DNA of 64,000 nucleotides from Terriglobia bacterium. GTDB lineage: Bacteria > Acidobacteriota > UBA6911. Within the stretch, counting starts at the first letter, position 1, and each line of letters opens with the position of its first letter. Shown here piece by piece: positions 1 through 64,000 of this stretch. The notes below the pieces were generated by a model, which worked only from the letters and a program-made list of their open reading frames with translations, was not told where the DNA came from and did no database searches. Location: positions 62,001-126,000 of the forward strand of contig JAIQGI010000008.1 of NCBI GenBank assembly GCA_020072565.1, written 5' to 3'. Made by a program: the position numbers and the translations under genes.

Positions 1-227
1 CAGATGTCGTAGAGCGTGCAGATGTGCGGGTGATTCAAGGCCGACACGGCGAGAGCCTCGCGCTGAAAGCGCTTCAGCGCCTGCTCGTCTCCCGCAAGCT
101 CTTTGGGCAGAAACTTGCATGCGACGGTTCGCCCGAGCCTGATGTCTTCGGCCCGGTAGACGACGCCCATGCCGCCGCCTCCCAGCTTCTCGACGATTCT
201 GTAATGAGAGATGGTCTTGCCTATCAC
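1..227 (-). CDS. Serine/threonine protein kinase, N-terminal part
   Basis: This is the first 75 codons of a PknB/Hanks-type kinase; the rest lies outside the window. The protein begins [20 protein letters not shown], giving the glycine-rich ATP loop (GGGGMGVVY), then ACKFLP with the VAIK-type lysine and the start of helix C ([16 protein letters not shown]). The start is a GTG at 227, preceded by GGAGGGAG. The same N-terminus is very common among acidobacterial kinases, which often carry C-terminal WD40 or TPR sensor regions, but that part cannot be seen here. The family assignment is secure; the signal it senses is unknown. It is transcribed divergently from tryptophanase. Confidence 0.9.
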
Positions 228-476
228 GCTCTCCCTCCGGACGTTCCGGCGAGAACGATCTTACGGTTACAGGCCCCTGAAAACAATGGGAAAGCGCCCT
301 GCCGGCACATCCTCAGAATTCTGTAATCTTCGGCGGGCTGGTGATCCGGGTCTTGCATCCGCGTCCCAAAAATACGTGGCCGTACTTGTGCACCACAGTG
401 CTTAGTGGATTTGTCTGACTCCTGATAAAATGAGCGAGCTTTCCTGATCCCCCGTGCCGCACAATAAGGAGCGAGT
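228..476. other. Divergent spacer between kinase and tnaA
   Basis: 249 bp. AAGGAG of tnaA is at the right end and GGAGGGAG of the kinase at the left end. No convincing promoter pair or leader peptide was seen. Confidence 0.4.
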
Positions 477-1859
477 ATGAAGACAATCATCGAGCCGTTC
501 AAGATCAAGGTGATCGAGAGTATCCGCATGACGACTCGCGAGGAGCGCGAGGCGATGCTGCGCCGGGCGGGCTACAACCTGTTCCTCATTCCTGCCGAGG
601 ATGTCCTCATCGATTTGCTGACCGACAGCGGAACCGCTGCCATGAGCTCCAGGCAATGGGCGGCCATGATGGACGGCGACGAAGCCTACGCGGGGAGTCG
701 CTCCTGGTATCACTTCGAGGAAACGGTGCGGGACATCTTCGGTTTCACATATATCATTCCTACGCACCAGGGGCGTGCCGCCGAGCGCATCCTTTTCAGT
801 CTGACCTGCAATCCAGGCGATATCGTGCCCAGCAATACCCATTTTGACACCACGCGTGCGAATATCGAGTACCGGGGAGCAAGAGCAGTGGATCTCGTCA
901 TTCCTGAAGGCAGGGAACCGGCGCTGATCCATCCGTTCAAGGGGAATATGGACCTGGAGGCCCTGAAGGGGGTCATCCGGGAGTACGGCAGAGAGAAAAT
1001 TCCCCTCGTGATGCTTACGATCACGAACAACTCGGGCGGAGGCCAGCCGGTCTCGATGCGCAACATCCGCGAGGTGAGTGAGCTCGCCCGCAGCCATGGT
1101 ATCCCCCTTTATATTGATGCCTGCCGCTTCGCCGAAAACGCCTACTTTATCAAGCTGCGCGAGCCCGGTTACGAGTCCAAGCCCATTCCCGAGATCGTGC
1201 GCGAGATATTCTCCTATGCCGACGGGTGCACCATGTCGGCGAAAAAAGATGGCATGGCCAACATCGGCGGATTTCTCTGTACCAACAACGCCAAACTCGC
1301 CGAGCAGGAGAAGGAGTTGCTGATCCTCACTGAGGGTTTCCCCACCTACGGGGGGCTGGCGGGGCGGGACCTGGACGCGATCTCCGTCGGCCTCAGGGAG
1401 ATCATGCATGAGGACTATCTCAATTACAGGATCGTCTCGACAAGCTACCTCGGCACCCACATTGCCGAACGGGGTGTTCCCATTGTTCAACCCCCCGGAG
1501 GGCATGCGATTTATATTGATGCCAAAGGGATGCTTCCCCACATCCCCCCTTGCCGTTATCCGGGGCAGGCTCTCTGCTGCGAACTTTACCGCGCCGGCGG
1601 CATCCGATCCGTGGAGATCGGGTCGGTGATGTTCGGCCGGCGCGATGCCGAGACAGGCCAGGAGATTCCCGCGGCCATGGAGCTTGTCCGTCTCGCCATA
1701 CCTCGCCGGGTTTATACCCAGAGCCACATCGATTACGTGGTCGAGATCATCCTGGACGTTTTTGCACGAAAAGGTTCGCTTCCGGGCTACCGGATTACCT
1801 ATCAGACCCCGTTTTTGCGTCACTTTACAGCCCGGTTCGAACCACTCAAAGAACAGTGA
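477..1859 (+). CDS. tnaA: Tryptophanase (L-tryptophan indole-lyase)
   Basis: A PLP-dependent beta-eliminating lyase of 460 residues, the usual length, that splits L-tryptophan into indole, pyruvate and ammonia. The PLP lysine lies in MSAKKDGMANIGG (about residue 257). The family also contains tyrosine phenol-lyase. Three positions that separate the two point to tryptophanase: Asp124 in HFDTTR (Thr in tyrosine phenol-lyase), EIGS after GIRSV (MERG in tyrosine phenol-lyase), and His449 in FLRHFTARF (Phe in tyrosine phenol-lyase). The segment GLAGRDLDAISVGLRE is more like tyrosine phenol-lyase, so this is a divergent member. The start follows AAGGAG. No tryptophan-rich leader peptide like tnaC was noticed upstream. 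It sits alone before a methyltransferase. Confidence 0.9.
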   Translation: MKTIIEPFKIKVIESIRMTTREEREAMLRRAGYNLFLIPAEDVLIDLLTDSGTAAMSSRQWAAMMDGDEAYAGSRSWYHFEETVRDIFGFTYIIPTHQGRAAERILFSLTCNPGDIVPSNTHFDTTRANIEYRGARAVDLVIPEGREPALIHPFKGNMDLEALKGVIREYGREKIPLVMLTITNNSGGGQPVSMRNIREVSELARSHGIPLYIDACRFAENAYFIKLREPGYESKPIPEIVREIFSYADGCTMSAKKDGMANIGGFLCTNNAKLAEQEKELLILTEGFPTYGGLAGRDLDAISVGLREIMHEDYLNYRIVSTSYLGTHIAERGVPIVQPPGGHAIYIDAKGMLPHIPPCRYPGQALCCELYRAGGIRSVEIGSVMFGRRDAETGQEIPAAMELVRLAIPRRVYTQSHIDYVVEIILDVFARKGSLPGYRITYQTPFLRHFTARFEPLKEQ

Positions 1860-1934
1860 TGAGTACTGACTTAATCACTTCGGACGGTTGTCTTTCACTC
1901 ATCACTCATGACTCACGACCAAGGTCGATAGCTC

Positions 1935-2564
1935 ATGTCGGAAGACTATGCTCGTTATATTGCGGAGCACACGGTAGCGGAGGATGATTTTCTACGCACC
2001 CTGAAGCGTGAGGCGATCGCGGCGGGGCTTCCTCCGATCTGGATTGCATCAGAACAAGGCAGCCTGATGCAGATTCTGTTGCGCCTGATCGGGGCACGGG
2101 AAGTCATCGAGGTTGGGACGCTGGCGGGTTACTCTGCGATCTGGATGGCGCGCGCGCTGCCTGCGGGCGGGCATGTGCACACCATCGAGATCTCGGGGAA
2201 GCATGCGGACTTTGCGGAACGCTGGGTGGGCAAAGCGGATGTTGCCGAGAAAATCAAGATCTACCGGGGTGCAGGCAAAGACGTTCTTCCCAAGTTCAAA
2301 GCAGGTTCGGCCGACGCCATTTTCATCGACGCCGACAAGCCGGGCTACCCGCTCTATCTTCGCCATGGGTTGCGCCTCGTGCGCGCCGGCGGGCTCATCA
2401 TGGCGGATAACGCCTTTGCGTTCGGTGAGCTGTTCGAGAATAATCCGGAGCGCGAGGAGGTCGATGCCATCCGCGCCTTCAACGAGATCATGGCCCATGA
2501 AGCCGGGCTGCAAAGCCTCATTGTCCCGATCGGCGACGGCCTCTGGGTCGCCGTCAGACTCTGA
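1935..2564 (+). CDS. O-methyltransferase, family 3 (caffeoyl-CoA OMT-like)
   Basis: A 209-residue SAM-dependent O-methyltransferase. The SAM-binding loop is EVGTLAGYSAIWMA (about residues 58-71), followed by the acidic strand end HTIEIS. The metal and catalytic segment FIDADKPGYPLYL carries the Asp residues that bind the divalent cation in this family, and a second metal segment is MADNAFAFG. Length and motif order fit the small bacterial catechol-type enzymes. The substrate cannot be told from sequence. It lies 75 bp after tnaA on the same strand, so co-transcription is possible, but no functional link is evident. Confidence 0.9.
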   Translation: MSEDYARYIAEHTVAEDDFLRTLKREAIAAGLPPIWIASEQGSLMQILLRLIGAREVIEVGTLAGYSAIWMARALPAGGHVHTIEISGKHADFAERWVGKADVAEKIKIYRGAGKDVLPKFKAGSADAIFIDADKPGYPLYLRHGLRLVRAGGLIMADNAFAFGELFENNPEREEVDAIRAFNEIMAHEAGLQSLIVPIGDGLWVAVRL

Positions 2565-2606
2565 AAGTCGACCTGCGGATGCACGCGCAGAAACGTCGGG
2601 AGCTTC

Positions 2607-2783
2607 TCACTGGTTGGGCTTGATCTGCATCCATAGCGGAGCGCTCAGGTACCATGCGGCTGCAGACACGAGCATCCAGGTCTTGGTCTGAGAAAGGGAA
2701 AACCTGTCCGCGAAGAACAGCACGGGAGGCAGGATCGTTGTCACTAGAGCCAGCACGGAAACGAATTGACACAGCTTTTTCAT
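2607..2783 (-). CDS. Small two-helix membrane protein, 58 aa
   Basis: A short frame beginning MKKLCQFVSVLALVTTILPP and ending in LWMQIKPNQ. It encodes two hydrophobic stretches (about residues 6-25 and 36-51) separated by a short polar loop (FADRFSLSQTKTW). The start has a good ribosome site, AAGAGG eight bases upstream, and lies only 13 bp after the permease stop, so it is most likely translated as the third gene of the rhaA-permease operon. No family was recognised. Its position suggests a small accessory or stabilising subunit of the transporter, as known for some secondary transporters, but that is inference. Confidence 0.65.
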   Translation of the reverse strand: MKKLCQFVSVLALVTTILPPVLFFADRFSLSQTKTWMLVSAAAWYLSAPLWMQIKPNQ

Positions 2784-2796
2784 GGTTTGTGCCTCT

Positions 2797-4194
2797 TCAC
2801 GGGATGGGCGCGGGAGAAAGCTTCCGCTGATAGATTTTGCTGAAAACTATGTACAGGAAAGCAGCGACAAACCAACCGGGCAGGCTGACGAAGAAGATCT
2901 GCACTCCCCCACGCAGCACCAGCCATGTGCACACGCCCAGGGTAAAGAGCCAGGTGGAACCGGCCGCCCAGTTGAAATGTGTGCCCGACACTTCGGCATA
3001 ATTGCTCTGCAATCCGAGTCTTTTAAAGACCCAGAAATCCAGGAAGACAACTGCGCCCATAGGCATCAGTATCATGCCGTAAAGGGCCACGAAGCCCAGC
3101 AGCTTCATGGCAACCGCCGGAAACAGGCCGGCGATGGTGGCAAGTACGCCCGTGATCAGTGTCACCCTGAATATGGACGCCTTCGGAACAATGGACTGGA
3201 AAGCAAGCCCAGCCCGATAAATCGTCGGATTTGCCGTGGTCCAGCCGGCCATGATTACGCAGATTATTCCGGCAATGCCGCACGCCTTGTATGCCATGGG
3301 GCCGGGCAGCACGTCGATGTTCGCCGGGTTCTCCTTGAGCTGAACGGCATACAGAATGGAGGCAGACAGCCAAGCCATGAAATGGCCAAGGAACATCCCG
3401 GACGCGGACGCGATCCCGTACCAGGATTTTTTTGCATAACGGAAGACCGACAGGTCTGCCATGCCGATGTGCATTGCCATGTTGCAGAACCAGGCAAAGA
3501 ATGTGATATGCCAAAAAGTGAACTTCACCTGGCCCGGCAGAGGATTGCCCCCTTTCCAGATGACTGTCTGTGCCGCGCTCCAGAAGTCGCGCAGCGATGT
3601 AACGCCCAGTTGCCGCAAGCCGATCACCCCAAAGGCGACAAAAACAAGTATCATCCAGGGTACTGCGATGTTCGCGAACCGGGCCACGAACTTGTATCCA
3701 TAAGCTGCCACGAGGGCGATGCACAGCCCAACCACAGAAGCACTGATGATCCAGCCAAGGCTATTGGGATATAGGTCAGTCAAGCCCGGCATCCTGATCT
3801 TGAACCATACGCCTGCTGCCGTCGCGGAGACGGTGACCATCGCCCCGGCCAGGAAGCAGAACATGACGCCGTTGGCCAGATTGTAAAGCGTGACAAGCTT
3901 CCGGCCGCAGATCTTCTCCAGCTGGTAATAAAGGGTCAACCGGGCGCGGGTTGCGATCGGAGCGGTGATGAAGGTCCAGCTCAGGACGGCGAGCAGATTG
4001 CCCAGCAGTAAACCCACAATGAGGTCGAATGCACTCGCGCCGGAAGCCAGAAAAAGCGGACCCAGCATCAGTTCGGTGCCGGCGATGTGTTCTCCCCCGT
4101 ATTGCCCTACGAAGCTTCCGATGCCGAGCCGCGCCGATTCCGGCACCGGTTCACGTTCGAATTCTTCAACGGGTTCGTGATGGTTATCAGGCAT
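2797..4194 (-). CDS. NCS1-type permease (cytosine/purine permease family)
   Basis: A polytopic membrane protein of about 465 residues with roughly twelve hydrophobic segments. The N-terminal motif region GSFVGQYGGEHIAGTELMLG and the following GLLLGNLLAVLSW resemble the nucleobase:cation symporter-1 family. The start chosen is the ATG at 4194, which has GGAG nine bases upstream; an in-frame TTG lies further upstream. It begins 24 bp after the stop of L-rhamnose isomerase on the same strand, and a 58-residue membrane protein follows. NCS1 members usually carry nucleobases or related compounds. The tight link with rhaA makes a role in rhamnose or oligosaccharide uptake plausible but untested. 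Confidence 0.75.
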   Translation of the reverse strand: MPDNHHEPVEEFEREPVPESARLGIGSFVGQYGGEHIAGTELMLGPLFLASGASAFDLIVGLLLGNLLAVLSWTFITAPIATRARLTLYYQLEKICGRKLVTLYNLANGVMFCFLAGAMVTVSATAAGVWFKIRMPGLTDLYPNSLGWIISASVVGLCIALVAAYGYKFVARFANIAVPWMILVFVAFGVIGLRQLGVTSLRDFWSAAQTVIWKGGNPLPGQVKFTFWHITFFAWFCNMAMHIGMADLSVFRYAKKSWYGIASASGMFLGHFMAWLSASILYAVQLKENPANIDVLPGPMAYKACGIAGIICVIMAGWTTANPTIYRAGLAFQSIVPKASIFRVTLITGVLATIAGLFPAVAMKLLGFVALYGMILMPMGAVVFLDFWVFKRLGLQSNYAEVSGTHFNWAAGSTWLFTLGVCTWLVLRGGVQIFFVSLPGWFVAAFLYIVFSKIYQRKLSPAPIP

Positions 4195-4218
4195 GGCATT
4201 CCACTCCAACAACCGGAC

Positions 4219-5487
4219 TCAGCGCCTGGCAAGGACATCGGCCTCGTAGCGTCTGACATCGGACAGCCAGGCGTCACACACGGGAACATTGGCCGCAAGG
4301 CAGTAGAAATCCCAGACGGCACCGAAAGGCAGAGTTTTTACTTCCTCAAGGAGCGCGAGGCGCGCCGTGAAATCCTGGTCGATTTCAAGCCGGCGAAGTT
4401 GTTCTGTGGGCTCCAGGAGGGCGTTCAGCAGGCCCTTGACCATGCTGCGGGTTCCGATCACCCAGGCGGCTACACGGTTGATGCTGGCATCGAAGTAGTC
4501 GAGCCCGATATGCACCCGGCGAAGATAACCGCCGCGGACCAGTTCCAGCGCGATCGCCTGAAGCTCGTCCGTCAGTGTCACCACGTGGTCGCTATCCCAG
4601 CGCACTCCGCGGCTGACGTGCAGCAGGATTTCATCCAGGAAGATGAGGACGGAGGAGATCTTGTCGGAAATCGCTTCGGTAGGATGGTAGTGACCGGAAT
4701 CCAGGCAAAGCAACTTCCTGTGGCGGACCGCGTACCCCAGGTAGAACTCATGCGAGCCGGCGACATAGCTCTCCGAGCCGATGCCGAAAAGCTTGGGCTC
4801 GATGGCATCCCGATTGAATCGCGGGCTGATTGGCTCGGCAAAGATCGCATCCAATGACTCAGCCAGCCGCTCGCGCGGCGCCTTCCGGTCAACGGGGGTG
4901 TCCTTATAGCCGTCCGGAATCCAGAAGTTGGTTATGCAGGGCGTGCCCAGCGCTTTGCCGATGGCTGCGCCGATTTCGCGACACCGGATCCCATGCTCGA
5001 CCCAGAACTGCCGGACGGCCTTGTCCTGATGGGTCAGCGTGTAGCCGGCTGCGGCTTTGGGATGGGCGAAGTAAGTCGGATTGAAGTCCATGCCCATCTG
5101 TCTCGACTTTGCCCAATCCATCCAGGAGCGGAAATGCCGCGGTTCGAGGGCATTGCGATCCACTCGCTTCCCCCCGGTTTCGGCGTAACAGGCATGGAGA
5201 TTGAGCCTGTGCCGCCCCGGGATCAGCGAGAGGGCCATGTCCAGGTCGCAGCGGAGTTCATCGGGGTTGCGCGCCTTACCGGGGTAGTTGCCCGTGACGG
5301 CGAGCCCTCCTCCAGGTTCATTGCCGTGATGTTCGAAACCGCCGACGTCGTCACCTTGCCAGCAATGAATCGAGACAGGTATCGTCGCCAGAACCTGGAG
5401 CGCGCGGTCCGTGTCTACCCCCAACCGGGCGTAACGCTCCCGCGCCTGTCTGTACGACTGCTTGACGGCTTTCGTGAAGTTCGCCAT
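4219..5487 (-). CDS. rhaA: L-rhamnose isomerase
   Basis: Interconverts L-rhamnose and L-rhamnulose, the first step of the phosphorylative rhamnose pathway in the cytoplasm. The sequence is recognisable throughout: [14 protein letters not shown] near the N-terminus, [11 protein letters not shown], then [18 protein letters not shown], the metal-site region [12 protein letters not shown], and [15 protein letters not shown], with [12 protein letters not shown] near the C-terminus. The frame is open to 5595, but the ATG at 5487 has GGGAG nine bases upstream and gives about 422 residues, the family size. It heads an operon with the permease and the small membrane protein. The enzymes expected to follow it, rhamnulokinase and a canonical rhamnulose-1-phosphate aldolase, are not beside it. 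Confidence 0.95.
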
Positions 5488-5669
5488 GGAAGCCATCTCC
5501 CAGGTGGGCCCAGCGAATTCCTCGATTCTCTCTTCATGTTTCAGAGCAGATGGATGGCAGCCGTGAGAGTGCCAGAACCGGGGAGAAAGATGCAACAGGA
5601 AAACACGCTGGCTTGCACAATTGTCTCCAGGTGGCGTAGGATCTTGCCATCTCCCGTGGGAATCACCAA

Positions 5670-5831
5670 ATGTTCATCCAGGTGGGCTCCCGCACGGCGC
5701 TGGGCGATCTGAATCAGGAATACCGCGATTCTCTGGCACTGGCCCGAAGCAAGCCTGACCTGAAGGCGCTGGATGCGCAGGTAAAGGCATGGTTCGACAG
5801 GCGGGGACAGCAAGGAACCACCCGAAAATGA
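5670..5831 (+). CDS. Possible 53-residue protein or gene remnant
   Basis: A short open frame starting [20 protein letters not shown] and ending [12 protein letters not shown]. Its amino-acid composition is soluble and protein-like: amphipathic, with an Ala-Leu-Lys helix. It continues in frame about 24 bases upstream of the ATG without a stop, so it could be the tail of a decayed longer gene. The ribosome site is weak. I do not recognise the family. It may equally be a chance frame in the regulatory gap. Confidence 0.25.
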
Positions 5832-5894
5832 ACGCGGCCAGGCGCACCCCTCGCTGCGCCCGCTGCCTCCGTCGATAGCTCCAGCGGCGGCCGC

Positions 5895-6001
5895 GTTTCA
5901 CATTGTTAAACGCCCTGTTTTGTAATGCGATTATTTTTCTTGACATCAGTGAATGACGGGATTAGTGTGGCAACCATAATGTGAGTAACATGGTTTCACA
6001 T
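5895..6001 (+). promoter_or_regulatory. Repeated GTTTCACAT sites and inverted repeat before kduI
   Basis: GTTTCACAT occurs at 5895-5903 and again at 5993-6001. The second copy forms the right arm of an inverted repeat with ATGTGA at 5979-5984 and TCACAT at 5996-6001. This arrangement ends about 20 bp before the kduI ATG, where a repressor or activator would act. No regulator can be assigned. An IclR remnant lies at the far end of the island. Confidence 0.35.
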
Positions 6002-6020
6002 GGTGAGAAGGAATCCTGAC

Positions 6021-6950
6021 ATGGATACTCGGCCGCGGGGAGCAGTGGTGTCGCCGTTGAGTGAGAATGCAGCGCCGCTTTCGTCCCGGGCCGAAGGAGC
6101 CTTGAAACTGCAGGAGAGCGTGCACCTGCCCCATCCGCCCAATCCCGAAGGATTGGCCAGGATGGATACGGCGGGGATGCGCAGCAGTTTCCTGCTCCCG
6201 CGCTTTTTCGAGCAGAATCGAATCATCTTATACCACTCAGAGGTGGATCGCGCTACCGTGGGCGGTGCCGTCCCTGGTTCGGGACCGCTTCTGCTGGTAG
6301 CGCCGCCGGAACACAGGTCCGAGTTTTTTGCACAGCGAAGGGAACTCGGGGTCTTCAACATCGGGGGCTCCGGCGTTGTGCGCGTTGATGGAACTGCCTT
6401 TTGCCTGGCGCCACGGGACGCCATCTATATAGGCAGCGGCAGCCGGGAAATCCGCTTCGAAAGCGAGGACGGGCGCAAACCGGCGCTGTTCTATTTTGTC
6501 AGCTACCCTGCCCACGCTGCCTATCGGACCAGGCGGATTTGTGAGGGCGAGGCCGAAAGATCGTCGCTCGGATCGGCGGCCAACGCAAACTGCCGGACGA
6601 TCCGCAAGTATATCTGCCCGCCTGAGGTGGAAACATCACAACTGACGATGGGGCTGACCACTCTTGAAGAGGGCAGTGTCTGGAATACCATGCCGGCTCA
6701 TACGCACCCGCGCAGATCCGAGATCTACTTCTACTTCGACTTGCCGGAAGATGCCATCGTCGTTCATTGTTTCGGGGTACCTCAAGAAACCAGGCACTTA
6801 CTGGTACGCAACCGCCAGGCTGTGGTTTCACCCAGCTGGTCGATCCACCTCGGCGCCGGCACCTCACGCTATTCGTTCATCTGGGCGATGGGCGGCGAGA
6901 ACAGAGAGTTCTCCGACATGAATGCGATTCCAATGGATGTGCTGGCCTGA
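6021..6950 (+). CDS. kduI: 5-keto-4-deoxyuronate isomerase (4-deoxy-L-threo-5-hexosulose-uronate ketol-isomerase)
   Basis: Converts the unsaturated uronate released from pectin into 3-deoxy-D-glycero-2,5-hexodiulosonate, on the way to KDG. The C-terminal cupin half is strongly conserved: LTMGLTTLEEGSVWNTMPAH, then THPRRSEIYFYFDL with the zinc-binding His residues, GVPQETRHLLVRN, VSPSWSIHLGAGT and FIWAMGGEN. The start chosen is the ATG at 6021, with AAGGA eight bases upstream, giving 309 residues. The frame is open to 6000. The N-terminal 40 residues are less conserved than in the enterobacterial enzyme. It is divergent from rhaA and upstream of the TonB receptor. KduD is not in this window. 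Confidence 0.93.
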   Translation: MDTRPRGAVVSPLSENAAPLSSRAEGALKLQESVHLPHPPNPEGLARMDTAGMRSSFLLPRFFEQNRIILYHSEVDRATVGGAVPGSGPLLLVAPPEHRSEFFAQRRELGVFNIGGSGVVRVDGTAFCLAPRDAIYIGSGSREIRFESEDGRKPALFYFVSYPAHAAYRTRRICEGEAERSSLGSAANANCRTIRKYICPPEVETSQLTMGLTTLEEGSVWNTMPAHTHPRRSEIYFYFDLPEDAIVVHCFGVPQETRHLLVRNRQAVVSPSWSIHLGAGTSRYSFIWAMGGENREFSDMNAIPMDVLA

Positions 6951-7020
6951 CCCACAGGTCGTGCGGCCTGCTTTCGAGAACGCCCGCGGCGGCCACGGAT
7001 GAGTCAGGTTCTAAAGCTGT

Positions 7021-7051
7021 ATTTGCTTTGCAGCAAATGCGCAGTTATAAA
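7021..7051 (+). promoter_or_regulatory. Promoter with overlapping operator for the TonB receptor
   Basis: A sigma-70-like promoter is visible: TTGCTT (7023-7028), 17 bp, TATAAA (7046-7051), followed by AGGAG at 7071 and the ATG at 7083. A perfect 7-bp inverted repeat, ATTTGCT-TTGC-AGCAAAT (7021-7038), lies exactly over the -35 element, the position of a repressor operator. The shape is typical of LacI- or GntR-type sites, but no regulator gene is adjacent. Confidence 0.6.
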
Positions 7052-7082
7052 ACGGACCAAAGCGCTAACCAGGAGCAAGCAT

Positions 7083-10000
7083 ATGAGGCAATCCCATAAA
7101 CACAGATTTCTCTTTTGGCTTGTTTTTGTATTGGTATTGGGCTCGCTCCCGACAGGCCTGCTGCTGGCTCAGGAAACTCGCGGCAGCATTATGGGCAGAG
7201 TTACCGATCAAAGCGGCGCCGTGATTCCCCGGGCGACTGTGGAAGTCCTTAACAAAGCCATGGGCACCAAGACCGCACTGGCAACTAATGAGCAAGGATA
7301 CTACCAGGCAACATTTTTGACTCCAGGCCTGTATCGGATTGAGGTCCAGGTTCAAGGCTTCAAGAAGTACGAGCGCGACAATATCGAAGTTCGCATCGCC
7401 GACCGGCTCGAGGTGAACATCCAGCTGACCGTCGGCCAGTTGGCAGATACGATCACGGTAATGGGCGAGACACCGCTCCTGGAAAGCACGACGGCTTCCC
7501 TGGGGCAGGTGATCGATGCGCGCCGCGCCACCGAGTTGCCGCTCGCGCACGGGAACCCATACCAGCTGATCGGGATTGCGGCGGGCGTCGGCTTCACCCG
7601 CGATCCAAGGTTGGACCGCCCCTACGAGCCGACGCACATCGTCGGCTATTCAATCGCCGGTACCCGCGCGAACCGCAGCGACCTCACGATTGACGGCATC
7701 GCGAGCACGGCCACGGCGAATGCCAACGAGGTAACCGCAACTTACCCGCCGCCGGGTGACATCATCCAGGAATTCAAAGTTCAGACATCGACCTTCGATG
7801 CGAGCTTCGGCCAGACCGAAGGCGGCGTCACCAACATCAGCATTAAGTCGGGCACCAACGCGCTGCACGGCACGGCCTATTTCGCAGGCCTGCCGCCGGC
7901 AGGCTGGGGATGGGCTGCCAACGACTTCTACGCCAACCGCCTCAATCAAAAGATTGCGACTTTTACCGAAAAACGGTGGGGCGGATCGGCGGGCGGTCCC
8001 GTCTATATCCCGCACCTCTACGACGGCAGGAACAAGACATTCTTCATGTTCGGATATGAAGGAATTCACGACAACCGTCCGCGCAACGACGTGACCAATG
8101 GCACCGTGCCGAGCGCCAAGATGAAGAAGGGCGATTTCTCGGAACTGCTGGCCATCGGCCCGCAGTACCAGATTTACAATCCGTTCACCCGGAGATCGAT
8201 AGCCGGCGGCCGAATCCAGGCGGATCCATTCCCAGGCAACATCATTGACCCGGGTTTGCTCAATCCGATTGCTTTGAAAATCCTCTCCTATTATCCGGAT
8301 CCGCGCTTCACCCCCGTGGATGCCACGGGCCTGGGCAATAACCAGGATCCGGGCCTGGTCGAAGCAGCCAAGTACTACAACTGGACGGTCAAGGTGGATC
8401 ACAACATAAACGATCGACACCGGATCTTTCTCCGCGCCAGCGCCTATACGAGAAACAGCCTTTACGATAACTACCTCTCCAATTACTTGCTCACGGGCGA
8501 CGCTTTCCAGTTCTTGGCCAAAAACGGCGTCATCGACGACGTGTACACCTTCGGTCCGACCACCGTGTTGAATGTGAAGTTCGGCTACAGCAGGTTCATT
8601 CGGGCAGACAAAACTAATTCCGAAACTGGATTTGATCTGACCAGTTTGGGATTTCCGGCTTCGTACAACGATTCGATTCCGAAGGACATACGTCGCTTCC
8701 CGGCAGTCTCGATGACCGGCTACCAGGCCACGGGCCCCGTCGGTTGCGAGTTCAGGCCGGTCGAGATCTATTCGCTCCCCATAACCCTCTCGAAAGCCCA
8801 GGGGAGGCACTTCCTCAAGGTCGGCATGGAGTTCCGCGCATATCGCGAAACCGACGGCTTCACGGGTCACAACCAGACGGGTTCGTTTACCTTTGATACA
8901 ACCTACACCAAGGGGCCATTGGATAATTCAACCGCGGCACCCAGCAGTTTTGGTCAGTCCGTCGCAGCCTTGCTTCTTGGGTTGCCGACCAATGCCAGCT
9001 TTGTCAGGCGGGCCGCCAGCTACGCCGAGCAGTCAACCTCCTGGGGTTTCTTTGTACAGGATGATTGGAAGGTCCTTCCGAAGCTGACCCTGAACTTTGG
9101 CTTGCGCTGGGAGTTCGAGGGCTCCTTGACGGAGCGATATAATCGCACCGCGACCAGCTTTGACTACAACGCACTCCAGCCTATCAGCGCTCAGGCTGTG
9201 GCCAACTACGCCTTGAATCCCGTGACCGAAATCCCGGTAAGCCAGTTCAAAGTGCAGGGCGGACTGATGTTTGCCGGAGTCGGCGGCCAGCCGAGAGGCG
9301 CTTATGAAACCCCGAAGAAAAACCTCATGCCGCGGTTTGGGATTGCCTATCAGCTGACTCCCAAGACCGTCATCCGCTCCGGATATGGGATCTTCTTCGG
9401 GTTCCTGGGTGAACGGCGCGGCGACGTGATCCAAACCGGGTTTCAGAGAGATACGAATTTTGTTCCCACCACCGATAACATCAACTTTATTGGCACGCTG
9501 TCCAATCCATTCCCCAGTGGGATCCTGGAGCCGGTGGGGGCGGCATCAGGCGCCCAGACCTACCTTGGACAGAATCTCAATTATTCAATCCAGGGCCAGG
9601 GGATCGCGTTCTTTAATCCGAAACCACAGGTGTCGTACATGCAGCGCTGGCAGTTCGGCATCCAGCGGGAGCTGCCCGGGGGTGTGGTGGTCGAAGCGGC
9701 ATATATCGGCAACCGCGGCACCCATATCGAGCTCACGAGAGACCTGAATGTGACGCCGCAGAAATATCTGAGCACACTCTCGACCCGTGATGCGACTGTC
9801 ATCAACTACCTGACGTTTAATTTCACGAATCCGTTTTATGGACTCGCGTGGCCGGCGGGTGCGACCAGCACGTTCACGGGAAAAACTATTGCGCGCGAGC
9901 GGCTGATGCGCCCATTCCCCGCTTTCGGCACCGTATCCACAACCACGAACGAAGGGTATTCCTGGTACCATGGGGCGGAACTGAAGGTAGAAAAGAGATT

Positions 10001-10664
10001 CTCCAAAGGGTACTCTGTGGTTTTGAACTACACCCGTTCTAAATCCATGCAGGCCACGGAGCTCCTGAATCAGGACGATCCCAGACCCACTGAGATGATA
10101 TCCGATCTTGACACACCGAGCCGGTTGTCGCTAAGTGCCCTCTTGGAATTCCCGTTCGGGCCGGGCAAGCCGTTCCAGGTGACAAGTAATGCCGTCCTGT
10201 CGCGCATTATCGGCGGCTGGCAGCTTTCTCCGATTTACACATATCAGAGCGGCGTGCCCATCCAATTCGGTACGGATTTCTTCTTCAATGGCGATCCCAC
10301 AACCATGGCACTTCCCTCGGACCAGCGTACGGTTACCCGCTGGTTCAATACCGCCAATTTCGTGACCGCCTCCACCGCACAGCCGGACCATCATGTGCGG
10401 ACGATGCCGCTGAGATTCTCCGGAGTTCGCTATCAGAATTTTAGCAACTGGGATTTCTCGCTCATCAAGAACACGAAGCTCACGGAAGGGAAGAGTATTC
10501 AATTCAAGATCGAGGCATTGAATGCCATGAACCATCCGTTGCTGAACAACGGCACGGTCACCGCAACCGTAAACCCCACATCCACTGCTTTCGGTTCCAC
10601 GGTGGGAAAGAATATGGGGAATTACGCGCGCCGATTCCAGCTCGGACTGAAGTTCATCTTCTAG
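7083..10664 (+). CDS. Oar-like TonB-dependent receptor with carboxypeptidase-regulatory-like N-domain
   Basis: A 1193-residue outer-membrane receptor. After a signal peptide (FLFWLVFVLVLGSLPTGLL, cleavage near LAQ) comes a beta-sandwich domain (GSIMGRVTDQSGAVIPRATV, about residues 32-115), then a plug with ESTTASLGQVIDARRATELP, and a long beta-barrel rich in Tyr, Asn and Gly that ends in aromatic FIF. Receptors of this size are greatly expanded in Acidobacteriota and are thought to import glycan fragments. The start at 7083 has AGGAG seven bases upstream and a clear promoter. The frame is open to 6999. Between kduI and the glycosidases, its likely load is rhamnogalacturonan oligosaccharides. 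That substrate is inferred from context. Confidence 0.9.
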   Translation: MRQSHKHRFLFWLVFVLVLGSLPTGLLLAQETRGSIMGRVTDQSGAVIPRATVEVLNKAMGTKTALATNEQGYYQATFLTPGLYRIEVQVQGFKKYERDNIEVRIADRLEVNIQLTVGQLADTITVMGETPLLESTTASLGQVIDARRATELPLAHGNPYQLIGIAAGVGFTRDPRLDRPYEPTHIVGYSIAGTRANRSDLTIDGIASTATANANEVTATYPPPGDIIQEFKVQTSTFDASFGQTEGGVTNISIKSGTNALHGTAYFAGLPPAGWGWAANDFYANRLNQKIATFTEKRWGGSAGGPVYIPHLYDGRNKTFFMFGYEGIHDNRPRNDVTNGTVPSAKMKKGDFSELLAIGPQYQIYNPFTRRSIAGGRIQADPFPGNIIDPGLLNPIALKILSYYPDPRFTPVDATGLGNNQDPGLVEAAKYYNWTVKVDHNINDRHRIFLRASAYTRNSLYDNYLSNYLLTGDAFQFLAKNGVIDDVYTFGPTTVLNVKFGYSRFIRADKTNSETGFDLTSLGFPASYNDSIPKDIRRFPAVSMTGYQATGPVGCEFRPVEIYSLPITLSKAQGRHFLKVGMEFRAYRETDGFTGHNQTGSFTFDTTYTKGPLDNSTAAPSSFGQSVAALLLGLPTNASFVRRAASYAEQSTSWGFFVQDDWKVLPKLTLNFGLRWEFEGSLTERYNRTATSFDYNALQPISAQAVANYALNPVTEIPVSQFKVQGGLMFAGVGGQPRGAYETPKKNLMPRFGIAYQLTPKTVIRSGYGIFFGFLGERRGDVIQTGFQRDTNFVPTTDNINFIGTLSNPFPSGILEPVGAASGAQTYLGQNLNYSIQGQGIAFFNPKPQVSYMQRWQFGIQRELPGGVVVEAAYIGNRGTHIELTRDLNVTPQKYLSTLSTRDATVINYLTFNFTNPFYGLAWPAGATSTFTGKTIARERLMRPFPAFGTVSTTTNEGYSWYHGAELKVEKRFSKGYSVVLNYTRSKSMQATELLNQDDPRPTEMISDLDTPSRLSLSALLEFPFGPGKPFQVTSNAVLSRIIGGWQLSPIYTYQSGVPIQFGTDFFFNGDPTTMALPSDQRTVTRWFNTANFVTASTAQPDHHVRTMPLRFSGVRYQNFSNWDFSLIKNTKLTEGKSIQFKIEALNAMNHPLLNNGTVTATVNPTSTAFGSTVGKNMGNYARRFQLGLKFIF

Positions 10665-10680
10665 TCAACTCGCTTCGCCG

Positions 10681-10706
10681 CAGGGGCGCGCTACCGCGCG
10701 CCCCTG
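10681..10706 (+). terminator. Strong hairpin after the TonB receptor gene
   Basis: A perfect 11-bp stem (CAGGGGCGCGC with its complement) and a TACC loop, 17 bp after the receptor stop and followed by a pyrimidine-rich run. It would act as a terminator or as a stabilising mRNA end separating the receptor from rhaM. Confidence 0.7.
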
Positions 10707-10769
10707 CTTCTCTCCTTTCCTGAAGCTTCTCCTTCCCCGCCCATGCAAACGATTCAAAGGAGCAACGTC

Positions 10770-11087
10770 TTGATCCGCAAGGGTTTTGTAATGAGTGTAA
10801 CTCCCAAACATGCAACGGAATATCGCAGGCGCCACAACCCCATCTGGCCGGAGCTCGCGGATGTGCTAAAGCAGCATGGAGTATTGAGCTACTCCATATT
10901 CCTCCATCCCGAAACGCACCAGCTGTTTGCCTACGTAGAAATTGAGGACGAGGAGAAATGGAAGACCGTGACACGGACAGAAGTCTGCCGCAGGTGGTGG
11001 GCTCATATGAAGGAAATCATGCCTTCAAATCCCGACAACAGTCCGGTTGCGATCGAGCTGCAGGAGGTGTTTCATATAGAGAAATAG
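10770..11087 (+). CDS. rhaM: L-rhamnose mutarotase
   Basis: Interconverts the alpha and beta anomers of L-rhamnose before isomerisation. The protein matches the family along its whole length: IRKGFVM, EYRRRHNPIWPELADVLKQH, SYSIFLHPE, FAYVEIEDEEKW, VCRRWWAHMKEIMPSNPDNS and ELQEVFHI. A TTG at 10770, with AAAGGAG seven to eight bases upstream, gives LIRKGF aligned with the usual MIRK N-terminus and a 105-residue protein. An upstream ATG at 10743 is in frame but adds nine unusual residues. It supports the rhamnose function of the island. Confidence 0.95.
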   Translation: MIRKGFVMSVTPKHATEYRRRHNPIWPELADVLKQHGVLSYSIFLHPETHQLFAYVEIEDEEKWKTVTRTEVCRRWWAHMKEIMPSNPDNSPVAIELQEVFHIEK

Positions 11088-11295
11088 TAATTGGGTAGAT
11101 AGCATCCCAGGTCTGCAGCCAAACACATGACGATCCGCCATTGGGCTATGCGACGAGACCGATCCACAGGCGTCCGCGGAGGAGGATTTCGATCCGTAGC
11201 CACTCAACAGGTGTATAGTGATACCGAAAAACGTAATCAGCAGCACTTCTTGGAAGTTCAAGCCGGCCGGCTGCAACCAGGACAGGGACGAGGGG

Positions 11296-13428
11296 ATGAA
11301 AATCCAGCGGCGCAATTTCCTCAAAACCCTCTTGGTGTCGGGCGCTCTCATCAAGAACAGGCCATGGGCTGTAAGCTTGATGGACCGCGCGAGTTTAGTC
11401 AGGCGTCATAATCCGATACTGCAAGAACTTGATCCGCTCTCCCCGTTGTCCCTCGGCAACGGGGAATTCGCTTTCACTGCGGACATCACCGGGCTACAGA
11501 CATTCCCGCAATCATACGAGAATTCAACGCCGCTGTGCACGATGTCGCAGTGGGGATGGCACACCTCGCCTCTTCCTCCGGGGCTCGATCTGGAACATTT
11601 CCGCCTCACCCCATACGATACTCATGGCCGCAAAGTCGGATATCCGACAAGCGGCGACGGGCAAAGCGGGCTCTACGACTGGCTTCGCGAAAATCCCCAT
11701 CGGCTCCACCTCGGCCGGATCGGCCTGCGGCTATCCCTGCCTGGGGGGAGGGAGCTTCAGCCGCAGGATCTCACAGACATCGAACAGAAGCTGGACCTCT
11801 GGGCCGGCATCTTGACGAGCCATTTCACGATTGAAGGAAAACCGGTAACTGTCAAGTCTGCCGTGCACCCTGACCGGGATCTCCTGTCTGTGGCTATCGA
11901 ATCCCCGCTGATCGCAGCGGAGCGGCTCGCCGTCCGGTTCAGTTTTCCCTACGGCTCGCCCAGCATGCAAGCTGCCGATTGGAGACTGCCTGACAGGCAT
12001 CGAACTCTGATGACAAATCAAGCGCCGGGCCGTGCGGAACTCCACAGATTTTTGGATGCCGACGAGTATTTCGTGGCGATCAGCTGGAGCGGGCAGGCCA
12101 CATGGACGCCTGAAGCAGAGCATCAGTTCATTCTGACTCCTGCAAGACAGAATTCGCGCTTCGAATTCGTCGCAGCGTTTGCCTCGCGCCCTCCCGACAA
12201 GTCGCTGCCGAGCACATCGTCTGCTTTTGTCGACAGTTCGAGGCACTGGGAGCGCCTCTGGACCGATGGCGGCGCCGTCGAACTGGCCGACAGCCGTGAC
12301 CGCCGGGCGCCGGAGCTCGAGCGGCGCATTGTGCTCTCGCAATACCTCACAGCGATCCAGTGCGCCGGATCCATGCCGCCTCAGGAAACCGGGCTGACGG
12401 TCAACAGCTGGTATGGGAAGTTTCACCTGGAGATGCACTGGTGGCACGCCGCCCACTTCGCTTTGTGGAACCGGATCCGCCTGCTGGAGAAGAGCCTTGG
12501 CTGGTATCTCTCGACTCTGCCTTCCGCTCGCGACACGGCGCAGCTACAGGGCTACGCCGGCGCCAGGTGGCCCAAGATGGTGGGCCCGGAAGGGAAAGAC
12601 AGTCCTTCACCCATCGGCCCATTGTTGATCTGGCAGCAGCCTCATCCGATATTTTTCGCCGAACTCTGCTACCGCGCCCACGGCAATCGCGAAACGCTCG
12701 AGCGCTATCGCCCAATTGTCTTTGAAACAGCGACGTTCATGGCTTCTTTCGCTTCCTTAGATGCAAAGACACGACGCTACTTTCTGGGCCCGCCTGTCAT
12801 ACCGGCACAGGAAAACCATCCGGCTGCCGAGACCTGGAATCCCACCTTTGAGTTGTCATATTGGCGCTATGGACTGAAGCTCGCACAGCGCTGGCGCCGG
12901 CGGCTTGGAATAAAACCTGATCCGGTCTGGGATGAAATCATTTCTAATCTGTCGCAGCTTCCGGTGCGGGGCGGTGTCTATCTCGCTCACGAGAATTGCC
13001 CGCAGACATATACGGAACGAAATTCCGACCACCCGTCCATGCTTGGCGCGTTCGGCATGTTGCCCGGCGACGGTGTTAACCGCGTGACCATGCGCCGAAC
13101 GTTGATCAAGGTAATGAACGAGTGGCAATGGGACAAGACCTGGGGATGGGACTATCCACTTACGGCAATGACTGCAGCGCGGTGCGGCGAGCAGAAACTG
13201 GCAGTCGACGCGTTGCTGATGCCGACCGGCAAGAACCGCTTTCTGCCCAATGGACACAACTGGCAGCGGGAAAACCTGCCATGTTATCTTCCGGGCAACG
13301 GCGGCTTGCTTTATGCCGTGGCAATGATGTCGGCGGGATGGCAGGGAGCGCCGCAGACCCATGCTCCTGGCTTTCCTTCGGACGGTTCCTGGACTGTTCG
13401 ATGGGAGAAACTGGCACCGGCGCCTTGA
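11296..13428 (+). CDS. Exported six-hairpin glycosidase (GH65/GH95-like fold)
   Basis: A protein of about 710 residues that opens with [19 protein letters not shown], a twin-arginine type export signal (RRNFLK). A beta-rich N-terminal region (about residues 50-330) is followed by an (alpha/alpha)6-barrel-like half containing [57 protein letters not shown] and [14 protein letters not shown]. These are the aromatic and acidic motifs of six-hairpin glycosidases. I cannot assign an exact CAZy family or substrate. Its place between rhaM and a GH106 rhamnosidase suggests it removes a side-chain sugar from rhamnogalacturonan. The start at 11296 is chosen for the Tat signal; upstream GAGGGG sits close to the ATG. 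Confidence 0.75.
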
Positions 13429-13471
13429 AAATGAGGCGACTGTTCCGGAAATTATTCTTGGGGTGATCTCG

Positions 13472-16300
13472 ATGAAGCTCACAAAGCAAATTGCATCGGT
13501 TGCCGTCCTCTGCACCCTTCTGTCGTCAATCTCCTTTTCGGTGTCCGGAAACGATCGGCGGAGCAACGGGCAGCTCCAGGGTTTGGCCACTGCAGACCCG
13601 GACATCCTGGAACTTCAGAAACGCTTTCAGAATCCGCCGGATGATTGCCGTGTCATGATGCGCTGGTGGTGGTTTGGGCCCGCGGTGGCCAGGACCGAAC
13701 TGGAGCGGGAAATGCGGCTCATGAAAGAAGGCGGCATCGGCGGCTTCGAAGTGCAACCGGTCTACCCCGTCGCTTTGGATGATGCGGCCTCAGGGATCAA
13801 AAATCTCCCATTCCTCTCCGACGAGTTCATCGACGCTCTCCGTTTCACCTCCGAAAAAGCGCGCGAACTTGGGCTGCGCATGGATCTGACGCTCGGCAGC
13901 GGCTGGCCGTATGGCGGTGCACAGGTCCCGATCAGCGATGCCGCAGGCAAACTGCGCGTTGTGAGGGCCCGGGTGCCCGAAAATTCACGAAGGATGCCGG
14001 TGCCGGCTGTCGGGGCCGGCGAAAAGCTGATGGCTGTTTTCGTCTGCCGATCACAAGGCCAATCCGTGGTCGGCGACAGCATCCGCGAGATTACCGATAT
14101 CAGAGACGGTGCCGTTCGACTTCCAGCCGGTCTCCAGGGGCCAAACGAAGTGCTCTTCTTCATTTCAAGCCGCAGCGGCATGATGGTCAAAAGGCCGGCC
14201 GTGGGCGCGGATGGATTTGTCCTGAATCACTATGACCGCGCCGCCGTCGAAGGCTATTTGCGCAATGTCGGAGACCGCCTGATGCAGGCATTCCGTGCGC
14301 AACCCCCGCACGCTGTCTTCTGTGACAGCCTGGAAGTGTATGAGAGCGATTGGACGGGCGACTTTCTGGAAGAGTTCCACAAACGTCGCGGTTACGACTT
14401 GAAGCCGCATCTTCCGGCCCTGGTCATGGATCTGGGATCGGAGAGCGCCGCTATCCGCCAGGACTGGGGCAGGACCCTGACAGAATTGTTCAATGAACGC
14501 TTCATGGTGTCTGTGCACGATTGGGCCCGGCGAAACCACACCCTCTTCCGCGTGCAGTGCTACGGAATTCCTCCTGCTGTCATCTCGAGCAATGCCCTCG
14601 CCGACCTGTCTGAAGGCGAAGGCTCCCAGTGGAAGAGTCTGCGCGCGTCGCGCTGGGCCGCTTCGGCAAGCCATCTCTATGGGCGTGCCGTGACCTCGTC
14701 GGAGACCTGGACCTGGCTGCACTCGCCGGTCTTTCGCGCCACACCGCTGGATATGAAGGCCGAAGCCAACCTCCACTTTCTGCAAGGGATCAATCAGCTG
14801 GTCGGACACGGCTGGCCGTACACTGCTGAAGGAGTGGAGTATCCCGGATGGCGGTTCTACGCCGCGGGCGTGTTCAACGAGAATAACCCGTGGTGGATCG
14901 TGATGCCCGATGTGACGCGATATTTGCAGCGGATAAGCTACCTGCTCAGGCAAGGGCAACCCTCAAATGACGTCGCCTTCTATCTTCCGGATTGCGACGC
15001 GTGGGCCGTCTTCACGCCCGGACGCGCCAACATGATCGATGCTCTGCGTGAGCGCGTTGGCCCGGATGCCATTCCCGCGGTGCTCGATGCGGGATTCAAC
15101 CTCGACTTCTTCGACGACGAAGCGTTGAAGCAGATGGGCCGAATCGAAAAAAGTGTCCTGGCGTTGGGCGCCAACCGATACCGGGTTGTAATTCTTCCCA
15201 ATGTGGAACGAATCCCGCTGGAGACTCTGAAAACGCTGGATGAATATGTCCGCTCCGGTGGAATATTGATCGCATCCCGCCGCAAGCCCGCTCTGGCTCC
15301 GGGATTTAGAGAAACCCAGGCAGAGAATGCTCAAATCCGTGAAATCTCGCAACGCCTGTTTGAGACTCCATCGGCTCGCTCGCGCTTCGTAGAGGATGAA
15401 AAACATCAACTCGGGAGTACACTCCGGGCGCTGTTGCGCCCGGACATCGATCTCTCTCCAGCGCTGCCCGAGATCGGGTTCGTTCACCGAAAGACAAAGG
15501 ACGTCGAAATCTACTTTCTGGCAAACAGCTCCAACTCGCGCCAAAGCGTGAAGGCGGCATTCCCGGTCGCCGGCATGAAAGCCGAATGGTGGGATCCGCT
15601 TTCCGGAAGCCTCTCGACTGCCGAGACAACAGCGGAGCCCGAGGGAAGGATGACGGTTTCGATGAGTTTGGAACCGTATGGTTCACGAATCCTGGTTTTC
15701 TCAAAGCGCGTTCTTCCGCAGCAGCCCAAGACGATTCCTCTGATCCCGCCGCTGGATCTTAGCGACGGCTGGCGTGTTTCGTTCGGGCCTGGCAAGCAGT
15801 CCACCACGATGGAGCATTTGCAATCGTGGATCGAGGACGAGGCGACCCGCTACTTTTCCGGGACCGCCGTATATGAAAGAGAGATCGCCGTTCCGGACAG
15901 CATGATTCAAACCGGCCTCAAAGTAAGGTTGGACTTCGGCGAAGGGCAGCCGGTTCCCGAGATTCCGGGCAGGTCGAGCGGGATGCAGGCATGGTTCGAC
16001 GGCCCGGTCCGCGAGGCGGCGGTGGTATATGTAAATGACCGGCGCGCCGGCTCGATCTGGTGCCCGCCCTATGCTGTGGACGTGAGCGGATTGTTGACGC
16101 GTGGAAAAAACCAGATCAGAATTCTCGTGGCCAACACGGCTATCAACTACATGGCCGGACGATCTTTGCCGGACTATCGCCTGCTCAATTTGCGCTATGG
16201 TGTGCGCTTCGAGCCGCAAGACATGGACAAGATCCAACCGGTGCCCTCAGGCTTGCTTGGCCCGATCCGCCTGATTCCGGGGCCGAGGGACCCATCCTGA
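13472..16300 (+). CDS. GH106 alpha-L-rhamnosidase, secreted
   Basis: A 942-residue exported enzyme expected to release terminal alpha-L-rhamnose. After a signal peptide ([20 protein letters not shown]) comes [20 protein letters not shown], then [13 protein letters not shown] and [17 protein letters not shown], the TIM-barrel signature of the family. [19 protein letters not shown] and [19 protein letters not shown] follow in the catalytic region, and the C-terminus has a beta-galactosidase-like jelly roll ([20 protein letters not shown]). The ATG at 13472 has GGGGTGA upstream. The frame extends further 5' inside the previous gene. It directly follows the six-hairpin glycosidase and precedes three GH105 genes. 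Confidence 0.88.
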
Positions 16301-16353
16301 TGCCCGCTGGAGGCATCGCGGCAGCCTGGCCACACCCATAGAAGGGGAACGAA

Positions 16354-17805
16354 ATGAAACACACGATCAATGTGTTGTTTGTTGCCTTCCTCCTTTTGAC
16401 CGTTATGGCGGGCCCCGCCCGGGCGCAAACGGCCGCCGCGGGACAAAACGACGCAAATACCCCCCTGCATCTGCTCACTCCCAGGTATCCGGTTCCCTAT
16501 GGTCCCGTTAAGGGGGAAGAGATCGCAGCGATCCTGAACCGGGTGCGCAGTTATCTGGAAGCGTCCACCCCGACGCGAATCATCGATCGGCAGACCAAGG
16601 AAGAGATCACGACCTACGCCCGGATCGACACGAATTCGATTCTCGAACCGGGAACATTTCGCCTCATCAGTTACGAATGGGGAGTGGTTTATTCAGCGAT
16701 GCTTGCGGCCGGAGATGCCACTGGCGATCCCAGGTTTACGGGATACGCCACCAGGCGCATCAAGTTCGTTGCAGATATCGCCCCCTCTTTTCGGGCGCTC
16801 TATGGGCGCGCTCCCCGCGAGGACAATCCCTTGCGGTCGGTTTTGGACCCGCGTGCGCTGGATGATTCCGGCTCCATTTGTGCCGCAATGATCAGGGCTT
16901 CTCGGGCCGGAGTTCCAATGGACGTGCGTCCCCTGATCGACAATTACATCCGTTACATAAGCGGCAAACAGCTTCGTTTGGCGGACGGGACGCTGGCGCG
17001 CAGCCGTCCCCAGCCCGACACACTCTGGCTCGATGATCTCTATATGAGCGTTCCCGCGCTGGCGGAAATGGGAAAACTCACCGGCGAGCGCCGATATTTC
17101 GACGACGCCGCAAAACAGGTCCTTCAGTTCTCGCAGCGCATGTTCAACGCAAACCGGGGACTCTATATGCACGGGTGGGTGCAGGGGATGGGCGTGCACC
17201 CTGAGTTTCATTGGGCTCGTGCCAACGGCTGGGCAATCATGGCCACCGTTGATCTGCTCGACGTGCTGCCCGAAGATCATCCATCCCGCTCTCGCATACT
17301 CGATCTTCTGCGGGCTCACATTCGGGGTCTCGCCGAATGCCAATCCGGCAGCGGTTTCTGGCATCAACTGCTCGATCGGAGCGACTCCTATCTGGAAACT
17401 TCGGCCACTGCGATCTATGCCTATTGCATTGCCCATGCCATCAATAAGGGATGGATCGATCCGTCCGCCTATGGACCCATGGCGATGCTCGCCTGGAATG
17501 CCGTCTCGACGAAAGTGAATGCGCAGGGCCAGGTCGAAGGCACATGCGTAGGCACCGCGATGGCCTTCGATCCGGCATTCTACTACTACCGGCCGACCAG
17601 CGTTTTTGCCGCCCATGGATATGGTCCTGTCATTCTTGCGGGCGCGGAAATGCTCAGGCTGCTCAGAGGCTTCCGGATCGAGATCAACGACAGTTCCGTA
17701 CAGTTCTACCGCATCAGCGCCGTCAAACAGCGGCCGGCTGCGATGCCGGCTGTCCCATGGATGAAGGCGGGCTATCGGCGGAACAATGGATGCAGGAGGG
17801 ATTGA
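16354..17805 (+). CDS. GH105 unsaturated rhamnogalacturonyl hydrolase-like protein (copy 1)
   Basis: A 483-residue exported (alpha/alpha)6-barrel protein. The signal peptide is FVAFLLLTVMAGPARAQ. Family signatures are DTLWLDDLYMSVPALAEMGK, GMGVHPEFHWARANGWAIMA, SGSGFWHQLLDRSDSYLETS and the GTCVGT segment near the C-terminus. The Asp of WLDDLYM is in the position of the catalytic aspartate of YteR/YesR enzymes, which hydrate the double bond left by pectate or rhamnogalacturonan lyases. It is longer at its N-terminus than the typical enzyme. Its stop lies 2 bp before the next gene, so the two are translationally coupled. Confidence 0.85.
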   Translation: MKHTINVLFVAFLLLTVMAGPARAQTAAAGQNDANTPLHLLTPRYPVPYGPVKGEEIAAILNRVRSYLEASTPTRIIDRQTKEEITTYARIDTNSILEPGTFRLISYEWGVVYSAMLAAGDATGDPRFTGYATRRIKFVADIAPSFRALYGRAPREDNPLRSVLDPRALDDSGSICAAMIRASRAGVPMDVRPLIDNYIRYISGKQLRLADGTLARSRPQPDTLWLDDLYMSVPALAEMGKLTGERRYFDDAAKQVLQFSQRMFNANRGLYMHGWVQGMGVHPEFHWARANGWAIMATVDLLDVLPEDHPSRSRILDLLRAHIRGLAECQSGSGFWHQLLDRSDSYLETSATAIYAYCIAHAINKGWIDPSAYGPMAMLAWNAVSTKVNAQGQVEGTCVGTAMAFDPAFYYYRPTSVFAAHGYGPVILAGAEMLRLLRGFRIEINDSSVQFYRISAVKQRPAAMPAVPWMKAGYRRNNGCRRD

Positions 17806-17807
17806 GG

Positions 17808-18920
17808 ATGCATGCCCGTTACCCAGCAATTATGCTTCTGCTGATCCTGGCCGTGGTGATCCCGGGAATCGGCGCTGCGAACGCGGTGCGACAGCGGGAA
17901 TTCGGCAAATGGCCCGACGGTGCATCGCCGCAGGTGATCGGCAAGCGCGTTGCCGAGAACCTCATCGTGCGGCCGTTTCGGGCTCAATCGGATCCGACCA
18001 AGGCGGGCGCGGGTGTGATTTATCCCGAGGTTTGCGCTTGGTACGGCGCCCTCACCGTCGCGCACCTGACCAAAGACAGGGATCTGCAGGAGAGGCTCAT
18101 CAAGAAGTTGGATCAGCTCATGATGCCACCCGACTCGAACATGATCTCGCAGAGCGCACACGTGGACTTTCGGGTCTTCGGCATAGTCCCCCTGGAGGCT
18201 TACATCCAGACCAAGGAGAAGAAATACCTGGATTTGGGTAAGGGATTTGCCGACCGACAGTGGGAGGATCCCACACCGGATGGCATCACCCGCGAGGCCA
18301 GGTACTGGATTGACGACATGTACATGATTACGGCCGTGCAGGTGCAGGCCTACCGGGCAACCGGCGACTCGCGATACATCGACCGGGCTGCGCTCACTAT
18401 GACCGCTTACCTCGACAAGCTTCAACAGCCGAATGGGTTGTTTTATCACGCCCTCGATACCCCGTTTTACTGGGGCCGCGGCAATGGCTGGGTCGCCGCG
18501 GGGATGGCCGAGCTGTTGCGCTCGCTCCCTGCCGACCACCCGCGGCGGGCCCGGATCATGGCGGGCTACCGGAAGATGATGGAATCACTGCTGAAGTATC
18601 AGGGCGAGGACGGCCTGTGGCGCCAGCTCATCGACCGACCGGAAGCCTGGTCCGAAACCTCCGGCACCGGCATGTTCACTTTCGCCATGGTTACTGGAGT
18701 CAAATATGGCTGGCTTGATCCCAAGATCTATGGCACAGCGGCGCGTGCAGCCTGGCTCGGTTTGGTGAAAAACCTGGACCAAGATGCCAATGTGGCCAAC
18801 GTTTGCATAGGGACCAGCAAACTGAACGACCTCGAGTACTATTTGACGCGACCGCGCATCTCCGGCGATCTTCACGGCCAGGCACCCATATTATGGAGCG
18901 CCTCGGCGTTCTTGCGCTGA
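17808..18920 (+). CDS. GH105 unsaturated rhamnogalacturonyl hydrolase-like protein (copy 2)
   Basis: A 370-residue exported paralogue of the preceding gene. Signal peptide PAIMLLLILAVVIPGIGAAN. Motifs include ITREARYWIDDMYMITAVQV (catalytic Asp region), DTPFYWGRGNGWVAAGMAEL, EDGLWRQLIDRPEAWSETSG and the NVCIGTSKLNDLEYYL tail that closes the barrel. The ATG at 17808 is preceded by AGGAGGG lying inside the end of the upstream gene, which supports coupling. The frame is open well into the upstream gene, but that part is out of register with the family. Confidence 0.88.
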   Translation: MHARYPAIMLLLILAVVIPGIGAANAVRQREFGKWPDGASPQVIGKRVAENLIVRPFRAQSDPTKAGAGVIYPEVCAWYGALTVAHLTKDRDLQERLIKKLDQLMMPPDSNMISQSAHVDFRVFGIVPLEAYIQTKEKKYLDLGKGFADRQWEDPTPDGITREARYWIDDMYMITAVQVQAYRATGDSRYIDRAALTMTAYLDKLQQPNGLFYHALDTPFYWGRGNGWVAAGMAELLRSLPADHPRRARIMAGYRKMMESLLKYQGEDGLWRQLIDRPEAWSETSGTGMFTFAMVTGVKYGWLDPKIYGTAARAAWLGLVKNLDQDANVANVCIGTSKLNDLEYYLTRPRISGDLHGQAPILWSASAFLR

Positions 18921-19204
18921 CAGCACCCCTTGCGCGGGAATCTCAACTTCTCGATGCAGAGATCTCGATGAGCGAAGCGTGGAACAGATTTCAAGATCCA
19001 TCGATGCTCTGTGGTTTCTGCGAACTCATCGCTGGGATTTTTTTGGATGCGGCTATGCCGCGCCCTGTTCTTTGTGATCGAGTTGTTTTGCCAAGTGTCT
19101 GAATCGCAGGTCCCAGGAAAACAGATCTCAGATTTTACTTTTCTGGTTTCTTGCATTAGCATCTGATAGCGCAAATCATGTCACAACCATGTCAAGGAGG
19201 CCCT

Positions 19205-19552
19205 ATGAAACGTAGTAGCATTTCTTGTGTGGTGGCGCTGGCGGTGATTTGTCTGTTTTTCTTCGTTCCCCTCCTGAGCAGCCAGATCAAGCAGGATGCC
19301 AAGACCAAGCAGGATCGGCTTGATGGGATTGTCCAGTCGATCGACAAGGACACCTCTACCATCACGATCAGGCAGGTAGGGGCTACGAATTTTGTGTGGC
19401 AGATTGTATACGACAAATCCACCCAGTTCACGTATCGCAATAAGCCGGCGACTTTCTCAGAGGTAAAAGAAGGCCGACGCATAATCTGCCTGGGAAAGGC
19501 AGACAAGCCGAACAAGTTGCTGGCCACCAGGGTAGATGTCAGGGACAAATAA
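19205..19552 (+). CDS. Small exported protein, DUF5666-like beta fold
   Basis: A 115-residue protein with signal peptide CVVALAVICLFFFVPLL, then a basic linker (IKQDAKTKQDRLD) and a short beta-rich domain: GIVQSIDKDTSTITIRQV, WQIVYDKSTQFTYRN and EVKEGRRIICLGKADK. The pattern of a variable-effect repeat followed by an extended-strand domain resembles the DUF5666 group of secreted proteins. It has an excellent ribosome site, AAGGAGG six bases upstream. Its function is unknown, and it is placed between GH105 copies without an obvious link to pectin. Confidence 0.7.
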   Translation: MKRSSISCVVALAVICLFFFVPLLSSQIKQDAKTKQDRLDGIVQSIDKDTSTITIRQVGATNFVWQIVYDKSTQFTYRNKPATFSEVKEGRRIICLGKADKPNKLLATRVDVRDK

Positions 19553-19855
19553 CGCCACGTTGCAGTGGCAGGAAACATGAGCCGAGGTCGCCTGCAAGGC
19601 GGCCGACCACCCATGGCGAAAACCGCGGGGCGGGAGAGTTTCCGCCCCGCTAACTCCCTATGCCGCGCTGGTTTCTGGAGGCTGCTTCGACCCATGGTTG
19701 CGGCTGTGCCGTGGCGCGCTTTCCCGGACAGGATGCACCCGCTCAACGCTGCCGGGGCTGCCCTCTCCGTCCTGAGGTTGTCCTCTGTGGGAATGACCAT
19801 CGGGATCCGCTTCAGAGGCACGAATAGGCCGTCATGCATGTAGAGGAGTGAAACT
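19553..19855. other. Gap with terminator hairpin, no gene seen
   Basis: A 303-bp spacer before the third GH105 gene. It contains a GC-rich hairpin (19625-19650). The open frames through it have no ribosome site and unlikely composition, so I call no gene. Confidence 0.5.
19625..19650 (+). terminator. GC-rich hairpin after the small exported protein gene
   Basis: A perfect 9-bp stem (GCGGGGCGG and its complement) around an 8-nt loop, 73 bp after the stop codon. There is no long T run, so it may be a weak terminator or an mRNA-stabilising end. Confidence 0.5.
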
Positions 19856-21067
19856 ATGCTTCGCAGATGCTCACAGGTGCTGCCCCTTCTCGTGATTTGT
19901 CTCCTAATGGACGCTGCCCGCGCAGCCACTGCCACGGATGCAGTTGGCTGGGCGGAAAAAATGGCCGCTTCCGAGATGAAGCGCCGGGGCGACTCCTTGT
20001 CATTCGGCAAGGATCCCAAGGCCAAATGGGCCTACGAGACCGGAGTATTCCTGAAAGGTCTGGAGGCAGTCTGGAGCCGGACGGGCGACGGCAAGTACTA
20101 CGACTACTTGAAGGCCGTCGTGGACTCCTTCGTGAATCCCGACGGTTCGATCACGAGCTACAAACTGGAGGAATACACCCTGGACAACATCAACTGCGGC
20201 AAGTTGCTGCTTTCGCTCTATCAGAGAACCAGGGAAGACAAGTACCGGAAGGCGGCCTCCATGCTGATGAAGCAACTCGAGACCCAGCCGCGCACGCGCG
20301 AAGGCGGCTTCTGGCATAAGCAGATTTACCCCTTCCAGATGTGGCTCGACGGGATCTACATGGCCTCCCCCTTTATGGCTCAATATGCCCGGATCTTCAA
20401 CATGCCTGCCGGCTTCGACGAGGTTGCCAACCAGGTCATCTGGATGGAAAACCACGCGCGTGACGGCCGGACCGGCCTGCTCTATCACGGGTGGGATGAA
20501 AGTCATGCGCAGGAGTGGGCGGATCCGAAGACAGGCTGCTCGAAGTGTTTCTGGGGCCGGGCCATGGGCTGGTACGCGATGGGGATCGTCGACGTGCTCG
20601 ATTTCCTTCCCGAGAAACATCCTCGCCGGCGGGCGTTGATTGCGATCCTCGCACGTTTGTCCAGGGCTTTGGCGAACTACCAGGACAAAGAGACAGGACT
20701 ATGGTACCAGGTCGTGGATCAGGGCGGACGCGATGGGAATTATCTGGAAGCTTCCGCCTCGTCCATGTTCGTTTATGCCTTTGCGAAAGGAGTTCGCAAA
20801 GGCTACCTGGGCGGCGAGTATGCTGCGAGGGCGCGAAAAGGCTACGAGGGGCTGGTCAATCACCTGGTCAAACCCGGCGAGGACGGCAGCATCAGCCTCA
20901 CGCAGATCTGCAGTGTCGGGGGTCTCGGCGGTCCGCAGAAGCGGGACGGAACCTTCGAATACTACATGAGTGAGCCGGTCGTCGCGAACGATCTGAAAGG
21001 TATCGGCGCGTTCCTCATGGCAAGCATCGAGGTGGACCTGCTCTCCACAGCCGGCGCCTCCAAGTAA
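19856..21067 (+). CDS. GH105 unsaturated rhamnogalacturonyl hydrolase (copy 3)
   Basis: A 403-residue exported enzyme, the most canonical of the three GH105 proteins here. Signal peptide VLPLLVICLLMDAARA. Family motifs: WAYETGVFLKGLEAVW, EYTLDNINCGKLLL, FWHKQIYPFQMWLDGIYMAS (catalytic Asp in WLDGIYM), CFWGRAMGWYAMGIVDVLDF, LWYQVVDQGGRDGNYLEAS and ICSVGGLGG. It removes the unsaturated uronic acid from the non-reducing end of oligosaccharides produced by polysaccharide lyases, feeding KduI. The start has GAGGAG seven bases upstream. It ends just before an IclR-type remnant. Confidence 0.92.
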   Translation: MLRRCSQVLPLLVICLLMDAARAATATDAVGWAEKMAASEMKRRGDSLSFGKDPKAKWAYETGVFLKGLEAVWSRTGDGKYYDYLKAVVDSFVNPDGSITSYKLEEYTLDNINCGKLLLSLYQRTREDKYRKAASMLMKQLETQPRTREGGFWHKQIYPFQMWLDGIYMASPFMAQYARIFNMPAGFDEVANQVIWMENHARDGRTGLLYHGWDESHAQEWADPKTGCSKCFWGRAMGWYAMGIVDVLDFLPEKHPRRRALIAILARLSRALANYQDKETGLWYQVVDQGGRDGNYLEASASSMFVYAFAKGVRKGYLGGEYAARARKGYEGLVNHLVKPGEDGSISLTQICSVGGLGGPQKRDGTFEYYMSEPVVANDLKGIGAFLMASIEVDLLSTAGASK

Positions 21068-21110
21068 GCGATCTCTCTTCTCATTTTCAAGGAAACGGAG
21101 AAGATGCGCT

Positions 21111-21476
21111 GCATCTCGCCTTTCCACAGCCCTGGGAAAGGTCCTGCTCAGCGGCCTTCCGAAGAAGGAGGTGCAGCGCCTCGTCCGCATCCAGGGATTG
21201 CCTCGGCTGACCCCAAGAACTCTGGTCAGCAGGCAGGCACTTGCCGCCGAACCGGAGCAGGCGCGCAGGCAGGGCTTTGCCCTGGACAACGAGGAGAACG
21301 AATTGGACGGGCGTTGTATCGGCGCACCGATCGCCGGGCCGGGCGGCCGGATCGCGGCGGCGCTGAGCATTTCCGCGTCCGTTTTCCTCATGGGCATGGC
21401 GAGGGCCGAGACCCTGGCAGGCGAACTGACCGATGCCTGCCGCGCGATCTCATGCGCTCTCATCCCGCGCGCCTGA
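21111..21476 (+). pseudogene. IclR-family regulator remnant (effector domain only)
   Basis: The frame reads STALGKVLLSGLPKKEV at about 21123-21173, then LPRLTPRTLVSRQALAAEPE, RRQGFALDNEENELDGRCIG and APIAGPGGRIAAALSISASV, and ends near ISCALIPRA. This is the second half of the IclR effector-binding domain (the ALGK and EE-G-C-APi elements are diagnostic). The winged-helix DNA-binding domain and the first half of the effector domain are absent, and the DNA before 21111 is the end of the GH105 gene plus a short gap. A GTG at 21171 could in theory start a short protein, but homology continues upstream of it. IclR-family members such as KdgR regulate pectin catabolism, so this was probably the local regulator. 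Confidence 0.8.
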
Positions 21477-21494
21477 GCCGTAGAATGTCGGGAT

Positions 21495-22823
21495 CTACCA
21501 GCGCTTGGCTTTGGCTGGTTCCATTCTTCGGAGGTCAAGCCCTCGCTCGAAGGCACCGAGGCGATAGATGCAGATTTCACGGAGCGTGGAAGGATGATGG
21601 AGCACTTCCGACAGAGACTGGCCGCCGACTGCCCACACACCGCCGCCCCGCACTACGACGATCTTGTAGTCGTGCAACATCCGGATGAATTTGTCCCAAT
21701 CGAAGTGCGCGGGCAGAATCGGAATAACCAGATAAAGGAAACTCCCCTCCGCATCGAAGGGAATGATACGGTCAGCCGGCTCGGTTTCGCCGGGATAGAT
21801 GAAATGCGCTGCGGCTTCAGCCTCAGGCACATGGCAATGCATGATCGTCTGGAAGTCGCTCGTGTCATAGATCGCTTTGTGCGTTTTCAATTCCACATCG
21901 TCCCCGCCGTCAGGCCGCAGCGGCAGGCGTAGAAGCGGGCCGCCGATGTCCCGCGGCATCGAGGCCTTGGGAGCATATAGGACCGTGTCTACTCCGCGCA
22001 CCGACATGGATCCTGTGTGGAAAGCAGAAAGCCGTGACTCGAAAATCCTGTGCCCGGCCTTGATGAATTCGCGACGGATCTCTTCCTCTTCGGGGAAGTC
22101 GCAGCGGGTATCGTCTCCGGTGGTATAGGCAGGCGGAGGGTAGGTGAAGCATGCGTTCGAGTCCGCGGCGATCCGCCTGCGCAGGGCCTCCACATCCACG
22201 CGCCATCTCTCCATGTTCCTGACCACGGCCCCCGCAGTATTGCCGACACACAACCGGAAAAACGTCTCCTGGAGAGTCGTGCCTTTGGCGATCGCGCCGT
22301 GGCCGAATATGATGGTCAGGGGGCGATCTGCGAGCCGCTCCGGGATAATCCTGGCCATTTCGGGCGAGCCGCTGGGGACTGCGAACCAATCGACGGGGAT
22401 GTGGCTGCCCAGATGGTAATAGCCGAGCGGGTCCACGGGCTGAAAGGCGGCAGGCCGGCCCGGTTTGGGCGCATCGTCCAGAGTGACGATCGTCAGTTCT
22501 TTGACATGGGCATGAAAGGAAGCTCGGACGCCAGGCAGGGCGAGGATCCGGGCGTGAATATCCGTTTCGGAGGAGGCCTTGTAGTAACCGTAATCGGTTT
22601 CGGTGGCCGAGAGGAAACAGAGCTGGGTTCGGTCGAGATCCCCTTTCTGCGAACCGGAAGCGGTGATCACGATCTCGTCCTCGCCCCGTTCATTGATGTG
22701 GCGTACTGCCATGTTGCCGGAATGGCTGTCCTGGATGTCGTAAGCAAGCGAGGCGCTGCCGATGACCCGGAAAAGGCGGAGGAGATCGCTGCTGGCTTGC
22801 CATTTTTGGCTGGGACCGCTCAA
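21495..22823 (-). CDS. Tandem class II aldolase/adducin-domain protein
   Basis: A 442-residue protein made of two class II aldolase domains (about residues 1-215 and 235-440). Domain 1 has SGNMAVRH, SSETDIHARI, the metal pair in SFHAHVKE and the third histidine in FGHGAIAKG, so its zinc site looks complete. Domain 2 has FHTGSMSVRG and IMHCHVPE but reads VVRGGGVWAVGGQSL where the third histidine is expected, so its metal site is probably incomplete. Single-domain members include fuculose-1-phosphate and rhamnulose-1-phosphate aldolases. It overlaps the AOR gene upstream by 4 bp. Given the rhamnose island next door, a sugar-phosphate aldolase role is plausible but unproven. Confidence 0.8.
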   Translation of the reverse strand: MSGPSQKWQASSDLLRLFRVIGSASLAYDIQDSHSGNMAVRHINERGEDEIVITASGSQKGDLDRTQLCFLSATETDYGYYKASSETDIHARILALPGVRASFHAHVKELTIVTLDDAPKPGRPAAFQPVDPLGYYHLGSHIPVDWFAVPSGSPEMARIIPERLADRPLTIIFGHGAIAKGTTLQETFFRLCVGNTAGAVVRNMERWRVDVEALRRRIAADSNACFTYPPPAYTTGDDTRCDFPEEEEIRREFIKAGHRIFESRLSAFHTGSMSVRGVDTVLYAPKASMPRDIGGPLLRLPLRPDGGDDVELKTHKAIYDTSDFQTIMHCHVPEAEAAAHFIYPGETEPADRIIPFDAEGSFLYLVIPILPAHFDWDKFIRMLHDYKIVVVRGGGVWAVGGQSLSEVLHHPSTLREICIYRLGAFERGLDLRRMEPAKAKRW

Positions 22824-24676
22824 TGGTTTCCCTCCCGGATCCGCAAGTGGTCGAGAGATTCGCGCGTTGGTCTTCCCTGGTCATCCCAACCGCGGACCCT
22901 GTAATAATCTCCCCGCATGTGTTCCATGTCGGCACTGCTGATGCGCCGTTCGCAGTCCCCCACCCGAATGGGGATCTCGCTGAAGCGAGCGGGAAGAAGA
23001 TCATCCTCGGCGGTGACGCCGGCCGCCAGGTTGAACAATCGTTCCAGGGCCGCAATGCGGTTGGCGATCTCTTCGAAGCGTGTGGCGGAAAAATCGCGGC
23101 CGGTAATTCCGCTGACCATTCTTGCCCAGGGATCCGTGGAGAAGGCAAAGCCGGTAAAACGGCATATGCCCAGGCTGTCCTGGAGAATGCCAAGATTCTG
23201 CATGTTCCGGATGGCGATGGGTGACTGCAGCAGGCTGAAGCGGGGAATCTCCCTGGTGCCCCCGAAGAAAGCGAGAGAAACCGCGTATCCTCCCCGCAGG
23301 TGGCAGGCGCCGGTAGGTGAGGTCATATAGCCGAGAGCCTGCGGGTAAGAGGCGCGTGGATCGTAGCCGGGGATTTCCAGTTTCTTGACGGTCATGGAGT
23401 ATTCCGGATGCCCGTAGGCGGCAGCCAGCCGCCAGGAGCCCTCCGCTAACCGGTCGCCGATACCCTGCCGCAGGGCGATCTTGCGGACAAGATTCTCCAG
23501 AGTGAAGCAGCTGCCGAAGGAGAGGTCCACGTCGCACGTGTCGGCAGCCGGAATATGGCCCCGTTCATAAAGCTCCATGGCGCAGGCCAGGGTTCCGCCG
23601 TAGCTGATGGTGTCGATGCCGTACTCGTTGCACCGGTAATTGGCTCGAGTGATGGCGGCAAGATCGTAGATATCGCAGACCGGGCCCATCAGTACCGTGG
23701 TCTCATACTCCGGACCTTCACCGCTCTCCTCCTGTCCATTGGCATTTTCGACCCGAGTGTGCCGCTGGCAACCGATGGGGCAGAGGAAACACCCGCCGGC
23801 TTTTTGGAGAAAGGTCTTGGCCAGGGTCTCACCGGAAATGTTCTCCACGCTTTCCTCGATATGGAGGCAGTCCTGGAAATTCCGGTGCGGCAGCATGCTG
23901 ATGAGGTTGATCAGCTCGATGAGTCCGGCAGTGCCGAATTCGCGCAACAGCCTCTTGGTGACGGGCGCTTGTTTCATCAGGTAGACGGCCTGGTCGCGCC
24001 CCGATTGATACCTGCCCTGATCGGCCGTGCCGGCTTTCGTGTTGCCGCGGATGCGGATGGCTTTGAGTTTCTTGCTGCCCCAAACGGCTCCCGGACCGCA
24101 GCGACCATAGACGCGGTTACGATCGTTGGCCACGGCCGCCAGGCGGACGAGATTCTCCCCTGCCGGGCCGATGCACAGCACACGCCAGGGATTGCCCGGC
24201 TCGCTGCTGTCACTCAGGGCATCGGTGGTTTCGTGGATGTTCCTGCCCCAGAGATGCGTGGCCGGCCGGATCTCGACGCGCTCCGGTTGGATGTCGATGA
24301 GCACGGGCGCGCGCGCTGCCCCCTCGATTACCAGGGCATCGTAGCCGGCTCCTTTCAACCCCGCGGCCCAACTCCCTCCCGAATTCGAAGTGCCGATGAT
24401 TCCCGTCAGGGGTGATTTGAAAACCATGTGCCCGCGGCCGGCCGTCGGGGCGTTCGAGCCGATGAGTGGTGAAGCGGCGATCACAACTGCATTGTCAGGT
24501 CCCAGAGCATCGGCCGCCGGCTCGACGCGGTTGCAGAAAATTCGCGTGGCCAGCCCGCGGCCGCCGAGGTAATCCGTAACCATCTCGGGATCGAGTGGCA
24601 ACACCTGTGCCCTGCCTGAGGACAGATCGATGCTCAGTACTTTGCCGTGATAACCGGATATCGGGAAATCGGCCAT
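22820..24676 (-). CDS. Tungsten-type aldehyde:ferredoxin oxidoreductase
   Basis: A 618-residue enzyme of the AOR family, which oxidises aldehydes to acids with a tungsto- or molybdo-bispterin cofactor and one [4Fe-4S] cluster, reducing ferredoxin. The N-terminal pterin domain is clear: GKVLSIDLSSGRAQVLPLD, YLGGRGLATRIF, GRGHMVFKSPLTGIIGTSNS and YGRCGPGAVWGSKKLKAIR. The cluster ligands lie in GCFLCPIGCQRH (C-x2-C-x3-C), with the distal cysteine in DSLGICRFTG. GPEYETTVLMGPVCDIYDL is the usual central motif. It is encoded between a MoaD-like protein and the tandem aldolase, overlapping the latter. The aldehyde substrate is unknown; L-lactaldehyde from rhamnose is a candidate. Confidence 0.92.
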   Translation of the reverse strand: MADFPISGYHGKVLSIDLSSGRAQVLPLDPEMVTDYLGGRGLATRIFCNRVEPAADALGPDNAVVIAASPLIGSNAPTAGRGHMVFKSPLTGIIGTSNSGGSWAAGLKGAGYDALVIEGAARAPVLIDIQPERVEIRPATHLWGRNIHETTDALSDSSEPGNPWRVLCIGPAGENLVRLAAVANDRNRVYGRCGPGAVWGSKKLKAIRIRGNTKAGTADQGRYQSGRDQAVYLMKQAPVTKRLLREFGTAGLIELINLISMLPHRNFQDCLHIEESVENISGETLAKTFLQKAGGCFLCPIGCQRHTRVENANGQEESGEGPEYETTVLMGPVCDIYDLAAITRANYRCNEYGIDTISYGGTLACAMELYERGHIPAADTCDVDLSFGSCFTLENLVRKIALRQGIGDRLAEGSWRLAAAYGHPEYSMTVKKLEIPGYDPRASYPQALGYMTSPTGACHLRGGYAVSLAFFGGTREIPRFSLLQSPIAIRNMQNLGILQDSLGICRFTGFAFSTDPWARMVSGITGRDFSATRFEEIANRIAALERLFNLAAGVTAEDDLLPARFSEIPIRVGDCERRISSADMEHMRGDYYRVRGWDDQGRPTRESLDHLRIREGNH

Positions 24677-24699
24677 GATTGTCGGTTCTCTCTCGCCTT

Positions 24700-24969
24700 T
24701 CAGCCGCCTGCCAGAAAGGGGAAGATGGCGATTGCGTCTCCGTCGGCCAACTCAGTTGCCAATCCATTCAGGGCTTGAGCGGGGGTACCGTTTTTCATGA
24801 CCACCACCTGCGCATTGAGTTCCTCGCCGGTGAGAAGTTCCCGTCGGCGGGCAGGAGTGTTGCCCAGGGAGCGCAGCAACTGGCCCAGGGTACTTCCTGG
24901 AGGGAGTCGGACCAGTTTTTCTTTCGCGCCGAAAAGAGCCGGGAAATGGACCAGAAATTTCACTCTCAC
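24700..24969 (-). CDS. MoaD/ThiS-family sulfur-carrier protein
   Basis: An 89-residue beta-grasp protein ending in the diagnostic Gly-Gly (IFPFLAGG). It begins MRVKFLVHFPALFGAKEKLV if the GTG at 24969 is used. The frame is open to 25053, but the extra N-terminal residues (NSGSSSSDAV and so on) are low-complexity and unlike the family. Such proteins carry a C-terminal thiocarboxylate used to build molybdopterin. It lies 23 bp upstream of the AOR gene, a common arrangement for tungsten AORs, where a dedicated MoaD homologue serves cofactor synthesis. No activating MoeB-like enzyme is in the window. Confidence 0.8.
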   Translation of the reverse strand: MRVKFLVHFPALFGAKEKLVRLPPGSTLGQLLRSLGNTPARRRELLTGEELNAQVVVMKNGTPAQALNGLATELADGDAIAIFPFLAGG

Positions 24970-25339
24970 GGTGATTCCGCCCGGCGCTGTTGCATGGACG
25001 GCATCGGAGGAAGAAGATCCGGAATTCATAGTTTCAGTCACACTCCCAGCCAAGGCCGGATGTTAGAGATGTCCTGCGCCATTTTCAAGGGCTTTGAGAG
25101 TTTGCGTCTCTGAAACGATCATTTACAGATGCATTTCGCTTCCGCAAATGAGGTTCCCCGCAGTCGCTCTGTGGGGATTGCTGTATCATGCTGCCGCATT
25201 CAGGTCGAAAACGTGTTGGTTCCTATGAAACGAGGTATATGCTATTGGATGCCTGTGCCTCTGCGCGCGTTCATCAAGTGGGGGTCAGATTTACAGGCTC
25301 CCGGTGTTGCTTTTCCAGCTTAACCACCCTGCATTTGTC

Positions 25340-25663
25340 ATGGGCTATTACGACGACATACGGAAGGTAGTTTGCCGCATCCCTCGAGGCGAAGTTGCGA
25401 CCTACGGGGAAGTGGCTCGTGCTGCGGGTCATCCGGGAACTGCACGGCAGGTCGCCTGGGCGCTGCGGGACGCGGATGTTCGAGGGATTCCCTGGCATCG
25501 AGTGCTCGGGAGCCGCGGCACGATTCTGCTGCCGGACCAGGCAGGGCTGTTGCAGCGCCGCCTGCTGGAACGCGAAGGAGTGAGATTCGCCGGGGCGCGC
25601 GTCGACCTGGCACACCACGCCTTCCAGTTCCCGCCCCAAAGGCCCTGCCGCAGACAGCGCTGA
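25340..25663 (+). CDS. Alkyltransferase-like protein (ATL), MGMT domain without catalytic cysteine
   Basis: A 107-residue protein matching the DNA-binding domain of O6-alkylguanine-DNA alkyltransferase: IPRGEVATYGEVARAAGHPG, TARQVAWALRD with the arginine finger, and then GIPWHRVLGSRGTI. The active-site motif PCHRV is PWHRV here, the Cys-to-Trp change that defines ATL proteins. These bind alkylated guanine without repairing it and flag it for nucleotide-excision repair. The start is placed at the ATG at 25340; an in-frame upstream start at 25304 is possible, and the ribosome site is weak. It overlaps antisense with the end of a frame continuing from the BNR remnant. Confidence 0.85.
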   Translation: MGYYDDIRKVVCRIPRGEVATYGEVARAAGHPGTARQVAWALRDADVRGIPWHRVLGSRGTILLPDQAGLLQRRLLEREGVRFAGARVDLAHHAFQFPPQRPCRRQR

Positions 25664-25694
25664 CGAACCGCATGTACATCCTGGGAACTGCACA

Positions 25695-25860
25695 CCTTTA
25701 TTGGTGGGGTCAACGACCAGGGAAAGTGCCCCCGTACAGTCAGGATCTGGAAGACTGTCAATCCATCTCCAGGTAGCACCGCCATCGGTGGTTTTCCAGA
25801 TCCTCGTGCTACCACCGAGATAGGTTGAATAGAGCCATATCGATCTCCAGATTTGGGTGA
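25695..25860 (-). pseudogene. Remnant of a BNR/Asp-box beta-propeller protein
   Basis: One reading frame of the minus strand reads IWLYSTYLGGSTRIWKTTDG, then GATWRWIDSLPDPDCTGAL and SLVVDPTNKGV. The KTTDGGATW element is the Asp-box (BNR) motif of sialidase- or HCF136-like propellers, and ALSLVVDPTN is the strand that begins the next blade. Only about one and a half blades remain, with no start codon and no continuing similarity at either side. This is a piece of a deleted gene. The function of the lost protein cannot be told. Confidence 0.6.
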
Positions 25861-25876
25861 TGGGAATCTGCTTTTT

Positions 25877-26317
25877 TCAGATCCTGGATTTTGGGGGAAC
25901 GGCCTTTTCCGTTAGAAATACGTGGATGTGTTGATCGATCTCTTCGAGCTGTCGGTAGGCGGCAATGGTGATGTGCGGCGAAGAGTTGCCTGTGATCATC
26001 TTTGAGATTGCCAAGCCTTCGCGATATAGGCAGAGGACCGGAATGTGCCGTTCGAGCGCATATCGCACCTCATAGCCCACGCCGAGCGACGGGGTTGATA
26101 CTTCGGCGATCACGGCGTCAGATTCCCGGATCCAGGCGACATCGCGCTCGTAGACGTCGCGAGCGGAAACGCGGCTCTCACTTTCCAGCACATTGGAATC
26201 GGCAACATGCAGGGTCGGAACTGTGTGTCCGCGATCCTGGAGAAGGGCAACGATGCGTTGATACACGGCAAGGTATTCACGACCGCCGGAGATCGCCCCG
26301 GAGAAGTATATTCGCAT
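25877..26317 (-). CDS. Nucleoside 2-deoxyribosyltransferase-like / 2'-deoxynucleoside 5'-phosphate N-hydrolase (DNPH1-like)
   Basis: A 146-residue protein beginning MRIYFSGAISGGREYLAVYQ, the Rossmann-like first strand and glycine loop of the family. It continues with RDVYERDVAWIRESDAVIAE and STPSLGVGYEVRYALERH, which contain the nucleotide-binding Asp and the catalytic Glu region (GVGYE). Mammalian Rcl/DNPH1 cleaves the glycosidic bond of deoxynucleoside monophosphates. The frame is open to 26527, but the ATG at 26317 matches the family start. A TATAAT lies only 7 bp upstream, so the mRNA may be leaderless. No operon partner. Confidence 0.8.
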   Translation of the reverse strand: MRIYFSGAISGGREYLAVYQRIVALLQDRGHTVPTLHVADSNVLESESRVSARDVYERDVAWIRESDAVIAEVSTPSLGVGYEVRYALERHIPVLCLYREGLAISKMITGNSSPHITIAAYRQLEEIDQHIHVFLTEKAVPPKSRI

Positions 26318-26324
26318 GCCGGCG

Positions 26325-26330
26325 ATTATA
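26325..26330 (-). promoter_or_regulatory. -10 element directly before the DNPH1-like start
   Basis: A consensus TATAAT on the minus strand ends 7 bases before the ATG at 26317, so transcription would begin at or next to the start codon. No convincing -35 was found at 16-18 bp. Confidence 0.4.
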
Positions 26331-26539
26331 CCTTGTAGGCCGCTGCAGCCTGACTGAAACCAGTCGATTTCGATCCTTCCCCCGATAAAGACCTCATTTG
26401 TCCTCACTTTCTCCTTGTGCCTGCAGGTTGAACAGCCTATAAAGCTGATAATCACAGGTCCTGCAAAGAACTGCTGACGGATGAGATCAACGCGGCGCCC
26501 CGAGCGCCGGCTCAATGGCATGACCATTTGGGGAGGCAG

Positions 26540-28141
26540 ATGATGCGATGTGCCCGTTGTCCCTTCATATGCATTTGTATTGCTTGCGTGTTGGTTCCTT
26601 CACTGCTCGGGCAGGGTGTGCTGCGTCCCCCACCGCAGCCGCGCCCCAGCGCCGAGCAGATAAAGAACGCACACCAGGCGCTGTCGGAAGCGACGAGCCT
26701 CGCCCAGTACAGTCCCGATCCATCTATAATCGCCGAGCTGCTGCAAGGCTGGGTTCGCCTGGATCCCGGGAAGGCGCCAGGTGTCTTTGATACGCTTTAT
26801 TCCCGACTGCGCGCTCAAGCTCAGACGGCTTCCGATTTGCCGACCTACCAGCGCTGCACTGTGTCTGTTCAGGCGCTGCTGTCTTCCTATGCGTCCGTCG
26901 ATCCCGGACGGATCGCGGACCTCATCCATCAGTGGCCGGAGCCGCCGGCATCATTCGGCGAACCTGCCCGGCAATGGTACGAACAGGCCTCAGCCCGTCT
27001 CAAGAGGCTGATCGCGCCCGATCTGGCCCGTGAACATCCGCAACAGGCTGTCAATCTGGCCAGGGAACCAGCCCCGAGCCGGGGACGAGGCCCAAGCGGG
27101 ATGGAGTATGTGACCAATGGCCGCATAATCCTGAAGATGAGCCTCGGAGGCCAAAAGGAAGAGGCCCTGAAGCTTGCAGACCAGACGATGGCAGACTTTG
27201 CCAAAGAGGAGCCTGATGCGCAGACGATCAGGAGCTACTCGAGCTTCCTCAACCAACTGTCCCGCATCGATGCTGACCGCTATGTCCGGGCGTTGAATTT
27301 GTTGCTGCCGGCGCTGGACAAACAGGGAAATGCCTCGTCCGGAGGGGTTCTGGCGGTCGGGGATCGTTCCGTAGCGCTTACCTGGTCGGAAGCGGTTATC
27401 GTGGACTTGGGCCGCAACCTGATGGGGGGACCCGACTTGGCGCTGACCACTCTGAGCGTGCTCCCGGGACTGAAACCGAAGTTGGATAGCGTCGATTTCA
27501 TCAAGACGGTCGTGACAAGCAAGCCTAAGGTTGCCTACAATCTTACCTATTCGCTCGACGGCCGCTCCATAGGCGGCGGAGGCATCCCCGGCTCTCCGGG
27601 CCCGACCGCTCTCTTGTATCAGAACCTGCGCGGACAGTCGAAAACGAATCCCGCCTTCGTCAGGCAAAAACTCTCCGAGGCAGCAAAAACTCCTGAGGAT
27701 ATGAATGTTCTGATCGGCGTGGCCACCCAGGCCCGCATGCAGGATCCGGATCTGGCCTCCATGGCGCTCGATGCCGCCACGCAGCTGGTCAAGCAGATCG
27801 AACCGCCGAGAAATCGCGCGGTTTCCCTGCAAAACCTCATGCTCGCGTATCGCAGGATCGAGGGCAAAGCGAGCGCGGATCTGGTGCAGGAGGGATTTCG
27901 CCTGCTGAGCCGGCTGGGTACGGAGGAAAAAAGCCAGAAGGTAACCCCCGTCGTGGTTCATATGGGTGGCGGCAATTTCACCTCCATCGGCAGCACTTCG
28001 ACTCAGCTCGAAGCCTCACTCGTTGCAGAACTGGCGCTATACGATTACGAAAAGGCAATGTCCTACGTTCGTACCATCCCCGAGAATCAGAGACTGGTTG
28101 CTTTGGTCCGGATCGTTCAGGCCTTGTCACAGGGCTTTTGA
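26540..28141 (+). CDS. Exported helical protein of unknown function
   Basis: A 533-residue protein with a signal peptide (CPFICICIACVLVPSLLGQG), a proline-rich linker (RPPPQPRPSAEQ) and then almost entirely alpha-helical sequence with repeated patterns of about 40 residues, such as PSIIAELLQGWVRLDPGKA, PGRIADLIHQWPEPP and DADRYVRALNLLLPAL. This suggests a HEAT- or TPR-like solenoid. A glycine-rich insert (RSIGGGGIPGSPG) interrupts it. I do not recognise a family. GGGGAGG lies just before two adjacent ATGs (26540 and 26543). It may form a pair with the exported barrel-like protein that follows. Confidence 0.7.
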   Translation: MMRCARCPFICICIACVLVPSLLGQGVLRPPPQPRPSAEQIKNAHQALSEATSLAQYSPDPSIIAELLQGWVRLDPGKAPGVFDTLYSRLRAQAQTASDLPTYQRCTVSVQALLSSYASVDPGRIADLIHQWPEPPASFGEPARQWYEQASARLKRLIAPDLAREHPQQAVNLAREPAPSRGRGPSGMEYVTNGRIILKMSLGGQKEEALKLADQTMADFAKEEPDAQTIRSYSSFLNQLSRIDADRYVRALNLLLPALDKQGNASSGGVLAVGDRSVALTWSEAVIVDLGRNLMGGPDLALTTLSVLPGLKPKLDSVDFIKTVVTSKPKVAYNLTYSLDGRSIGGGGIPGSPGPTALLYQNLRGQSKTNPAFVRQKLSEAAKTPEDMNVLIGVATQARMQDPDLASMALDAATQLVKQIEPPRNRAVSLQNLMLAYRRIEGKASADLVQEGFRLLSRLGTEEKSQKVTPVVVHMGGGNFTSIGSTSTQLEASLVAELALYDYEKAMSYVRTIPENQRLVALVRIVQALSQGF

Positions 28142-28306
28142 CGGAAGCCCGGATGGCCGCACGCATCGCAGTGCGGCTGCTGGACGTCAATCCATTTGTG
28201 CCGACGGTTTCTGCCACGGGCGCTGCCGCAATTCCGTTCGGCAAACAGGATGAACGACTCCTGCGGGATTTGCCAGGTGCCCAACGCCGAGTAAGAAAGG
28301 ACTTTC

Positions 28307-29092
28307 TTGAAACATGCTCCGTTTTGGATTGTTGTCCTTGCACTCGCTGCGGTGATCGCGGCGGCCGTTCCAGCCGCAGGGCAGGGCAATTACGAGATTC
28401 AAGTCTATGGCGCGGAGACAGTCAAACCGCACCATACCATGCTGGAGTTCCACACCAATTTCGCCTTTTCGGGTATCAAAAATCCTGCCGACGGTACTCG
28501 CCCAACCCAGCACGCGTTGCACGAAACGATCGAGATAACTCATGGCTTTAAATCGTGGTTCGAAACCGGTTTCTACATTTTCACTTCCGCCCGTTCCGGT
28601 GATGGCTGGGATTTAGTGGGCAGTCACATCCGGCCACGGCTCCGAATGCCGGAAAGATGGCACTGGCCTGTGGGCGTAAGCATCTCGAACGAGATCGGAT
28701 GGCAACGCCGGCAATTCTCTCCCGACACCTGGACGTGGGAACTGCGCCCGATAATTGATAGGCAGATCGGCCCCTTGTACCTCTCGTTTAATCCTGCTTT
28801 TGACAAGTCCTTCCAAGGGGAGAGTTCCAGCCGGGGTTTCGAATTTTCGCCAAACTTCAAGGTCGGTTACCAGGTCTCAAAAAAAATCGCTGCCGGCCTC
28901 GAATATTACGGCGCGCTGGGCCCGGTCGGCAATTTCGATCCGCTCAAAGATCAGCAACAGCAGATCTTCTCCGTGATCGACCTCGACATCGCTCCCCAAT
29001 GGGAAATCAACTTCGGTTTCGGCGCGGGCATGACCCGCAGTACGGATCACCTGATCGCCAAATTCATCCTCGGCTATCGCTTCGACTTCTGA
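28307..29092 (+). CDS. Outer-membrane beta-barrel-like protein of unknown function
   Basis: A 261-residue exported protein. It starts at a TTG (28307) preceded by AAAGGA, with signal peptide FWIVVLALAAVIAAAVPAAG. The mature part is dominated by alternating hydrophobic and polar strands: IEITHGFKSWFETGFYIFTS, PVGVSISNEIGWQRRQF, LYLSFNPAFDKSFQ, FSPNFKVGYQV and KIAAGLEYYGALGPVG. It ends in FILGYRFDF with the C-terminal Phe favoured by the outer-membrane insertion machinery. About ten to twelve strands are likely. Function unknown; it follows a helical exported protein on the same strand. Confidence 0.7.
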   Translation: MKHAPFWIVVLALAAVIAAAVPAAGQGNYEIQVYGAETVKPHHTMLEFHTNFAFSGIKNPADGTRPTQHALHETIEITHGFKSWFETGFYIFTSARSGDGWDLVGSHIRPRLRMPERWHWPVGVSISNEIGWQRRQFSPDTWTWELRPIIDRQIGPLYLSFNPAFDKSFQGESSSRGFEFSPNFKVGYQVSKKIAAGLEYYGALGPVGNFDPLKDQQQQIFSVIDLDIAPQWEINFGFGAGMTRSTDHLIAKFILGYRFDF

Positions 29093-29138
29093 TTCACGAA
29101 AGCGTCTGCCTGGTGTGCCTTACTGACATCCGGTGAAT

Positions 29139-29184
29139 CTCCCAGGGATTTTCCCTCCATAAACCAGGGATCTACCTAGTTTTC
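29139..29184 (+). promoter_or_regulatory. Tandem AGGGAnTTnCCTA boxes, locus A
   Basis: Two imperfect palindromes, CCAGGGATTTTCCCTC (29142-29157) and CCAGGGATCTACCTAG (29164-29179), with centres about 22 bp apart, followed by TTTTC. The same pair, with the same spacing, occurs at 50071-50110 and 54296-54338. Two helical turns between palindromes suggests two dimers of a transcription factor on one DNA face. It lies about 80 bp upstream of a small zinc-ribbon gene. Confidence 0.6.
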
Positions 29185-29262
29185 TTTTCATGACCTGGGG
29201 CCTTACAAAGGAGCGAGTGCGCACAGCGTGCGCATCACGATCGGCTGAGGCAGGAGGTCGTC

Positions 29263-29520
29263 ATGGGACAGGCTCTTCGGCAGTGTCAAGGAATCCAATT
29301 GATTTGCGTCTGTTGTGTGTGCGGAGAGGCACGGGACGATATCGCGGTTGATGGCACCTGGCACAACCTCAGAGCATATCTGCACCAATATGGACTCAAT
29401 GAACAGGATCTTGTTTTTTCCCATACCTTCTGCCCCTCCTGTTTGACGCTCTACAGGCAATTGTCAGGCCTGCCGACCGCGAACAAGTCCCCGGTCTCCC
29501 GGGCTGCGCTGGGAGGATAA
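29263..29520 (+). CDS. Small zinc-ribbon protein (orphan CxxC...CxxC domain)
   Basis: An 85-residue protein: LICVCCVCGEARDDIAVDG, then GTWHNLRAYLHQYGL and FSHTFCPSCLTLYRQL. The four-cysteine pattern, with RDD, a conserved Trp and FSH before the second CxxC, matches the short domain usually found at the end of PAS or response-regulator proteins (typically CxCCKKIRDD and FSHGICPDC). Here it stands alone. The start has AGGAGG six bases upstream. It shares upstream tandem boxes with the zinc-ribbon gene at 50281, so the two are probably co-regulated. Molecular function unknown; zinc binding is inferred. Confidence 0.75.
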   Translation: MGQALRQCQGIQLICVCCVCGEARDDIAVDGTWHNLRAYLHQYGLNEQDLVFSHTFCPSCLTLYRQLSGLPTANKSPVSRAALGG

Positions 29521-29531
29521 AGGTGGTCACT

Positions 29532-29687
29532 ATGGATTCCGACTACGAAATGGAAGCGGCACCCCCGGATTTTCCCGTGGGAACCACCCTCGGGGCGGAC
29601 ACACATACACCTCACCTTCTCGATGTCAGGCAACCGGTCGAACTCAAAATGAACTGCGGGGTACTACTGTCCCCGGCTGAGATTTGA
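29532..29687 (+). CDS. Possible 51-residue protein
   Basis: A short frame 11 bp after the zinc-ribbon gene, preceded by AAAGGTGG. It reads MDSDYEMEAAPPDFPVGTTL, ending with LLDVRQPVELKMNCGVLLS and PAEI. The second half faintly resembles the first strands of FliN/SpoA domains, which would make it a remnant. This is a weak impression only. It may also be a chance frame. Confidence 0.3.
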   Translation: MDSDYEMEAAPPDFPVGTTLGADTHTPHLLDVRQPVELKMNCGVLLSPAEI

Positions 29688-29795
29688 GTGCGATCCGCGG
29701 TAATTCCCGGCACGCAGGCTCGCGCCGCCGCCCTCGATTTCGCCTAACCTGGCAGTCGAACTTCCCGGTTCCTCTTTGGGCTGGCCCCAGAGGAT

Positions 29796-31367
29796 CTAGG
29801 AGCTTCCCCGGATCAAGGCAGGAGGACCGGGATTAGTATCACGGTATGAGGACGACAGGCGGGACCCGCCGGTGAGTCTTTGCAGGTCCTCCAGGGCGCG
29901 CCTTGCCGTGCTCAACTCGGTCCGCGGGTAAAGCCCCAGCCAAAGGAGGATTCCGATCATCAGGACCATCACGACGCCTTCGCGTGCCGTCATGTCGTAA
30001 AGGGTCCAGTGTTCTGTGTCTCGCGCCGGCGCACCATGGAAGACCCGCTGGATGATCCGGAGCGAGTATAGGGTGGCAACGACGAAGCCCACCGTTGCCG
30101 TTGCGGCCAGCGGGATGCTGACCCGGTAGGTTCCCAACAACACCAGGAATTCGCCCACGAAATTTCCCATGCCGGGCAGCCCAAGCGAAGCCAGTGCCAG
30201 GACCATCGCCGCTCCTCCCATGCGCGGCAGGCGGGACCACAGGCCTCCCATGCGCTCCATGTCGCGCGTGTGGATGCGCTCGTCGACATCGCCGACCAGA
30301 ACAAACAGCGCCCCCGTACTGATGCCGTGCGCGAGCATGATCGTCAGCGCTCCCTGCAGCGACAGTTGGTTCCAGGCGAAGATGCCCAGAATCACGAAGC
30401 CCATATGGCTGATGCTCGAATAGGCCACCAGTCGCTTCAGGTCCCTTTGCCCAAAAGACAGGCTGGCTCCGTAGATGATACTGATGATGCCGAGAAGCAT
30501 AGCGACAGGGGCAAATTCAAAAGCGGCCTTCGGGAACAGCGGGATCAGGAAGCGCAGGAATCCATAGGCGCCCACTTTCAATACCAGCCCGGCGAGGATC
30601 ACGCTCGCCGCGGTGGGGCCTTCGGTGTGCGCATCCGGCAGCCAGGTATGAAGCGGCACCGCCGGCAGCTTTACAGCGAAAGCGGCAAAGAATCCCAGCA
30701 TCAGCAGAAAGGAGGTGCCTGCGGGCATCGGGGTGCCGATCAACTCTATGTAGTCAAAAGTGTAGACGCCGGTGGCACGGCCGTGAATGAAGTAGAGCCC
30801 AAGGATCGAAACCAGCATCAGCAGCCCGCTGACCTGCGTGAAGATGAAGAACTTGACCGCAGCATAGATGCGCCGCGCTTCGTGGCCCCAGATCGCGATC
30901 AGCAGGTATAGGGGTACCAGCATGATTTCCCATGAAAAGTAAAAGAGAAACAGGTCCAGAGCCATGAAGATGGCGGCAAAAGCCGAAACGCAAAAAAGCA
31001 GGTTGAAATGGAAGAAACCGACACCTTTCCGGATCGATTTCCAGGAGGCAAGCACCGCCACGATTCCCAGCAGGTTGGAGAGGGCGATAAGCAGGAGGGT
31101 AATGCCGTCCATTCCGAGATGGAAGCTGATGCCGAGCTGGGGAATCCAGGGAACCCTGAAAAGAAGCAGCCACGGGCCGGCGTCGGTCAACTCGATCTGA
31201 TGAACGTGCTGGATCCACAGGGCGATGAGCAATCCCATGTGTCCGACCAGCACCGCGAGGGCAACCCAGCGCGGCCACATCGATCCGAGCCGTCCCGAGA
31301 CCCACGCGACCAGGCCACCCAGGAAGAAGATGACGATGATCCACGGAAGTATCGATGGGCCTATCAT
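29796..31367 (-). CDS. nuoM: NADH-quinone oxidoreductase subunit M
   Basis: A 523-residue antiporter-like membrane subunit of respiratory complex I. About 14 hydrophobic segments. Diagnostic sequence: LAVLVGHMGLLIALW, PWIPQLGISFHLGMDGITLL, the helix-5 Glu region FYFSWEIMLVPLYLLIAIWG, LPDAHTEGPTAASVILAGLV and LKVGAYGFLRF, with KRLVAYSSISHMGFVILGI following. The start at 31367 overlaps the nuoL stop as ATGA, so the genes are coupled. Upstream in-frame sequence to 31535 lies inside nuoL and is not used. nuoN, which normally follows, is absent; the next gene downstream is on the other strand. Confidence 0.95.
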   Translation of the reverse strand: MIGPSILPWIIVIFFLGGLVAWVSGRLGSMWPRWVALAVLVGHMGLLIALWIQHVHQIELTDAGPWLLLFRVPWIPQLGISFHLGMDGITLLLIALSNLLGIVAVLASWKSIRKGVGFFHFNLLFCVSAFAAIFMALDLFLFYFSWEIMLVPLYLLIAIWGHEARRIYAAVKFFIFTQVSGLLMLVSILGLYFIHGRATGVYTFDYIELIGTPMPAGTSFLLMLGFFAAFAVKLPAVPLHTWLPDAHTEGPTAASVILAGLVLKVGAYGFLRFLIPLFPKAAFEFAPVAMLLGIISIIYGASLSFGQRDLKRLVAYSSISHMGFVILGIFAWNQLSLQGALTIMLAHGISTGALFVLVGDVDERIHTRDMERMGGLWSRLPRMGGAAMVLALASLGLPGMGNFVGEFLVLLGTYRVSIPLAATATVGFVVATLYSLRIIQRVFHGAPARDTEHWTLYDMTAREGVVMVLMIGILLWLGLYPRTELSTARRALEDLQRLTGGSRLSSSYRDTNPGPPALIRGSS

Positions 31368-33256
31368 AGGAACACCGCCAGAGCGATCGCAATGACCGCT
31401 CCCACTCCGATCACCGCCGCATAAAGCCGCACCTGCCCCGTTTCGGTGGCGCTCAAACCGGCGTGGCCAAGGCGTGCGCACCATGCGATTGCGCCGTAGA
31501 AGAGGTCGATGAAGTCGTTGCGGTTGATCCGGCAAATCCAGAGGTAGGGCTGGACCAGGATTTTTTCATAGAGCCAGTCGAAGCCCCAGCCGGCGAAGAA
31601 AAAACTGTGCATCGCTCCGCCCGGCGCGGTCTGTGTGAAGCGTTCTGTGACCTTGCGGCGGCGCAGGAAGAGGAGATAGGCCAGACAAATTCCGGAGAGC
31701 GACACTGCGATCGAGACAATTTCGAAGAGACCTTCCTGGCCTGCCGCCTCCGGGCGAATCTGGGCAGCTGGCAGAGCATGACCAAGAAAATCAGCGAACG
31801 GCGTGAAATGGCCCAGGGTTTCAGGCAGCTCCACAAACCCGCCGATGACCGAGAGCGCGGCCAGGATTACCAGAGGAAGCTGAAGAAGCAAGCCGGGCTT
31901 GTGGCTGATCTGTGTCCGGGCTGGTCCGAAGAAAGTGACGAACACCATGCGGAACGTGTATAGCGCGGTCAGCAAGGCCCCGACGAGGGCTGCCAGGTAA
32001 AGCCAGGCTCCGCCCCCGGCGCCCGACCACGCATACCAGATGATCGAGTCCTTGCTGTAGAAGCCTGCCGTGATCAGGGGGAATGCTGCCAGGGACCCCG
32101 AGCCGAGGAGAAAAGTCCAGAAGGTCAGAGGAAGTCGCTCACGCAGTCCCCCCATCTTGAACATGTTGTGCTCATGGTGCTGAGACAGGATGACCACTCC
32201 GGCGCCCAGAAATAAGAGCGCCTTGAAGAACGCGTGGGTCATGAAGTGAAACACGCCGGCGGACCAGGCGCCCACGCCAAGGGCGAGAAACATGTAACCG
32301 ATCTGGCTGATGGTCGAGTACGCCAGCACCCGTTTGATGTCGACCTGTGTGATGCCGCTGAAACTCGAGATCAGCAGCGTCAGCGCGCCGATGGTTGCCA
32401 CGATGGTCAGGGCTACCGGGGAGAGTTCAAATAGCGCGTGAGTGCGCGCGATGAGATAAACGCCGGCTGTCACCATCGTCGCCGCATGGATCAAGGCGCT
32501 GACGGGGGTTGGTCCTGCCATCGCGTCGGGGAGCCAGGTCTGGAGAGGGAGTTGCGCCGATTTCCCTATCGCGCCGCCCAACAGAAGCAGGGAGGCAGCC
32601 AGCGCCAGCGAGGAACCCGTCGCCCACCGCTGCACCGCTTGCTGAAGCAACTCGTGAATGTTCAGCGTGCCCAGGTTGTGAAAAAGCAGGAAAAGCCCGA
32701 CAGCCATGGCTGTATCGCCGATGCGCGTAACGACAAACGCCTTGCGCGCGGCGTACCCGTTGACGGGATCCTTGTACCAGAAGCCGATCAGCAGATAGCT
32801 GCACAGCCCCACACCCTCCCAGCCAAGGTACAGGAAGAGCAGGTTGTCGGCCAGCACCAGGCAAAGCATGGAACCGACGAAGAGATTCATGTATGCGAAG
32901 AAGCGGCTGTAACCTTCCTCATCCGACATGAACTCGATCGAATACAGCAGGATGAAGAAACCGACAAATGTGATCACTGACGCAAAAATCAGCGACAGCG
33001 GGTCGAGGTAAAAAGAGATGCCGGCACTGAAACCAGCGACGGAAATCCACTCCCAAAGGCTTTGGGAATAGACGTATCCCGGCGGTGGCGTGGAGATAAA
33101 GGCGAATGCGATCAGGATTGTCAGCAAGGCGGAGACACCCGCGAAACCCGCTCCGATGATCGCCACGCCTGTTTGCGAAAAACGCCGGCCGAAAAGGGCG
33201 AGAATGAAAAAACTCGCAAATGGCAGGATGGGAATCAGCCACAGAAGTTCAAGCAT
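31364..33256 (-). CDS. nuoL: NADH-quinone oxidoreductase subunit L
   Basis: A 630-residue proton-translocating membrane subunit of complex I. Key segments: FYLDPLSLIFASVITFVGF, FLYLGWEGVGLCSYLLIGFW (conserved Glu), AFVVTRIGDTAMAVGLFLLF, LPLQTWLPDAMAGPTPVSAL, IHAATMVTAGVYLIART and VLAYSTISQIGYMFLALG. The long C-terminal amphipathic piston helix and final TM segment are present (YAAVIGVGAVIAIALAVFL). The ATG at 33256 follows GAGGTG; a GTG 12 bp upstream is less likely. nuoK and the rest of the nuo operon are not upstream, so this is a detached nuoLM pair. Confidence 0.95.
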   Translation of the reverse strand: MLELLWLIPILPFASFFILALFGRRFSQTGVAIIGAGFAGVSALLTILIAFAFISTPPPGYVYSQSLWEWISVAGFSAGISFYLDPLSLIFASVITFVGFFILLYSIEFMSDEEGYSRFFAYMNLFVGSMLCLVLADNLLFLYLGWEGVGLCSYLLIGFWYKDPVNGYAARKAFVVTRIGDTAMAVGLFLLFHNLGTLNIHELLQQAVQRWATGSSLALAASLLLLGGAIGKSAQLPLQTWLPDAMAGPTPVSALIHAATMVTAGVYLIARTHALFELSPVALTIVATIGALTLLISSFSGITQVDIKRVLAYSTISQIGYMFLALGVGAWSAGVFHFMTHAFFKALLFLGAGVVILSQHHEHNMFKMGGLRERLPLTFWTFLLGSGSLAAFPLITAGFYSKDSIIWYAWSGAGGGAWLYLAALVGALLTALYTFRMVFVTFFGPARTQISHKPGLLLQLPLVILAALSVIGGFVELPETLGHFTPFADFLGHALPAAQIRPEAAGQEGLFEIVSIAVSLSGICLAYLLFLRRRKVTERFTQTAPGGAMHSFFFAGWGFDWLYEKILVQPYLWICRINRNDFIDLFYGAIAWCARLGHAGLSATETGQVRLYAAVIGVGAVIAIALAVFL

Positions 33257-33542
33257 ACATCGATTCACCTCGTTGACGGCTGCCGGTAACTCTGCGGCCC
33301 ATTACCATCCTCCAAAAATACCGCGCGCCCAATTGTTGCTCAAGTCATGAGCAGACAGGGAGTCAGGAGCCAGAAGTCGGGAGAAAAACGAGTGCGGGGT
33401 CACCGTCATGGTGCGCCTGGCTGGCCGTCCATTCAGTTCCATCCTATCGGAACCATGTCGTTCTTATTCTGGCTTCTGACTCCTGGCTCCCGACTCCAGC
33501 TTATGGTGGGCAGTTCAATCCCCGCCAAAAACGTAGGCGGGA
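33257..33542. other. Spacer between nuoL and mqnC with degenerate inverted repeat
   Basis: This 286-bp gap holds no gene that I can see. It contains the nuoL leader and, at 33358-33497, two arms built from the words GTCAGGAGCCAGAAGTC and CTTCTGACTCCTGGC, described under the repeats. Confidence 0.5.
33358..33497. repeat. Intergenic degenerate inverted repeat (GAGTCAGGAGCC type)
   Basis: The left arm contains GAGTCAGGAGCCAGAAGTC, and the right arm contains GGCTTCTGACTCCTGGC, its approximate reverse complement, about 85 bp apart. A second copy of similar architecture lies at 62330-62426. It may form a long imperfect stem in RNA or be a mini-element. Confidence 0.5.
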
Positions 33543-34613
33543 TCAATCGAGCAATTGGTAGTAAGTGTTGCGGGGGTGTGGCTCGAAGCCTGCAGAGCGG
33601 ATCTGGCGTCTCACTTCGCCTTCATCCATGAAGAAGGTCGTGCCGGCAGCCTTGACGACGTTTTCTTCGAACATGGTGCTGCCGAAATCGTTGACGCCAT
33701 AGTGCAGAGAAACCTGTGCAATGCCTGCCCCCTGCGTGACCCAGGAGGCCTGGATATTGTCGATATTATCGAGCAAGATACGGCAGAGCGCGACCATCTT
33801 CAGGTATTCGATGCTGTCGGTTTTCGTCCCGCCGAGCGCGGTCCCCCCGGGTTGATAGTTCCAGGGAATGAAAGCGGTGAATCCTCCTGTCTCGTCCTGC
33901 AGCTCGCGCACGCGCATCAGATGTTCCAACCGGTGCTGGATGCGCTCCACGGAGCCATACATCATGGTTGCGGTCGTTCTCATCCCCAGCGCATGCGCCG
34001 TGCGCATCACCCCGAGCCACTCGTCGGTGCTTTCCTTATGAGGTGCGATCCGCTCCCTGACCTCATCGACCAGGATCTCTCCTCCGGCGCCCGGAATGGT
34101 GTCGAGACCGGCCACGCGCAACCGGGAGATGGTCTCCTGGATGGTCAGGCGCGACAGGTGCGCAATATAAAGGATCTCCGTTGGCGAGAGGCTGTGGATA
34201 TGCACCTTGAAGTTCTGCTTGATCGAACGGAAGAGGTCTTCGAAATAATCGATCTTGAGTTTGGGATTCAGACCCCCCTGCATGAGAATCTCGATACCGC
34301 CTGCATCCACCATCTCCCGGATCTTGTCGAAAATCTCCTCACGCGACAGGACGTAGCCGTCCTCGGAACCCGGCGGACGATAGAAGGCACAGAAGGCGCA
34401 GCGCACCCAGCAGACGTTCGTATAGTTAATGTTACGACCGACGATATAAGTCACGATCGGCTGCGGATGCTTGCGCCAGCGCATCCAATCGGCCATTTCT
34501 GCGAGTTCGGCGAGATCGGCATGATGATAGAGACTCAATCCGTCCTCGAGGCTCAGCCGGCCGCCCGCATAGAGCCTCGCCGAAATCTCCCGAACCTTCT
34601 CCTGCTCCGACAT
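33543..34613 (-). CDS. mqnC: Dehypoxanthine futalosine cyclase (menaquinone biosynthesis, MqnC)
   Basis: A 356-residue radical-SAM enzyme that cyclises dehypoxanthine futalosine in the futalosine route to menaquinone. The cluster motif is CWVRCAFCAF (C-x3-C-x2-C), preceded by NINYTNV. Further family hallmarks are EILMQGGLNPKLKIDYFEDL, HIHSLSPTEI, LPGAGGEIL-like sequence (IPGAGGEILVDEVRERI), TATMMYGSVERIQHRLEHL and FIPWNYQPGGTALGG. The ATG at 34613 follows AGGAG at a spacing of four. Other mqn genes are not in the window. The quinone would serve the complex I encoded next door. Confidence 0.93.
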   Translation of the reverse strand: MSEQEKVREISARLYAGGRLSLEDGLSLYHHADLAELAEMADWMRWRKHPQPIVTYIVGRNINYTNVCWVRCAFCAFYRPPGSEDGYVLSREEIFDKIREMVDAGGIEILMQGGLNPKLKIDYFEDLFRSIKQNFKVHIHSLSPTEILYIAHLSRLTIQETISRLRVAGLDTIPGAGGEILVDEVRERIAPHKESTDEWLGVMRTAHALGMRTTATMMYGSVERIQHRLEHLMRVRELQDETGGFTAFIPWNYQPGGTALGGTKTDSIEYLKMVALCRILLDNIDNIQASWVTQGAGIAQVSLHYGVNDFGSTMFEENVVKAAGTTFFMDEGEVRRQIRSAGFEPHPRNTYYQLLD

Positions 34614-34732
34614 GCTGCTCCTATCGATCGGCAAATTGTAACGCGCACCTCGACGTTTTGCGACTCCCCAAAATCAAAGGGCCGTCGGCGCGTGAGGTGT
34701 TGTTGTATGCTTATGCACCATAGGGGTGTTTC

Positions 34733-35896
34733 TTGACCGACGAATTGTCTCTTACCACGCGCATAAGGACGGAAGCCCGACGCCTGGGCTTCTTCAAGCT
34801 GGGCGTGGTTGCCGCCCGACCGCTCCCCTGGAGGCAACACCTGGACGACTGGCTGGCCCAGGGGCGGCAGGGAGAGATGGCTTATCTTGAGCGCCAGGCC
34901 GACAAACGCAGGGACCCGTCTCTCGTGCTGGACGACGTCCGCTCCATCCTGATCCTAGGCATAAACTATCACGCCGGCGTAGCCATCCCAGAGGATCCGC
35001 TCATGGGGAAGATAAGCAGGTACGCCTGGGGTGATGATTATCATCGTCTGATGACCGACAGGCTGAGCGCACTCCTGGATTTCATACAGCGCCAGGAACC
35101 GGACGCGCGCGGGATATTCTATGCCGACACGGGTCCGGTGATGGAAAAGGCCTGGGGCGCCCAGTCGGCACTCGGCTGGATGGGCAAGCACAGCAATTTG
35201 ATTACGCGGGAGCAGGGCTCGTGGTTCTTCATCGGTGTGATTCTGCTCGACTTTGAGCTGGAATTTGACGCCAAAGGGATGGATTACTGCGGCAAATGCA
35301 CTCGTTGTCTCGGTGCCTGTCCGACCAGTGCCATCGTGGCCCCCTACGTTGTCGATGCCCGGCTCTGTATTTCCTACCTGACAATCGAACTGAAAGGTGC
35401 CATCCCGCGGGATCTGCGCCCGCTTATCGGCAACCGCATCTTCGGCTGTGACGACTGCCAGGAAGTGTGCCCCTGGAACCGATTCGCCGTTTCCAGCCCA
35501 GAACAGGCCTTCTGGCCGCGCCCCGGCAGTTTCTTGCCCGAGCTGGCACCTCTGGCTGCCGTCACGACGGAAGAATTTGACGCTCGCTTCAAGAATAGCC
35601 CCATTCGCAGGGCCAAGCGCGACGGCTTCGTCAGGAATGTAGTGGTAGCTCTGGGTAACTCGCTCCGACCCGAGGCCGTGCCTGCACTGGTGCATGCCCT
35701 GCGCGATCCCAGTGCACTTGTGCGCGGGCATGCCGCCTGGGCGCTCGGCCAGACTGGAATTGCCGATGCCATAGCCGCGCTCGAGGAAGCCCGAGCGGCT
35801 GAATCCGATCCCGGAGTGCTGGAGGAAATCGCACTCGCCCTGAACAGACCTCCGGTCTCCGCCATCCTGCCTCCGGCCAAAGCTTTCCAGATTTGA
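34733..35896 (+). CDS. queG: Epoxyqueuosine reductase
   Basis: A 387-residue cobalamin-dependent iron-sulfur enzyme performing the last step of queuosine formation in tRNA. It has ISRYAWGDDYHRLMTDRL, GIFYADTGPVMEKAWGAQSA and GWMGKHSNLITREQGSWFFI in the cobalamin domain, two ferredoxin-type clusters (CGKCTRCLGACPTSAI and FGCDDCQEVCPWN), and a C-terminal HEAT repeat (PALVHALRDPSALVRGHAAW). The start is a TTG at 34733 after AGGGGTG. The gene is divergent from mqnC. Confidence 0.94.
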   Translation: MTDELSLTTRIRTEARRLGFFKLGVVAARPLPWRQHLDDWLAQGRQGEMAYLERQADKRRDPSLVLDDVRSILILGINYHAGVAIPEDPLMGKISRYAWGDDYHRLMTDRLSALLDFIQRQEPDARGIFYADTGPVMEKAWGAQSALGWMGKHSNLITREQGSWFFIGVILLDFELEFDAKGMDYCGKCTRCLGACPTSAIVAPYVVDARLCISYLTIELKGAIPRDLRPLIGNRIFGCDDCQEVCPWNRFAVSSPEQAFWPRPGSFLPELAPLAAVTTEEFDARFKNSPIRRAKRDGFVRNVVVALGNSLRPEAVPALVHALRDPSALVRGHAAWALGQTGIADAIAALEEARAAESDPGVLEEIALALNRPPVSAILPPAKAFQI

Positions 35897-35992
35897 GTGG
35901 GATCTGAGCCCTCAGCGTCGAGGTCTCCTCCCTGGACCGCCAGCGCCCCGGTCTGTGCCCTTTTGCTCGGATGCCGGAAGCCGGATGCCGGA

Positions 35993-36787
35993 TCACACGG
36001 CGATGGGAGCCGGAATGGCGGGATAGGGATCATAGCCGACCAGTGTAAAATCCTCGTACTTGAAATCAAAAACAGAGGTTACCTTCTCGTTCAGGAGCAT
36101 TTTCGGCAGCGGCTTCGGCCGCCGGGAGAGCTGCGTTTCGACCTGTTCGACATGGTTCAGGTATATGTGCGCGTCTCCAAAAGTATGGACAAACTCTCCC
36201 AGCTCCAGCCCGGTTACATGCGCGATCATCATGGTAAGGAGTGAGTATGAGGCAATGTTAAAGGGCACCCCCAATAACAGGTCGGCGCTCCGCTGGTAAA
36301 GCTGGCAGGAAAGCTTCCGGTTGGCGACGTAGAACTGGAACAGGCAGTGGCACGGCGGCAGCCGCATGGCATCAAGATCACCGACATTCCATGCGCTGAC
36401 GACGAGGCGGCGGCTGTCCGGCTTGGTTTTGAGAAGGTCAATCAGACCGGCGATCTGGTCGATCGACCTGCCGCCGGAAGCGTTCCAGTGCCTCCATTGT
36501 GCACCGTAAACCGGTCCCAGGTTTCCGTCCGCGTCTGCCCATTCATCCCAGATGTGGACCCCGTGGTCCGTAAGGTACTCGATGTTGGTGCTCCCCTGAA
36601 GGAACCATAGCAGCTCGTAGATGACTCCCTTAAGAAAGAGCCGCTTTGTGGTAGTAATCGGGAATCCCAGGTTGAGATCGAAGCGCATCTGCCGCCCGAA
36701 GACGCTGAGCGTCCCGGTTCCAGTCCGGTCGCTTTTCCTGGCCCCGTCGCGCAGGACATCACTGAGAAGGTTCAGATACTGTTGCAT
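35993..36787 (-). CDS. thyA: Thymidylate synthase (folate-dependent)
   Basis: A 264-residue enzyme, the size of the E. coli protein, making dTMP from dUMP with methylene-tetrahydrofolate. All hallmarks are present: [47 protein letters not shown], the catalytic cysteine in [12 protein letters not shown], the dUMP-binding [20 protein letters not shown] and [12 protein letters not shown]. It lies downstream of the peroxiredoxin gene on the same strand with a 123-bp gap. The ribosome site is weak. A short GGATGCCGGAAGCCGG repeat abuts its 3' end. Confidence 0.96.
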
Positions 36788-36910
36788 GTGGCCGTTTCTG
36801 AGTCAGACGTCTTTCGGGACCCGGCTACAGCCTCTCATGCTCGCGCACGGGATGGCCGAAGCCCCCTCCATACAGGTTGTCAACTATCTTCCCTACCTGA
36901 AGGATGCGCG

Positions 36911-37375
36911 CTACAGGCTTGCCAATGCCTTCAGGACTTCCTCGGTGTGTCCGTCTACTTTCACCCTGGGAAAGATCTTTTTGATGATTCCATCTTTCCC
37001 GATGATGAAGGTTGTGCGCTCGATTCCCATGACGGTCTTCCCGTACATGTTCTTTTCTTTGTAGACGCCGTAGGCGGAGATCGTTTTTTTATCAGGGTCC
37101 GCCAGCAGCGGCATATTCAGGCTGTATTTGTCGCGGAACTGCGCCTGCTGGGCGACATTATCCGCGCTGATGCCGAGGATGGCTGCGCCGTGTTTGGCGA
37201 ACTGGTCCATAGCGTCCCGGAACCCGGACGCTTCCCGGGTTCACCCGGGAGTGTCAGCTTTCGGGAAGAAGAACATGACCACGGTCTTCTTGCCGGCAAA
37301 ATCGCTCAGGCTTACGCGGTTGCCATGGTCGTCCGGGAGCGAGAACATCGGTGCTTTGCTTCCTTCCTTTAACAT
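36911..37375 (-). CDS. bcp: Bcp/PrxQ-type thiol peroxidase, probable selenoprotein (in-frame UGA)
   Basis: A 154-residue peroxiredoxin that reduces hydroperoxides. The frame runs from [20 protein letters not shown] through [13 protein letters not shown], meets a TGA at 37241-37243, and continues in the same frame with [38 protein letters not shown] and [14 protein letters not shown]. In the family the residue after DTPG is the peroxidatic cysteine, so UGA replaces exactly that codon (position 45), as expected for selenocysteine. The resolving-cysteine position (50) is Ser. A 7-bp stem with loop GGGUUCCG begins 9 nt after the UGA, matching bacterial SECIS geometry. The start has AAGGAGG. A one-base change to TGA in a decaying gene is the alternative. 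Confidence 0.85.
37211..37240 (-). promoter_or_regulatory. Candidate bacterial SECIS element in bcp
   Basis: Immediately after the UGA, the mRNA reads ACCCGGGA, then AGCGUCC, loop GGGUUCCG, and GGACGCU. This is a perfect 7-bp stem whose loop starts 16 nt after the UGA and has G in its first two positions, both requirements of the published bacterial SECIS consensus. A competing 8-bp stem (GAACCCGG with CCGGGUUC) overlaps it. Confidence 0.65.
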
Positions 37376-37496
37376 GGATAACCTCCTTGCGAAGGACGAT
37401 TGTATCAAAGAAATTTGGTGTGAGGCATCGATTTGCCTGATTCGAATCGCCCCGGATCCGCATGATCCCAGATAAATCGCTGTCTGCACCGAGGCT

Positions 37497-37610
37497 CTAA
37501 CGGTGTTTTCTGGCACCGGTAATAAGCCAGTAAAGGAAGCAGCCTATCGATGCCAGCCCCACCAGCAGTGCTGCCCAGAATCCCGGATCGCTGAGGTCAA
37601 AACTGCCCAT
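37497..37610 (-). CDS. Possible 37-residue membrane protein (symporter small accessory protein-like)
   Basis: A short frame reading [20 protein letters not shown] and [17 protein letters not shown]. It has one transmembrane helix, a negatively charged N-terminus and a basic tail. GGAG lies eight bases upstream. The LSDP-W-helix-YG/W-LI arrangement resembles small accessory subunits of sodium/solute symporters, which normally sit beside the transporter gene. No symporter is adjacent here, so the resemblance may be superficial. It lies 121 bp upstream of bcp on the same strand. Confidence 0.4.
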
Positions 37611-37725
37611 GAATGCCGCTCCGTTGCGCCCGCAAGGGCCGAGCTTGATGGCTCAGAGTGAAGCTTATATCATGCTTGTGCCGTTCTGTCCCGAAAAGGC
37701 TTGATGGATAAGGGAGGATACCAAC

Positions 37726-38697
37726 ATGCAATCGTCAGGCGAAATCGCTGAATCACGCAGGCCTTCGCTGACGGATGTGGCAGGGATTCTCGTGGGCCAT
37801 TTTACGCTCGCGGAGCGTCCCACCGGCTGCACCGTGATCACATCGGAGTTTCCCATAACTGCTGGTGTGGACGTTCGGGGCGGAGCGCCGGGAACGCGCG
37901 AAACCGACCTGTTGAGAGCGGAAAACTCCGTGGCCGGGATTAATGCGGTGTTTTTGTCGGGAGGCAGCGCCTTTGGGCTCGATGTCGGCACAGGAGTCGT
38001 CAAGTTCCTGGAAGAAAAAGGGCTCGGTTATCGGGTGGGGAAGGCAATCGTCCCAATTGTCTGCGGGGCTATCCTGTTTGATTTGAACGCCGGCGATCCC
38101 CAAATCCGCCCGGATGCGCGGGCCGGGTATGAGGCGGCTCGAGCTGCAGACTCTGCGCCGGTCGCGGAGGGTAGTGTCGGGGCCGGCGCCGGCTGCACGG
38201 TGGGCAAGTTATTCGGCTTGGAACGCGCAATGAGGGGAGGCTTGGGTTCCTGGGCTTGGCGCCGGGCTGACGGACTGCGCGTGGGCGCACTCGTGGCGGT
38301 CAATTCCCTCGGCGACGTGCGCGATCCGGCCTTGGGCAAGATCCTGGCCGGAGCAAGGAAGAGCGACGGCAACGGCTTCTTCGATTGTATGGCGCAGTTG
38401 CGCCGCGGATGCCGCCCTGAACTTCCGATCGGCGGTAACACCGTGATCGGTGTGGTGGCTACGAATGCCACCCTCGAAAAGGCAAGCTGCACCCGGATTG
38501 CGCAGATGGCTCACGATGCCCTGGCTCGGTGCATTCATCCCTCACACACGCTTTTCGACGGCGACACGATCTTCGCCCTGGCCACGGGGAAGCACCAGAT
38601 CGAATGCAATCCCGTCAATGTCAGTGTCATAGGCGCTTTGGCGGCAGACGTGCTCTCAACGGCCATAGTTCGAGGGTGTCAGGCCGCCGGGATGTGA
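37726..38697 (+). CDS. P1/S58 family peptidase (DmpA-like N-terminal nucleophile hydrolase)
   Basis: A 323-residue enzyme of the DmpA/BapA group, which cleave N-terminal residues or beta-peptides after self-processing into two chains. Typical sequence: SLTDVAGILVGHFTLAERPT, GCTVITSEFPITAGVDVRGG, PGTRETDLLR, FLSGGSAFGLDVGTGVVKFL and SVGAGAGCTVGK. The probable self-cleavage site lies in LPIGGNTVIGVVATNA, where the new N-terminal residue acts as the nucleophile. The start has GGGAGG eight bases upstream. The 3' end overlaps the convergent SRPBCC gene by 19 bp. The substrate is unknown. Confidence 0.9.
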   Translation: MQSSGEIAESRRPSLTDVAGILVGHFTLAERPTGCTVITSEFPITAGVDVRGGAPGTRETDLLRAENSVAGINAVFLSGGSAFGLDVGTGVVKFLEEKGLGYRVGKAIVPIVCGAILFDLNAGDPQIRPDARAGYEAARAADSAPVAEGSVGAGAGCTVGKLFGLERAMRGGLGSWAWRRADGLRVGALVAVNSLGDVRDPALGKILAGARKSDGNGFFDCMAQLRRGCRPELPIGGNTVIGVVATNATLEKASCTRIAQMAHDALARCIHPSHTLFDGDTIFALATGKHQIECNPVNVSVIGALAADVLSTAIVRGCQAAGM

Positions 38698-39263
38698 CCT
38701 CTGCGGGCTTCATAAATCCTGGTGTCGGCCCTGACGGATTCCGGGCCACTGAGGACCAGGCGTCGGATGTAGTCGAGCGAGTTCGCCATGCTTTCGCGTG
38801 CGGCTGCTGCGATCGCCGCCCGGCCTACAATGTCTGGTAATCGATAAACCCGACAACGGATCTCCCACGTAAGCCTGCACTTCCCGTCATCCGGTGAAAG
38901 GCGGAAGGTGGACTCGTAACTCAGATCGCGGCGGCGGACGCTCCGATAGGCGAATTCGTGGTCCGGCATGTGCCGGATCCAGATCTCTTCCGGGCCTTTC
39001 AGCGTGCCGCCGGCGGCACGCTGATGAGTGGGAGTGTGATCACCCCAACGCGACATGATCGAAATACGCAAGGGGCCGGGTAACCAGGCAGGTTGCCGGC
39101 TCCAGACCGGGGCTCGTTCAACGGTGCCGATGACCTCAAAGACAAGGCTTGCGGGCCGATGGATGATCGTCGACAGCACAAGCCGAATTTCCTTTGAGTG
39201 AGAACCGCGGAGAGAGAGAAAACCGACAGCGACGACGGTCAGGAGCGAAAGTACGTACATCAT
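38679..39263 (-). CDS. Membrane-anchored SRPBCC (START-like) protein
   Basis: A 194-residue protein with an N-terminal hydrophobic anchor (YVLSLLTVVAVGFLSLRG) followed by a START/Bet-v1-like fold: TIIHRPASLVFEVIGTVERA, LPGPLRISIMSRWGD, PEEIWIRHMPDHEFAYR and YESTFRLSPDDGKCRLTWEI, ending in a long helix (AIAAAARESMANSLDYIRRL). These bind hydrophobic ligands in many unrelated roles. The start at 39263 is preceded by GAGG; the frame is open to 39398 without family support. It lies just downstream of galactokinase on the same strand. Function unknown. Confidence 0.7.
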   Translation of the reverse strand: MMYVLSLLTVVAVGFLSLRGSHSKEIRLVLSTIIHRPASLVFEVIGTVERAPVWSRQPAWLPGPLRISIMSRWGDHTPTHQRAAGGTLKGPEEIWIRHMPDHEFAYRSVRRRDLSYESTFRLSPDDGKCRLTWEIRCRVYRLPDIVGRAAIAAAARESMANSLDYIRRLVLSGPESVRADTRIYEARRGHIPAA

Positions 39264-39394
39264 GTTCGGCGACCTCGCAGAAAACGACGGCACCCCCCTT
39301 CGTTTATTAGAATCTCTTGAGACCTCTGTGCAGATTCGGTGACGGGATACCGCATTTCCCCATTTCCTGCTGGAGTTTCGGTGGCAGTATCCTG

Positions 39395-40741
39395 TCACTT
39401 GAGTTCCAGGCGGAGGGCAGCGGGGCCCGGTTGTGTGCTGAAGAAGCGTGCGAGTGCGGCGGTGGGGAATTGTCCCCGGTAACAGGAAGCCCAGCGGCGT
39501 TCGAATTCCGCCGCATCGTCAGCCCGGACCAGGGCCCATACGCTGCCGCCGAAGCCGGCACCGAATGCGGAGGCGGCGGCAGCGCCGAGCGCGCGCGCCG
39601 ACCGCGCAAGGGCGACCGTTTCCGGAACCTGGTTGCCCAGGAGTTTTTCGGCCCTCGCTTGCGAACGGTCCACCAGTGCACCGAAACCGGACAGGTTTCC
39701 GGTGGCAAGTGCGTCGACTGATGCCGGGACGATCGCCGTGCTCTCCTCGAGGAATTGCTCGAACCGATCGCAGAGGAGGCGGGCCGGGAAATTCTCATCC
39801 TTGGAAACGCGCAGGATCTGGCGGATCCGGTCCGGAGCATCCGGGGAGTGAGCTGCTGCGGCAGCGATGGTCGGATCGCTGCGGCCGGTTGCGGCCTGCC
39901 AGATCTCCAGGATTTTCCGAGCGGCCAGCGACGCGTGGTTGTATTTGGCCCGGGCAGGTCCGGTCTTAATCGCGGTGACGCCGCTGACGCCGATAGTGAG
40001 GATGAATCCATCCGGCAGCGCCACCGTGCGCTCGTGCCGGATCGGGCAGAAGCTGTACTGCCTCAGCTCTCCCGCGCGGCTGCAGATAATCGCGGTGTGG
40101 TCTTCGCTGCCGCCGAAGGTCCCGACGCCCCGGTCCCCTGTGAGTGTGCCGAAGCTTTCCCCGTTTTCTACCGTGCCGAGATAGCCGGCAAGGTCTTCCG
40201 GGGTCCGGACCTCACGCCGATACGCGTCAGACTCCGCCAGGGCGTTGATGTCGGCGAGGGCCAGAAAAATCGCCACAATGAAAGCGCTTGAACTGCTCAT
40301 ACCCGACGCTGCCGGGAGATCGCTGATGAAGGCGATATCCGCACCATGCCGGGCCAATGGAAAATTGCGCGCCAGGCGCCGTACTGCCGTGCTTGGATAG
40401 TTGCACCACCGCCGGTCCGCGGGCTGCAGTTCCGGATCTAAAGCCAATGCGCACTGCGCCCGCGATCTGGCATTGATAACGTTGATTCGCGCATCCTGGC
40501 GCGGCCGGGCGATCAGGCAAAAGCCGCGTTCCACCGCGCACAGCAAGCTGCGGCCGCCCGCATAGTCCGTATGTTTGCCGAGAACCTCGACGCGGCCGGG
40601 CACGAAGAATGCCCGCACGGTATCGTTTCCGGCGCGCCGCGCCGGGAGTGCCCGGTCGGCACGTTCGAACAGCAGCCCCTTGGGAACCGCCTCCGCAGTG
40701 CTCATCCCGGCAGCCAGGAGGAACTCCGCATAGCGGTTCAT
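39395..40741 (-). CDS. Galactokinase-like GHMP kinase
   Basis: A 448-residue GHMP-superfamily sugar kinase. The galactokinase signature near the N-terminus is present as VPGRVEVLGKHTDYAGGRSL. The ATP-binding GHMP loop is DLPAASGMSSSSAFIVAIF, and the C-terminal motif is ASAFGAGFGGSVWALV. The catalytic-loop Asp lies in GKHTDYAGG. It is longer than E. coli GalK because of inserts in the middle (for example GTFGGSEDHTAIICSRAGE). It overlaps the nucleotidyltransferase gene upstream by 4 bp (ATGA). The pair probably phosphorylates a sugar and then activates it as an NDP-sugar; the exact sugar cannot be fixed. Confidence 0.85.
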   Translation of the reverse strand: MNRYAEFLLAAGMSTAEAVPKGLLFERADRALPARRAGNDTVRAFFVPGRVEVLGKHTDYAGGRSLLCAVERGFCLIARPRQDARINVINARSRAQCALALDPELQPADRRWCNYPSTAVRRLARNFPLARHGADIAFISDLPAASGMSSSSAFIVAIFLALADINALAESDAYRREVRTPEDLAGYLGTVENGESFGTLTGDRGVGTFGGSEDHTAIICSRAGELRQYSFCPIRHERTVALPDGFILTIGVSGVTAIKTGPARAKYNHASLAARKILEIWQAATGRSDPTIAAAAAHSPDAPDRIRQILRVSKDENFPARLLCDRFEQFLEESTAIVPASVDALATGNLSGFGALVDRSQARAEKLLGNQVPETVALARSARALGAAAASAFGAGFGGSVWALVRADDAAEFERRWASCYRGQFPTAALARFFSTQPGPAALRLELK

Positions 40742-41565
40742 AGGTTCACCTCGATTCCCCTGAGCCTGTCCGCCACGACGCCGATGTCGGAGCGGCTTGA
40801 CAGATCGAGCACCGCCGCGCGGAAGGTCAGCACACGGAAGCGTTCATTGAGCTTGCTGATGGAGAATTGGACGGCATCCGTCAGCTCGAGTTCGCCGCGC
40901 GGCGAGGGCTCTATGGACGCGCAGGCGCGAAAGATCCGCGGACCGAAACACCAGCAGTTCATGCTTACGTATATGCCCGATCCCAGCATCTGCAGCGTCG
41001 ATTCATCCGGTTTCTCGACGATGCGTTGAAGCGTTCCATCGGGATTGGTCGTCACCACGGCAAACTGCCGTATGCGGTCGGCGCTGACGTTGCCGTCCTG
41101 CGCCAGAGTCTGGCGCTCGAATGCGGCAATGGCAGGCTGGCCCAGCACGCGGAGTTCGCGGCAAGCGTCGATGGGATAATAGTTATCGGAGTTGAGCATC
41201 AGAAAGCGTTCGCCCATGGTGAATGCTTCCGCGGCGGCCAGGGCGTCGGCCGTTCCAAGGGGCCGCTCCTGGATGGCAAAGCTGACCTGGAGGCGCTTCG
41301 GGACGCAGACGCGGGTGTAATACTCGCGCACGACGTCGTGCTCGGGACCGATGACAAGACACACCTCCCGATAGCCGGCATCGGCAAGGCCGCTGAGCAC
41401 GTAATCCAGAAAGGGTCGGTCCACGGGGATCATCGCTTTGAGGCCGGTATCGGCCATGCGGGCTTGGAGGGGATCGAGTTGCCGTGCTTCCCCATCGAGC
41501 CGGCGCATGCGCGTGCCCAGTCCGCGTGCCAGGATAACCGCTTTGATCAATCCTTCCGCCATCAT
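40738..41565 (-). CDS. NDP-sugar pyrophosphorylase (nucleotidyltransferase)
   Basis: A 275-residue sugar-1-phosphate nucleotidyltransferase. It begins with the phosphate-binding loop AVILARGLGTRMRR (usually AGG-GTR), followed by LKAMIPVDRPFLDYVLSGLA, FAIQERPLGTADALAAAEAF, the metal-binding LMLNSDNYYP and IVEKPDESTL. The family includes glucose-1-phosphate uridylyl- and thymidylyltransferases. The ATG at 41565 follows GAGGAG at spacing nine. The frame is open to 41814 but unsupported. It is fused by a 4-bp overlap to the galactokinase-like gene, which supports a salvage route in which the kinase makes the sugar-1-phosphate. Confidence 0.88.
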   Translation of the reverse strand: MMAEGLIKAVILARGLGTRMRRLDGEARQLDPLQARMADTGLKAMIPVDRPFLDYVLSGLADAGYREVCLVIGPEHDVVREYYTRVCVPKRLQVSFAIQERPLGTADALAAAEAFTMGERFLMLNSDNYYPIDACRELRVLGQPAIAAFERQTLAQDGNVSADRIRQFAVVTTNPDGTLQRIVEKPDESTLQMLGSGIYVSMNCWCFGPRIFRACASIEPSPRGELELTDAVQFSISKLNERFRVLTFRAAVLDLSSRSDIGVVADRLRGIEVNL

Positions 41566-41744
41566 GCCGTCGATCTCCTCGCATAACTGACGAGGAAGCG
41601 AACTATAGACCCGTTCTTGCAGGAGGATCAAGCCGATCCCGCCGCCACGACCCGGGAAATCCTGGACTCTCTTGGTTGCGGCCATGCCGCTGCGCGCGAT
41701 TCGCGGCCCGTTTCCATAGCGGTGAATCGGGCGGATCACACAAA

Positions 41745-41773
41745 TTGAATCGCTTCGGACGGGCAGGTATAAT
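41745..41773 (+). promoter_or_regulatory. Sigma-70 promoter of the DUF1573 gene
   Basis: TTGAAT (41745-41750), exactly 17 bp, then consensus TATAAT (41768-41773). This is the best vegetative promoter seen in the window, 41 bp upstream of the ATG at 41815. Confidence 0.75.
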
Positions 41774-41814
41774 GCACACGATTTCAGGGGAACCGATTTG
41801 TCTCGGAGCTGCAC

Positions 41815-42543
41815 ATGAAACGATTGTTGCCCATCATTTTTCTTGCCCTTGGGGCGCCCGGACTCTTGCCGCTTGCAGCCCGGCAGAAGAGCCCCATCAT
41901 AGAATTCGACAGCACTACCAGGGAAGTGGGCAAAGTAATCGACGGTGAAGCCATCAATCAGGTCTTCAAGTTTGCGAACAAGGGGGATGCAACGCTCGAG
42001 ATACTGAGCGTGGAGCCCTCATGCGGGTGCACATCCGCCGGAGCGGTGCCGCGCAAACTCGCTCCCGGACAGAGCGGGCAAATTGAGATCAAGATCGCGA
42101 CGGAAGGGCTCGCCGCGCTGAGCAAGACAGCGGCCGAGACCGTAGCCTTGAGCAAGACCGTGACGGTAATCAGCAATGATCCCAAGCAGCCGCAGACTGT
42201 CTTGACCATCAACATCACGGTAGCGCCTGAAATCGCCGTTTCCGATCCCTCCATTTATTTCGGCAGCAACCCGCGCGGGCGGGAGGTCACCAAGGAACTC
42301 CTGGTCGAAATCGCACCCGACAGGGCAGTCAAGCTTTTGAGCGCGGCATCCACGGACGAGAACATTACCGTGAAGCTCGAGCCGGTACCGGGCAGCGACG
42401 GCAAAAAATACAAAGTGATCGCGGTCCAGAAATCGAACGGAGAGGACGGCATGCACGTCGGCAATATCGTGATCAAGACTTCGAGCCGGCTGAAACCCGA
42501 GGTGAGGGTCGCCGTTCGTTACCTGGTCATCAAAGGCAATTAA
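41815..42543 (+). CDS. Exported DUF1573 protein
   Basis: A 242-residue protein with a signal peptide (LLPIIFLALGAPGLLPLAA). The DUF1573 domain shows as IIEFDSTTREVGKVIDGEAI, VFKFANKGDATLEILSVEPS and CGCTSAGAVPRKLAPGQSGQ, with the paired Cys of SCGCT. A second Ig-like region follows (VTVISNDPKQPQTVLTINIT). Such proteins are abundant in Bacteroidetes and Acidobacteria and resemble periplasmic Ig/ASH-fold proteins. No activity is known. It has its own strong promoter and stands alone. Confidence 0.85.
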   Translation: MKRLLPIIFLALGAPGLLPLAARQKSPIIEFDSTTREVGKVIDGEAINQVFKFANKGDATLEILSVEPSCGCTSAGAVPRKLAPGQSGQIEIKIATEGLAALSKTAAETVALSKTVTVISNDPKQPQTVLTINITVAPEIAVSDPSIYFGSNPRGREVTKELLVEIAPDRAVKLLSAASTDENITVKLEPVPGSDGKKYKVIAVQKSNGEDGMHVGNIVIKTSSRLKPEVRVAVRYLVIKGN

Positions 42544-42717
42544 GCGCTGCCGCTCGATACCCGGCTAGAAGGGGATGTCCCAGACGTTCCCTTGTTGTTT
42601 TGTCCCTCCGACAAATCGCGTCACCACAATCCATGTCCGCATGAAAGGTCCCGGTTTTTCGTGAGCAGTGTTATACTGCCTGATAAAACAACCAGAAAAG
42701 GCGGATGAAGCTGCAGT

Positions 42718-43089
42718 TTGGCCTGCAGTCTCACTTCGGGAATCGGAGTGCGCTTGACGCTGAAGAGCTTGCCTCAGACACTGTCCCAGGACACTGCTTC
42801 CTGCCTTTATCGGGTGATGCAGGAGAGTCTGCGCAACGCCGCCAGACACGCGCGCACCCAGCGCATCTCGGTGAGCCTTACGGGATCGGCGCGAGATCTC
42901 AGCCTCTCCGTCAGAGATTGGGGCGTCGGCTTCAATCCCGAGATTCTGAGAGCCGGGCGCGGAGGCCTCGGCATAGTCGGGATGAAGGAGCGTGCGCGCC
43001 TGGTGAACGGGACCTTGCATCTTCACTCCAGGCCGGGGCAGGGGACGCAGGTCGTAGTCCGGCTGCCGCTTGCGGAGGTCAGGCAATGA
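42718..43089 (+). pseudogene. Truncated NarX-type histidine kinase (ATPase domain only)
   Basis: The 123-codon frame contains the tail of a histidine kinase: GIGVRLTLKSLPQTLSQDTA, CLYRVMQESLRNAARHARTQ (N-box), LSVRDWGVGFNPEI (G1), GRGGLGIVGMKERARLVNG (G2) and LHSRPGQGTQVVVRLPL. The HisKA_3 dimerisation domain with its phospho-accepting histidine and any sensor region are missing. A TGA in the same frame at 42706 prevents extension. It overlaps the response-regulator ATG by 4 bp as an intact kinase would. A TTG at 42718 or GTG nearby could still yield a small ATPase domain, but autophosphorylation would be impossible. Confidence 0.75.
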
Positions 43090-43748
43090 CACGCACCAGC
43101 ATCCTGCTGGCTGACGACCACACTTTGGTGCTGGAGGGATTGAAGAAGCTCCTCGCGCCGGAGTTTGAACTGGTCGGAATGGTTAAGGATGGCCGCGCCC
43201 TGTTGGCTGCCGCCGGCAAGCTGATGCCCGATGTAGTACTTTTGGACATTTCGATGCCCCTGCTGAATGGCTTGGAGGCGGCCCGCCAACTGAAGAAGAT
43301 GCTGCCGGATGTACAGATTGTTTTCCTGACCATGCACTCGGAAAAAGTCTACGTTACCGAAGCGTTCCGCGCCGGCGCTTCCGGATACCTGCTGAAGAGC
43401 TCGGCGGCTTCGGAACTCGTGTTTGCCATCCGGGAAGTGGTAAAGGGGCGATTCTACGTGACTCCCCTTGTTGCCAAAGACGTGCTATGCACTCTTCTGG
43501 ATCAGCCCCGGAGACCGCACCCGGCTGCGCGCCCGGGCTCTGCCGAAAATCTGACTTCGCGCCAGCGCGAGGTGCTGCAGCTGGTTGCCGAGGGGTGTGC
43601 CAACAAAGAGATCGCCGAAATCATGAAGATCTCCATCAAAACCGTAGAGTTCCACAAGTCGGCAATTATGCAGAAGCTTGGGCTGCACGGCACGGCCGAA
43701 CTGACCAAGTACGCGCTCAAGCACGGCATTGCCGGCGAAACCGAGTAG
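43086..43748 (+). CDS. NarL/FixJ-family response regulator
   Basis: A 220-residue two-domain regulator. The receiver has ILLADDHTLVLEGLKKLL (acidic pair DD), the phospho-acceptor in VVLLDISMPLLNGLEAARQL, the switch Thr in IVFLTMHSEKVYV and Lys in SGYLLKSSAA. The C-terminal LuxR-type helix-turn-helix reads ENLTSRQREVLQLVAEGCAN, KEIAEIMKISIKTVEFHKS, AIMQKLGLHGTAELTKYALK. It is complete and overlaps the decayed kinase by 4 bp, so its phosphate source must now be another kinase or a small molecule. It is one candidate for binding the tandem boxes at 29.14, 50.07 and 54.30 kb, purely by family. Confidence 0.93.
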   Translation: MTRTSILLADDHTLVLEGLKKLLAPEFELVGMVKDGRALLAAAGKLMPDVVLLDISMPLLNGLEAARQLKKMLPDVQIVFLTMHSEKVYVTEAFRAGASGYLLKSSAASELVFAIREVVKGRFYVTPLVAKDVLCTLLDQPRRPHPAARPGSAENLTSRQREVLQLVAEGCANKEIAEIMKISIKTVEFHKSAIMQKLGLHGTAELTKYALKHGIAGETE

Positions 43749-43917
43749 TTCTTGGCACGTTGCTCTCGGATCTTTGCCCATCGTCGCATGGAATGGTGCG
43801 TCCTTCTTTGGGTCGACGACCGTGAAGCTTCCGTTGGTCCCAGGGAAATGGCCGGGAGGCCGGTTCTTCGCGGTTGTGATACTATTGGCATGATTGAGGA
43901 TAAAAGGAGACCCGGAG

Positions 43918-44661
43918 ATGAAAACGATTGTACTGCTCAGGCACGGCGAGAGCACCTGGAACCGGGAGAATCGGTTTACCGGATGGACAGATGTCGGCCT
44001 CAGTGAAAAAGGAATGGAGGAAGCGCTCGAGGCTGGTCGTGTGCTGACTCGTGAGGGATTTACCTTCGACGTGGCCTATACCTCGGTGCTCAAGCGTGCC
44101 GTCAAGACGCTCTGGATCGTGCTCGAGGAGATGGACCTGATGTGGATCCCGGTCTACCGCAGTTGGCGCCTGAACGAGCGCCATTACGGAGCGCTTCAGG
44201 GTCTCAACAAGGCCCAAGTTGCAGCCCGGCATGGGGAGGCGCAGACCAAGCTCTGGCGCCGAAGTTACCACGTGCGGCCTCCCGCCCTGACTCCTGACGA
44301 CGAGCGTTTTCCGGGCAGAGACCGGCGCTATGCCGGCCTGACGCCGGACCAACTCCCGCTCACGGAATGCCTCGAGGACACAGTGACCCGTTTTCTGCCC
44401 TATTGGGAAGAGACGATTGCGCCGGCCGTCCGCCGGGGCGACCGCACATTGATTGCGGCGCATGGCAACAGCCTGCGCGCGCTCGTCAAGCATCTCGACG
44501 GCGTTTCTGATGAGGCGATCGTGGATCTCAACATTCCCACCGGGATCCCGCTCGTCTACGAGTTGAACGACGATCTCACTCCCATTCGGAGCCGTTACCT
44601 GGGAGATGAGGCCGCCATCAAAGAGGCGACTCAGAAAGTTGCGAACCAGTTGAAAGGGTAG
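43918..44661 (+). CDS. gpmA: 2,3-bisphosphoglycerate-dependent phosphoglycerate mutase
   Basis: A 247-residue glycolytic enzyme interconverting 3- and 2-phosphoglycerate. The catalytic histidine lies in [19 protein letters not shown]. Other motifs: [52 protein letters not shown], and the second histidine in [29 protein letters not shown] near the C-terminus is family-specific. The ATG at 43918 has AAGGAG eight bases upstream. Confidence 0.96.
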
Positions 44662-44789
44662 GAGGAACCGGCCAGGGGAGTCGGCGGCGCCGCGGTGTTC
44701 GCACCTGCTGTACCTGAGCGTCCGGGCCGCGATTCTCCTCGCACGAAACCGATTGCACTTTGTCGTTAACAGGATCCAGGAGGCAGGAC

Positions 44790-45905
44790 ATGATTATTGG
44801 TGTGCCCAGAGAAACGCACCGCCACGAGCACCGTGTTGGGCTCACTCCCCTGGCCGTGGCCCGCTTGATCCAGCAGGGCCAGACGGTTCTGGTCGAGAAG
44901 GAAGCCGGACTGACAGCCCATTTTTCGGATCGGGAATATCAAAAGGTAGGTGCCCAGATCGTCTATGACGCCATGGAAGTCTACAAGCGTGCCGACCTCA
45001 TCTGCCGGGTCAGCGTACTCACACCCCAGGAACTGGACCTGCTGAAAACGGGAGCGATCGTTTGCGGATTCCTGCATCTGGCGGTCGCCACGCGGGAGAT
45101 GGCGTCGCGGCTGATGGATCTTAAGGCTACCCTGATCGGCTATGAAATCATCCGTGATGCCGACGGCGATCTTCCGGTTCTGGTCCCTTTCAGCGAAATG
45201 GCGGGACAGATGGCGGTCCACATCGCGGCACACTTCCTGCAGAATGAGGTGGGCGGCCGCGGCGTCCTTATCGGCAACGTTACCGGCGTGCCGCCGGCCA
45301 CGGTCCTCGTCCTGGGAGCGGGCACGGTCGGGAGCACCGCAGCGCGCCAGGCGCTGGCCAGCGGGGCGCATGTGATCATCCTCGATGCCGACCTGGCCAA
45401 ACTGCGGGCTCTGAACCGGGAGCTTGGAGGGCTGGCGGTCACGGTGATGGGAGGGCTAGACCGTCTGGAGAAGTACACCTCGATCGCCGATGTCGTGATT
45501 GGGGCCGTGCTCATTCCCGGGGCGCGTGCGCCTTTTGTGGTCACCGAGGAGATGGTCAAGGCGATGAAGCCCGGCAGCGTGATCATCGACGCCTCCATCG
45601 ATCAGGGCGGTTGCGTGGAAACCAGCCGGCCGACGACACTGGATCGTCCCACGTTCGTCACCCACAGCGTGGTGCATTACTGTGTTCCCAACATGACCGC
45701 CAACATCGCCCGCACCGCCTCGCGTGCGCTTGCGAATGCGGCGATTCCATACATAATTGAACTCTCCGAAAAAGGGCTCGAGAGCGTGCTGCGGGATGAT
45801 CCCGGACTGGCTGCGGGCGTGTACATGTACAAGGGCAAGATGGTGAACGAAGGGGCAGGTTCTACCCTGGGCATCAAAACCACGCCGCTGCTCGAGCTGT
45901 TTTGA
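44790..45905 (+). CDS. ald: Alanine dehydrogenase
   Basis: A 371-residue enzyme catalysing NAD-dependent interconversion of L-alanine with pyruvate and ammonia. It starts MIIGVPRETHRHEHRVGLTP, with VEKEAGLTAHFSDREYQKVG, the catalytic His region GFLHLAVATREM, the NAD-binding loop VLVLGAGTVGSTAARQALAS, and SVIIDASIDQGGCVETSRPT, VVHYCVPNMTANIARTAS. The ATG at 44790 has AGGAGG in front. In acidobacteria it may support alanine use as carbon and nitrogen source or redox balance. The CoA-transferase follows by 79 bp on the same strand. Confidence 0.95.
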   Translation: MIIGVPRETHRHEHRVGLTPLAVARLIQQGQTVLVEKEAGLTAHFSDREYQKVGAQIVYDAMEVYKRADLICRVSVLTPQELDLLKTGAIVCGFLHLAVATREMASRLMDLKATLIGYEIIRDADGDLPVLVPFSEMAGQMAVHIAAHFLQNEVGGRGVLIGNVTGVPPATVLVLGAGTVGSTAARQALASGAHVIILDADLAKLRALNRELGGLAVTVMGGLDRLEKYTSIADVVIGAVLIPGARAPFVVTEEMVKAMKPGSVIIDASIDQGGCVETSRPTTLDRPTFVTHSVVHYCVPNMTANIARTASRALANAAIPYIIELSEKGLESVLRDDPGLAAGVYMYKGKMVNEGAGSTLGIKTTPLLELF

Positions 45906-45984
45906 AGCACTGAGAAGAGCATCGCCCAGTCCGTCAAATACAGTCCTTATCTAACAGAAATCATATGCTGACAGGTGGATTCTC

Positions 45985-47283
45985 ATGAACTGGTTGGACG
46001 ACTACAAATCCAAGTTGAAGAGCCCGGCAGATGCCGTCCAAATGATCAAGTGCGGCCACCGGGTTTACTATGGAGGGAATGCGGCCATTCCCAAAGCTCT
46101 GGTGCGGGCGCTGGCGGAGCGCCGCGAAGAACTTCAGGACGTGCAACTCAATCACGTTCTGCTGCTCGGGCAAGACCCGCTGTCGGCCGAAAACATGAAG
46201 GGGCATTTCCGGCACAATTCGCTCTTCGTGGGACCTGCCGACCGCGAGGCGGTGAATGATGGGAGGGCCGACTACCTGCCGATCTTTCTGCACCAGATTC
46301 CACGCCTCTTCCGCGACGGCATCGTGCCCCTGGACGTAACCATGGTGCAGACTTCGCCCCCGGACGAACATGGCTTCATGAGCCTGGGCGTGGAGACTCT
46401 GGCTTCGAAAGCCGCCTGCCAGATGGCCAAAACCGTGATCGTTCAGGTGAACGAGAAGATGCCCCGGATCCTGGGCGACTCGTTCATCCATATAAACCGG
46501 GTCAACGCCATCGTCGAGCACACTGAACCGCTGCCGACCTTGCAAGTCAAGCCGTCCTCCGACGTCGAGAAGGCCATCGCCGGGCACATTATCCCCCTCA
46601 TCCGGCCGGCCTCGACGGTCCAAATGGGAATCGGCGGGATACCCGATGCGGTGTACGAGTCCATGGACGGCAATCTGGAATTGGGCGTCCACACGGAGAT
46701 GATTTCCGATCGCGCCATGCGCGCCATCCAGCGCGGCGTGGTGACCGGGAATCAGAAGACGCTCCATCAAGGCAAGGTGGTCATCACCTTTGCGCTCGGA
46801 AGCGAAGAATTGTACAGTTTCCTGAACAACAACCCGCTCATCGAGTCTCACCCCGTCGAGCATGTCAACGATCCTTTCATCATCAGCCAGAATGACAACA
46901 TGGTGGCGATCAACTCTGCCATCGAGATCGACCTTACCGGACAGGTGTGCTCGGATTCGGTTGGGCCCTACATCTATTCCGGATTCGGCGGACAGGTGGA
47001 TTTCATCCGCGGGGCTGCACGTTCCAAGGGCGGCCGGCCCATCATCGCGCTTCCTGCCACAGCCAAGGGTGGGGAAATGTCGCGCATTGCTCCCTTCCTC
47101 AAGCAGGGCGCGGGTGTGGTTACGAGCCGCGCAGACGTGCACTATGTGGTCACCGAATACGGGGTTGCGAATCTCTTCGGCAAAAACCTGCGGGAGAGGG
47201 CCGAGGCGCTGATCAGCATCGCCCATCCCAGATTCCAGGATGAACTCGAAAGGGCCGCGAAGGAAAGGAAACTCCTGCCATAG
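45985..47283 (+). CDS. Acetyl-CoA hydrolase/transferase family protein (4-hydroxybutyrate CoA-transferase-like)
   Basis: A 432-residue family I CoA-transferase. It has the CoA-binding GIGGIPDAVYESM motif, the probable catalytic glutamate in LGVHTEMISDRAMRAIQRG, and DLTGQVCSDSVGPYIYSGFG followed by GQVDFIRGAARSKGGRPIIA and VTEYGVANLFGKNLRERA at the C-terminus. The family moves CoA between acetate, butyrate or 4-hydroxybutyrate, or hydrolyses acetyl-CoA. The exact acid cannot be told. AGGTGG lies six bases before the ATG. Confidence 0.88.
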   Translation: MNWLDDYKSKLKSPADAVQMIKCGHRVYYGGNAAIPKALVRALAERREELQDVQLNHVLLLGQDPLSAENMKGHFRHNSLFVGPADREAVNDGRADYLPIFLHQIPRLFRDGIVPLDVTMVQTSPPDEHGFMSLGVETLASKAACQMAKTVIVQVNEKMPRILGDSFIHINRVNAIVEHTEPLPTLQVKPSSDVEKAIAGHIIPLIRPASTVQMGIGGIPDAVYESMDGNLELGVHTEMISDRAMRAIQRGVVTGNQKTLHQGKVVITFALGSEELYSFLNNNPLIESHPVEHVNDPFIISQNDNMVAINSAIEIDLTGQVCSDSVGPYIYSGFGGQVDFIRGAARSKGGRPIIALPATAKGGEMSRIAPFLKQGAGVVTSRADVHYVVTEYGVANLFGKNLRERAEALISIAHPRFQDELERAAKERKLLP

Positions 47284-47346
47284 AAAACCGCGAAAAAGAC
47301 AAAAAATATTTCGTGTGTTTCGGGGCTGCGAAGCCTGCAGCAGAAA

Positions 47347-48246
47347 TCAGACTTGTTTGCCCAGAGGTGATGTCCTTTTGCGGTCGGAGCCGGTTTGGGC
47401 TGCCGGCAGGGACGATGTGTCTTCCTGGATGACGTAATGCCGCCGCCAGCGTCGCGGGGAGACGAGCGCAGCGACAAAGAAGATCAGCGTGGCGAGCAGA
47501 ACGATCGTTGCGCCGGAGGCAGTGTTGAGCTTATCGGAAAGCAGCAGTCCCCCCAGTGTGCTCCCCACGCCGATGGCGATCGCCAAGACCATCATGCGCC
47601 GGAAATTCTCCGTAAGCTGGTAGGCGGCGGCCGCGGGGGTCACCATGAGCGCCGAAACCAGCACGATCCCCACCACCTTGATCGACAGCACCACGGTAAG
47701 CGCGATCAGGCTGATCAGCAAGAAGTAGATCCTGGCGGCCGGCACTCCCGTCACAGCCGCCATTTCCGCATCGAAAGTCACGAACAGCAGTTCCTTGAAA
47801 AAGAGCAGCACCAGGCCCAGGACGACCCCGCTCAATCCCAGAATGATCCAGACATCGTCCCGGCTGACAGCCAGGATACTTCCGAAAAGGTAGCCGAACA
47901 GGTCGACGTTGTATCCGTGCATGAGCCCGATCAGGAGAATTCCGAGTGCCATCGTCGAGGCGAAAAAGATCCCCACTGCCGTGTCCTCCTTGACCCGGCC
48001 CTTGCGCGCCACCAGGCCGATACCCCAAGCCGTCCCCAGGCAGAAAATCACGGCGGTCAGAACCGGATTGAGCTTGAGGAAGAACCCCAAGGCCACGCCT
48101 CCGAAGCTGGCATGTGCGATCCCCGCCCCGATGAACGAAAGCCCCTTCAGAACGACGTAAGTGCCGATGATGGCGCACACGATGCCGATCAGAGTGCCGG
48201 CAAACAGAGCGCGCTGCATGTAATGGTAGCCGAGTAACTCCATCAT
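47347..48246 (-). CDS. znuB: Metal (zinc/manganese) ABC transporter permease
   Basis: A 299-residue inner-membrane subunit with about eight TM helices. Motifs of the metal-type permeases: RALFAGTLIGIVCAIIGTYV, VLKGLSFIGAGIAHASFGGV, GFFLKLNPVLTAVIFCLGTA, and the coupling-loop region EMAAVTGVPAARIYFLLISL, ALTVVLSIKVVGIVLVSALM, VTPAAAAYQLTENFRRMMVL. The start at 48246 overlaps the ATPase stop as ATGA. The C-terminal 45 residues after the last helix are polar and basic (SPRRWRRHYVIQED). It is the last gene of a three-gene transport operon. Confidence 0.92.
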   Translation of the reverse strand: MMELLGYHYMQRALFAGTLIGIVCAIIGTYVVLKGLSFIGAGIAHASFGGVALGFFLKLNPVLTAVIFCLGTAWGIGLVARKGRVKEDTAVGIFFASTMALGILLIGLMHGYNVDLFGYLFGSILAVSRDDVWIILGLSGVVLGLVLLFFKELLFVTFDAEMAAVTGVPAARIYFLLISLIALTVVLSIKVVGIVLVSALMVTPAAAAYQLTENFRRMMVLAIAIGVGSTLGGLLLSDKLNTASGATIVLLATLIFFVAALVSPRRWRRHYVIQEDTSSLPAAQTGSDRKRTSPLGKQV

Positions 48247-49025
48247 CGTTCTTTTTCCACTACCAGATGAGGCACACGCCCGTGATGGAAAAACATCGCG
48301 TCGCACCCGTACATGGTCGAGAGTTCGTCCGAGCCCAGCACTTCAGCGGGGCGCCCGTGTGCGACCAGACGCCGGTTGATGCAGACGACGCCTTCCACAT
48401 AGGAAGCGACTACGCCGACATCATGGGAAACGACCAGCATGGTAATGCCGCCGGCGTGCAGCGCCTTCAGAAGCTCATAGAGGCCTTCGCTCGACGCCAC
48501 ATCCACGCCCGTCGTCGGTTCGTCCAGCAGCAGCAGATCCGGCTCGTTGGCAAGGGCGCGCGCCAGGAAAGCGCGCTGCCTCTGCCCGCCTGAGAGGCGC
48601 CTGATGGGACGATCGGCCAGGTCGGCGATTCCCACGCGATTCATGGCTTCCATCGCGGCGGCACGGTCCCTTGCGGAAGGGCGGCGGAACAGGCCCATGC
48701 GGCCATACCGGCCCATGAGTACGACTTCCCCCACGTTTACCGGGAAGTTCAAGTCTACAGACATGATCTGCGGCACATAGCCGATCCGGCGCCGTTCGCC
48801 TTCGAGAGCTGCCGGGCTCTTCCCGAACACCCGGACCCTCCCGCTCACCGGGTGAACCAGGCCGAGAATAACCTGCAGCAGGGTGGTTTTGCCCGCGCCG
48901 TTCGGGCCTATGATGGCCAGAAAGCTGCCGGCAGGCACAGTGAGGCTCACGTCGTCGAGCGCCAGGAGATCCTGGAACGCGACATTGACATGGTCCAGCT
49001 CAATGATCGGATTGGTTGGGTTCAT
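48243..49025 (-). CDS. znuC: Metal (zinc/manganese) ABC transporter ATP-binding protein
   Basis: A 260-residue ABC ATPase. Walker A is IIGPNGAGKTTLLQVILGL, the Q-loop is YVPQ, the signature is RRLSGGQRQRAFLARALAN, Walker B is DLLLLDEPTTGVDV and the H-loop is LVVSHDVGVV. SVDLNFPVNVGEVVLMG after the Q-loop is characteristic of zinc/manganese importers. It follows the binding protein by 27 bp and overlaps the permease. ATP hydrolysis here drives uptake across the inner membrane. Confidence 0.94.
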   Translation of the reverse strand: MNPTNPIIELDHVNVAFQDLLALDDVSLTVPAGSFLAIIGPNGAGKTTLLQVILGLVHPVSGRVRVFGKSPAALEGERRRIGYVPQIMSVDLNFPVNVGEVVLMGRYGRMGLFRRPSARDRAAAMEAMNRVGIADLADRPIRRLSGGQRQRAFLARALANEPDLLLLDEPTTGVDVASSEGLYELLKALHAGGITMLVVSHDVGVVASYVEGVVCINRRLVAHGRPAEVLGSDELSTMYGCDAMFFHHGRVPHLVVEKER

Positions 49026-49052
49026 CGCTCTCGCTTCCTTCCCCGCTGACGG

Positions 49053-49946
49053 CTAGCGCAAAGCCATGCTGATCTGACTCAAGTTGTAGCGCATGAGATC
49101 GAGATATCTATAGTCGGGCGGCCGCCCGAGTGGATTCAAGAGCAACACGCGCGCTCCGGATTCTTCGGCAATCACTTCCGCCGCCTTGGTGGAAAACTGA
49201 GGTTCTGCGAAGATCACCCTGGCCTTGATCTCCCTGGCCTTCCGGACAATGGCGGCGATTTCCGCCGGGGACGGTTCCTGCCCAGGGCTGCGTTCGATGA
49301 CGGCCGTTTCTTCCAGGCCATAATCAGCGGCGAAATAGGACCAGGCGGCGTGAAAAGCTATGAATCGCCGGCTGGAAAATCCGGCCACGGCTGTGCGGAT
49401 TTCCTCGTCAAGCCTGCGCAACTCGCGCTGGAACCTGTCGGCGTTGGCACGATAGATTTCCGCTCCTGCCGGGTCGGCAGTCACCAGTGCCTCGCGAATC
49501 TTCTCTGCCTGGCGCATCGCGTCCACCGGACTGAGCCACGTGTGCGGATTTCCGCCCGGCTCGTCGGCGTCGCCGGAAAGTATCTTCAAGCCCTCGCTGA
49601 CCGTAACGACCGTCAGATGGGGATTGTCGGCGGCCGAGATGACCTTGCCCGCCCAGAACTCCAGCCCGACCCCGTTCAGCACGAGAACGCGGGCGCGCGT
49701 CACCGCCTTCAACTGTGCCGGAGTGAGATCGTAGGTGTGCGGGCTTGCTCCGGCGGGCACCAGCACCTCTACTTGAACACGCTCGCCGCCCACCTGCCGC
49801 GCGAAGTCCGCCAGAGGCAAAATGCTGGCAACCACCGGCACCCGGGTATCCTGCATTTTGGAGCCTTTCGAATTGACGCACCCCCCTGCACCCAGACTCA
49901 AGGATATCAGCAGCGACATTGCGGCGAAAACGCGGTCTCCCGGCAT
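49053..49946 (-). CDS. znuA: Metal (zinc/manganese) ABC transporter substrate-binding lipoprotein
   Basis: A 297-residue periplasmic binding protein of cluster 9. The signal peptide ends in a lipobox (SLGAGGC), so it is probably membrane-anchored. Metal ligands are in PAGASPHTYDLTPAQLKAV, GNPHTWLSPVDAMR and FIAFHAAWSYFAADYGLEE, with the last acidic ligand in RVIFAEPQFSTKAAEVIAEE. There is no His-rich loop, which is more common in high-affinity zinc proteins, so Mn is not excluded. The ATG at 49946 is preferred; a GTG at 49952 has no usable spacing to GAGG. Confidence 0.92.
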   Translation of the reverse strand: MPGDRVFAAMSLLISLSLGAGGCVNSKGSKMQDTRVPVVASILPLADFARQVGGERVQVEVLVPAGASPHTYDLTPAQLKAVTRARVLVLNGVGLEFWAGKVISAADNPHLTVVTVSEGLKILSGDADEPGGNPHTWLSPVDAMRQAEKIREALVTADPAGAEIYRANADRFQRELRRLDEEIRTAVAGFSSRRFIAFHAAWSYFAADYGLEETAVIERSPGQEPSPAEIAAIVRKAREIKARVIFAEPQFSTKAAEVIAEESGARVLLLNPLGRPPDYRYLDLMRYNLSQISMALR

Positions 49947-49985
49947 CCACACCTCGTCTCTACAGCCGCTCGGGCCGTTGAATCA

Positions 49986-50010
49986 GGAAAACTAGATTAT
50001 ACATGTTTCC
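49986..50010 (-). promoter_or_regulatory. Promoter and candidate Zur/Fur-type operator of znuABC
   Basis: On the minus strand a TATAAT (50001-49996) lies about 50 bp before znuA. It sits in the middle of a 25-bp imperfect palindrome whose arms are GGAAA and TTTCC, with symmetric bases near the centre. Metalloregulators of the Fur/Zur family bind palindromes of this size over promoters, so repression by bound metal is likely. This is inferred. Confidence 0.45.
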
Positions 50011-50070
50011 ATGAGCTTACTGGCCCAAAAGCTCCCGGCTCCTGTTCGATCGCCAGGCTTCGCTCTGCGG

Positions 50071-50110
50071 CTAAGGAAAATTCCCGGATCTACCAGGGAT
50101 TTGCCTAGTG
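50071..50110 (+). promoter_or_regulatory. Tandem AGGGAnTTnCCTA boxes, locus B
   Basis: Box 1 is TAAGGAAAATTCCC (50072-50085), and box 2 is CCAGGGATTTGCCTAG (50093-50108), centres about 21.5 bp apart, followed by TGTTC. A possible -10 (TACACT) is at 50132-50137. It matches loci A and C in sequence and spacing and precedes a structured leader and a zinc-ribbon gene. Confidence 0.65.
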
Positions 50111-50149
50111 TTCTGCCGTGCACCGACTGACTACACTCGTTTTCACCAT

Positions 50150-50238
50150 GAAATTCCGCAAGGTGTCCCACCTTTACCAATTCCGCAACACCAACCTCTG
50201 GTCATGGGGGCAAACCGAGTTGAGGCGGTTTGGCCCCC
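50150..50238 (+). ncRNA. Candidate structured leader RNA, copy B
   Basis: A stretch similar to 54381-54467: TTCCGCAA, GTCCCACCT, CAAT and CCGCAACA words in the same order, leading to a hairpin at 50206-50238. The hairpin stem is GGGGGC plus AAACC paired with GGTTT and GCCCCC (one bulged G). Its loop GAGTTGAGGC is identical in the other copy although the stem bases differ. A small hairpin (AAGGTG-TCC-CACCTT) lies at its 5' side. It ends 42 bp before the zinc-ribbon ATG, so a cis-regulatory role is likely. Confidence 0.55.
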
Positions 50239-50280
50239 GAGCAGAGCCCCGGCAGAGTGGGGAGGGAAATGGGAGGCATC

Positions 50281-50535
50281 ATGAACTGTCATCGTTGTAA
50301 CGGCCTGATGTATCGGATGGAATTGCGGGACAGCAAGGGATTCGAACGACTCAAGGCTCTGGTGTGCGTGATCTGCGGTGAAATCGTGGATCCGGTGATT
50401 GCCGTCAATCGTCAAAGAGACCTGTCCCTGAAGGTGCGTCTGCCGAAACGCGCGGCCCGCCTCGGAAAATATTGGAAAAAACTCGGACGATTGCCAATCA
50501 GCCCCGGCGGAGTCGAACACGAGATTCGGCCCTGA
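50281..50535 (+). CDS. Small zinc-ribbon protein, 84 aa
   Basis: Reads MNCHRCNGLMYRMELRDSKG, FERLKALVCVICGEIVDPVI, then a basic tail with KVRLPKRAARLGKYWKKLGR. The two CxxC pairs (CHRC and CVIC) about 25 residues apart make a zinc ribbon; the lysine/arginine-rich tail suggests nucleic-acid binding. GGGAGG lies just before the start. The family is not recognised beyond the fold. It shares promoter boxes and a leader RNA type with the loci at 29.1 and 54.3 kb and is divergent from znuABC. Zinc binding is inferred. Confidence 0.7.
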   Translation: MNCHRCNGLMYRMELRDSKGFERLKALVCVICGEIVDPVIAVNRQRDLSLKVRLPKRAARLGKYWKKLGRLPISPGGVEHEIRP

Positions 50536-50738
50536 AAACAGCTGCAGTTGGTCTTATGTCCAGACGGATCCAGGGGAAAAGCTTCGGGTTGAGGGCGGGA
50601 CGGGAGAATCTTCTCCGGTGGCCAGAGGCCTCTCGCCATAAAAATCGACAAATCATTTCGCTCGACAGTCTCTCCAAAGCCCGCTCGTGACGAAAGACAT
50701 GGTGGCTCAATGCATTAGGAACGCTTGACCGCTTCCGC

Positions 50739-51008
50739 ATGTTTTCGTGGGAATCCCTTCATTCAATCGCGGTGGGGGGCATCGCCGCGCATGTCACTGA
50801 GTTGGCCGCCGCGCTCCAGCGGCAAGGACATGACGTTCACATTTTTGCAAGGCTCGGCTATGGCGGGAACAGCGTCCACCGGATTGACGGCGTCTGGTAC
50901 CATTTTGAATGGGCCCGATGGATGGGGCGGAACGGCCGGGCAGCCGCGGAGACCACCTTCACCTGGGACAAGATTGCCGATCTGACGCTGAGCTGTTACC
51001 AGTCGTAG
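50739..51008 (+). pseudogene. GT4 glycosyltransferase with large internal deletion
   Basis: The N-terminal part reads MFSWESLHSIAVGGIAAHVT, ELAAALQRQGHDVHIFARLG and RIDGVWYHFE, the first strands of a GT4 glycosyltransferase related to glycogen synthases. The frame then continues directly with RWMGRNGRAAAETTFTWDKI and ADLTLSCYQS, which is the final C-terminal helix of the same family. Some 300 residues, including the whole nucleotide-sugar domain, are missing, with the frame preserved. The full-length gene normally stands beside DUF4912 and GH57 genes, exactly the two genes that follow here. Confidence 0.7.
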
Positions 51009-51094
51009 ACGTTGCGCTTCCGGCATCCGGCCTCCGGCTTTTGTGCTAAACGGGATGGAAGCGCATGGCCCGAAGCCCCGTGCGGCGCCACTTT

Positions 51095-51127
51095 CAATCC
51101 AAAATCCCCAATCCAAAATCCAAAATT
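51095..51127. repeat. Short direct repeats of CCAAAATCC
   Basis: The words CAATCCAAAATCC and CCAAAATCCAAAATT repeat in about 33 bp between the glycosyltransferase remnant and the DUF4912 gene. It is one of several low-complexity intergenic word clusters in this window. Confidence 0.5.
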
Positions 51128-51220
51128 GTATTATCCTGGAGTTATCGGGAACTGAGTAGACGGGCCGGTGAGGGCCGGGTATTAACAGCAACAGGTACCG
51201 GGCGAGTGCACTGAAAGCGC

Positions 51221-52069
51221 ATGGAAAGCGTCCAACTGCGAAGCATGACCCGCAAACAACTCGTCGCTCTGGCAAAGAGAGCCCGCATCCCCAGGTACAG
51301 CCGCATGGCAAAAATTCAGCTCATCGCGGCGCTGGCCTCTGCCCGGACGTCGGAAGTAACCGAACTTCCCGCGAATTATGGGCGGACGCGCCTGACTCTG
51401 ATGGAGATCGAGCCCTATTGGGTTTATGCGTATTGGGAAGTGACGCCGGCGCATCGCCGCGCTGTTTTTCATCGCCGGGGAACGGATGAGGCTTCCGGCC
51501 AATGGATCCTGCGTTTTTTCGACATTACCGGCGTCGAATCCCGGCCGGAGGGTGGGCATGACCCGTTTGATGTGCTTGTCAACTTGAAGGCCGGCAGTTG
51601 GTACGTCAACCTCTGGTCCGGCGGTAAATCCTATATTGCCGACCTCGGCCTGCGCACCGCCCGAGGCCGCTTCGTTCCCCTCTGCCGCTCCAACCCGATT
51701 CGCGTTCCCTCTGCCGGCCCTTCGCCTGAGAGCAAGCCCCGCTGGTTGAAGGTTGAGGGCATTTTCGAACAGGTTGAGGAAGTGTCGGAACCAGCGCCCA
51801 TTGATGTTCCAGCGCAATCGCAGGTTGAGGGTAGGCGGGATCCTCCTCCGGAAGCGCCGGTGGCGTCTGCGCCGCCTGCTGCCGCGGGTGCCACAGAGAT
51901 GCCCGGCGTTGGCCCCGCATGCCCCCCTCGATCCTGTCTGATCCCGGCGCCGCAGGAACCTCTTTCAGCAGGCAGCAGCTTCGGACTCGGGATCAACCGC
52001 TCGGAGCAACGACAGCAGCCCTCTCTGCCGGCCAGGACACCCCAACGACGAGATCCCGTGAAATCATAA
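51221..52069 (+). CDS. DUF4912 protein with Rho-N/SAP-like N-terminus
   Basis: A 282-residue protein. Residues 1-45 form a SAP/Rho-N-like helical hairpin (MTRKQLVALAKRARIPRYSR, MAKIQLIAAL). Residues 50-165 are the DUF4912 domain: RLTLMEIEPYWVYAYWEVT, GQWILRFFDITG and VNLKAGSWYVNLWSGGKSYI, followed by ADLGLRTARGRFVPLCRSN. The last 100 residues are proline- and alanine-rich and unstructured. The domain is often encoded with GH57 branching enzymes and GT4 glycosyltransferases, as here. Its biochemical role is not established; carbohydrate binding is a common guess. Confidence 0.82.
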   Translation: MESVQLRSMTRKQLVALAKRARIPRYSRMAKIQLIAALASARTSEVTELPANYGRTRLTLMEIEPYWVYAYWEVTPAHRRAVFHRRGTDEASGQWILRFFDITGVESRPEGGHDPFDVLVNLKAGSWYVNLWSGGKSYIADLGLRTARGRFVPLCRSNPIRVPSAGPSPESKPRWLKVEGIFEQVEEVSEPAPIDVPAQSQVEGRRDPPPEAPVASAPPAAAGATEMPGVGPACPPRSCLIPAPQEPLSAGSSFGLGINRSEQRQQPSLPARTPQRRDPVKS

Positions 52070-52179
52070 GTTGCCCGGCGGTTGTTATCAACTGTTCCGC
52101 TTCCACACTGGGATGATTGAACAGGAAGCAGAGGGGCGCGTACAATTCTTCAGTTTGTCTGTTCGGGATGGAGAGGTCC

Positions 52180-53796
52180 ATGAGTCTTGGGTATCTTGCC
52201 CTCGTCCTGCATGCCCATCTACCGTTCGTGCGCCATCCCGAGCATGAGGACTTTCTCGAAGAGGACTGGCTTTACGAAGCGATTACCGAGACCTATATCC
52301 CGCTGCTCTGGGTGCTCGAAACCCTCGTGGAAGACAGCATCGAATACCGGCTCACGCTATCGCTGACTCCGTCGCTGGTATCGATGCTCAACGATGACCT
52401 CTTGCGCTGCCGCTACGCGCGGCACCTGGACTTGTTGTGTGAATTGGCCGAGCGGGAAGTGAAGCGCACGAGGCACCTGCCTGACTTTCACGACACGGCC
52501 CTGATGTATTGCGCCAGATTCCGCAAGGCGCGCGACTGCTATTCCAGGCGCTGGAGGATGGATCTCGTCGGCGTTTTTCGGCGTCTGCAGGACCTGGGCA
52601 GGCTCGAGATCATCACCTCGGCAGCGACGCACGGATATTTGCCCCTCCTGCGCGTAAATCCAATGACGGTGCGGGCACAAATCCTGATTGCGTCGCAACA
52701 TTACCGGGAGACGTTTGGGCGCCGGCCCCCGGGCATCTGGCTGCCCGAGTGTGGATTCTATCCGGGCCTGGACCAGATTCTGAGAGAGGCCGGACTCCGC
52801 TACTTCTTCGTTGATGCTCATGCCATTCACAACGCCGAGGGGCGCCCAAATTGGGGCGTGTACGCGCCGGTATACTGCTCGAGCGGCACCGCTGCCTTCG
52901 GGCGCGACCAGGAGTCCGCAAAGCAGGTGTGGAGCTCGATCGAGGGGTACCCGGGGGATTACGACTACCGCGAGTTTTATCGGGATATCGGCTATGATCT
53001 GGAGTTGAGCTACGTGGCACCCTACATCCACAAGGACGGCATTCGGGTCAACACCGGCATCAAATATTACCGCGTGACCGGACCCACCGACAACAAAGAG
53101 CCCTACGTTCCTCGAAAGGCGCAGGAGAAAGCGGCCCTCCACGCGGAGGACTTCCTTTTCAAGCGGCGCCGGCAGGTGGAATTTCTGCACGGCCGGATGG
53201 GACGCAAACCGATCGTGGTGGCGCCATATGACGCCGAGTTGTTCGGACACTGGTGGTTTGAGGGGCCCGACTGGCTCAACGTCCTTTTCCGCAAGATCGC
53301 AGAAGACCGGGAATCCGTCCGGTTGACCCAGCCTTCCGAGTACCTGGCCGAGTACCCCATGAATCAGGTAGCCACGCCGAATGCGTCGAGCTGGGGTTAT
53401 CAGGGCTTCAGCAACGTCTGGCTCAACGGTTCGAATGACTGGATCTACCCGCACCTGCATGCGGCGGCGGACCGAATGGAGGAAGTGGCCGAGGCGCATC
53501 CGGCAGCGGAGGCCACCATGCGGCGCGCCCTCAATCAGGCCGCACGCGAACTGCTTCTGGCGCAGTCAAGCGATTGGGCCTTCATCATGACCCGCAACAC
53601 CGTTGTCCCCTACGCTGTGCACCGCACCAAGGAGCACTTGCTCAAGTTTCATCGGCTTTACGAGATGATCAAGCTCGGCACCCCCGCGATAGAGGAAGGC
53701 TGGCTGGCCGAGCTCGAGTCTCGCGACAATATCTTCCCGAAACTGGATTATGCGGTGTATCGTCGCGACTACCCCGCACCTTCAGGCAAGATTTGA
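52180..53796 (+). CDS. GH57 family 1,4-alpha-glucan branching enzyme-like protein (DUF1957)
   Basis: A 538-residue GH57 protein. The N-terminal barrel opens with YLALVLHAHLPFVRHPEHED (His pair of the family) and FLEEDWLYEAITETYIPLLW. The nucleophile Glu lies in GIWLPECGFYPGLDQIL and the acid Asp in VVAPYDAELFGHWWFEGPDW. The C-terminal helical part has SSWGYQGFSNVWLNGSNDWI and HRTKEHLLKFHRLYEMI, typical of thermophilic-type branching enzymes. It would form alpha-1,6 branches in glycogen. The ATG at 52180 is preceded by GGAGAGG. The neighbouring glycosyltransferase of this set is decayed, so the substrate must come from elsewhere. Confidence 0.88.
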   Translation: MSLGYLALVLHAHLPFVRHPEHEDFLEEDWLYEAITETYIPLLWVLETLVEDSIEYRLTLSLTPSLVSMLNDDLLRCRYARHLDLLCELAEREVKRTRHLPDFHDTALMYCARFRKARDCYSRRWRMDLVGVFRRLQDLGRLEIITSAATHGYLPLLRVNPMTVRAQILIASQHYRETFGRRPPGIWLPECGFYPGLDQILREAGLRYFFVDAHAIHNAEGRPNWGVYAPVYCSSGTAAFGRDQESAKQVWSSIEGYPGDYDYREFYRDIGYDLELSYVAPYIHKDGIRVNTGIKYYRVTGPTDNKEPYVPRKAQEKAALHAEDFLFKRRRQVEFLHGRMGRKPIVVAPYDAELFGHWWFEGPDWLNVLFRKIAEDRESVRLTQPSEYLAEYPMNQVATPNASSWGYQGFSNVWLNGSNDWIYPHLHAAADRMEEVAEAHPAAEATMRRALNQAARELLLAQSSDWAFIMTRNTVVPYAVHRTKEHLLKFHRLYEMIKLGTPAIEEGWLAELESRDNIFPKLDYAVYRRDYPAPSGKI

Positions 53797-53821
53797 CAAA
53801 CAAGATTCTGGAGTATCTACC

Positions 53822-54262
53822 GTGTCTTTCAATCCAATCCCCGAAATCATCGATGGTCTGCCCGACATTGCCGGATGGGAAGATCAAGTCAGCGACGGTG
53901 AGAACGGGGGGGTGATGATGAATGAGTTTCCCGCTAACTACCAACGCGTCTGGTACGAAATCGGCCTGGAGGGCGTGGTCGGCCTCAATGGGACCGAATA
54001 CCTTGAACTGCTCACGGCAGAGGGATTCTCTGAAGGGGATTTTGAGCCTGTTAAGCCGATTCACCAGCATGCCATCTGGAAGCGTGTGGGCGCCCATCCC
54101 ACCCCGGAGAGCGTGGAAAGGGCGATCGCGGAAACCAGGGTGAGCGATCACCGGTTTCTCATGGAAGGTGGGTCCTGGACGAACAATCAGTATGCAATCC
54201 AGAGTGGCGCAATAGCCGCGACGGGAATGATGAACGGTGGAGCGATTGTCGAGGCGGATTGA
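53822..54262 (+). CDS. Protein of unknown function downstream of the branching enzyme
   Basis: A 146-residue frame that begins at a GTG (53822) with MSFNPIPEIIDGLPDIAGWE. It continues NEFPANYQRVWYEIGLEGVV, LNGTEYLELLTAEGFSEGDF, HQHAIWKRVGAHPTPESVER and MEGGSWTNNQYAIQSGAIAA. It is soluble, acidic, and contains several Trp and His residues. A second possible start is the ATG pair at 53914-53917 after a G-run. No family recognised. It is 26 bp after the GH57 gene, so it is likely in its transcript. Confidence 0.55.
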   Translation: MSFNPIPEIIDGLPDIAGWEDQVSDGENGGVMMNEFPANYQRVWYEIGLEGVVGLNGTEYLELLTAEGFSEGDFEPVKPIHQHAIWKRVGAHPTPESVERAIAETRVSDHRFLMEGGSWTNNQYAIQSGAIAATGMMNGGAIVEAD

Positions 54263-54295
54263 GCAGATTCCGGAAAGCAGGCTTTCTCCGAGGCC

Positions 54296-54338
54296 GCTAG
54301 GGAAAATCCCCCTAACATTTAGGGTTTTGCCTAGTTTT
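54296..54338 (+). promoter_or_regulatory. Tandem AGGGAnTTnCCTA boxes, locus C
   Basis: Box 1 TAGGGAAAATCCCCCTA (54298-54314) and box 2 TTAGGGTTTTGCCTAG (54319-54334), centres about 21.5 bp apart, followed by TTTTC as at locus A. A possible -10 (GAATAT) is at 54356-54361. Confidence 0.65.
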
Positions 54339-54380
54339 CAACAGACTGGCATTCGGAATATCCTGGCATTTGCAAAAAGC

Positions 54381-54467
54381 ATTCTGCAACAAGTCCCACC
54401 TGACAATCTGCCTGCAACATCCTCTTCAAGACCTGGGGACACCGAGTTGAGGCGGGAGGTCCCCAGG
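54381..54467 (+). ncRNA. Candidate structured leader RNA, copy C
   Basis: Homologous to 50150-50238. It ends in a hairpin (54432-54467) with a perfect 9-bp stem CCTGGGGAC/GTCCCCAGG, an inner CC/GG pair and the loop GAGTTGAGGC shared with copy B. The stem sequence is different from copy B but still pairs, which is evidence for selection on RNA structure. Confidence 0.55.
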
Positions 54468-54657
54468 AAAGAGGGTGTGCGCATCGGTGCCGAAACCGGC
54501 AGTCGGGTCTACCTGATACTTGAGATCGCGATACACAACGGCCGGTTTATTGACTCTGACATCTCGGTTTGAAGTTCTAACCCGCGCTCAGCGGCAACGC
54601 AAAGCGTCGCCCGCTGGAGCGCACAGTTAGACATCAAGCTTGCACCTTGCGAAGGCT

Positions 54658-55785
54658 TCACGGGAGAAACCTTTCAGGGTGGCGCAACTTCTCCGGGAGA
54701 TAGTTGTCGATGACATAGTTCAAACCATGCTTAGCCAGAGCCTGCTGCTCGGCACGCACCCCCATGCGCAGGAGCTGCTCCAGCGCCGTGACCCAAGTCT
54801 TGTGATGCCGGATGAACGGATCATTTTTGAGCGCATCACGGGCGCGTTTGATGTCGACATCCTTGAGCGGGTGGGTCGGCAGCTTGTAGTCGATGATGTC
54901 CTGCGGCGTGATCCCGAGAAATGCGGCCTGGGGAACGCAAAAGAACTCGTTCAGGTGGGCGGCATTTCCCGATCCCACTTTGAGTGTCCGATAGATATTT
55001 GTGATCCCATAAGGGTCGCCATCGACAAAGACGTACACCGGGATTTTCTGAAAATCCGCGAGCCTGCGGATGAATCGCCGGCACGCCCGGGTTGGGACTC
55101 CGCCCATGCTGATCAAAATGCAGTTCGCCCTCTTCCAGTAGTTGTGCTTGACCAGGCGTTGAAACATCCCCGCCGTTTCTATGACCAGGATGAAGCGGGC
55201 GTTGGTCTCGAACTGGAGATGCTCGACGGTGATCGGAATGCTGTAGGCGCCGGTGCCGAATTTGGTGCAGTCGATGCGCAGAACTCTGCCCGTGTCACGG
55301 TCACGGTCGAGAACGACCAGGCGGCCCGCGACGTCACCCCCCTTTTCTTCCGGGATGAAACCCAGCTGTTCACGGTTGACCGAAAAGTAGGCCTCCACAT
55401 CATCCATCACGGTGTCGGACTCCGGCTGCTCGCTGAAGCGCGCGTCCTCCCAGTTCTTGGAAACGTAATACGCCTCCCGCTTGGTCGCGATGTCGTCGTT
55501 CTCCACCAGATCTTTCGAGAGCGCGATCATGCGCAGCGTCTGGGCGAAGGTCTTGACGGTATTGACGGTCAGGGTACGCTCCTTCTTCTGACCTGCGATC
55601 TCGAAAAATCCCCTGTCAGGGTGGTACTTGACATTGCTCAATGACCGCACGGGAAACTTCATGGTCGGCTTCTTGCGAGCCAGTATTTTTTTTTCGATAT
55701 CCAGCGCCGAACTCTTGATGGCGCCTAACACCTGCTTGTTCGCGGCACTGGGCGACTTGGATGCCGGCGTCGTTTTTTTGGGCAT
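54658..55785 (-). CDS. top6A: DNA topoisomerase VI subunit A
   Basis: A 375-residue type IIB topoisomerase cleavage subunit (Spo11 homologue). The winged-helix catalytic tyrosine lies in DIATKREAYYVSKNWEDARF. The Toprim domain has the metal-binding Glu in FILVIETAGMFQRLVKH and the acidic DxD in VYVFVDGDPYGITNIYRTLK. TKFGTGAYSIPITVEHLQF is also family-typical. The N-terminal 30 residues are lysine-rich. It follows subunit B by 87 bp in the same direction, the usual gene order. Topo VI is best known in archaea and plants, and it occurs patchily in bacteria. Confidence 0.93.
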   Translation of the reverse strand: MPKKTTPASKSPSAANKQVLGAIKSSALDIEKKILARKKPTMKFPVRSLSNVKYHPDRGFFEIAGQKKERTLTVNTVKTFAQTLRMIALSKDLVENDDIATKREAYYVSKNWEDARFSEQPESDTVMDDVEAYFSVNREQLGFIPEEKGGDVAGRLVVLDRDRDTGRVLRIDCTKFGTGAYSIPITVEHLQFETNARFILVIETAGMFQRLVKHNYWKRANCILISMGGVPTRACRRFIRRLADFQKIPVYVFVDGDPYGITNIYRTLKVGSGNAAHLNEFFCVPQAAFLGITPQDIIDYKLPTHPLKDVDIKRARDALKNDPFIRHHKTWVTALEQLLRMGVRAEQQALAKHGLNYVIDNYLPEKLRHPERFLP

Positions 55786-55872
55786 GAATCCACTCCTTTA
55801 CAGACTTCAGACCTCCGAAATCCGACCTCCGCGTGAGTCATATCTCTCCGGGTCGAAGGCCGGAGGTCCGAA

Positions 55873-57507
55873 TCATTTCGTCGTCCGGCTGCGCTCCAGG
55901 ACTTCGCGCAGCGTCGTCACCAGTTCGGCCTCCACTTTTTCCGGCAGTCCCAGGATCTCGCGCAGCGCAATGCCGATGTGCGGGATATAACGCTCGATGT
56001 AGGATTTTTTCTTTTCCTCTTCCACCTCGCGCCGGTGCGCCCGGATGTGCACGCCCAGTCTGCGCCCGCAATCCTGGAGCGCCAGCCGGAGTTCCTTCGT
56101 GATTTCGGGATAGCCGGCGATGGCTTCTTTGCTCTCCGAGGTGAAGGGCACCCAGACGGAAGCGATGTGGACGAAGAGCACCATCGGACCCGCCGGCAGC
56201 GCGCCTTTCGCCATCGACAAGCCGTAGTTTCGCCAGTCGATGCTCAGCACCGCCTTGGTGACAGCGCAGGCCGACTGCTGGTACTGAAGCGGCACGCGGT
56301 TGGCAAAGCGCAACAAGTCGATAAGATCGTCCGCGGGCAACTCGCCGCCGTAGGCCATTCCCACTTCGATCTGGAAGGGATTGCCGCGATAGACGGACGG
56401 GGTGCGGGTGATTGCCGTGAAAAACGATGCCGCGATTTCTTTCTGCATCCCCGACAGTATCTGCTCCTCACCTATCGGAGACAGGCAGCTGGTCGGCGGG
56501 CTCATTATTTTGACGCCGTTGATGGCCTTGTACAGGCGCTCGGCCTCGGTGACGGCGATCGAATGCGGGTTGGCGGTCGGGCGGAGCTGCGCTGCCTGGC
56601 AGATCTCCAGAGCCACCCGGGAACTCACACGGGAGAAATCGTGCTGGAGCGCTCCTGCAAGATTGCGCGCGCGCGTCTCCTTGAGCATCTTGATCAGCGC
56701 GCCCAGCTCCACGCCGTAGGGATGGGGCCTGATTTCCCTGGGCTCGGGCGGGAGTGTTTCGGAAGCCCGCGGAAAGTGCTGGACCGCATCGCCGCCGGGA
56801 AATGAGTAGAAGATCTCGCAGTGGGGGTTGGCTATGGCAGTCTGGCGGATATAGTCATCCACCGAATGCCGGCCCTTCTTGTAGGTCCCGACGAGCTCAA
56901 TCTCGACTCTTGTGCCGTGCGGCGGTTCCCATTCCCTCACCGAGTCGATGATGATCTGGGGAGCATTCTTGCGCGTGTCGATCTGGATTTCGTAATAGTG
57001 TGCGGGCTTGCCCGGCCCCGTGCGCGAGATCACAACCACCGATTTGCCCGTGGTGAGCAGGCCGTACATTCCGGCTGCCGAGATTCCGATCCCCTGCTGG
57101 CCCCGGGCCTGCTTCAGGGTGTGAAACTTCGAGCCGTAGAGCAGCTTGCCGAAAATCCTGGGGATCTGAGCCTTGACGATCCCCGGGCCGTTGTCTTCAA
57201 CTGCGATGCGAAAGCGATCTTCCGCCAGCTGCAGGATTTCAATCTTCAGGGTTGGGAGAATGCCGGCTTCTTCGCAGGCGTCAAGTGAATTGTCGACAGC
57301 CTCCTTGATGGCAGTCAGGAGCGCTTTCTGAGGATTGTCGAATCCCAGCAGGTGGCGGTTCTTGGTGAAGAACTCCGATACCGAGATCTCGCGCTGGCGT
57401 GCAGCCATGCTCTCGGCTGTCTCGCGGCGCCCGGAGCTGCGCTCTCGAGATACCGTCGCTGCAAGCGCCTCGGGAGCAGGTGTCGCTCCTGTATCGGCAG
57501 CTTCCAC
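55873..57507 (-). CDS. top6B: DNA topoisomerase VI subunit B
   Basis: The GHKL ATPase subunit of topo VI. ATP-site motifs: [20 protein letters not shown] (N-box), [20 protein letters not shown], and [20 protein letters not shown] (lid). The transducer domain follows with [20 protein letters not shown] and [19 protein letters not shown]. The region before [20 protein letters not shown] is variable. The GTG at 57507 lacks a ribosome site. The frame stays open upstream, and an AUU at 57673-57675, eight bases after AGGAGGG, would add 56 basic residues ([20 protein letters not shown]). The real start is therefore uncertain. Confidence 0.93.
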
Positions 57508-57847
57508 AGCGGGCGAAGCGGCAGCCAGGGCAACGACCTTCTCCGGCAGGGAATCGGGGCCCGCTTCACGAATATCAACGAGGCTGAGCTGAAGCGGACC
57601 TGCCCCGACGCGCGATCGCCGGCCGGGTTTCAGTTGTCGGGAAGCAGCGGACTTGGATCGGGCCTTGCTGCGAATGCTCCTATCCCTCCTTTCGCGGCGG
57701 ACCAGGAAACGCTAGATCATAGTGAATCCCCGCCTTCAATGCAACCAAGGCGCGTGCCACGCCGAAATGACGGCCAAAACCGCGAACCTGCCCGAAAGCT
57801 GTGAAGCTGGCTCCTGACTCCTTCTCGATTCCTCCTGCGCGTCTCGT

Positions 57848-58303
57848 CTATCCCTTGGCGCGTTTCTCCGCCTCGTTGAGCCAGCCGCGGCGCAAATGCT
57901 CCTCCGGGATGCTCGAGGTGTAGGGTTTGATGTCTAGAACCGGGGTCCTGTCCAGCATATCGACGCCACGGACGCAAAGGAGACTTCCTTCCCGGCGCAG
58001 CAACTCCACCGCCGTCAGTCCGATCGGGTTCGGTCGCCGCGGCGAACGCGTGGAGAAGACGCCGTGAGGCCTGTCATCGGATGGTGGGGTAAAGACCAGG
58101 TCGTATCCTTCAGACCGGTGAAACGCCCAGACCAGAATGAGGTGGGAGAAGCCTTCGATGTCTTCCAGACCCGCTTCGAACTCGGGAAGCAGCTCGACCA
58201 CTCCTTCTGCCGTGTGCCTGGCCCCCAAACCCCTCGGAATTTGTGAGGCGTCCTGATATGGACTGCGTATGTACCCAATTACCCGCATCCTGAACTCTTC
58301 CAT
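57848..58303 (-). CDS. trmO: tRNA (N6-threonylcarbamoyladenosine37-N6)-methyltransferase, TrmO/TsaA family
   Basis: A 151-residue protein of the UPF0066/TsaA beta-barrel family, which methylates t6A37 in tRNA for threonine. Hallmarks are GYIRSPYQDASQIPRG, IEGFSHLILVWAFHRSEGYD, and HGVFSTRSPRRPNPIGLTAV followed by LDRTPVLDIKPYTSSIPEEH. The long C-terminal extension of the E. coli protein is absent, so this is the short form. The start has AGGAG nine bases upstream. Partner specificity is unknown. Confidence 0.9.
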   Translation of the reverse strand: MEEFRMRVIGYIRSPYQDASQIPRGLGARHTAEGVVELLPEFEAGLEDIEGFSHLILVWAFHRSEGYDLVFTPPSDDRPHGVFSTRSPRRPNPIGLTAVELLRREGSLLCVRGVDMLDRTPVLDIKPYTSSIPEEHLRRGWLNEAEKRAKG

Positions 58304-58430
58304 AAGCGCTCTCCTAAAAACCGAACCCGCGCGATGGCCGGAATGCCGGCACGCACGGCCGGTTCTTGTGTGTTTCGTACTGCTTACCTACAGATCCTGG
58401 CCACTTAGGCAAGAAAAGCAAAAGATCAAC

Positions 58431-58500
58431 GCAGAGGGCGCAGAGGGCGCGGAGAAAAGTCATGCAGAAGCGAAAATCCTCTGCGGCCTCTGCCCTCTGC
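58431..58500. repeat. Intergenic GCAGAGGGC repeat with inverted arms
   Basis: The left arm is GCAGAGGGCGCAGAGGGCGC and the right arm is CCTCTGCCCTCTGC, about 30 bp apart, able to form an imperfect stem-loop. Multi-copy elements made of GCAGAG words are seen between genes in many bacteria; their origin is unclear. Confidence 0.5.
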
Positions 58501-58552
58501 ATTGAGGCTTAAGGTTGCGGATATTCCGCGCCGTGTATCCCGTGGTCTACTT

Positions 58553-59740
58553 TCAGATCAAAATAATTTCCTCAGGATAAGCAGTGAGGTTCTCAAAACC
58601 GGATTCGGTCAGCAGATAAGTGTTTTCAATGCCCACGCCGCCGCGCTCCGGGAAGAAGATCTTGGGCTCGATGGCGATCGTCATCCCTGGTTCCAGTGGG
58701 ATATCGAAGCCGCCGGCCAGAACGGGCAGCTCATCGAGTTCCAAGCCGACTCCGTGCCCGATAAAACGAACCTGACCGTCCCCGAGTCCCATGAATCCCG
58801 GTGCATAAGGGCTCTCTCTTGCGCGTTCGAGAGTGCGCCGATAAAGTTCGGAGCACAGGATTCCCGGCTTGAGCCATGACTCGATCTCCCTGTTCAAATC
58901 GAGCACGAAACGGTGGGCATCGGCCATCTCTTGCGGCGGCTTTCCCAGCGCGAAAGTCCTTGTCTTATCAGCCAGATAACCTCCATATCCGCCCACGATG
59001 TCCACCACCAGGGTTTCCCCCGCCGCCAGCCTGTGATCGCTGCCGCCGCCCGGTGCGGCCGGGTAAAGACCGACAGATCCAACCGGACCGGGGAAAGGCG
59101 TCGGATAAGCGGCGCTGGCACCGCTCGACACCGTCCCATAGCCGATCTGGTTATTAAATCCTCGCATGCGCACAATGCCCTGATGCCCCAGGCTGCGAAG
59201 GAAGCCCTCCAGCTGTGCCATGACTTCCAGTTCCGTCACACCGGGCTGCATCCACTGCGGCAGTCGATCGAAAGCGGTGCGGAGCATCTGTGCGGCGTGC
59301 CGCATCTGGTCCAGCTCGTAGCCTGACTTGATCATCCTGATGCGGCGGATGGTCTCCGATGCATCGATAAACTCCGAGTGGGGAAATAATTCCCGCAATC
59401 GGAGGTAATAGTTGGTAGGCAGGACATCGGCTTCGATGCCGATCCGGCGTAGTCCTCCTATTCCTTCGCTCGCCAGCCACTCGGGGAGTTTCTTGAATCC
59501 TGGGAAAGGGAGAAGTCGCTCCCAAGGCGATTCAATACGGGCACGGCTTATGCTCTTCTGAACCAGGTAGAGCGGCTCGCCCGAAGCCGGCGCGCAAAGC
59601 AATCCGGACTGGAGAGTGCCGGCAAAATAGAACAGATCTACGTTCTGGAATACGAAGACCGCATCCAGGGAAACATCCAGCATTCTACGCTGCAGCCTGA
59701 CCAACCGATCCGCAACCTCTGATTTGGGCACTAATTCCAT
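58553..59740 (-). CDS. M24-family metallopeptidase (Xaa-Pro aminopeptidase-like)
   Basis: A 395-residue enzyme with a creatinase-like N-terminal domain (AVFVFQNVDLFYFAGTLQSG) and a pita-bread catalytic domain. The five metal ligands are visible: Asp in TLVVDIVGGYGGYLADKTRT (both Asp), His in RFIGHGVGLELDELP, Glu in MTIAIEPKIFFP and Glu in GVGIENTYLLTESGF. The substrate-specific segment between the metal ligands is shorter than in prolidase. It likely removes N-terminal residues before proline in the cytoplasm. The gene stands alone. Confidence 0.9.
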   Translation of the reverse strand: MELVPKSEVADRLVRLQRRMLDVSLDAVFVFQNVDLFYFAGTLQSGLLCAPASGEPLYLVQKSISRARIESPWERLLPFPGFKKLPEWLASEGIGGLRRIGIEADVLPTNYYLRLRELFPHSEFIDASETIRRIRMIKSGYELDQMRHAAQMLRTAFDRLPQWMQPGVTELEVMAQLEGFLRSLGHQGIVRMRGFNNQIGYGTVSSGASAAYPTPFPGPVGSVGLYPAAPGGGSDHRLAAGETLVVDIVGGYGGYLADKTRTFALGKPPQEMADAHRFVLDLNREIESWLKPGILCSELYRRTLERARESPYAPGFMGLGDGQVRFIGHGVGLELDELPVLAGGFDIPLEPGMTIAIEPKIFFPERGGVGIENTYLLTESGFENLTAYPEEIILI

Positions 59741-60062
59741 GCAACAATCCTAACCGCAGGCGAGGCAATCATGCAAATGGGAATCGCCACGGAACTGAAG
59801 GACTCGATGACTCCAGGTCTCAAACCTTCCATGGCTGTCATAAACAATGTATTAACATAGCCTTATGGTCTCTGGGTTGTGGCAGCCGGTCTTGACGCCC
59901 CCGACAGTCGTATGATCATGATATTGAAAAGAAGGGCCGGATAGGTTAGGTTTCGACCGGCAGGCCGGTCGATGGCACAATCCTGTCAACCATCTGATGC
60001 TAGAGCACGTAGGAAATACTGTACCGGGGTTCGGACCGGAATCTCTCGGAGTTCTGGACGCA
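59741..60062. other. Divergent spacer before the sigma factor gene
   Basis: A 322-bp region between the M24 peptidase and the ECF sigma factor. No gene is evident. TTGACG at about 59893 is a possible -35 but I found no matching -10 at proper spacing. A GACCGGCAGGCCGGTC palindrome lies near 59958, directly before the sigma coding region. Confidence 0.4.
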
Positions 60063-60647
60063 ATGGTGAGCCCACAATCCGACGAAGATCTGGTCGCGAA
60101 AACGCTCAGCGGGGAGGAAGCAGCCTTCTCCCAACTCTACGACCGTTATCGTCAGAGGATTCACTCCACCGTGTATAGAATCATTCTGGACGCGGCAGAG
60201 GCTCAGGATGCGACCCAGGAGGTATTCATAAAGCTATACAGATCGCTCTCCGACTGGAACCCGCGCAGGGCCAGATTCTCCACGTGGCTCTATCGCATGG
60301 CGGCCAATCATGCCATTGACTGCTGGCGCAGCCGGCGCCGCCGTAAGGAATCTCAGCCGGCCGAGGCATCCGATCGGGAGGCGTTGCCGGAGCATCCGAT
60401 CGGCGATGCTATACTCACCCCACTGGGCGCGCTGGAAAAGAAAGAGAGCGTCGCGCAAATCCGCCGTTGCGTCGATGATTTGCCGGAACTCCAAAAGAAA
60501 GTCTTCCTGCTCCGCTATTTTCAGGATCTGAAGCTCGAAGAGATTGCCGAGATGGAAGATTGCAGCCTTGGTACTGTAAAGACATCTCTGTTCCGCGCCA
60601 CCCATTCGGTGCGGCGCGCGGTTCGGAAAGCCGGAGGTTCCGGATGA
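60063..60647 (+). CDS. ECF-type RNA polymerase sigma factor
   Basis: A 194-residue sigma factor. Region 2: FSQLYDRYRQRIHSTVYRII, EAQDATQEVFIKLYRSLSDW and RFSTWLYRMAANHAIDCWRS. Region 4: CVDDLPELQKKVFLLRYFQD, LKLEEIAEMEDCSLGTVKTS and LFRATHSVRRAVRK. The start used is the ATG at 60063, which places SDEDLVAKTLSGEEAAF in the usual position; the frame is open to 59997. Its TGA overlaps the anti-sigma ATG by 4 bp. The target promoters are unknown. Confidence 0.93.
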   Translation: MVSPQSDEDLVAKTLSGEEAAFSQLYDRYRQRIHSTVYRIILDAAEAQDATQEVFIKLYRSLSDWNPRRARFSTWLYRMAANHAIDCWRSRRRRKESQPAEASDREALPEHPIGDAILTPLGALEKKESVAQIRRCVDDLPELQKKVFLLRYFQDLKLEEIAEMEDCSLGTVKTSLFRATHSVRRAVRKAGGSG

Positions 60648-61099
60648 AACGGCCCGGAGCACGTCACTATACCGAAGAAGAATTGCTCATGCATTTCCTG
60701 CAGGAAGAAACTCCTGAAGCCGGGAAGGAAATCGCCGGCCACCTGCCCGAATGCGATGAATGCGGCGCTGTCTTCAAGGAGTACGCCTATCTGGTAGGAC
60801 GAATTCAGGCCTGGTCGGTCCCGGAGATCCCGCAAGAGGCATGGCAGGCCCAAAAGGCGATTTTGCTGGCACATTACCGCGAAGATCTGGGCCATGGCAA
60901 AAGCAGGGGAATCATCTCATCTCTCCAAAAGAGCTTCATGACTGCCTGGAATTACGCGCTGGAAAATCCGCTGCCGACTCTGGGCTACATTGCGGTAGCG
61001 GTGGCGTTCGCCATGGAACGGACCATCACCACATTTCGCCTGGATCGGATTCTCCCAGGAGCAAGTGACGTTTTCGAAATTCTGAAGCAGGTTTTCTAG
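60644..61099 (+). CDS. Zinc-finger anti-sigma factor (single TM)
   Basis: A 151-residue membrane protein. The N-terminal domain has the anti-sigma zinc motif H-x3-C-x2-C in AGHLPECDECGAVFKEY, preceded by the helix YTEEELLMHFLQEETPEAGK. A transmembrane helix follows around residues 105-125 (NPLPTLGYIAVAVAFAMERT), leaving a short extracytoplasmic tail. By the family rule it would hold the upstream ECF sigma at the membrane. It is translationally coupled to that gene, and the next gene starts 14 bp on. Confidence 0.85.
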   Translation: MKRPGARHYTEEELLMHFLQEETPEAGKEIAGHLPECDECGAVFKEYAYLVGRIQAWSVPEIPQEAWQAQKAILLAHYREDLGHGKSRGIISSLQKSFMTAWNYALENPLPTLGYIAVAVAFAMERTITTFRLDRILPGASDVFEILKQVF

Positions 61100-61113
61100 G
61101 AGCGAAGGGAGCC

Positions 61114-62328
61114 ATGGGCCATGACGGGAAATTGAGCTTCGGAGAGTTTCTCAGTGATATCCGCCTGGTTGTTACCTCGCCAGCCCGCCGCATGGCAGTG
61201 ATCAAGGAGCGTGGCGCCAGCTGGGGCTCTGTGGCTCTCCTCCTCGTTCCTACCTACTTCGCGTTTAACTTCGTGGGCGGCATCTACTTCGCCCGGGATC
61301 CGTTCCCGGGCTACTCCTTTATCCCACCACTTTTCGCGGCAGTCGCGACTGTATTTCTGAAGTTGTATCTGATTCATGTTTCCGCCCGCATGTTCCAAGG
61401 GAGGCGACAGGCTGGAGTCACCCCGGGAGCCTTCTCCGACCTGACGGTGGTTTTTGGTTACACCGGCGTTCCGGCTATCCTGGCGATCTTGCTTGGATCC
61501 GCGGTTTTTCTGATGATTCCGCAGGAGATCGGTTACCTCATGCGGGATCTCAGAGTTGTGGGCGTGAGTATCATGGTGGGACTCCTCATCGCCTTGTTCA
61601 TTTGGAATCTGATTCTCGTCGTCCTCGCCCTGCGCACGATTTACCCGATGCGCGACATCAAGATTGTTGCTGCTTTCATCCTGGGATCCGTGCTGATGTT
61701 CGTGCCGGCGATCGGCTTCTACCGGATCGTGGCGCAGCCTTATTTGGACTTGGTTTATGTGAAACCGATCCTTTCCAGCCGGATGCTTCGCTTCTTTGCC
61801 TCAGATCCGACTTCGAACATCTCCTCGAAAAGCAAGTTCTCGATTCATGTCGATCGATTGGCTTATCGCCTGAGAGCGCCCGAGCGTTTTGAGCTCGTAG
61901 CGTTCCTGTATGAACCGAAGCAGCCTCAGGACAACCAGCGTGGAGGCGAGCTCGTCGTCGGGTCCCATTCCGGTTTGATGTGGGACACACGCAACTACGC
62001 CCTGGGCCGCATCGTCGGCCTTCCGGGGGATACTGTGGAGTTGGCCAGAGGCACGCTTTATGTAAACGGGCAGGCTTGGGATGAACGGTACCTCACGCCG
62101 GAGTACCGCGGCGACGCCTCCCTGCCTCCGAAATCTCTGGGGGAGTCGGAGTACCTCATCCTGCCCGAGAACAGGCGCCTGATCGATGAAATGAAAGACG
62201 AGCTTGTGGTCGGTCGGGACCGGATCGGCGGCCGGGAGATCCTCAACAGATGGCCGCTGGGATGGTGGACCTTCCAGCCCACAGTTTTCCTCCGGGCCCA
62301 GCCGGCCGCGCAGACCAAGACTCCCTGA
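61114..62328 (+). CDS. Yip1-domain membrane protein fused to an S26 signal-peptidase-like domain
   Basis: A 404-residue fusion. Residues 1-210 are a Yip1-like membrane domain with five or six helices (SVALLLVPTYFAFNFVGGIY, PPLFAAVATVFLKLYLIHVS, VFGYTGVPAILAILLGSAVF, MVGLLIALFIWNLILVVLAL). Residues 240-390 resemble type I signal peptidase: YALGRIVGLPGDTVELARGT, LYVNGQAWDERYLTPEYRG, LPENRRLIDEMKDELVV and a closing RWPLGWW. In active enzymes the box before GLPGD is KRVV with the catalytic lysine; here it is LGRIV, and no SM-P serine box is visible. The domain is probably inactive, perhaps a sensor. It is third in the sigma/anti-sigma operon. Confidence 0.75.
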   Translation: MGHDGKLSFGEFLSDIRLVVTSPARRMAVIKERGASWGSVALLLVPTYFAFNFVGGIYFARDPFPGYSFIPPLFAAVATVFLKLYLIHVSARMFQGRRQAGVTPGAFSDLTVVFGYTGVPAILAILLGSAVFLMIPQEIGYLMRDLRVVGVSIMVGLLIALFIWNLILVVLALRTIYPMRDIKIVAAFILGSVLMFVPAIGFYRIVAQPYLDLVYVKPILSSRMLRFFASDPTSNISSKSKFSIHVDRLAYRLRAPERFELVAFLYEPKQPQDNQRGGELVVGSHSGLMWDTRNYALGRIVGLPGDTVELARGTLYVNGQAWDERYLTPEYRGDASLPPKSLGESEYLILPENRRLIDEMKDELVVGRDRIGGREILNRWPLGWWTFQPTVFLRAQPAAQTKTP

Positions 62329-62329
62329 G

Positions 62330-62426
62330 GGAGTCAGAAGCCGGGGATCAGAAGTCAGCGGGGGAGGGCGGCCGTCAAACGAATACCTGCGCTGCATCCA
62401 TTTTATTCTGACTGCTGACTCGTGCC
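62330..62426. repeat. Second copy of the GAGTCAG-type intergenic inverted repeat
   Basis: GGGAGTCAGAAGCC and GATCAGAAGTCAG on one side, and TTATTCTGACTGCTGACTC on the other, about 65 bp apart. It resembles 33358-33497 in word content, including GGCCGTC and CATCC in the loop. It lies right after a stop codon. Confidence 0.5.
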
Positions 62427-62492
62427 TTCTTCTCGCTTACAATAGTCCTCTCGCGGCTGCCGACACGAATGACAGACTTGGGGGAGAGCTTT

Positions 62493-64000
62493 GTGAGACG
62501 AGTTGCTTATCTGTCCCTGATCGTCACCCTGGTCTTCCAGCTCTCCGGTGACGCATACCAAAAGAAGAATCTGCCGAGAAAGCTTCCGGGTGGATCGGCT
62601 GAGTCGGGTTTTCTGTTGCCCAACGGCTGGTCCCTCACGCCGGCAGGGGAACAGATAGACGTGGGAGATCTGCCTCTGGCGTTGCTCCTGCACCCGGACG
62701 GGAAACATCTGCTCGTTGCCAACAATGGCTACAGTACCCAATCCGTGGACGTGATCAACCTCGACTCGAAAAAGATCGTCAGCCGGGCACGGGTTGAGAT
62801 GGCCTGGCTCGGCCTGGCGGTGAGCCGCGATGGCACTACGGTTTATGCCGGCGGCGGCATGAGCAACACGATCCTGCGTTTTTCGTTCACGAGTGGGCGG
62901 ATCGCCTCAATCCCTGCGATCACTGTCGGCGGTCGGAAGGCCGACGTCTATCCCGGGGGACTCTGCGTCGCGGGCAGCCGGCTCTATGTCGCCAACAATC
63001 TGAGCAACGATGTCGCGGCCGTTGATCTGCAGACCGGGACGGTGTTGTGGAGAGCGGAGGTCGGCAATCATCCTTACACCTGCACCGTTGCTCCTGACGG
63101 CAGGACAGTTTACGTGAGCGTGTGGGGCGCTGCACAGGTCGCAGTCGTTGACACGGCATCCATGCGGGTCACGGCCCGCATCCCCACCGATGATCATCCC
63201 AATGCCCTGGCCTTCTCGGCCGACAGCCGGCGGCTGTTTGTCGCCAATGCCAACAGCAACACCATATCAGCGATCGACCTCGAAACCCACAAGGTTCAGG
63301 AACGAATTTCGGTGGCCCTCTATCCGGATAGCCCGGCGGGCAGCACGACCAACGCACTGGCGGTCAGCCCCGATGGAACCCGGCTGTACGCAGCCAATGC
63401 CGACAACAATGACGTGGCCGTGATCAACATCGCCAGCCGCGGCGAGAGCCGGGTGCTCGGCTTCATTCCGGCCGGGTGGTATCCCACGGCGCTGGCTGTA
63501 AGCCCAGACGGCAAAACACTGTATGTGGCTAACGGGAAGGGGAGCCGATCCTTCCCCAATCCCAAAGGGCCGCAGCCGACGCAAGAGAGGACCGCCGACA
63601 CGCAATATATCGGGCAACTGATGATGGGTTCGGTTTCGGTCGTCCCGATACCGGATGGAGCAAGCCTGCGACGTTATACGGCGCAGGTCTATAAGAACAC
63701 GCCATACTCGGAAAAGAAACGCCTGTCGGTGCCGGCGCAGGGCGCGAGCGCAGTTCCGGCGCGCGTCGGCGCCACGTCTCCGATCCGGCATGTCATTTAC
63801 ATCATCAAGGAGAACCGCACTTATGATCAGGTGTTTGGCGACATCGCCGAGGGGAACGGGGACAGCAGCCTGACTCTCTTCGGTGAAGAGGTGACGCCCA
63901 ACCACCACGCCCTGGCCCGGGAGTTCGTGCTGTTGGATAACTTCTACGCCGATGCCGAGGTCAGCGCCGACGGGCACAACTGGTCAATGGGCGCCTATGC
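62493..64000 (+). CDS. Beta-propeller protein with C-terminal phosphoesterase domain, partial
   Basis: Starts at a GTG with GGGGGAG upstream and runs off the window. After a signal-like N-terminus (VAYLSLIVTLVFQLSG) come seven-bladed YncE-type propeller repeats: LALLLHPDGKHLLVANNGYS, YPGGLCVAGSRLYVANNLSN, YTCTVAPDGRTVYVSVWGAA, PNALAFSADSRRLFVANANS and PTALAVSPDGKTLYVANGKG. The following IRHVIYIIKENRTYDQVFGD and NFYADAEVSADGHNWSMGAY are the start of an alkaline-phosphatase-superfamily phosphoesterase of the phospholipase C type, with metal-binding Glu-Asn. It is probably periplasmic. The missing C-terminus prevents substrate assignment. Confidence 0.88.
   Translation, partial: MRRVAYLSLIVTLVFQLSGDAYQKKNLPRKLPGGSAESGFLLPNGWSLTPAGEQIDVGDLPLALLLHPDGKHLLVANNGYSTQSVDVINLDSKKIVSRARVEMAWLGLAVSRDGTTVYAGGGMSNTILRFSFTSGRIASIPAITVGGRKADVYPGGLCVAGSRLYVANNLSNDVAAVDLQTGTVLWRAEVGNHPYTCTVAPDGRTVYVSVWGAAQVAVVDTASMRVTARIPTDDHPNALAFSADSRRLFVANANSNTISAIDLETHKVQERISVALYPDSPAGSTTNALAVSPDGTRLYAANADNNDVAVINIASRGESRVLGFIPAGWYPTALAVSPDGKTLYVANGKGSRSFPNPKGPQPTQERTADTQYIGQLMMGSVSVVPIPDGASLRRYTAQVYKNTPYSEKKRLSVPAQGASAVPARVGATSPIRHVIYIIKENRTYDQVFGDIAEGNGDSSLTLFGEEVTPNHHALAREFVLLDNFYADAEVSADGHNWSMGAY

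Follow-up and report, generated by a model that had tools for sequence, protein, structure and literature searches.

Two paralogous RNA units share an upstream DNA element

The 64,000-nucleotide stretch of Terriglobia bacterium DNA analyzed here (contig JAIQGI010000008.1; 'the window') harbors two homologous candidate RNA units on the plus strand, 4.2 kb apart, that have in common a series of words, a terminal hairpin and an almost identical upstream element. The sequence gives good support to their status as a conserved RNA unit that does not code for protein, since the words are kept against a saturated background, the spacings between them break the reading frame, and a significant hairpin is found in both copies. 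With slightly less than even confidence, we propose that the two copies are sibling small RNAs activated by a regulator of the NarL/FixJ type, with copy 1 also being the leader of a zinc-ribbon gene.

The candidate RNAs extend over positions 50145–50240 (copy 1) and 54371–54468 (copy 2), with the 5' ends being approximate. An alignment of 50150–50241 with 54380–54469 yielded four exact long words (ATTCYGCAA, GTCCCACCT, YGCAACA and ACCGAGTTGAGGCGG) and the further word TGGGG. An earlier note on this DNA had described two leaders with a common word series, and this observation is borne out: the Smith–Waterman score of the leader pair (92–93 nt) is 182, as against 60.7 ± 12.0 (maximum 129) for 2,000 dinucleotide-shuffled pairs (z = 10), and about 3,000 random pieces of the window reached a local-alignment score of at most 107. 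In the whole 7.46-Mb genome there are exactly two occurrences of CCGAGTTGAGGCGG. Likeness between the aligned copies is strong in the element (z = 9.8) and in the leader, slight in between, and absent past the hairpin; the conserved unit thus spans the region from element to hairpin. Within the leaders, the stretches between words look saturated with change, and what survives is one 15-mer, two 9-nt words, and the hairpin with partly different arms. The conserved word GUCCCACC, which includes UCCC, lies at 50165–50172 in copy 1, where it is a candidate pairing region, and at 54393–54400 in copy 2. Sibling small RNAs are recognized by the presence of at least two homologous RNA units per genome; here there are two, presumably transcribed, copies with a similarity of z = 10.

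GTCCCACC and GCAACA lie 12 nt apart in copy 1 and 13 nt apart in copy 2, and GCAACA and CCGAGTTG lie 24 nt and 22 nt apart, respectively. These shifts of +1 and −2 nt place the words in different frames, so the shared part is non-coding. Copy 1 can be read from an ATG at 50148, and copy 2 lies inside a 111-residue open reading frame, but the reading frames that overlap the words match no Pfam or NCBIfam family. Together with the significance of the leader similarity, this makes protein coding or chance resemblance a most improbable explanation for the two copies.

A hairpin is maintained at the end of both copies

Both copies fold into a stem-loop at their 3' end, at 50206–50238 (GGGGGCAAACCG-AGUUGAGG-CGGUUUGGCCCCC; −21.9 kcal/mol when excised) and at 54432–54467 (CCUGGGGACACCG-AGUUGAGG-CGGGAGGUCCCCAGG; −22.3 kcal/mol). 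The end hairpin proposed previously therefore exists, but the loop that forms is AGUUGAGG, with CCG/CGG as its closing pairs, and not the 10-nt GAGTTGAGGC. When the shared 14-mer was held constant and the flanks of 14–16 nt were shuffled, 0.4% of the shuffles for copy 1 and none of 2,000 for copy 2 folded equally well, indicating that the hairpin has been maintained in each copy. The loop is largely exposed (mean unpaired probability 1.00 in copy 1 and 0.83 in copy 2), and GUCCCACC in copy 1 is partly paired (0.42 unpaired). Folding energies of the whole leaders are unremarkable (z = −2.0 to 0.05).

The sequence alignment of the two copies contains no base pair altered on both sides. A structure-based realignment, which moves the arms by one base, gives a single G-C versus A-U exchange, and the helix extensions differ, being inner in copy 1 (AAA/TTT) and outer in copy 2 (CCT/AGG). 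RNAalifold, applied to the two sequences, returned as its consensus a structure other than the shared hairpin. The compensatory outer stems described in the earlier note were thus overstated. In the 5' part, the folds of the two copies are unlike each other, so that words are conserved there and a structure is not. The note's broader suggestion of a functional RNA holds insofar as the conserved non-coding unit is concerned, whereas covariation provides no support for it. No T run follows either hairpin, despite the GC-rich stem, so that neither resembles an intrinsic terminator. Pairing of the loop GUUG with CAAC of the GCAACA words, as a pseudoknot or between the copies, was also considered; it is possible, yet it comprises 4 bp and is readily expected by chance.

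The RNA is confined to one genome among those searched

Rfam gave no match in the window at the gathering threshold. Even at E = 10, cmscan left the RNAs unmatched and returned just two off-target snoRNA matches (E = 2.5 and 7.2) that lie outside them; the comparison with catalogued motifs suggested in the earlier note hence linked the pair to no family, Acido-1 and Acido-Lenti-1 included. A covariance model built from both copies recovered these two alone in their own genome, and the other 37 of 38 genomes of the class that were searched gave no match at E = 0.02; over 60 relatives, the best other match (E = 0.027) was in coding-looking sequence. The absence of further copies from such a search had been named beforehand as counting against a structured-RNA family, and a family beyond the two copies is not established.

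Searches with the sequence itself gave the same picture. Among 149 relatives, the word pair is present in its own genome alone, and the whole DNA of copy 2 found short chance matches, save for one match to the promoter element (contig C467 of the relative G004, see below). A scan for the word pair in 84,980 species returned 8 matches, where about 13 were estimated to be expected by chance, none of them with support from the covariance model, and viral, phage and plasmid collections held no real match to the RNA. As far as is visible from these sequences, the RNA appears to be restricted to its lineage, which limits what comparison can prove.

Gene context differs between the two copies

A small zinc-ribbon-like protein of 84 residues (MNCHRC..CVIC; 50281–50535, plus strand), which matches no Pfam or NCBIfam family, is encoded 42 nt past the hairpin of copy 1; copy 1 thus doubles as its 5' leader. 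Divergent from both is a znuABC-type zinc/manganese uptake operon (47347–49952, minus strand). Copy 2 is free-standing: it is placed after a small gene that ends at 54262, is convergent with the gene for topoisomerase VI subunit A (54658–55785), and is followed by no gene on the plus strand. An element, about 100 nt and a hairpin without a common downstream gene favor a small RNA over a leader. The earlier suggestion of a small RNA released from such a leader fits the arrangement of copy 2.

Two other features of this region deserve mention. Directly after copy 2, this bacterium has adjacent genes for topoisomerase VI subunits A and B (54658–57507, minus strand; Pfam TOP6A-Spo11_Toprim, NCBIfam top6b and NF003218). 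Between the RNA copies (51221–53796, plus strand) lie genes for a DUF4912/Rho_N protein and then a GH57 glucan branching enzyme.

The upstream element may define a regulon

The best clue to function is the shared upstream element, which the earlier note did not include. An almost identical 43-bp sequence, CTARGGAAAATYCC..AGGGWTTTGCCTAGTNTTC, precedes copy 1 at 50071–50113 (CTAAGGAAAATTCC .. CCAGGGATTTGCCTAGTGTTC) and copy 2 at 54297–54339 (CTAGGGAAAATCCC .. TTTAGGGTTTTGCCTAGTTTTC), as seen by alignment, by shuffling and by exact core matches in a genome scan. It consists of two tandem imperfect inverted repeats, activator-type AGGG-N5-CCTAG sites (CTAGGG..CCTAG), and its end is 101 bp from the loop motif in one copy and 102 bp in the other. 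Putative −10 hexamers can be placed at a common position downstream (TACACT, 50132–50137; TATCCT, 54359–54364), and a scan for sigma-70 promoters found no consensus match at either copy.

Genome-wide, the core AGGGN5CCTAGTNTT is matched exactly at just four places, three of them in the window and one on contig C20. The third copy in the window (29143–29184, plus strand; core at 29166) has no RNA downstream and lies 78 bp ahead of an 85-residue Cys-rich open reading frame (29263–29520). The core on C20 stands ahead of a gene for a zinc-ribbon protein that is 52% identical to its paralog at 50281, so that two of the four cores stand before zinc-ribbon paralogs. Of 396 genomes of the phylum, two contain a stricter core, YAGGGN5CCTAGTTTTC: the present genome and G004, a member of a second genus in the same family. 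Leaders behind the other elements (at 29185, on C20 and three in G004) bear no similarity to the RNA, which suggests that the element defines the regulon and that the RNA units are members of it. None of the papers listed in a literature search names the CTAGGG site.

The Cys-rich frame behind the third element (ICVCCVCGEARDD..FCPSC; 29143–29520 with the element, plus strand) matches no Pfam or NCBIfam family. A region at 29240 that resembles copy 2 (TGAGGC-GGAGGTC) is probably a Shine–Dalgarno-type coincidence (p about 0.05). In G007 and G011, the element pattern with one mismatch is matched about 200 times per genome, often in close pairs, by a dispersed repeat, AGGGGCGAACCTTGTGTT, that is unrelated to the element. 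In G004, a two-site element of the same layout (C467, position 11340) is not followed by any clear gene within 500 bp and possibly marks another non-coding RNA unit.

A candidate regulator is encoded in the window

The layout of the sites leads us to predict that the element is a binding site for a NarL/FixJ-type regulator; such sites are inverted repeats of about 16–20 bp that lie upstream of the promoter. The candidate activator, a response regulator with a receiver and a GerE/LuxR helix-turn-helix domain by Pfam, is encoded at 43089–43748 (plus strand), directly behind a fragment of a NarX-type histidine kinase that comprises the ATPase part only (42718–43089, plus strand). Outside this genome, its nearest homolog within the taxonomic family (G004, contig C680, 6139–6777) shares 69% identity with it, has the recognition-helix segment ISIKTVEFHKS unchanged, and sits behind a 482-residue open reading frame resembling an intact NarX-like kinase; as the latter occupies the same place, the kinase may be truncated in the present genome. 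The regulator in G004 is followed, after about 0.5–0.6 kb, by an element (7296–7313) and by a relative (7421) of the zinc-ribbon gene at 50281; regulator, element and zinc-ribbon gene are thereby linked in a second genus. The genome holds 12 matches to the regulator at 1e-20, so its assignment to the element is unproven and draws on the neighborhood in one relative.

Alternative explanations

The RNA could instead be a cis-acting leader: as the 5' untranslated region, it would use the hairpin, or a protein that binds the loop, to control how the zinc-ribbon mRNA (gene at 50281) is translated or how stable it is, and copy 2 would be a duplicate whose gene has been lost. The short distance between copy 1 and that gene, the presence of the element ahead of zinc-ribbon paralogs on C20 and in G004, and a long fold of copy 1 that reaches the start region of the gene all speak for such a role. 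However, the leaders on C20 and in G004 lack the RNA, showing that a zinc-ribbon gene does not need it, and copy 2 has retained words and hairpin with no gene and, on reading the sequence, no CxxC remnant behind it; we therefore regard this explanation as unlikely. It is likewise unlikely that the regulated DNA element is all that matters and that the resemblance of the leaders is a functionless leftover of local duplication. A local pair, found in this genome alone, and elements without the RNA at 29143 and on C20 would be expected from such a history, but the persistence of the 15-mer, the two 9-nt words and the hairpin in otherwise saturated sequence would not.

A leader that senses a signal, as a metal or metabolite riboswitch or an attenuator, was another suggestion of the earlier note. 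Copy 1 is divergent from the znuABC-type operon and stands ahead of a zinc-ribbon gene, and the conserved GUCCC can form a helix with GGGAC in copy 2 or with GGGGC in copy 1, so that it may compete with the 3' arm of the hairpin for the GGGRC arm. With 5 bp, this competing helix is energetically weak beside the hairpin (about −22 kcal/mol), and neither a common 5' fold nor a U-tract is present. Whereas riboswitches are recognized by a complex conserved fold, covariation and a consistent class of downstream genes, here we found a single hairpin, zero covarying pairs, a copy 2 with no gene to control and no Rfam match. A sensor is accordingly very unlikely. A sponge for CsrA was also considered and appears unlikely, as neither copy has GGA in the loop AGUUGAGG and copy 1 has none anywhere.

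The reading that we favor, sibling small RNAs, has evidence against it as well: two copies in one genome only with no orthologs found, no covariation, no U-tract and no sigma-70 consensus promoter. The partial pairing of GUCCCACC in copy 1, the unlike 5' folds and the abundance of NarL-type regulators in the genome also count against it.

Discussion

We envisage the two copies as sibling transcription units, each of which would yield a small RNA of about 95–100 nt. A NarL/FixJ-type regulator, probably that encoded at 43089–43748, would turn on both units by binding, immediately ahead of the promoter, to the tandem AGGG-N5-CCTAG-type sites. The 5' part of the RNA would present the unstructured conserved words ATTCYGCAA, GUCCCACCU and YGCAACA, and the GC-rich hairpin presenting AGUUGAGG would form the 3' end and protect it. 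By analogy with sibling small RNAs such as LhrC1–5, the exposed words would most likely base-pair with other mRNAs; copy 1 would additionally serve as the zinc-ribbon leader, while copy 2 would act alone.

LhrC1–5 of Listeria monocytogenes are multicopy small RNAs controlled by LisR (PMC4132741, PMC5880928), and RNAs of this type use a UCCC motif against Shine–Dalgarno regions (PMC4132741). The present pair would resemble them in comprising sibling RNAs under one two-component system, in having single-stranded stretches between hairpins, and in carrying short repeated words as well as words of the UCCC type, here GUCCCACC. The sequences are unrelated, however, and whereas the LhrC copies hardly differ from one another and have a terminator at their end, the two copies described here have diverged and lack a U-tract. 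CsrB/CsrC and RsmX/Y/Z, small RNAs under UvrY/GacA (PMC4682653), are sibling RNAs with a NarL/FixJ-type regulator and a palindromic site upstream of the promoter, the same layout as that proposed here. Unlike these, the present RNAs have one hairpin with a loop, AGUUGAGG, that lacks the GGA bound by CsrA/RsmA, and the site is AGGG-N5-CCTAG rather than TGTAAG-N6-CTTACA. In being candidate non-coding RNAs of narrow distribution, they are also akin to Acido-1 (RF01686), Acido-Lenti-1 (RF01687) and Solibacter-1, which come from Acidobacteria (PMC2864571). The cmscan results set them apart from the first two; Solibacter-1 is absent from Rfam and hence stood outside that comparison, and the scans returned no match from Solibacter.

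The paralogous RNA units are real and well delimited, and the pair constitutes a new candidate in a known class, that of sibling small RNAs controlled by a response regulator. A more specific view, which we consider rather doubtful, is that they represent a lineage-restricted family of small RNAs in which a hairpin with a AGUUGAGG loop and repeated unpaired words act as a pairing scaffold, under a NarX–NarL-type system that also controls small zinc-ribbon proteins; to our knowledge, such a circuit is undescribed in this group.

Lineages so little cultured have yielded few known small RNAs and few known response-regulator circuits. If the proposal is correct, element, regulator, two RNAs and zinc-ribbon genes would make up a defined two-component regulon that is amenable to testing with reporters, and the pair would exemplify the origin and duplication of a regulatory RNA inside one lineage.
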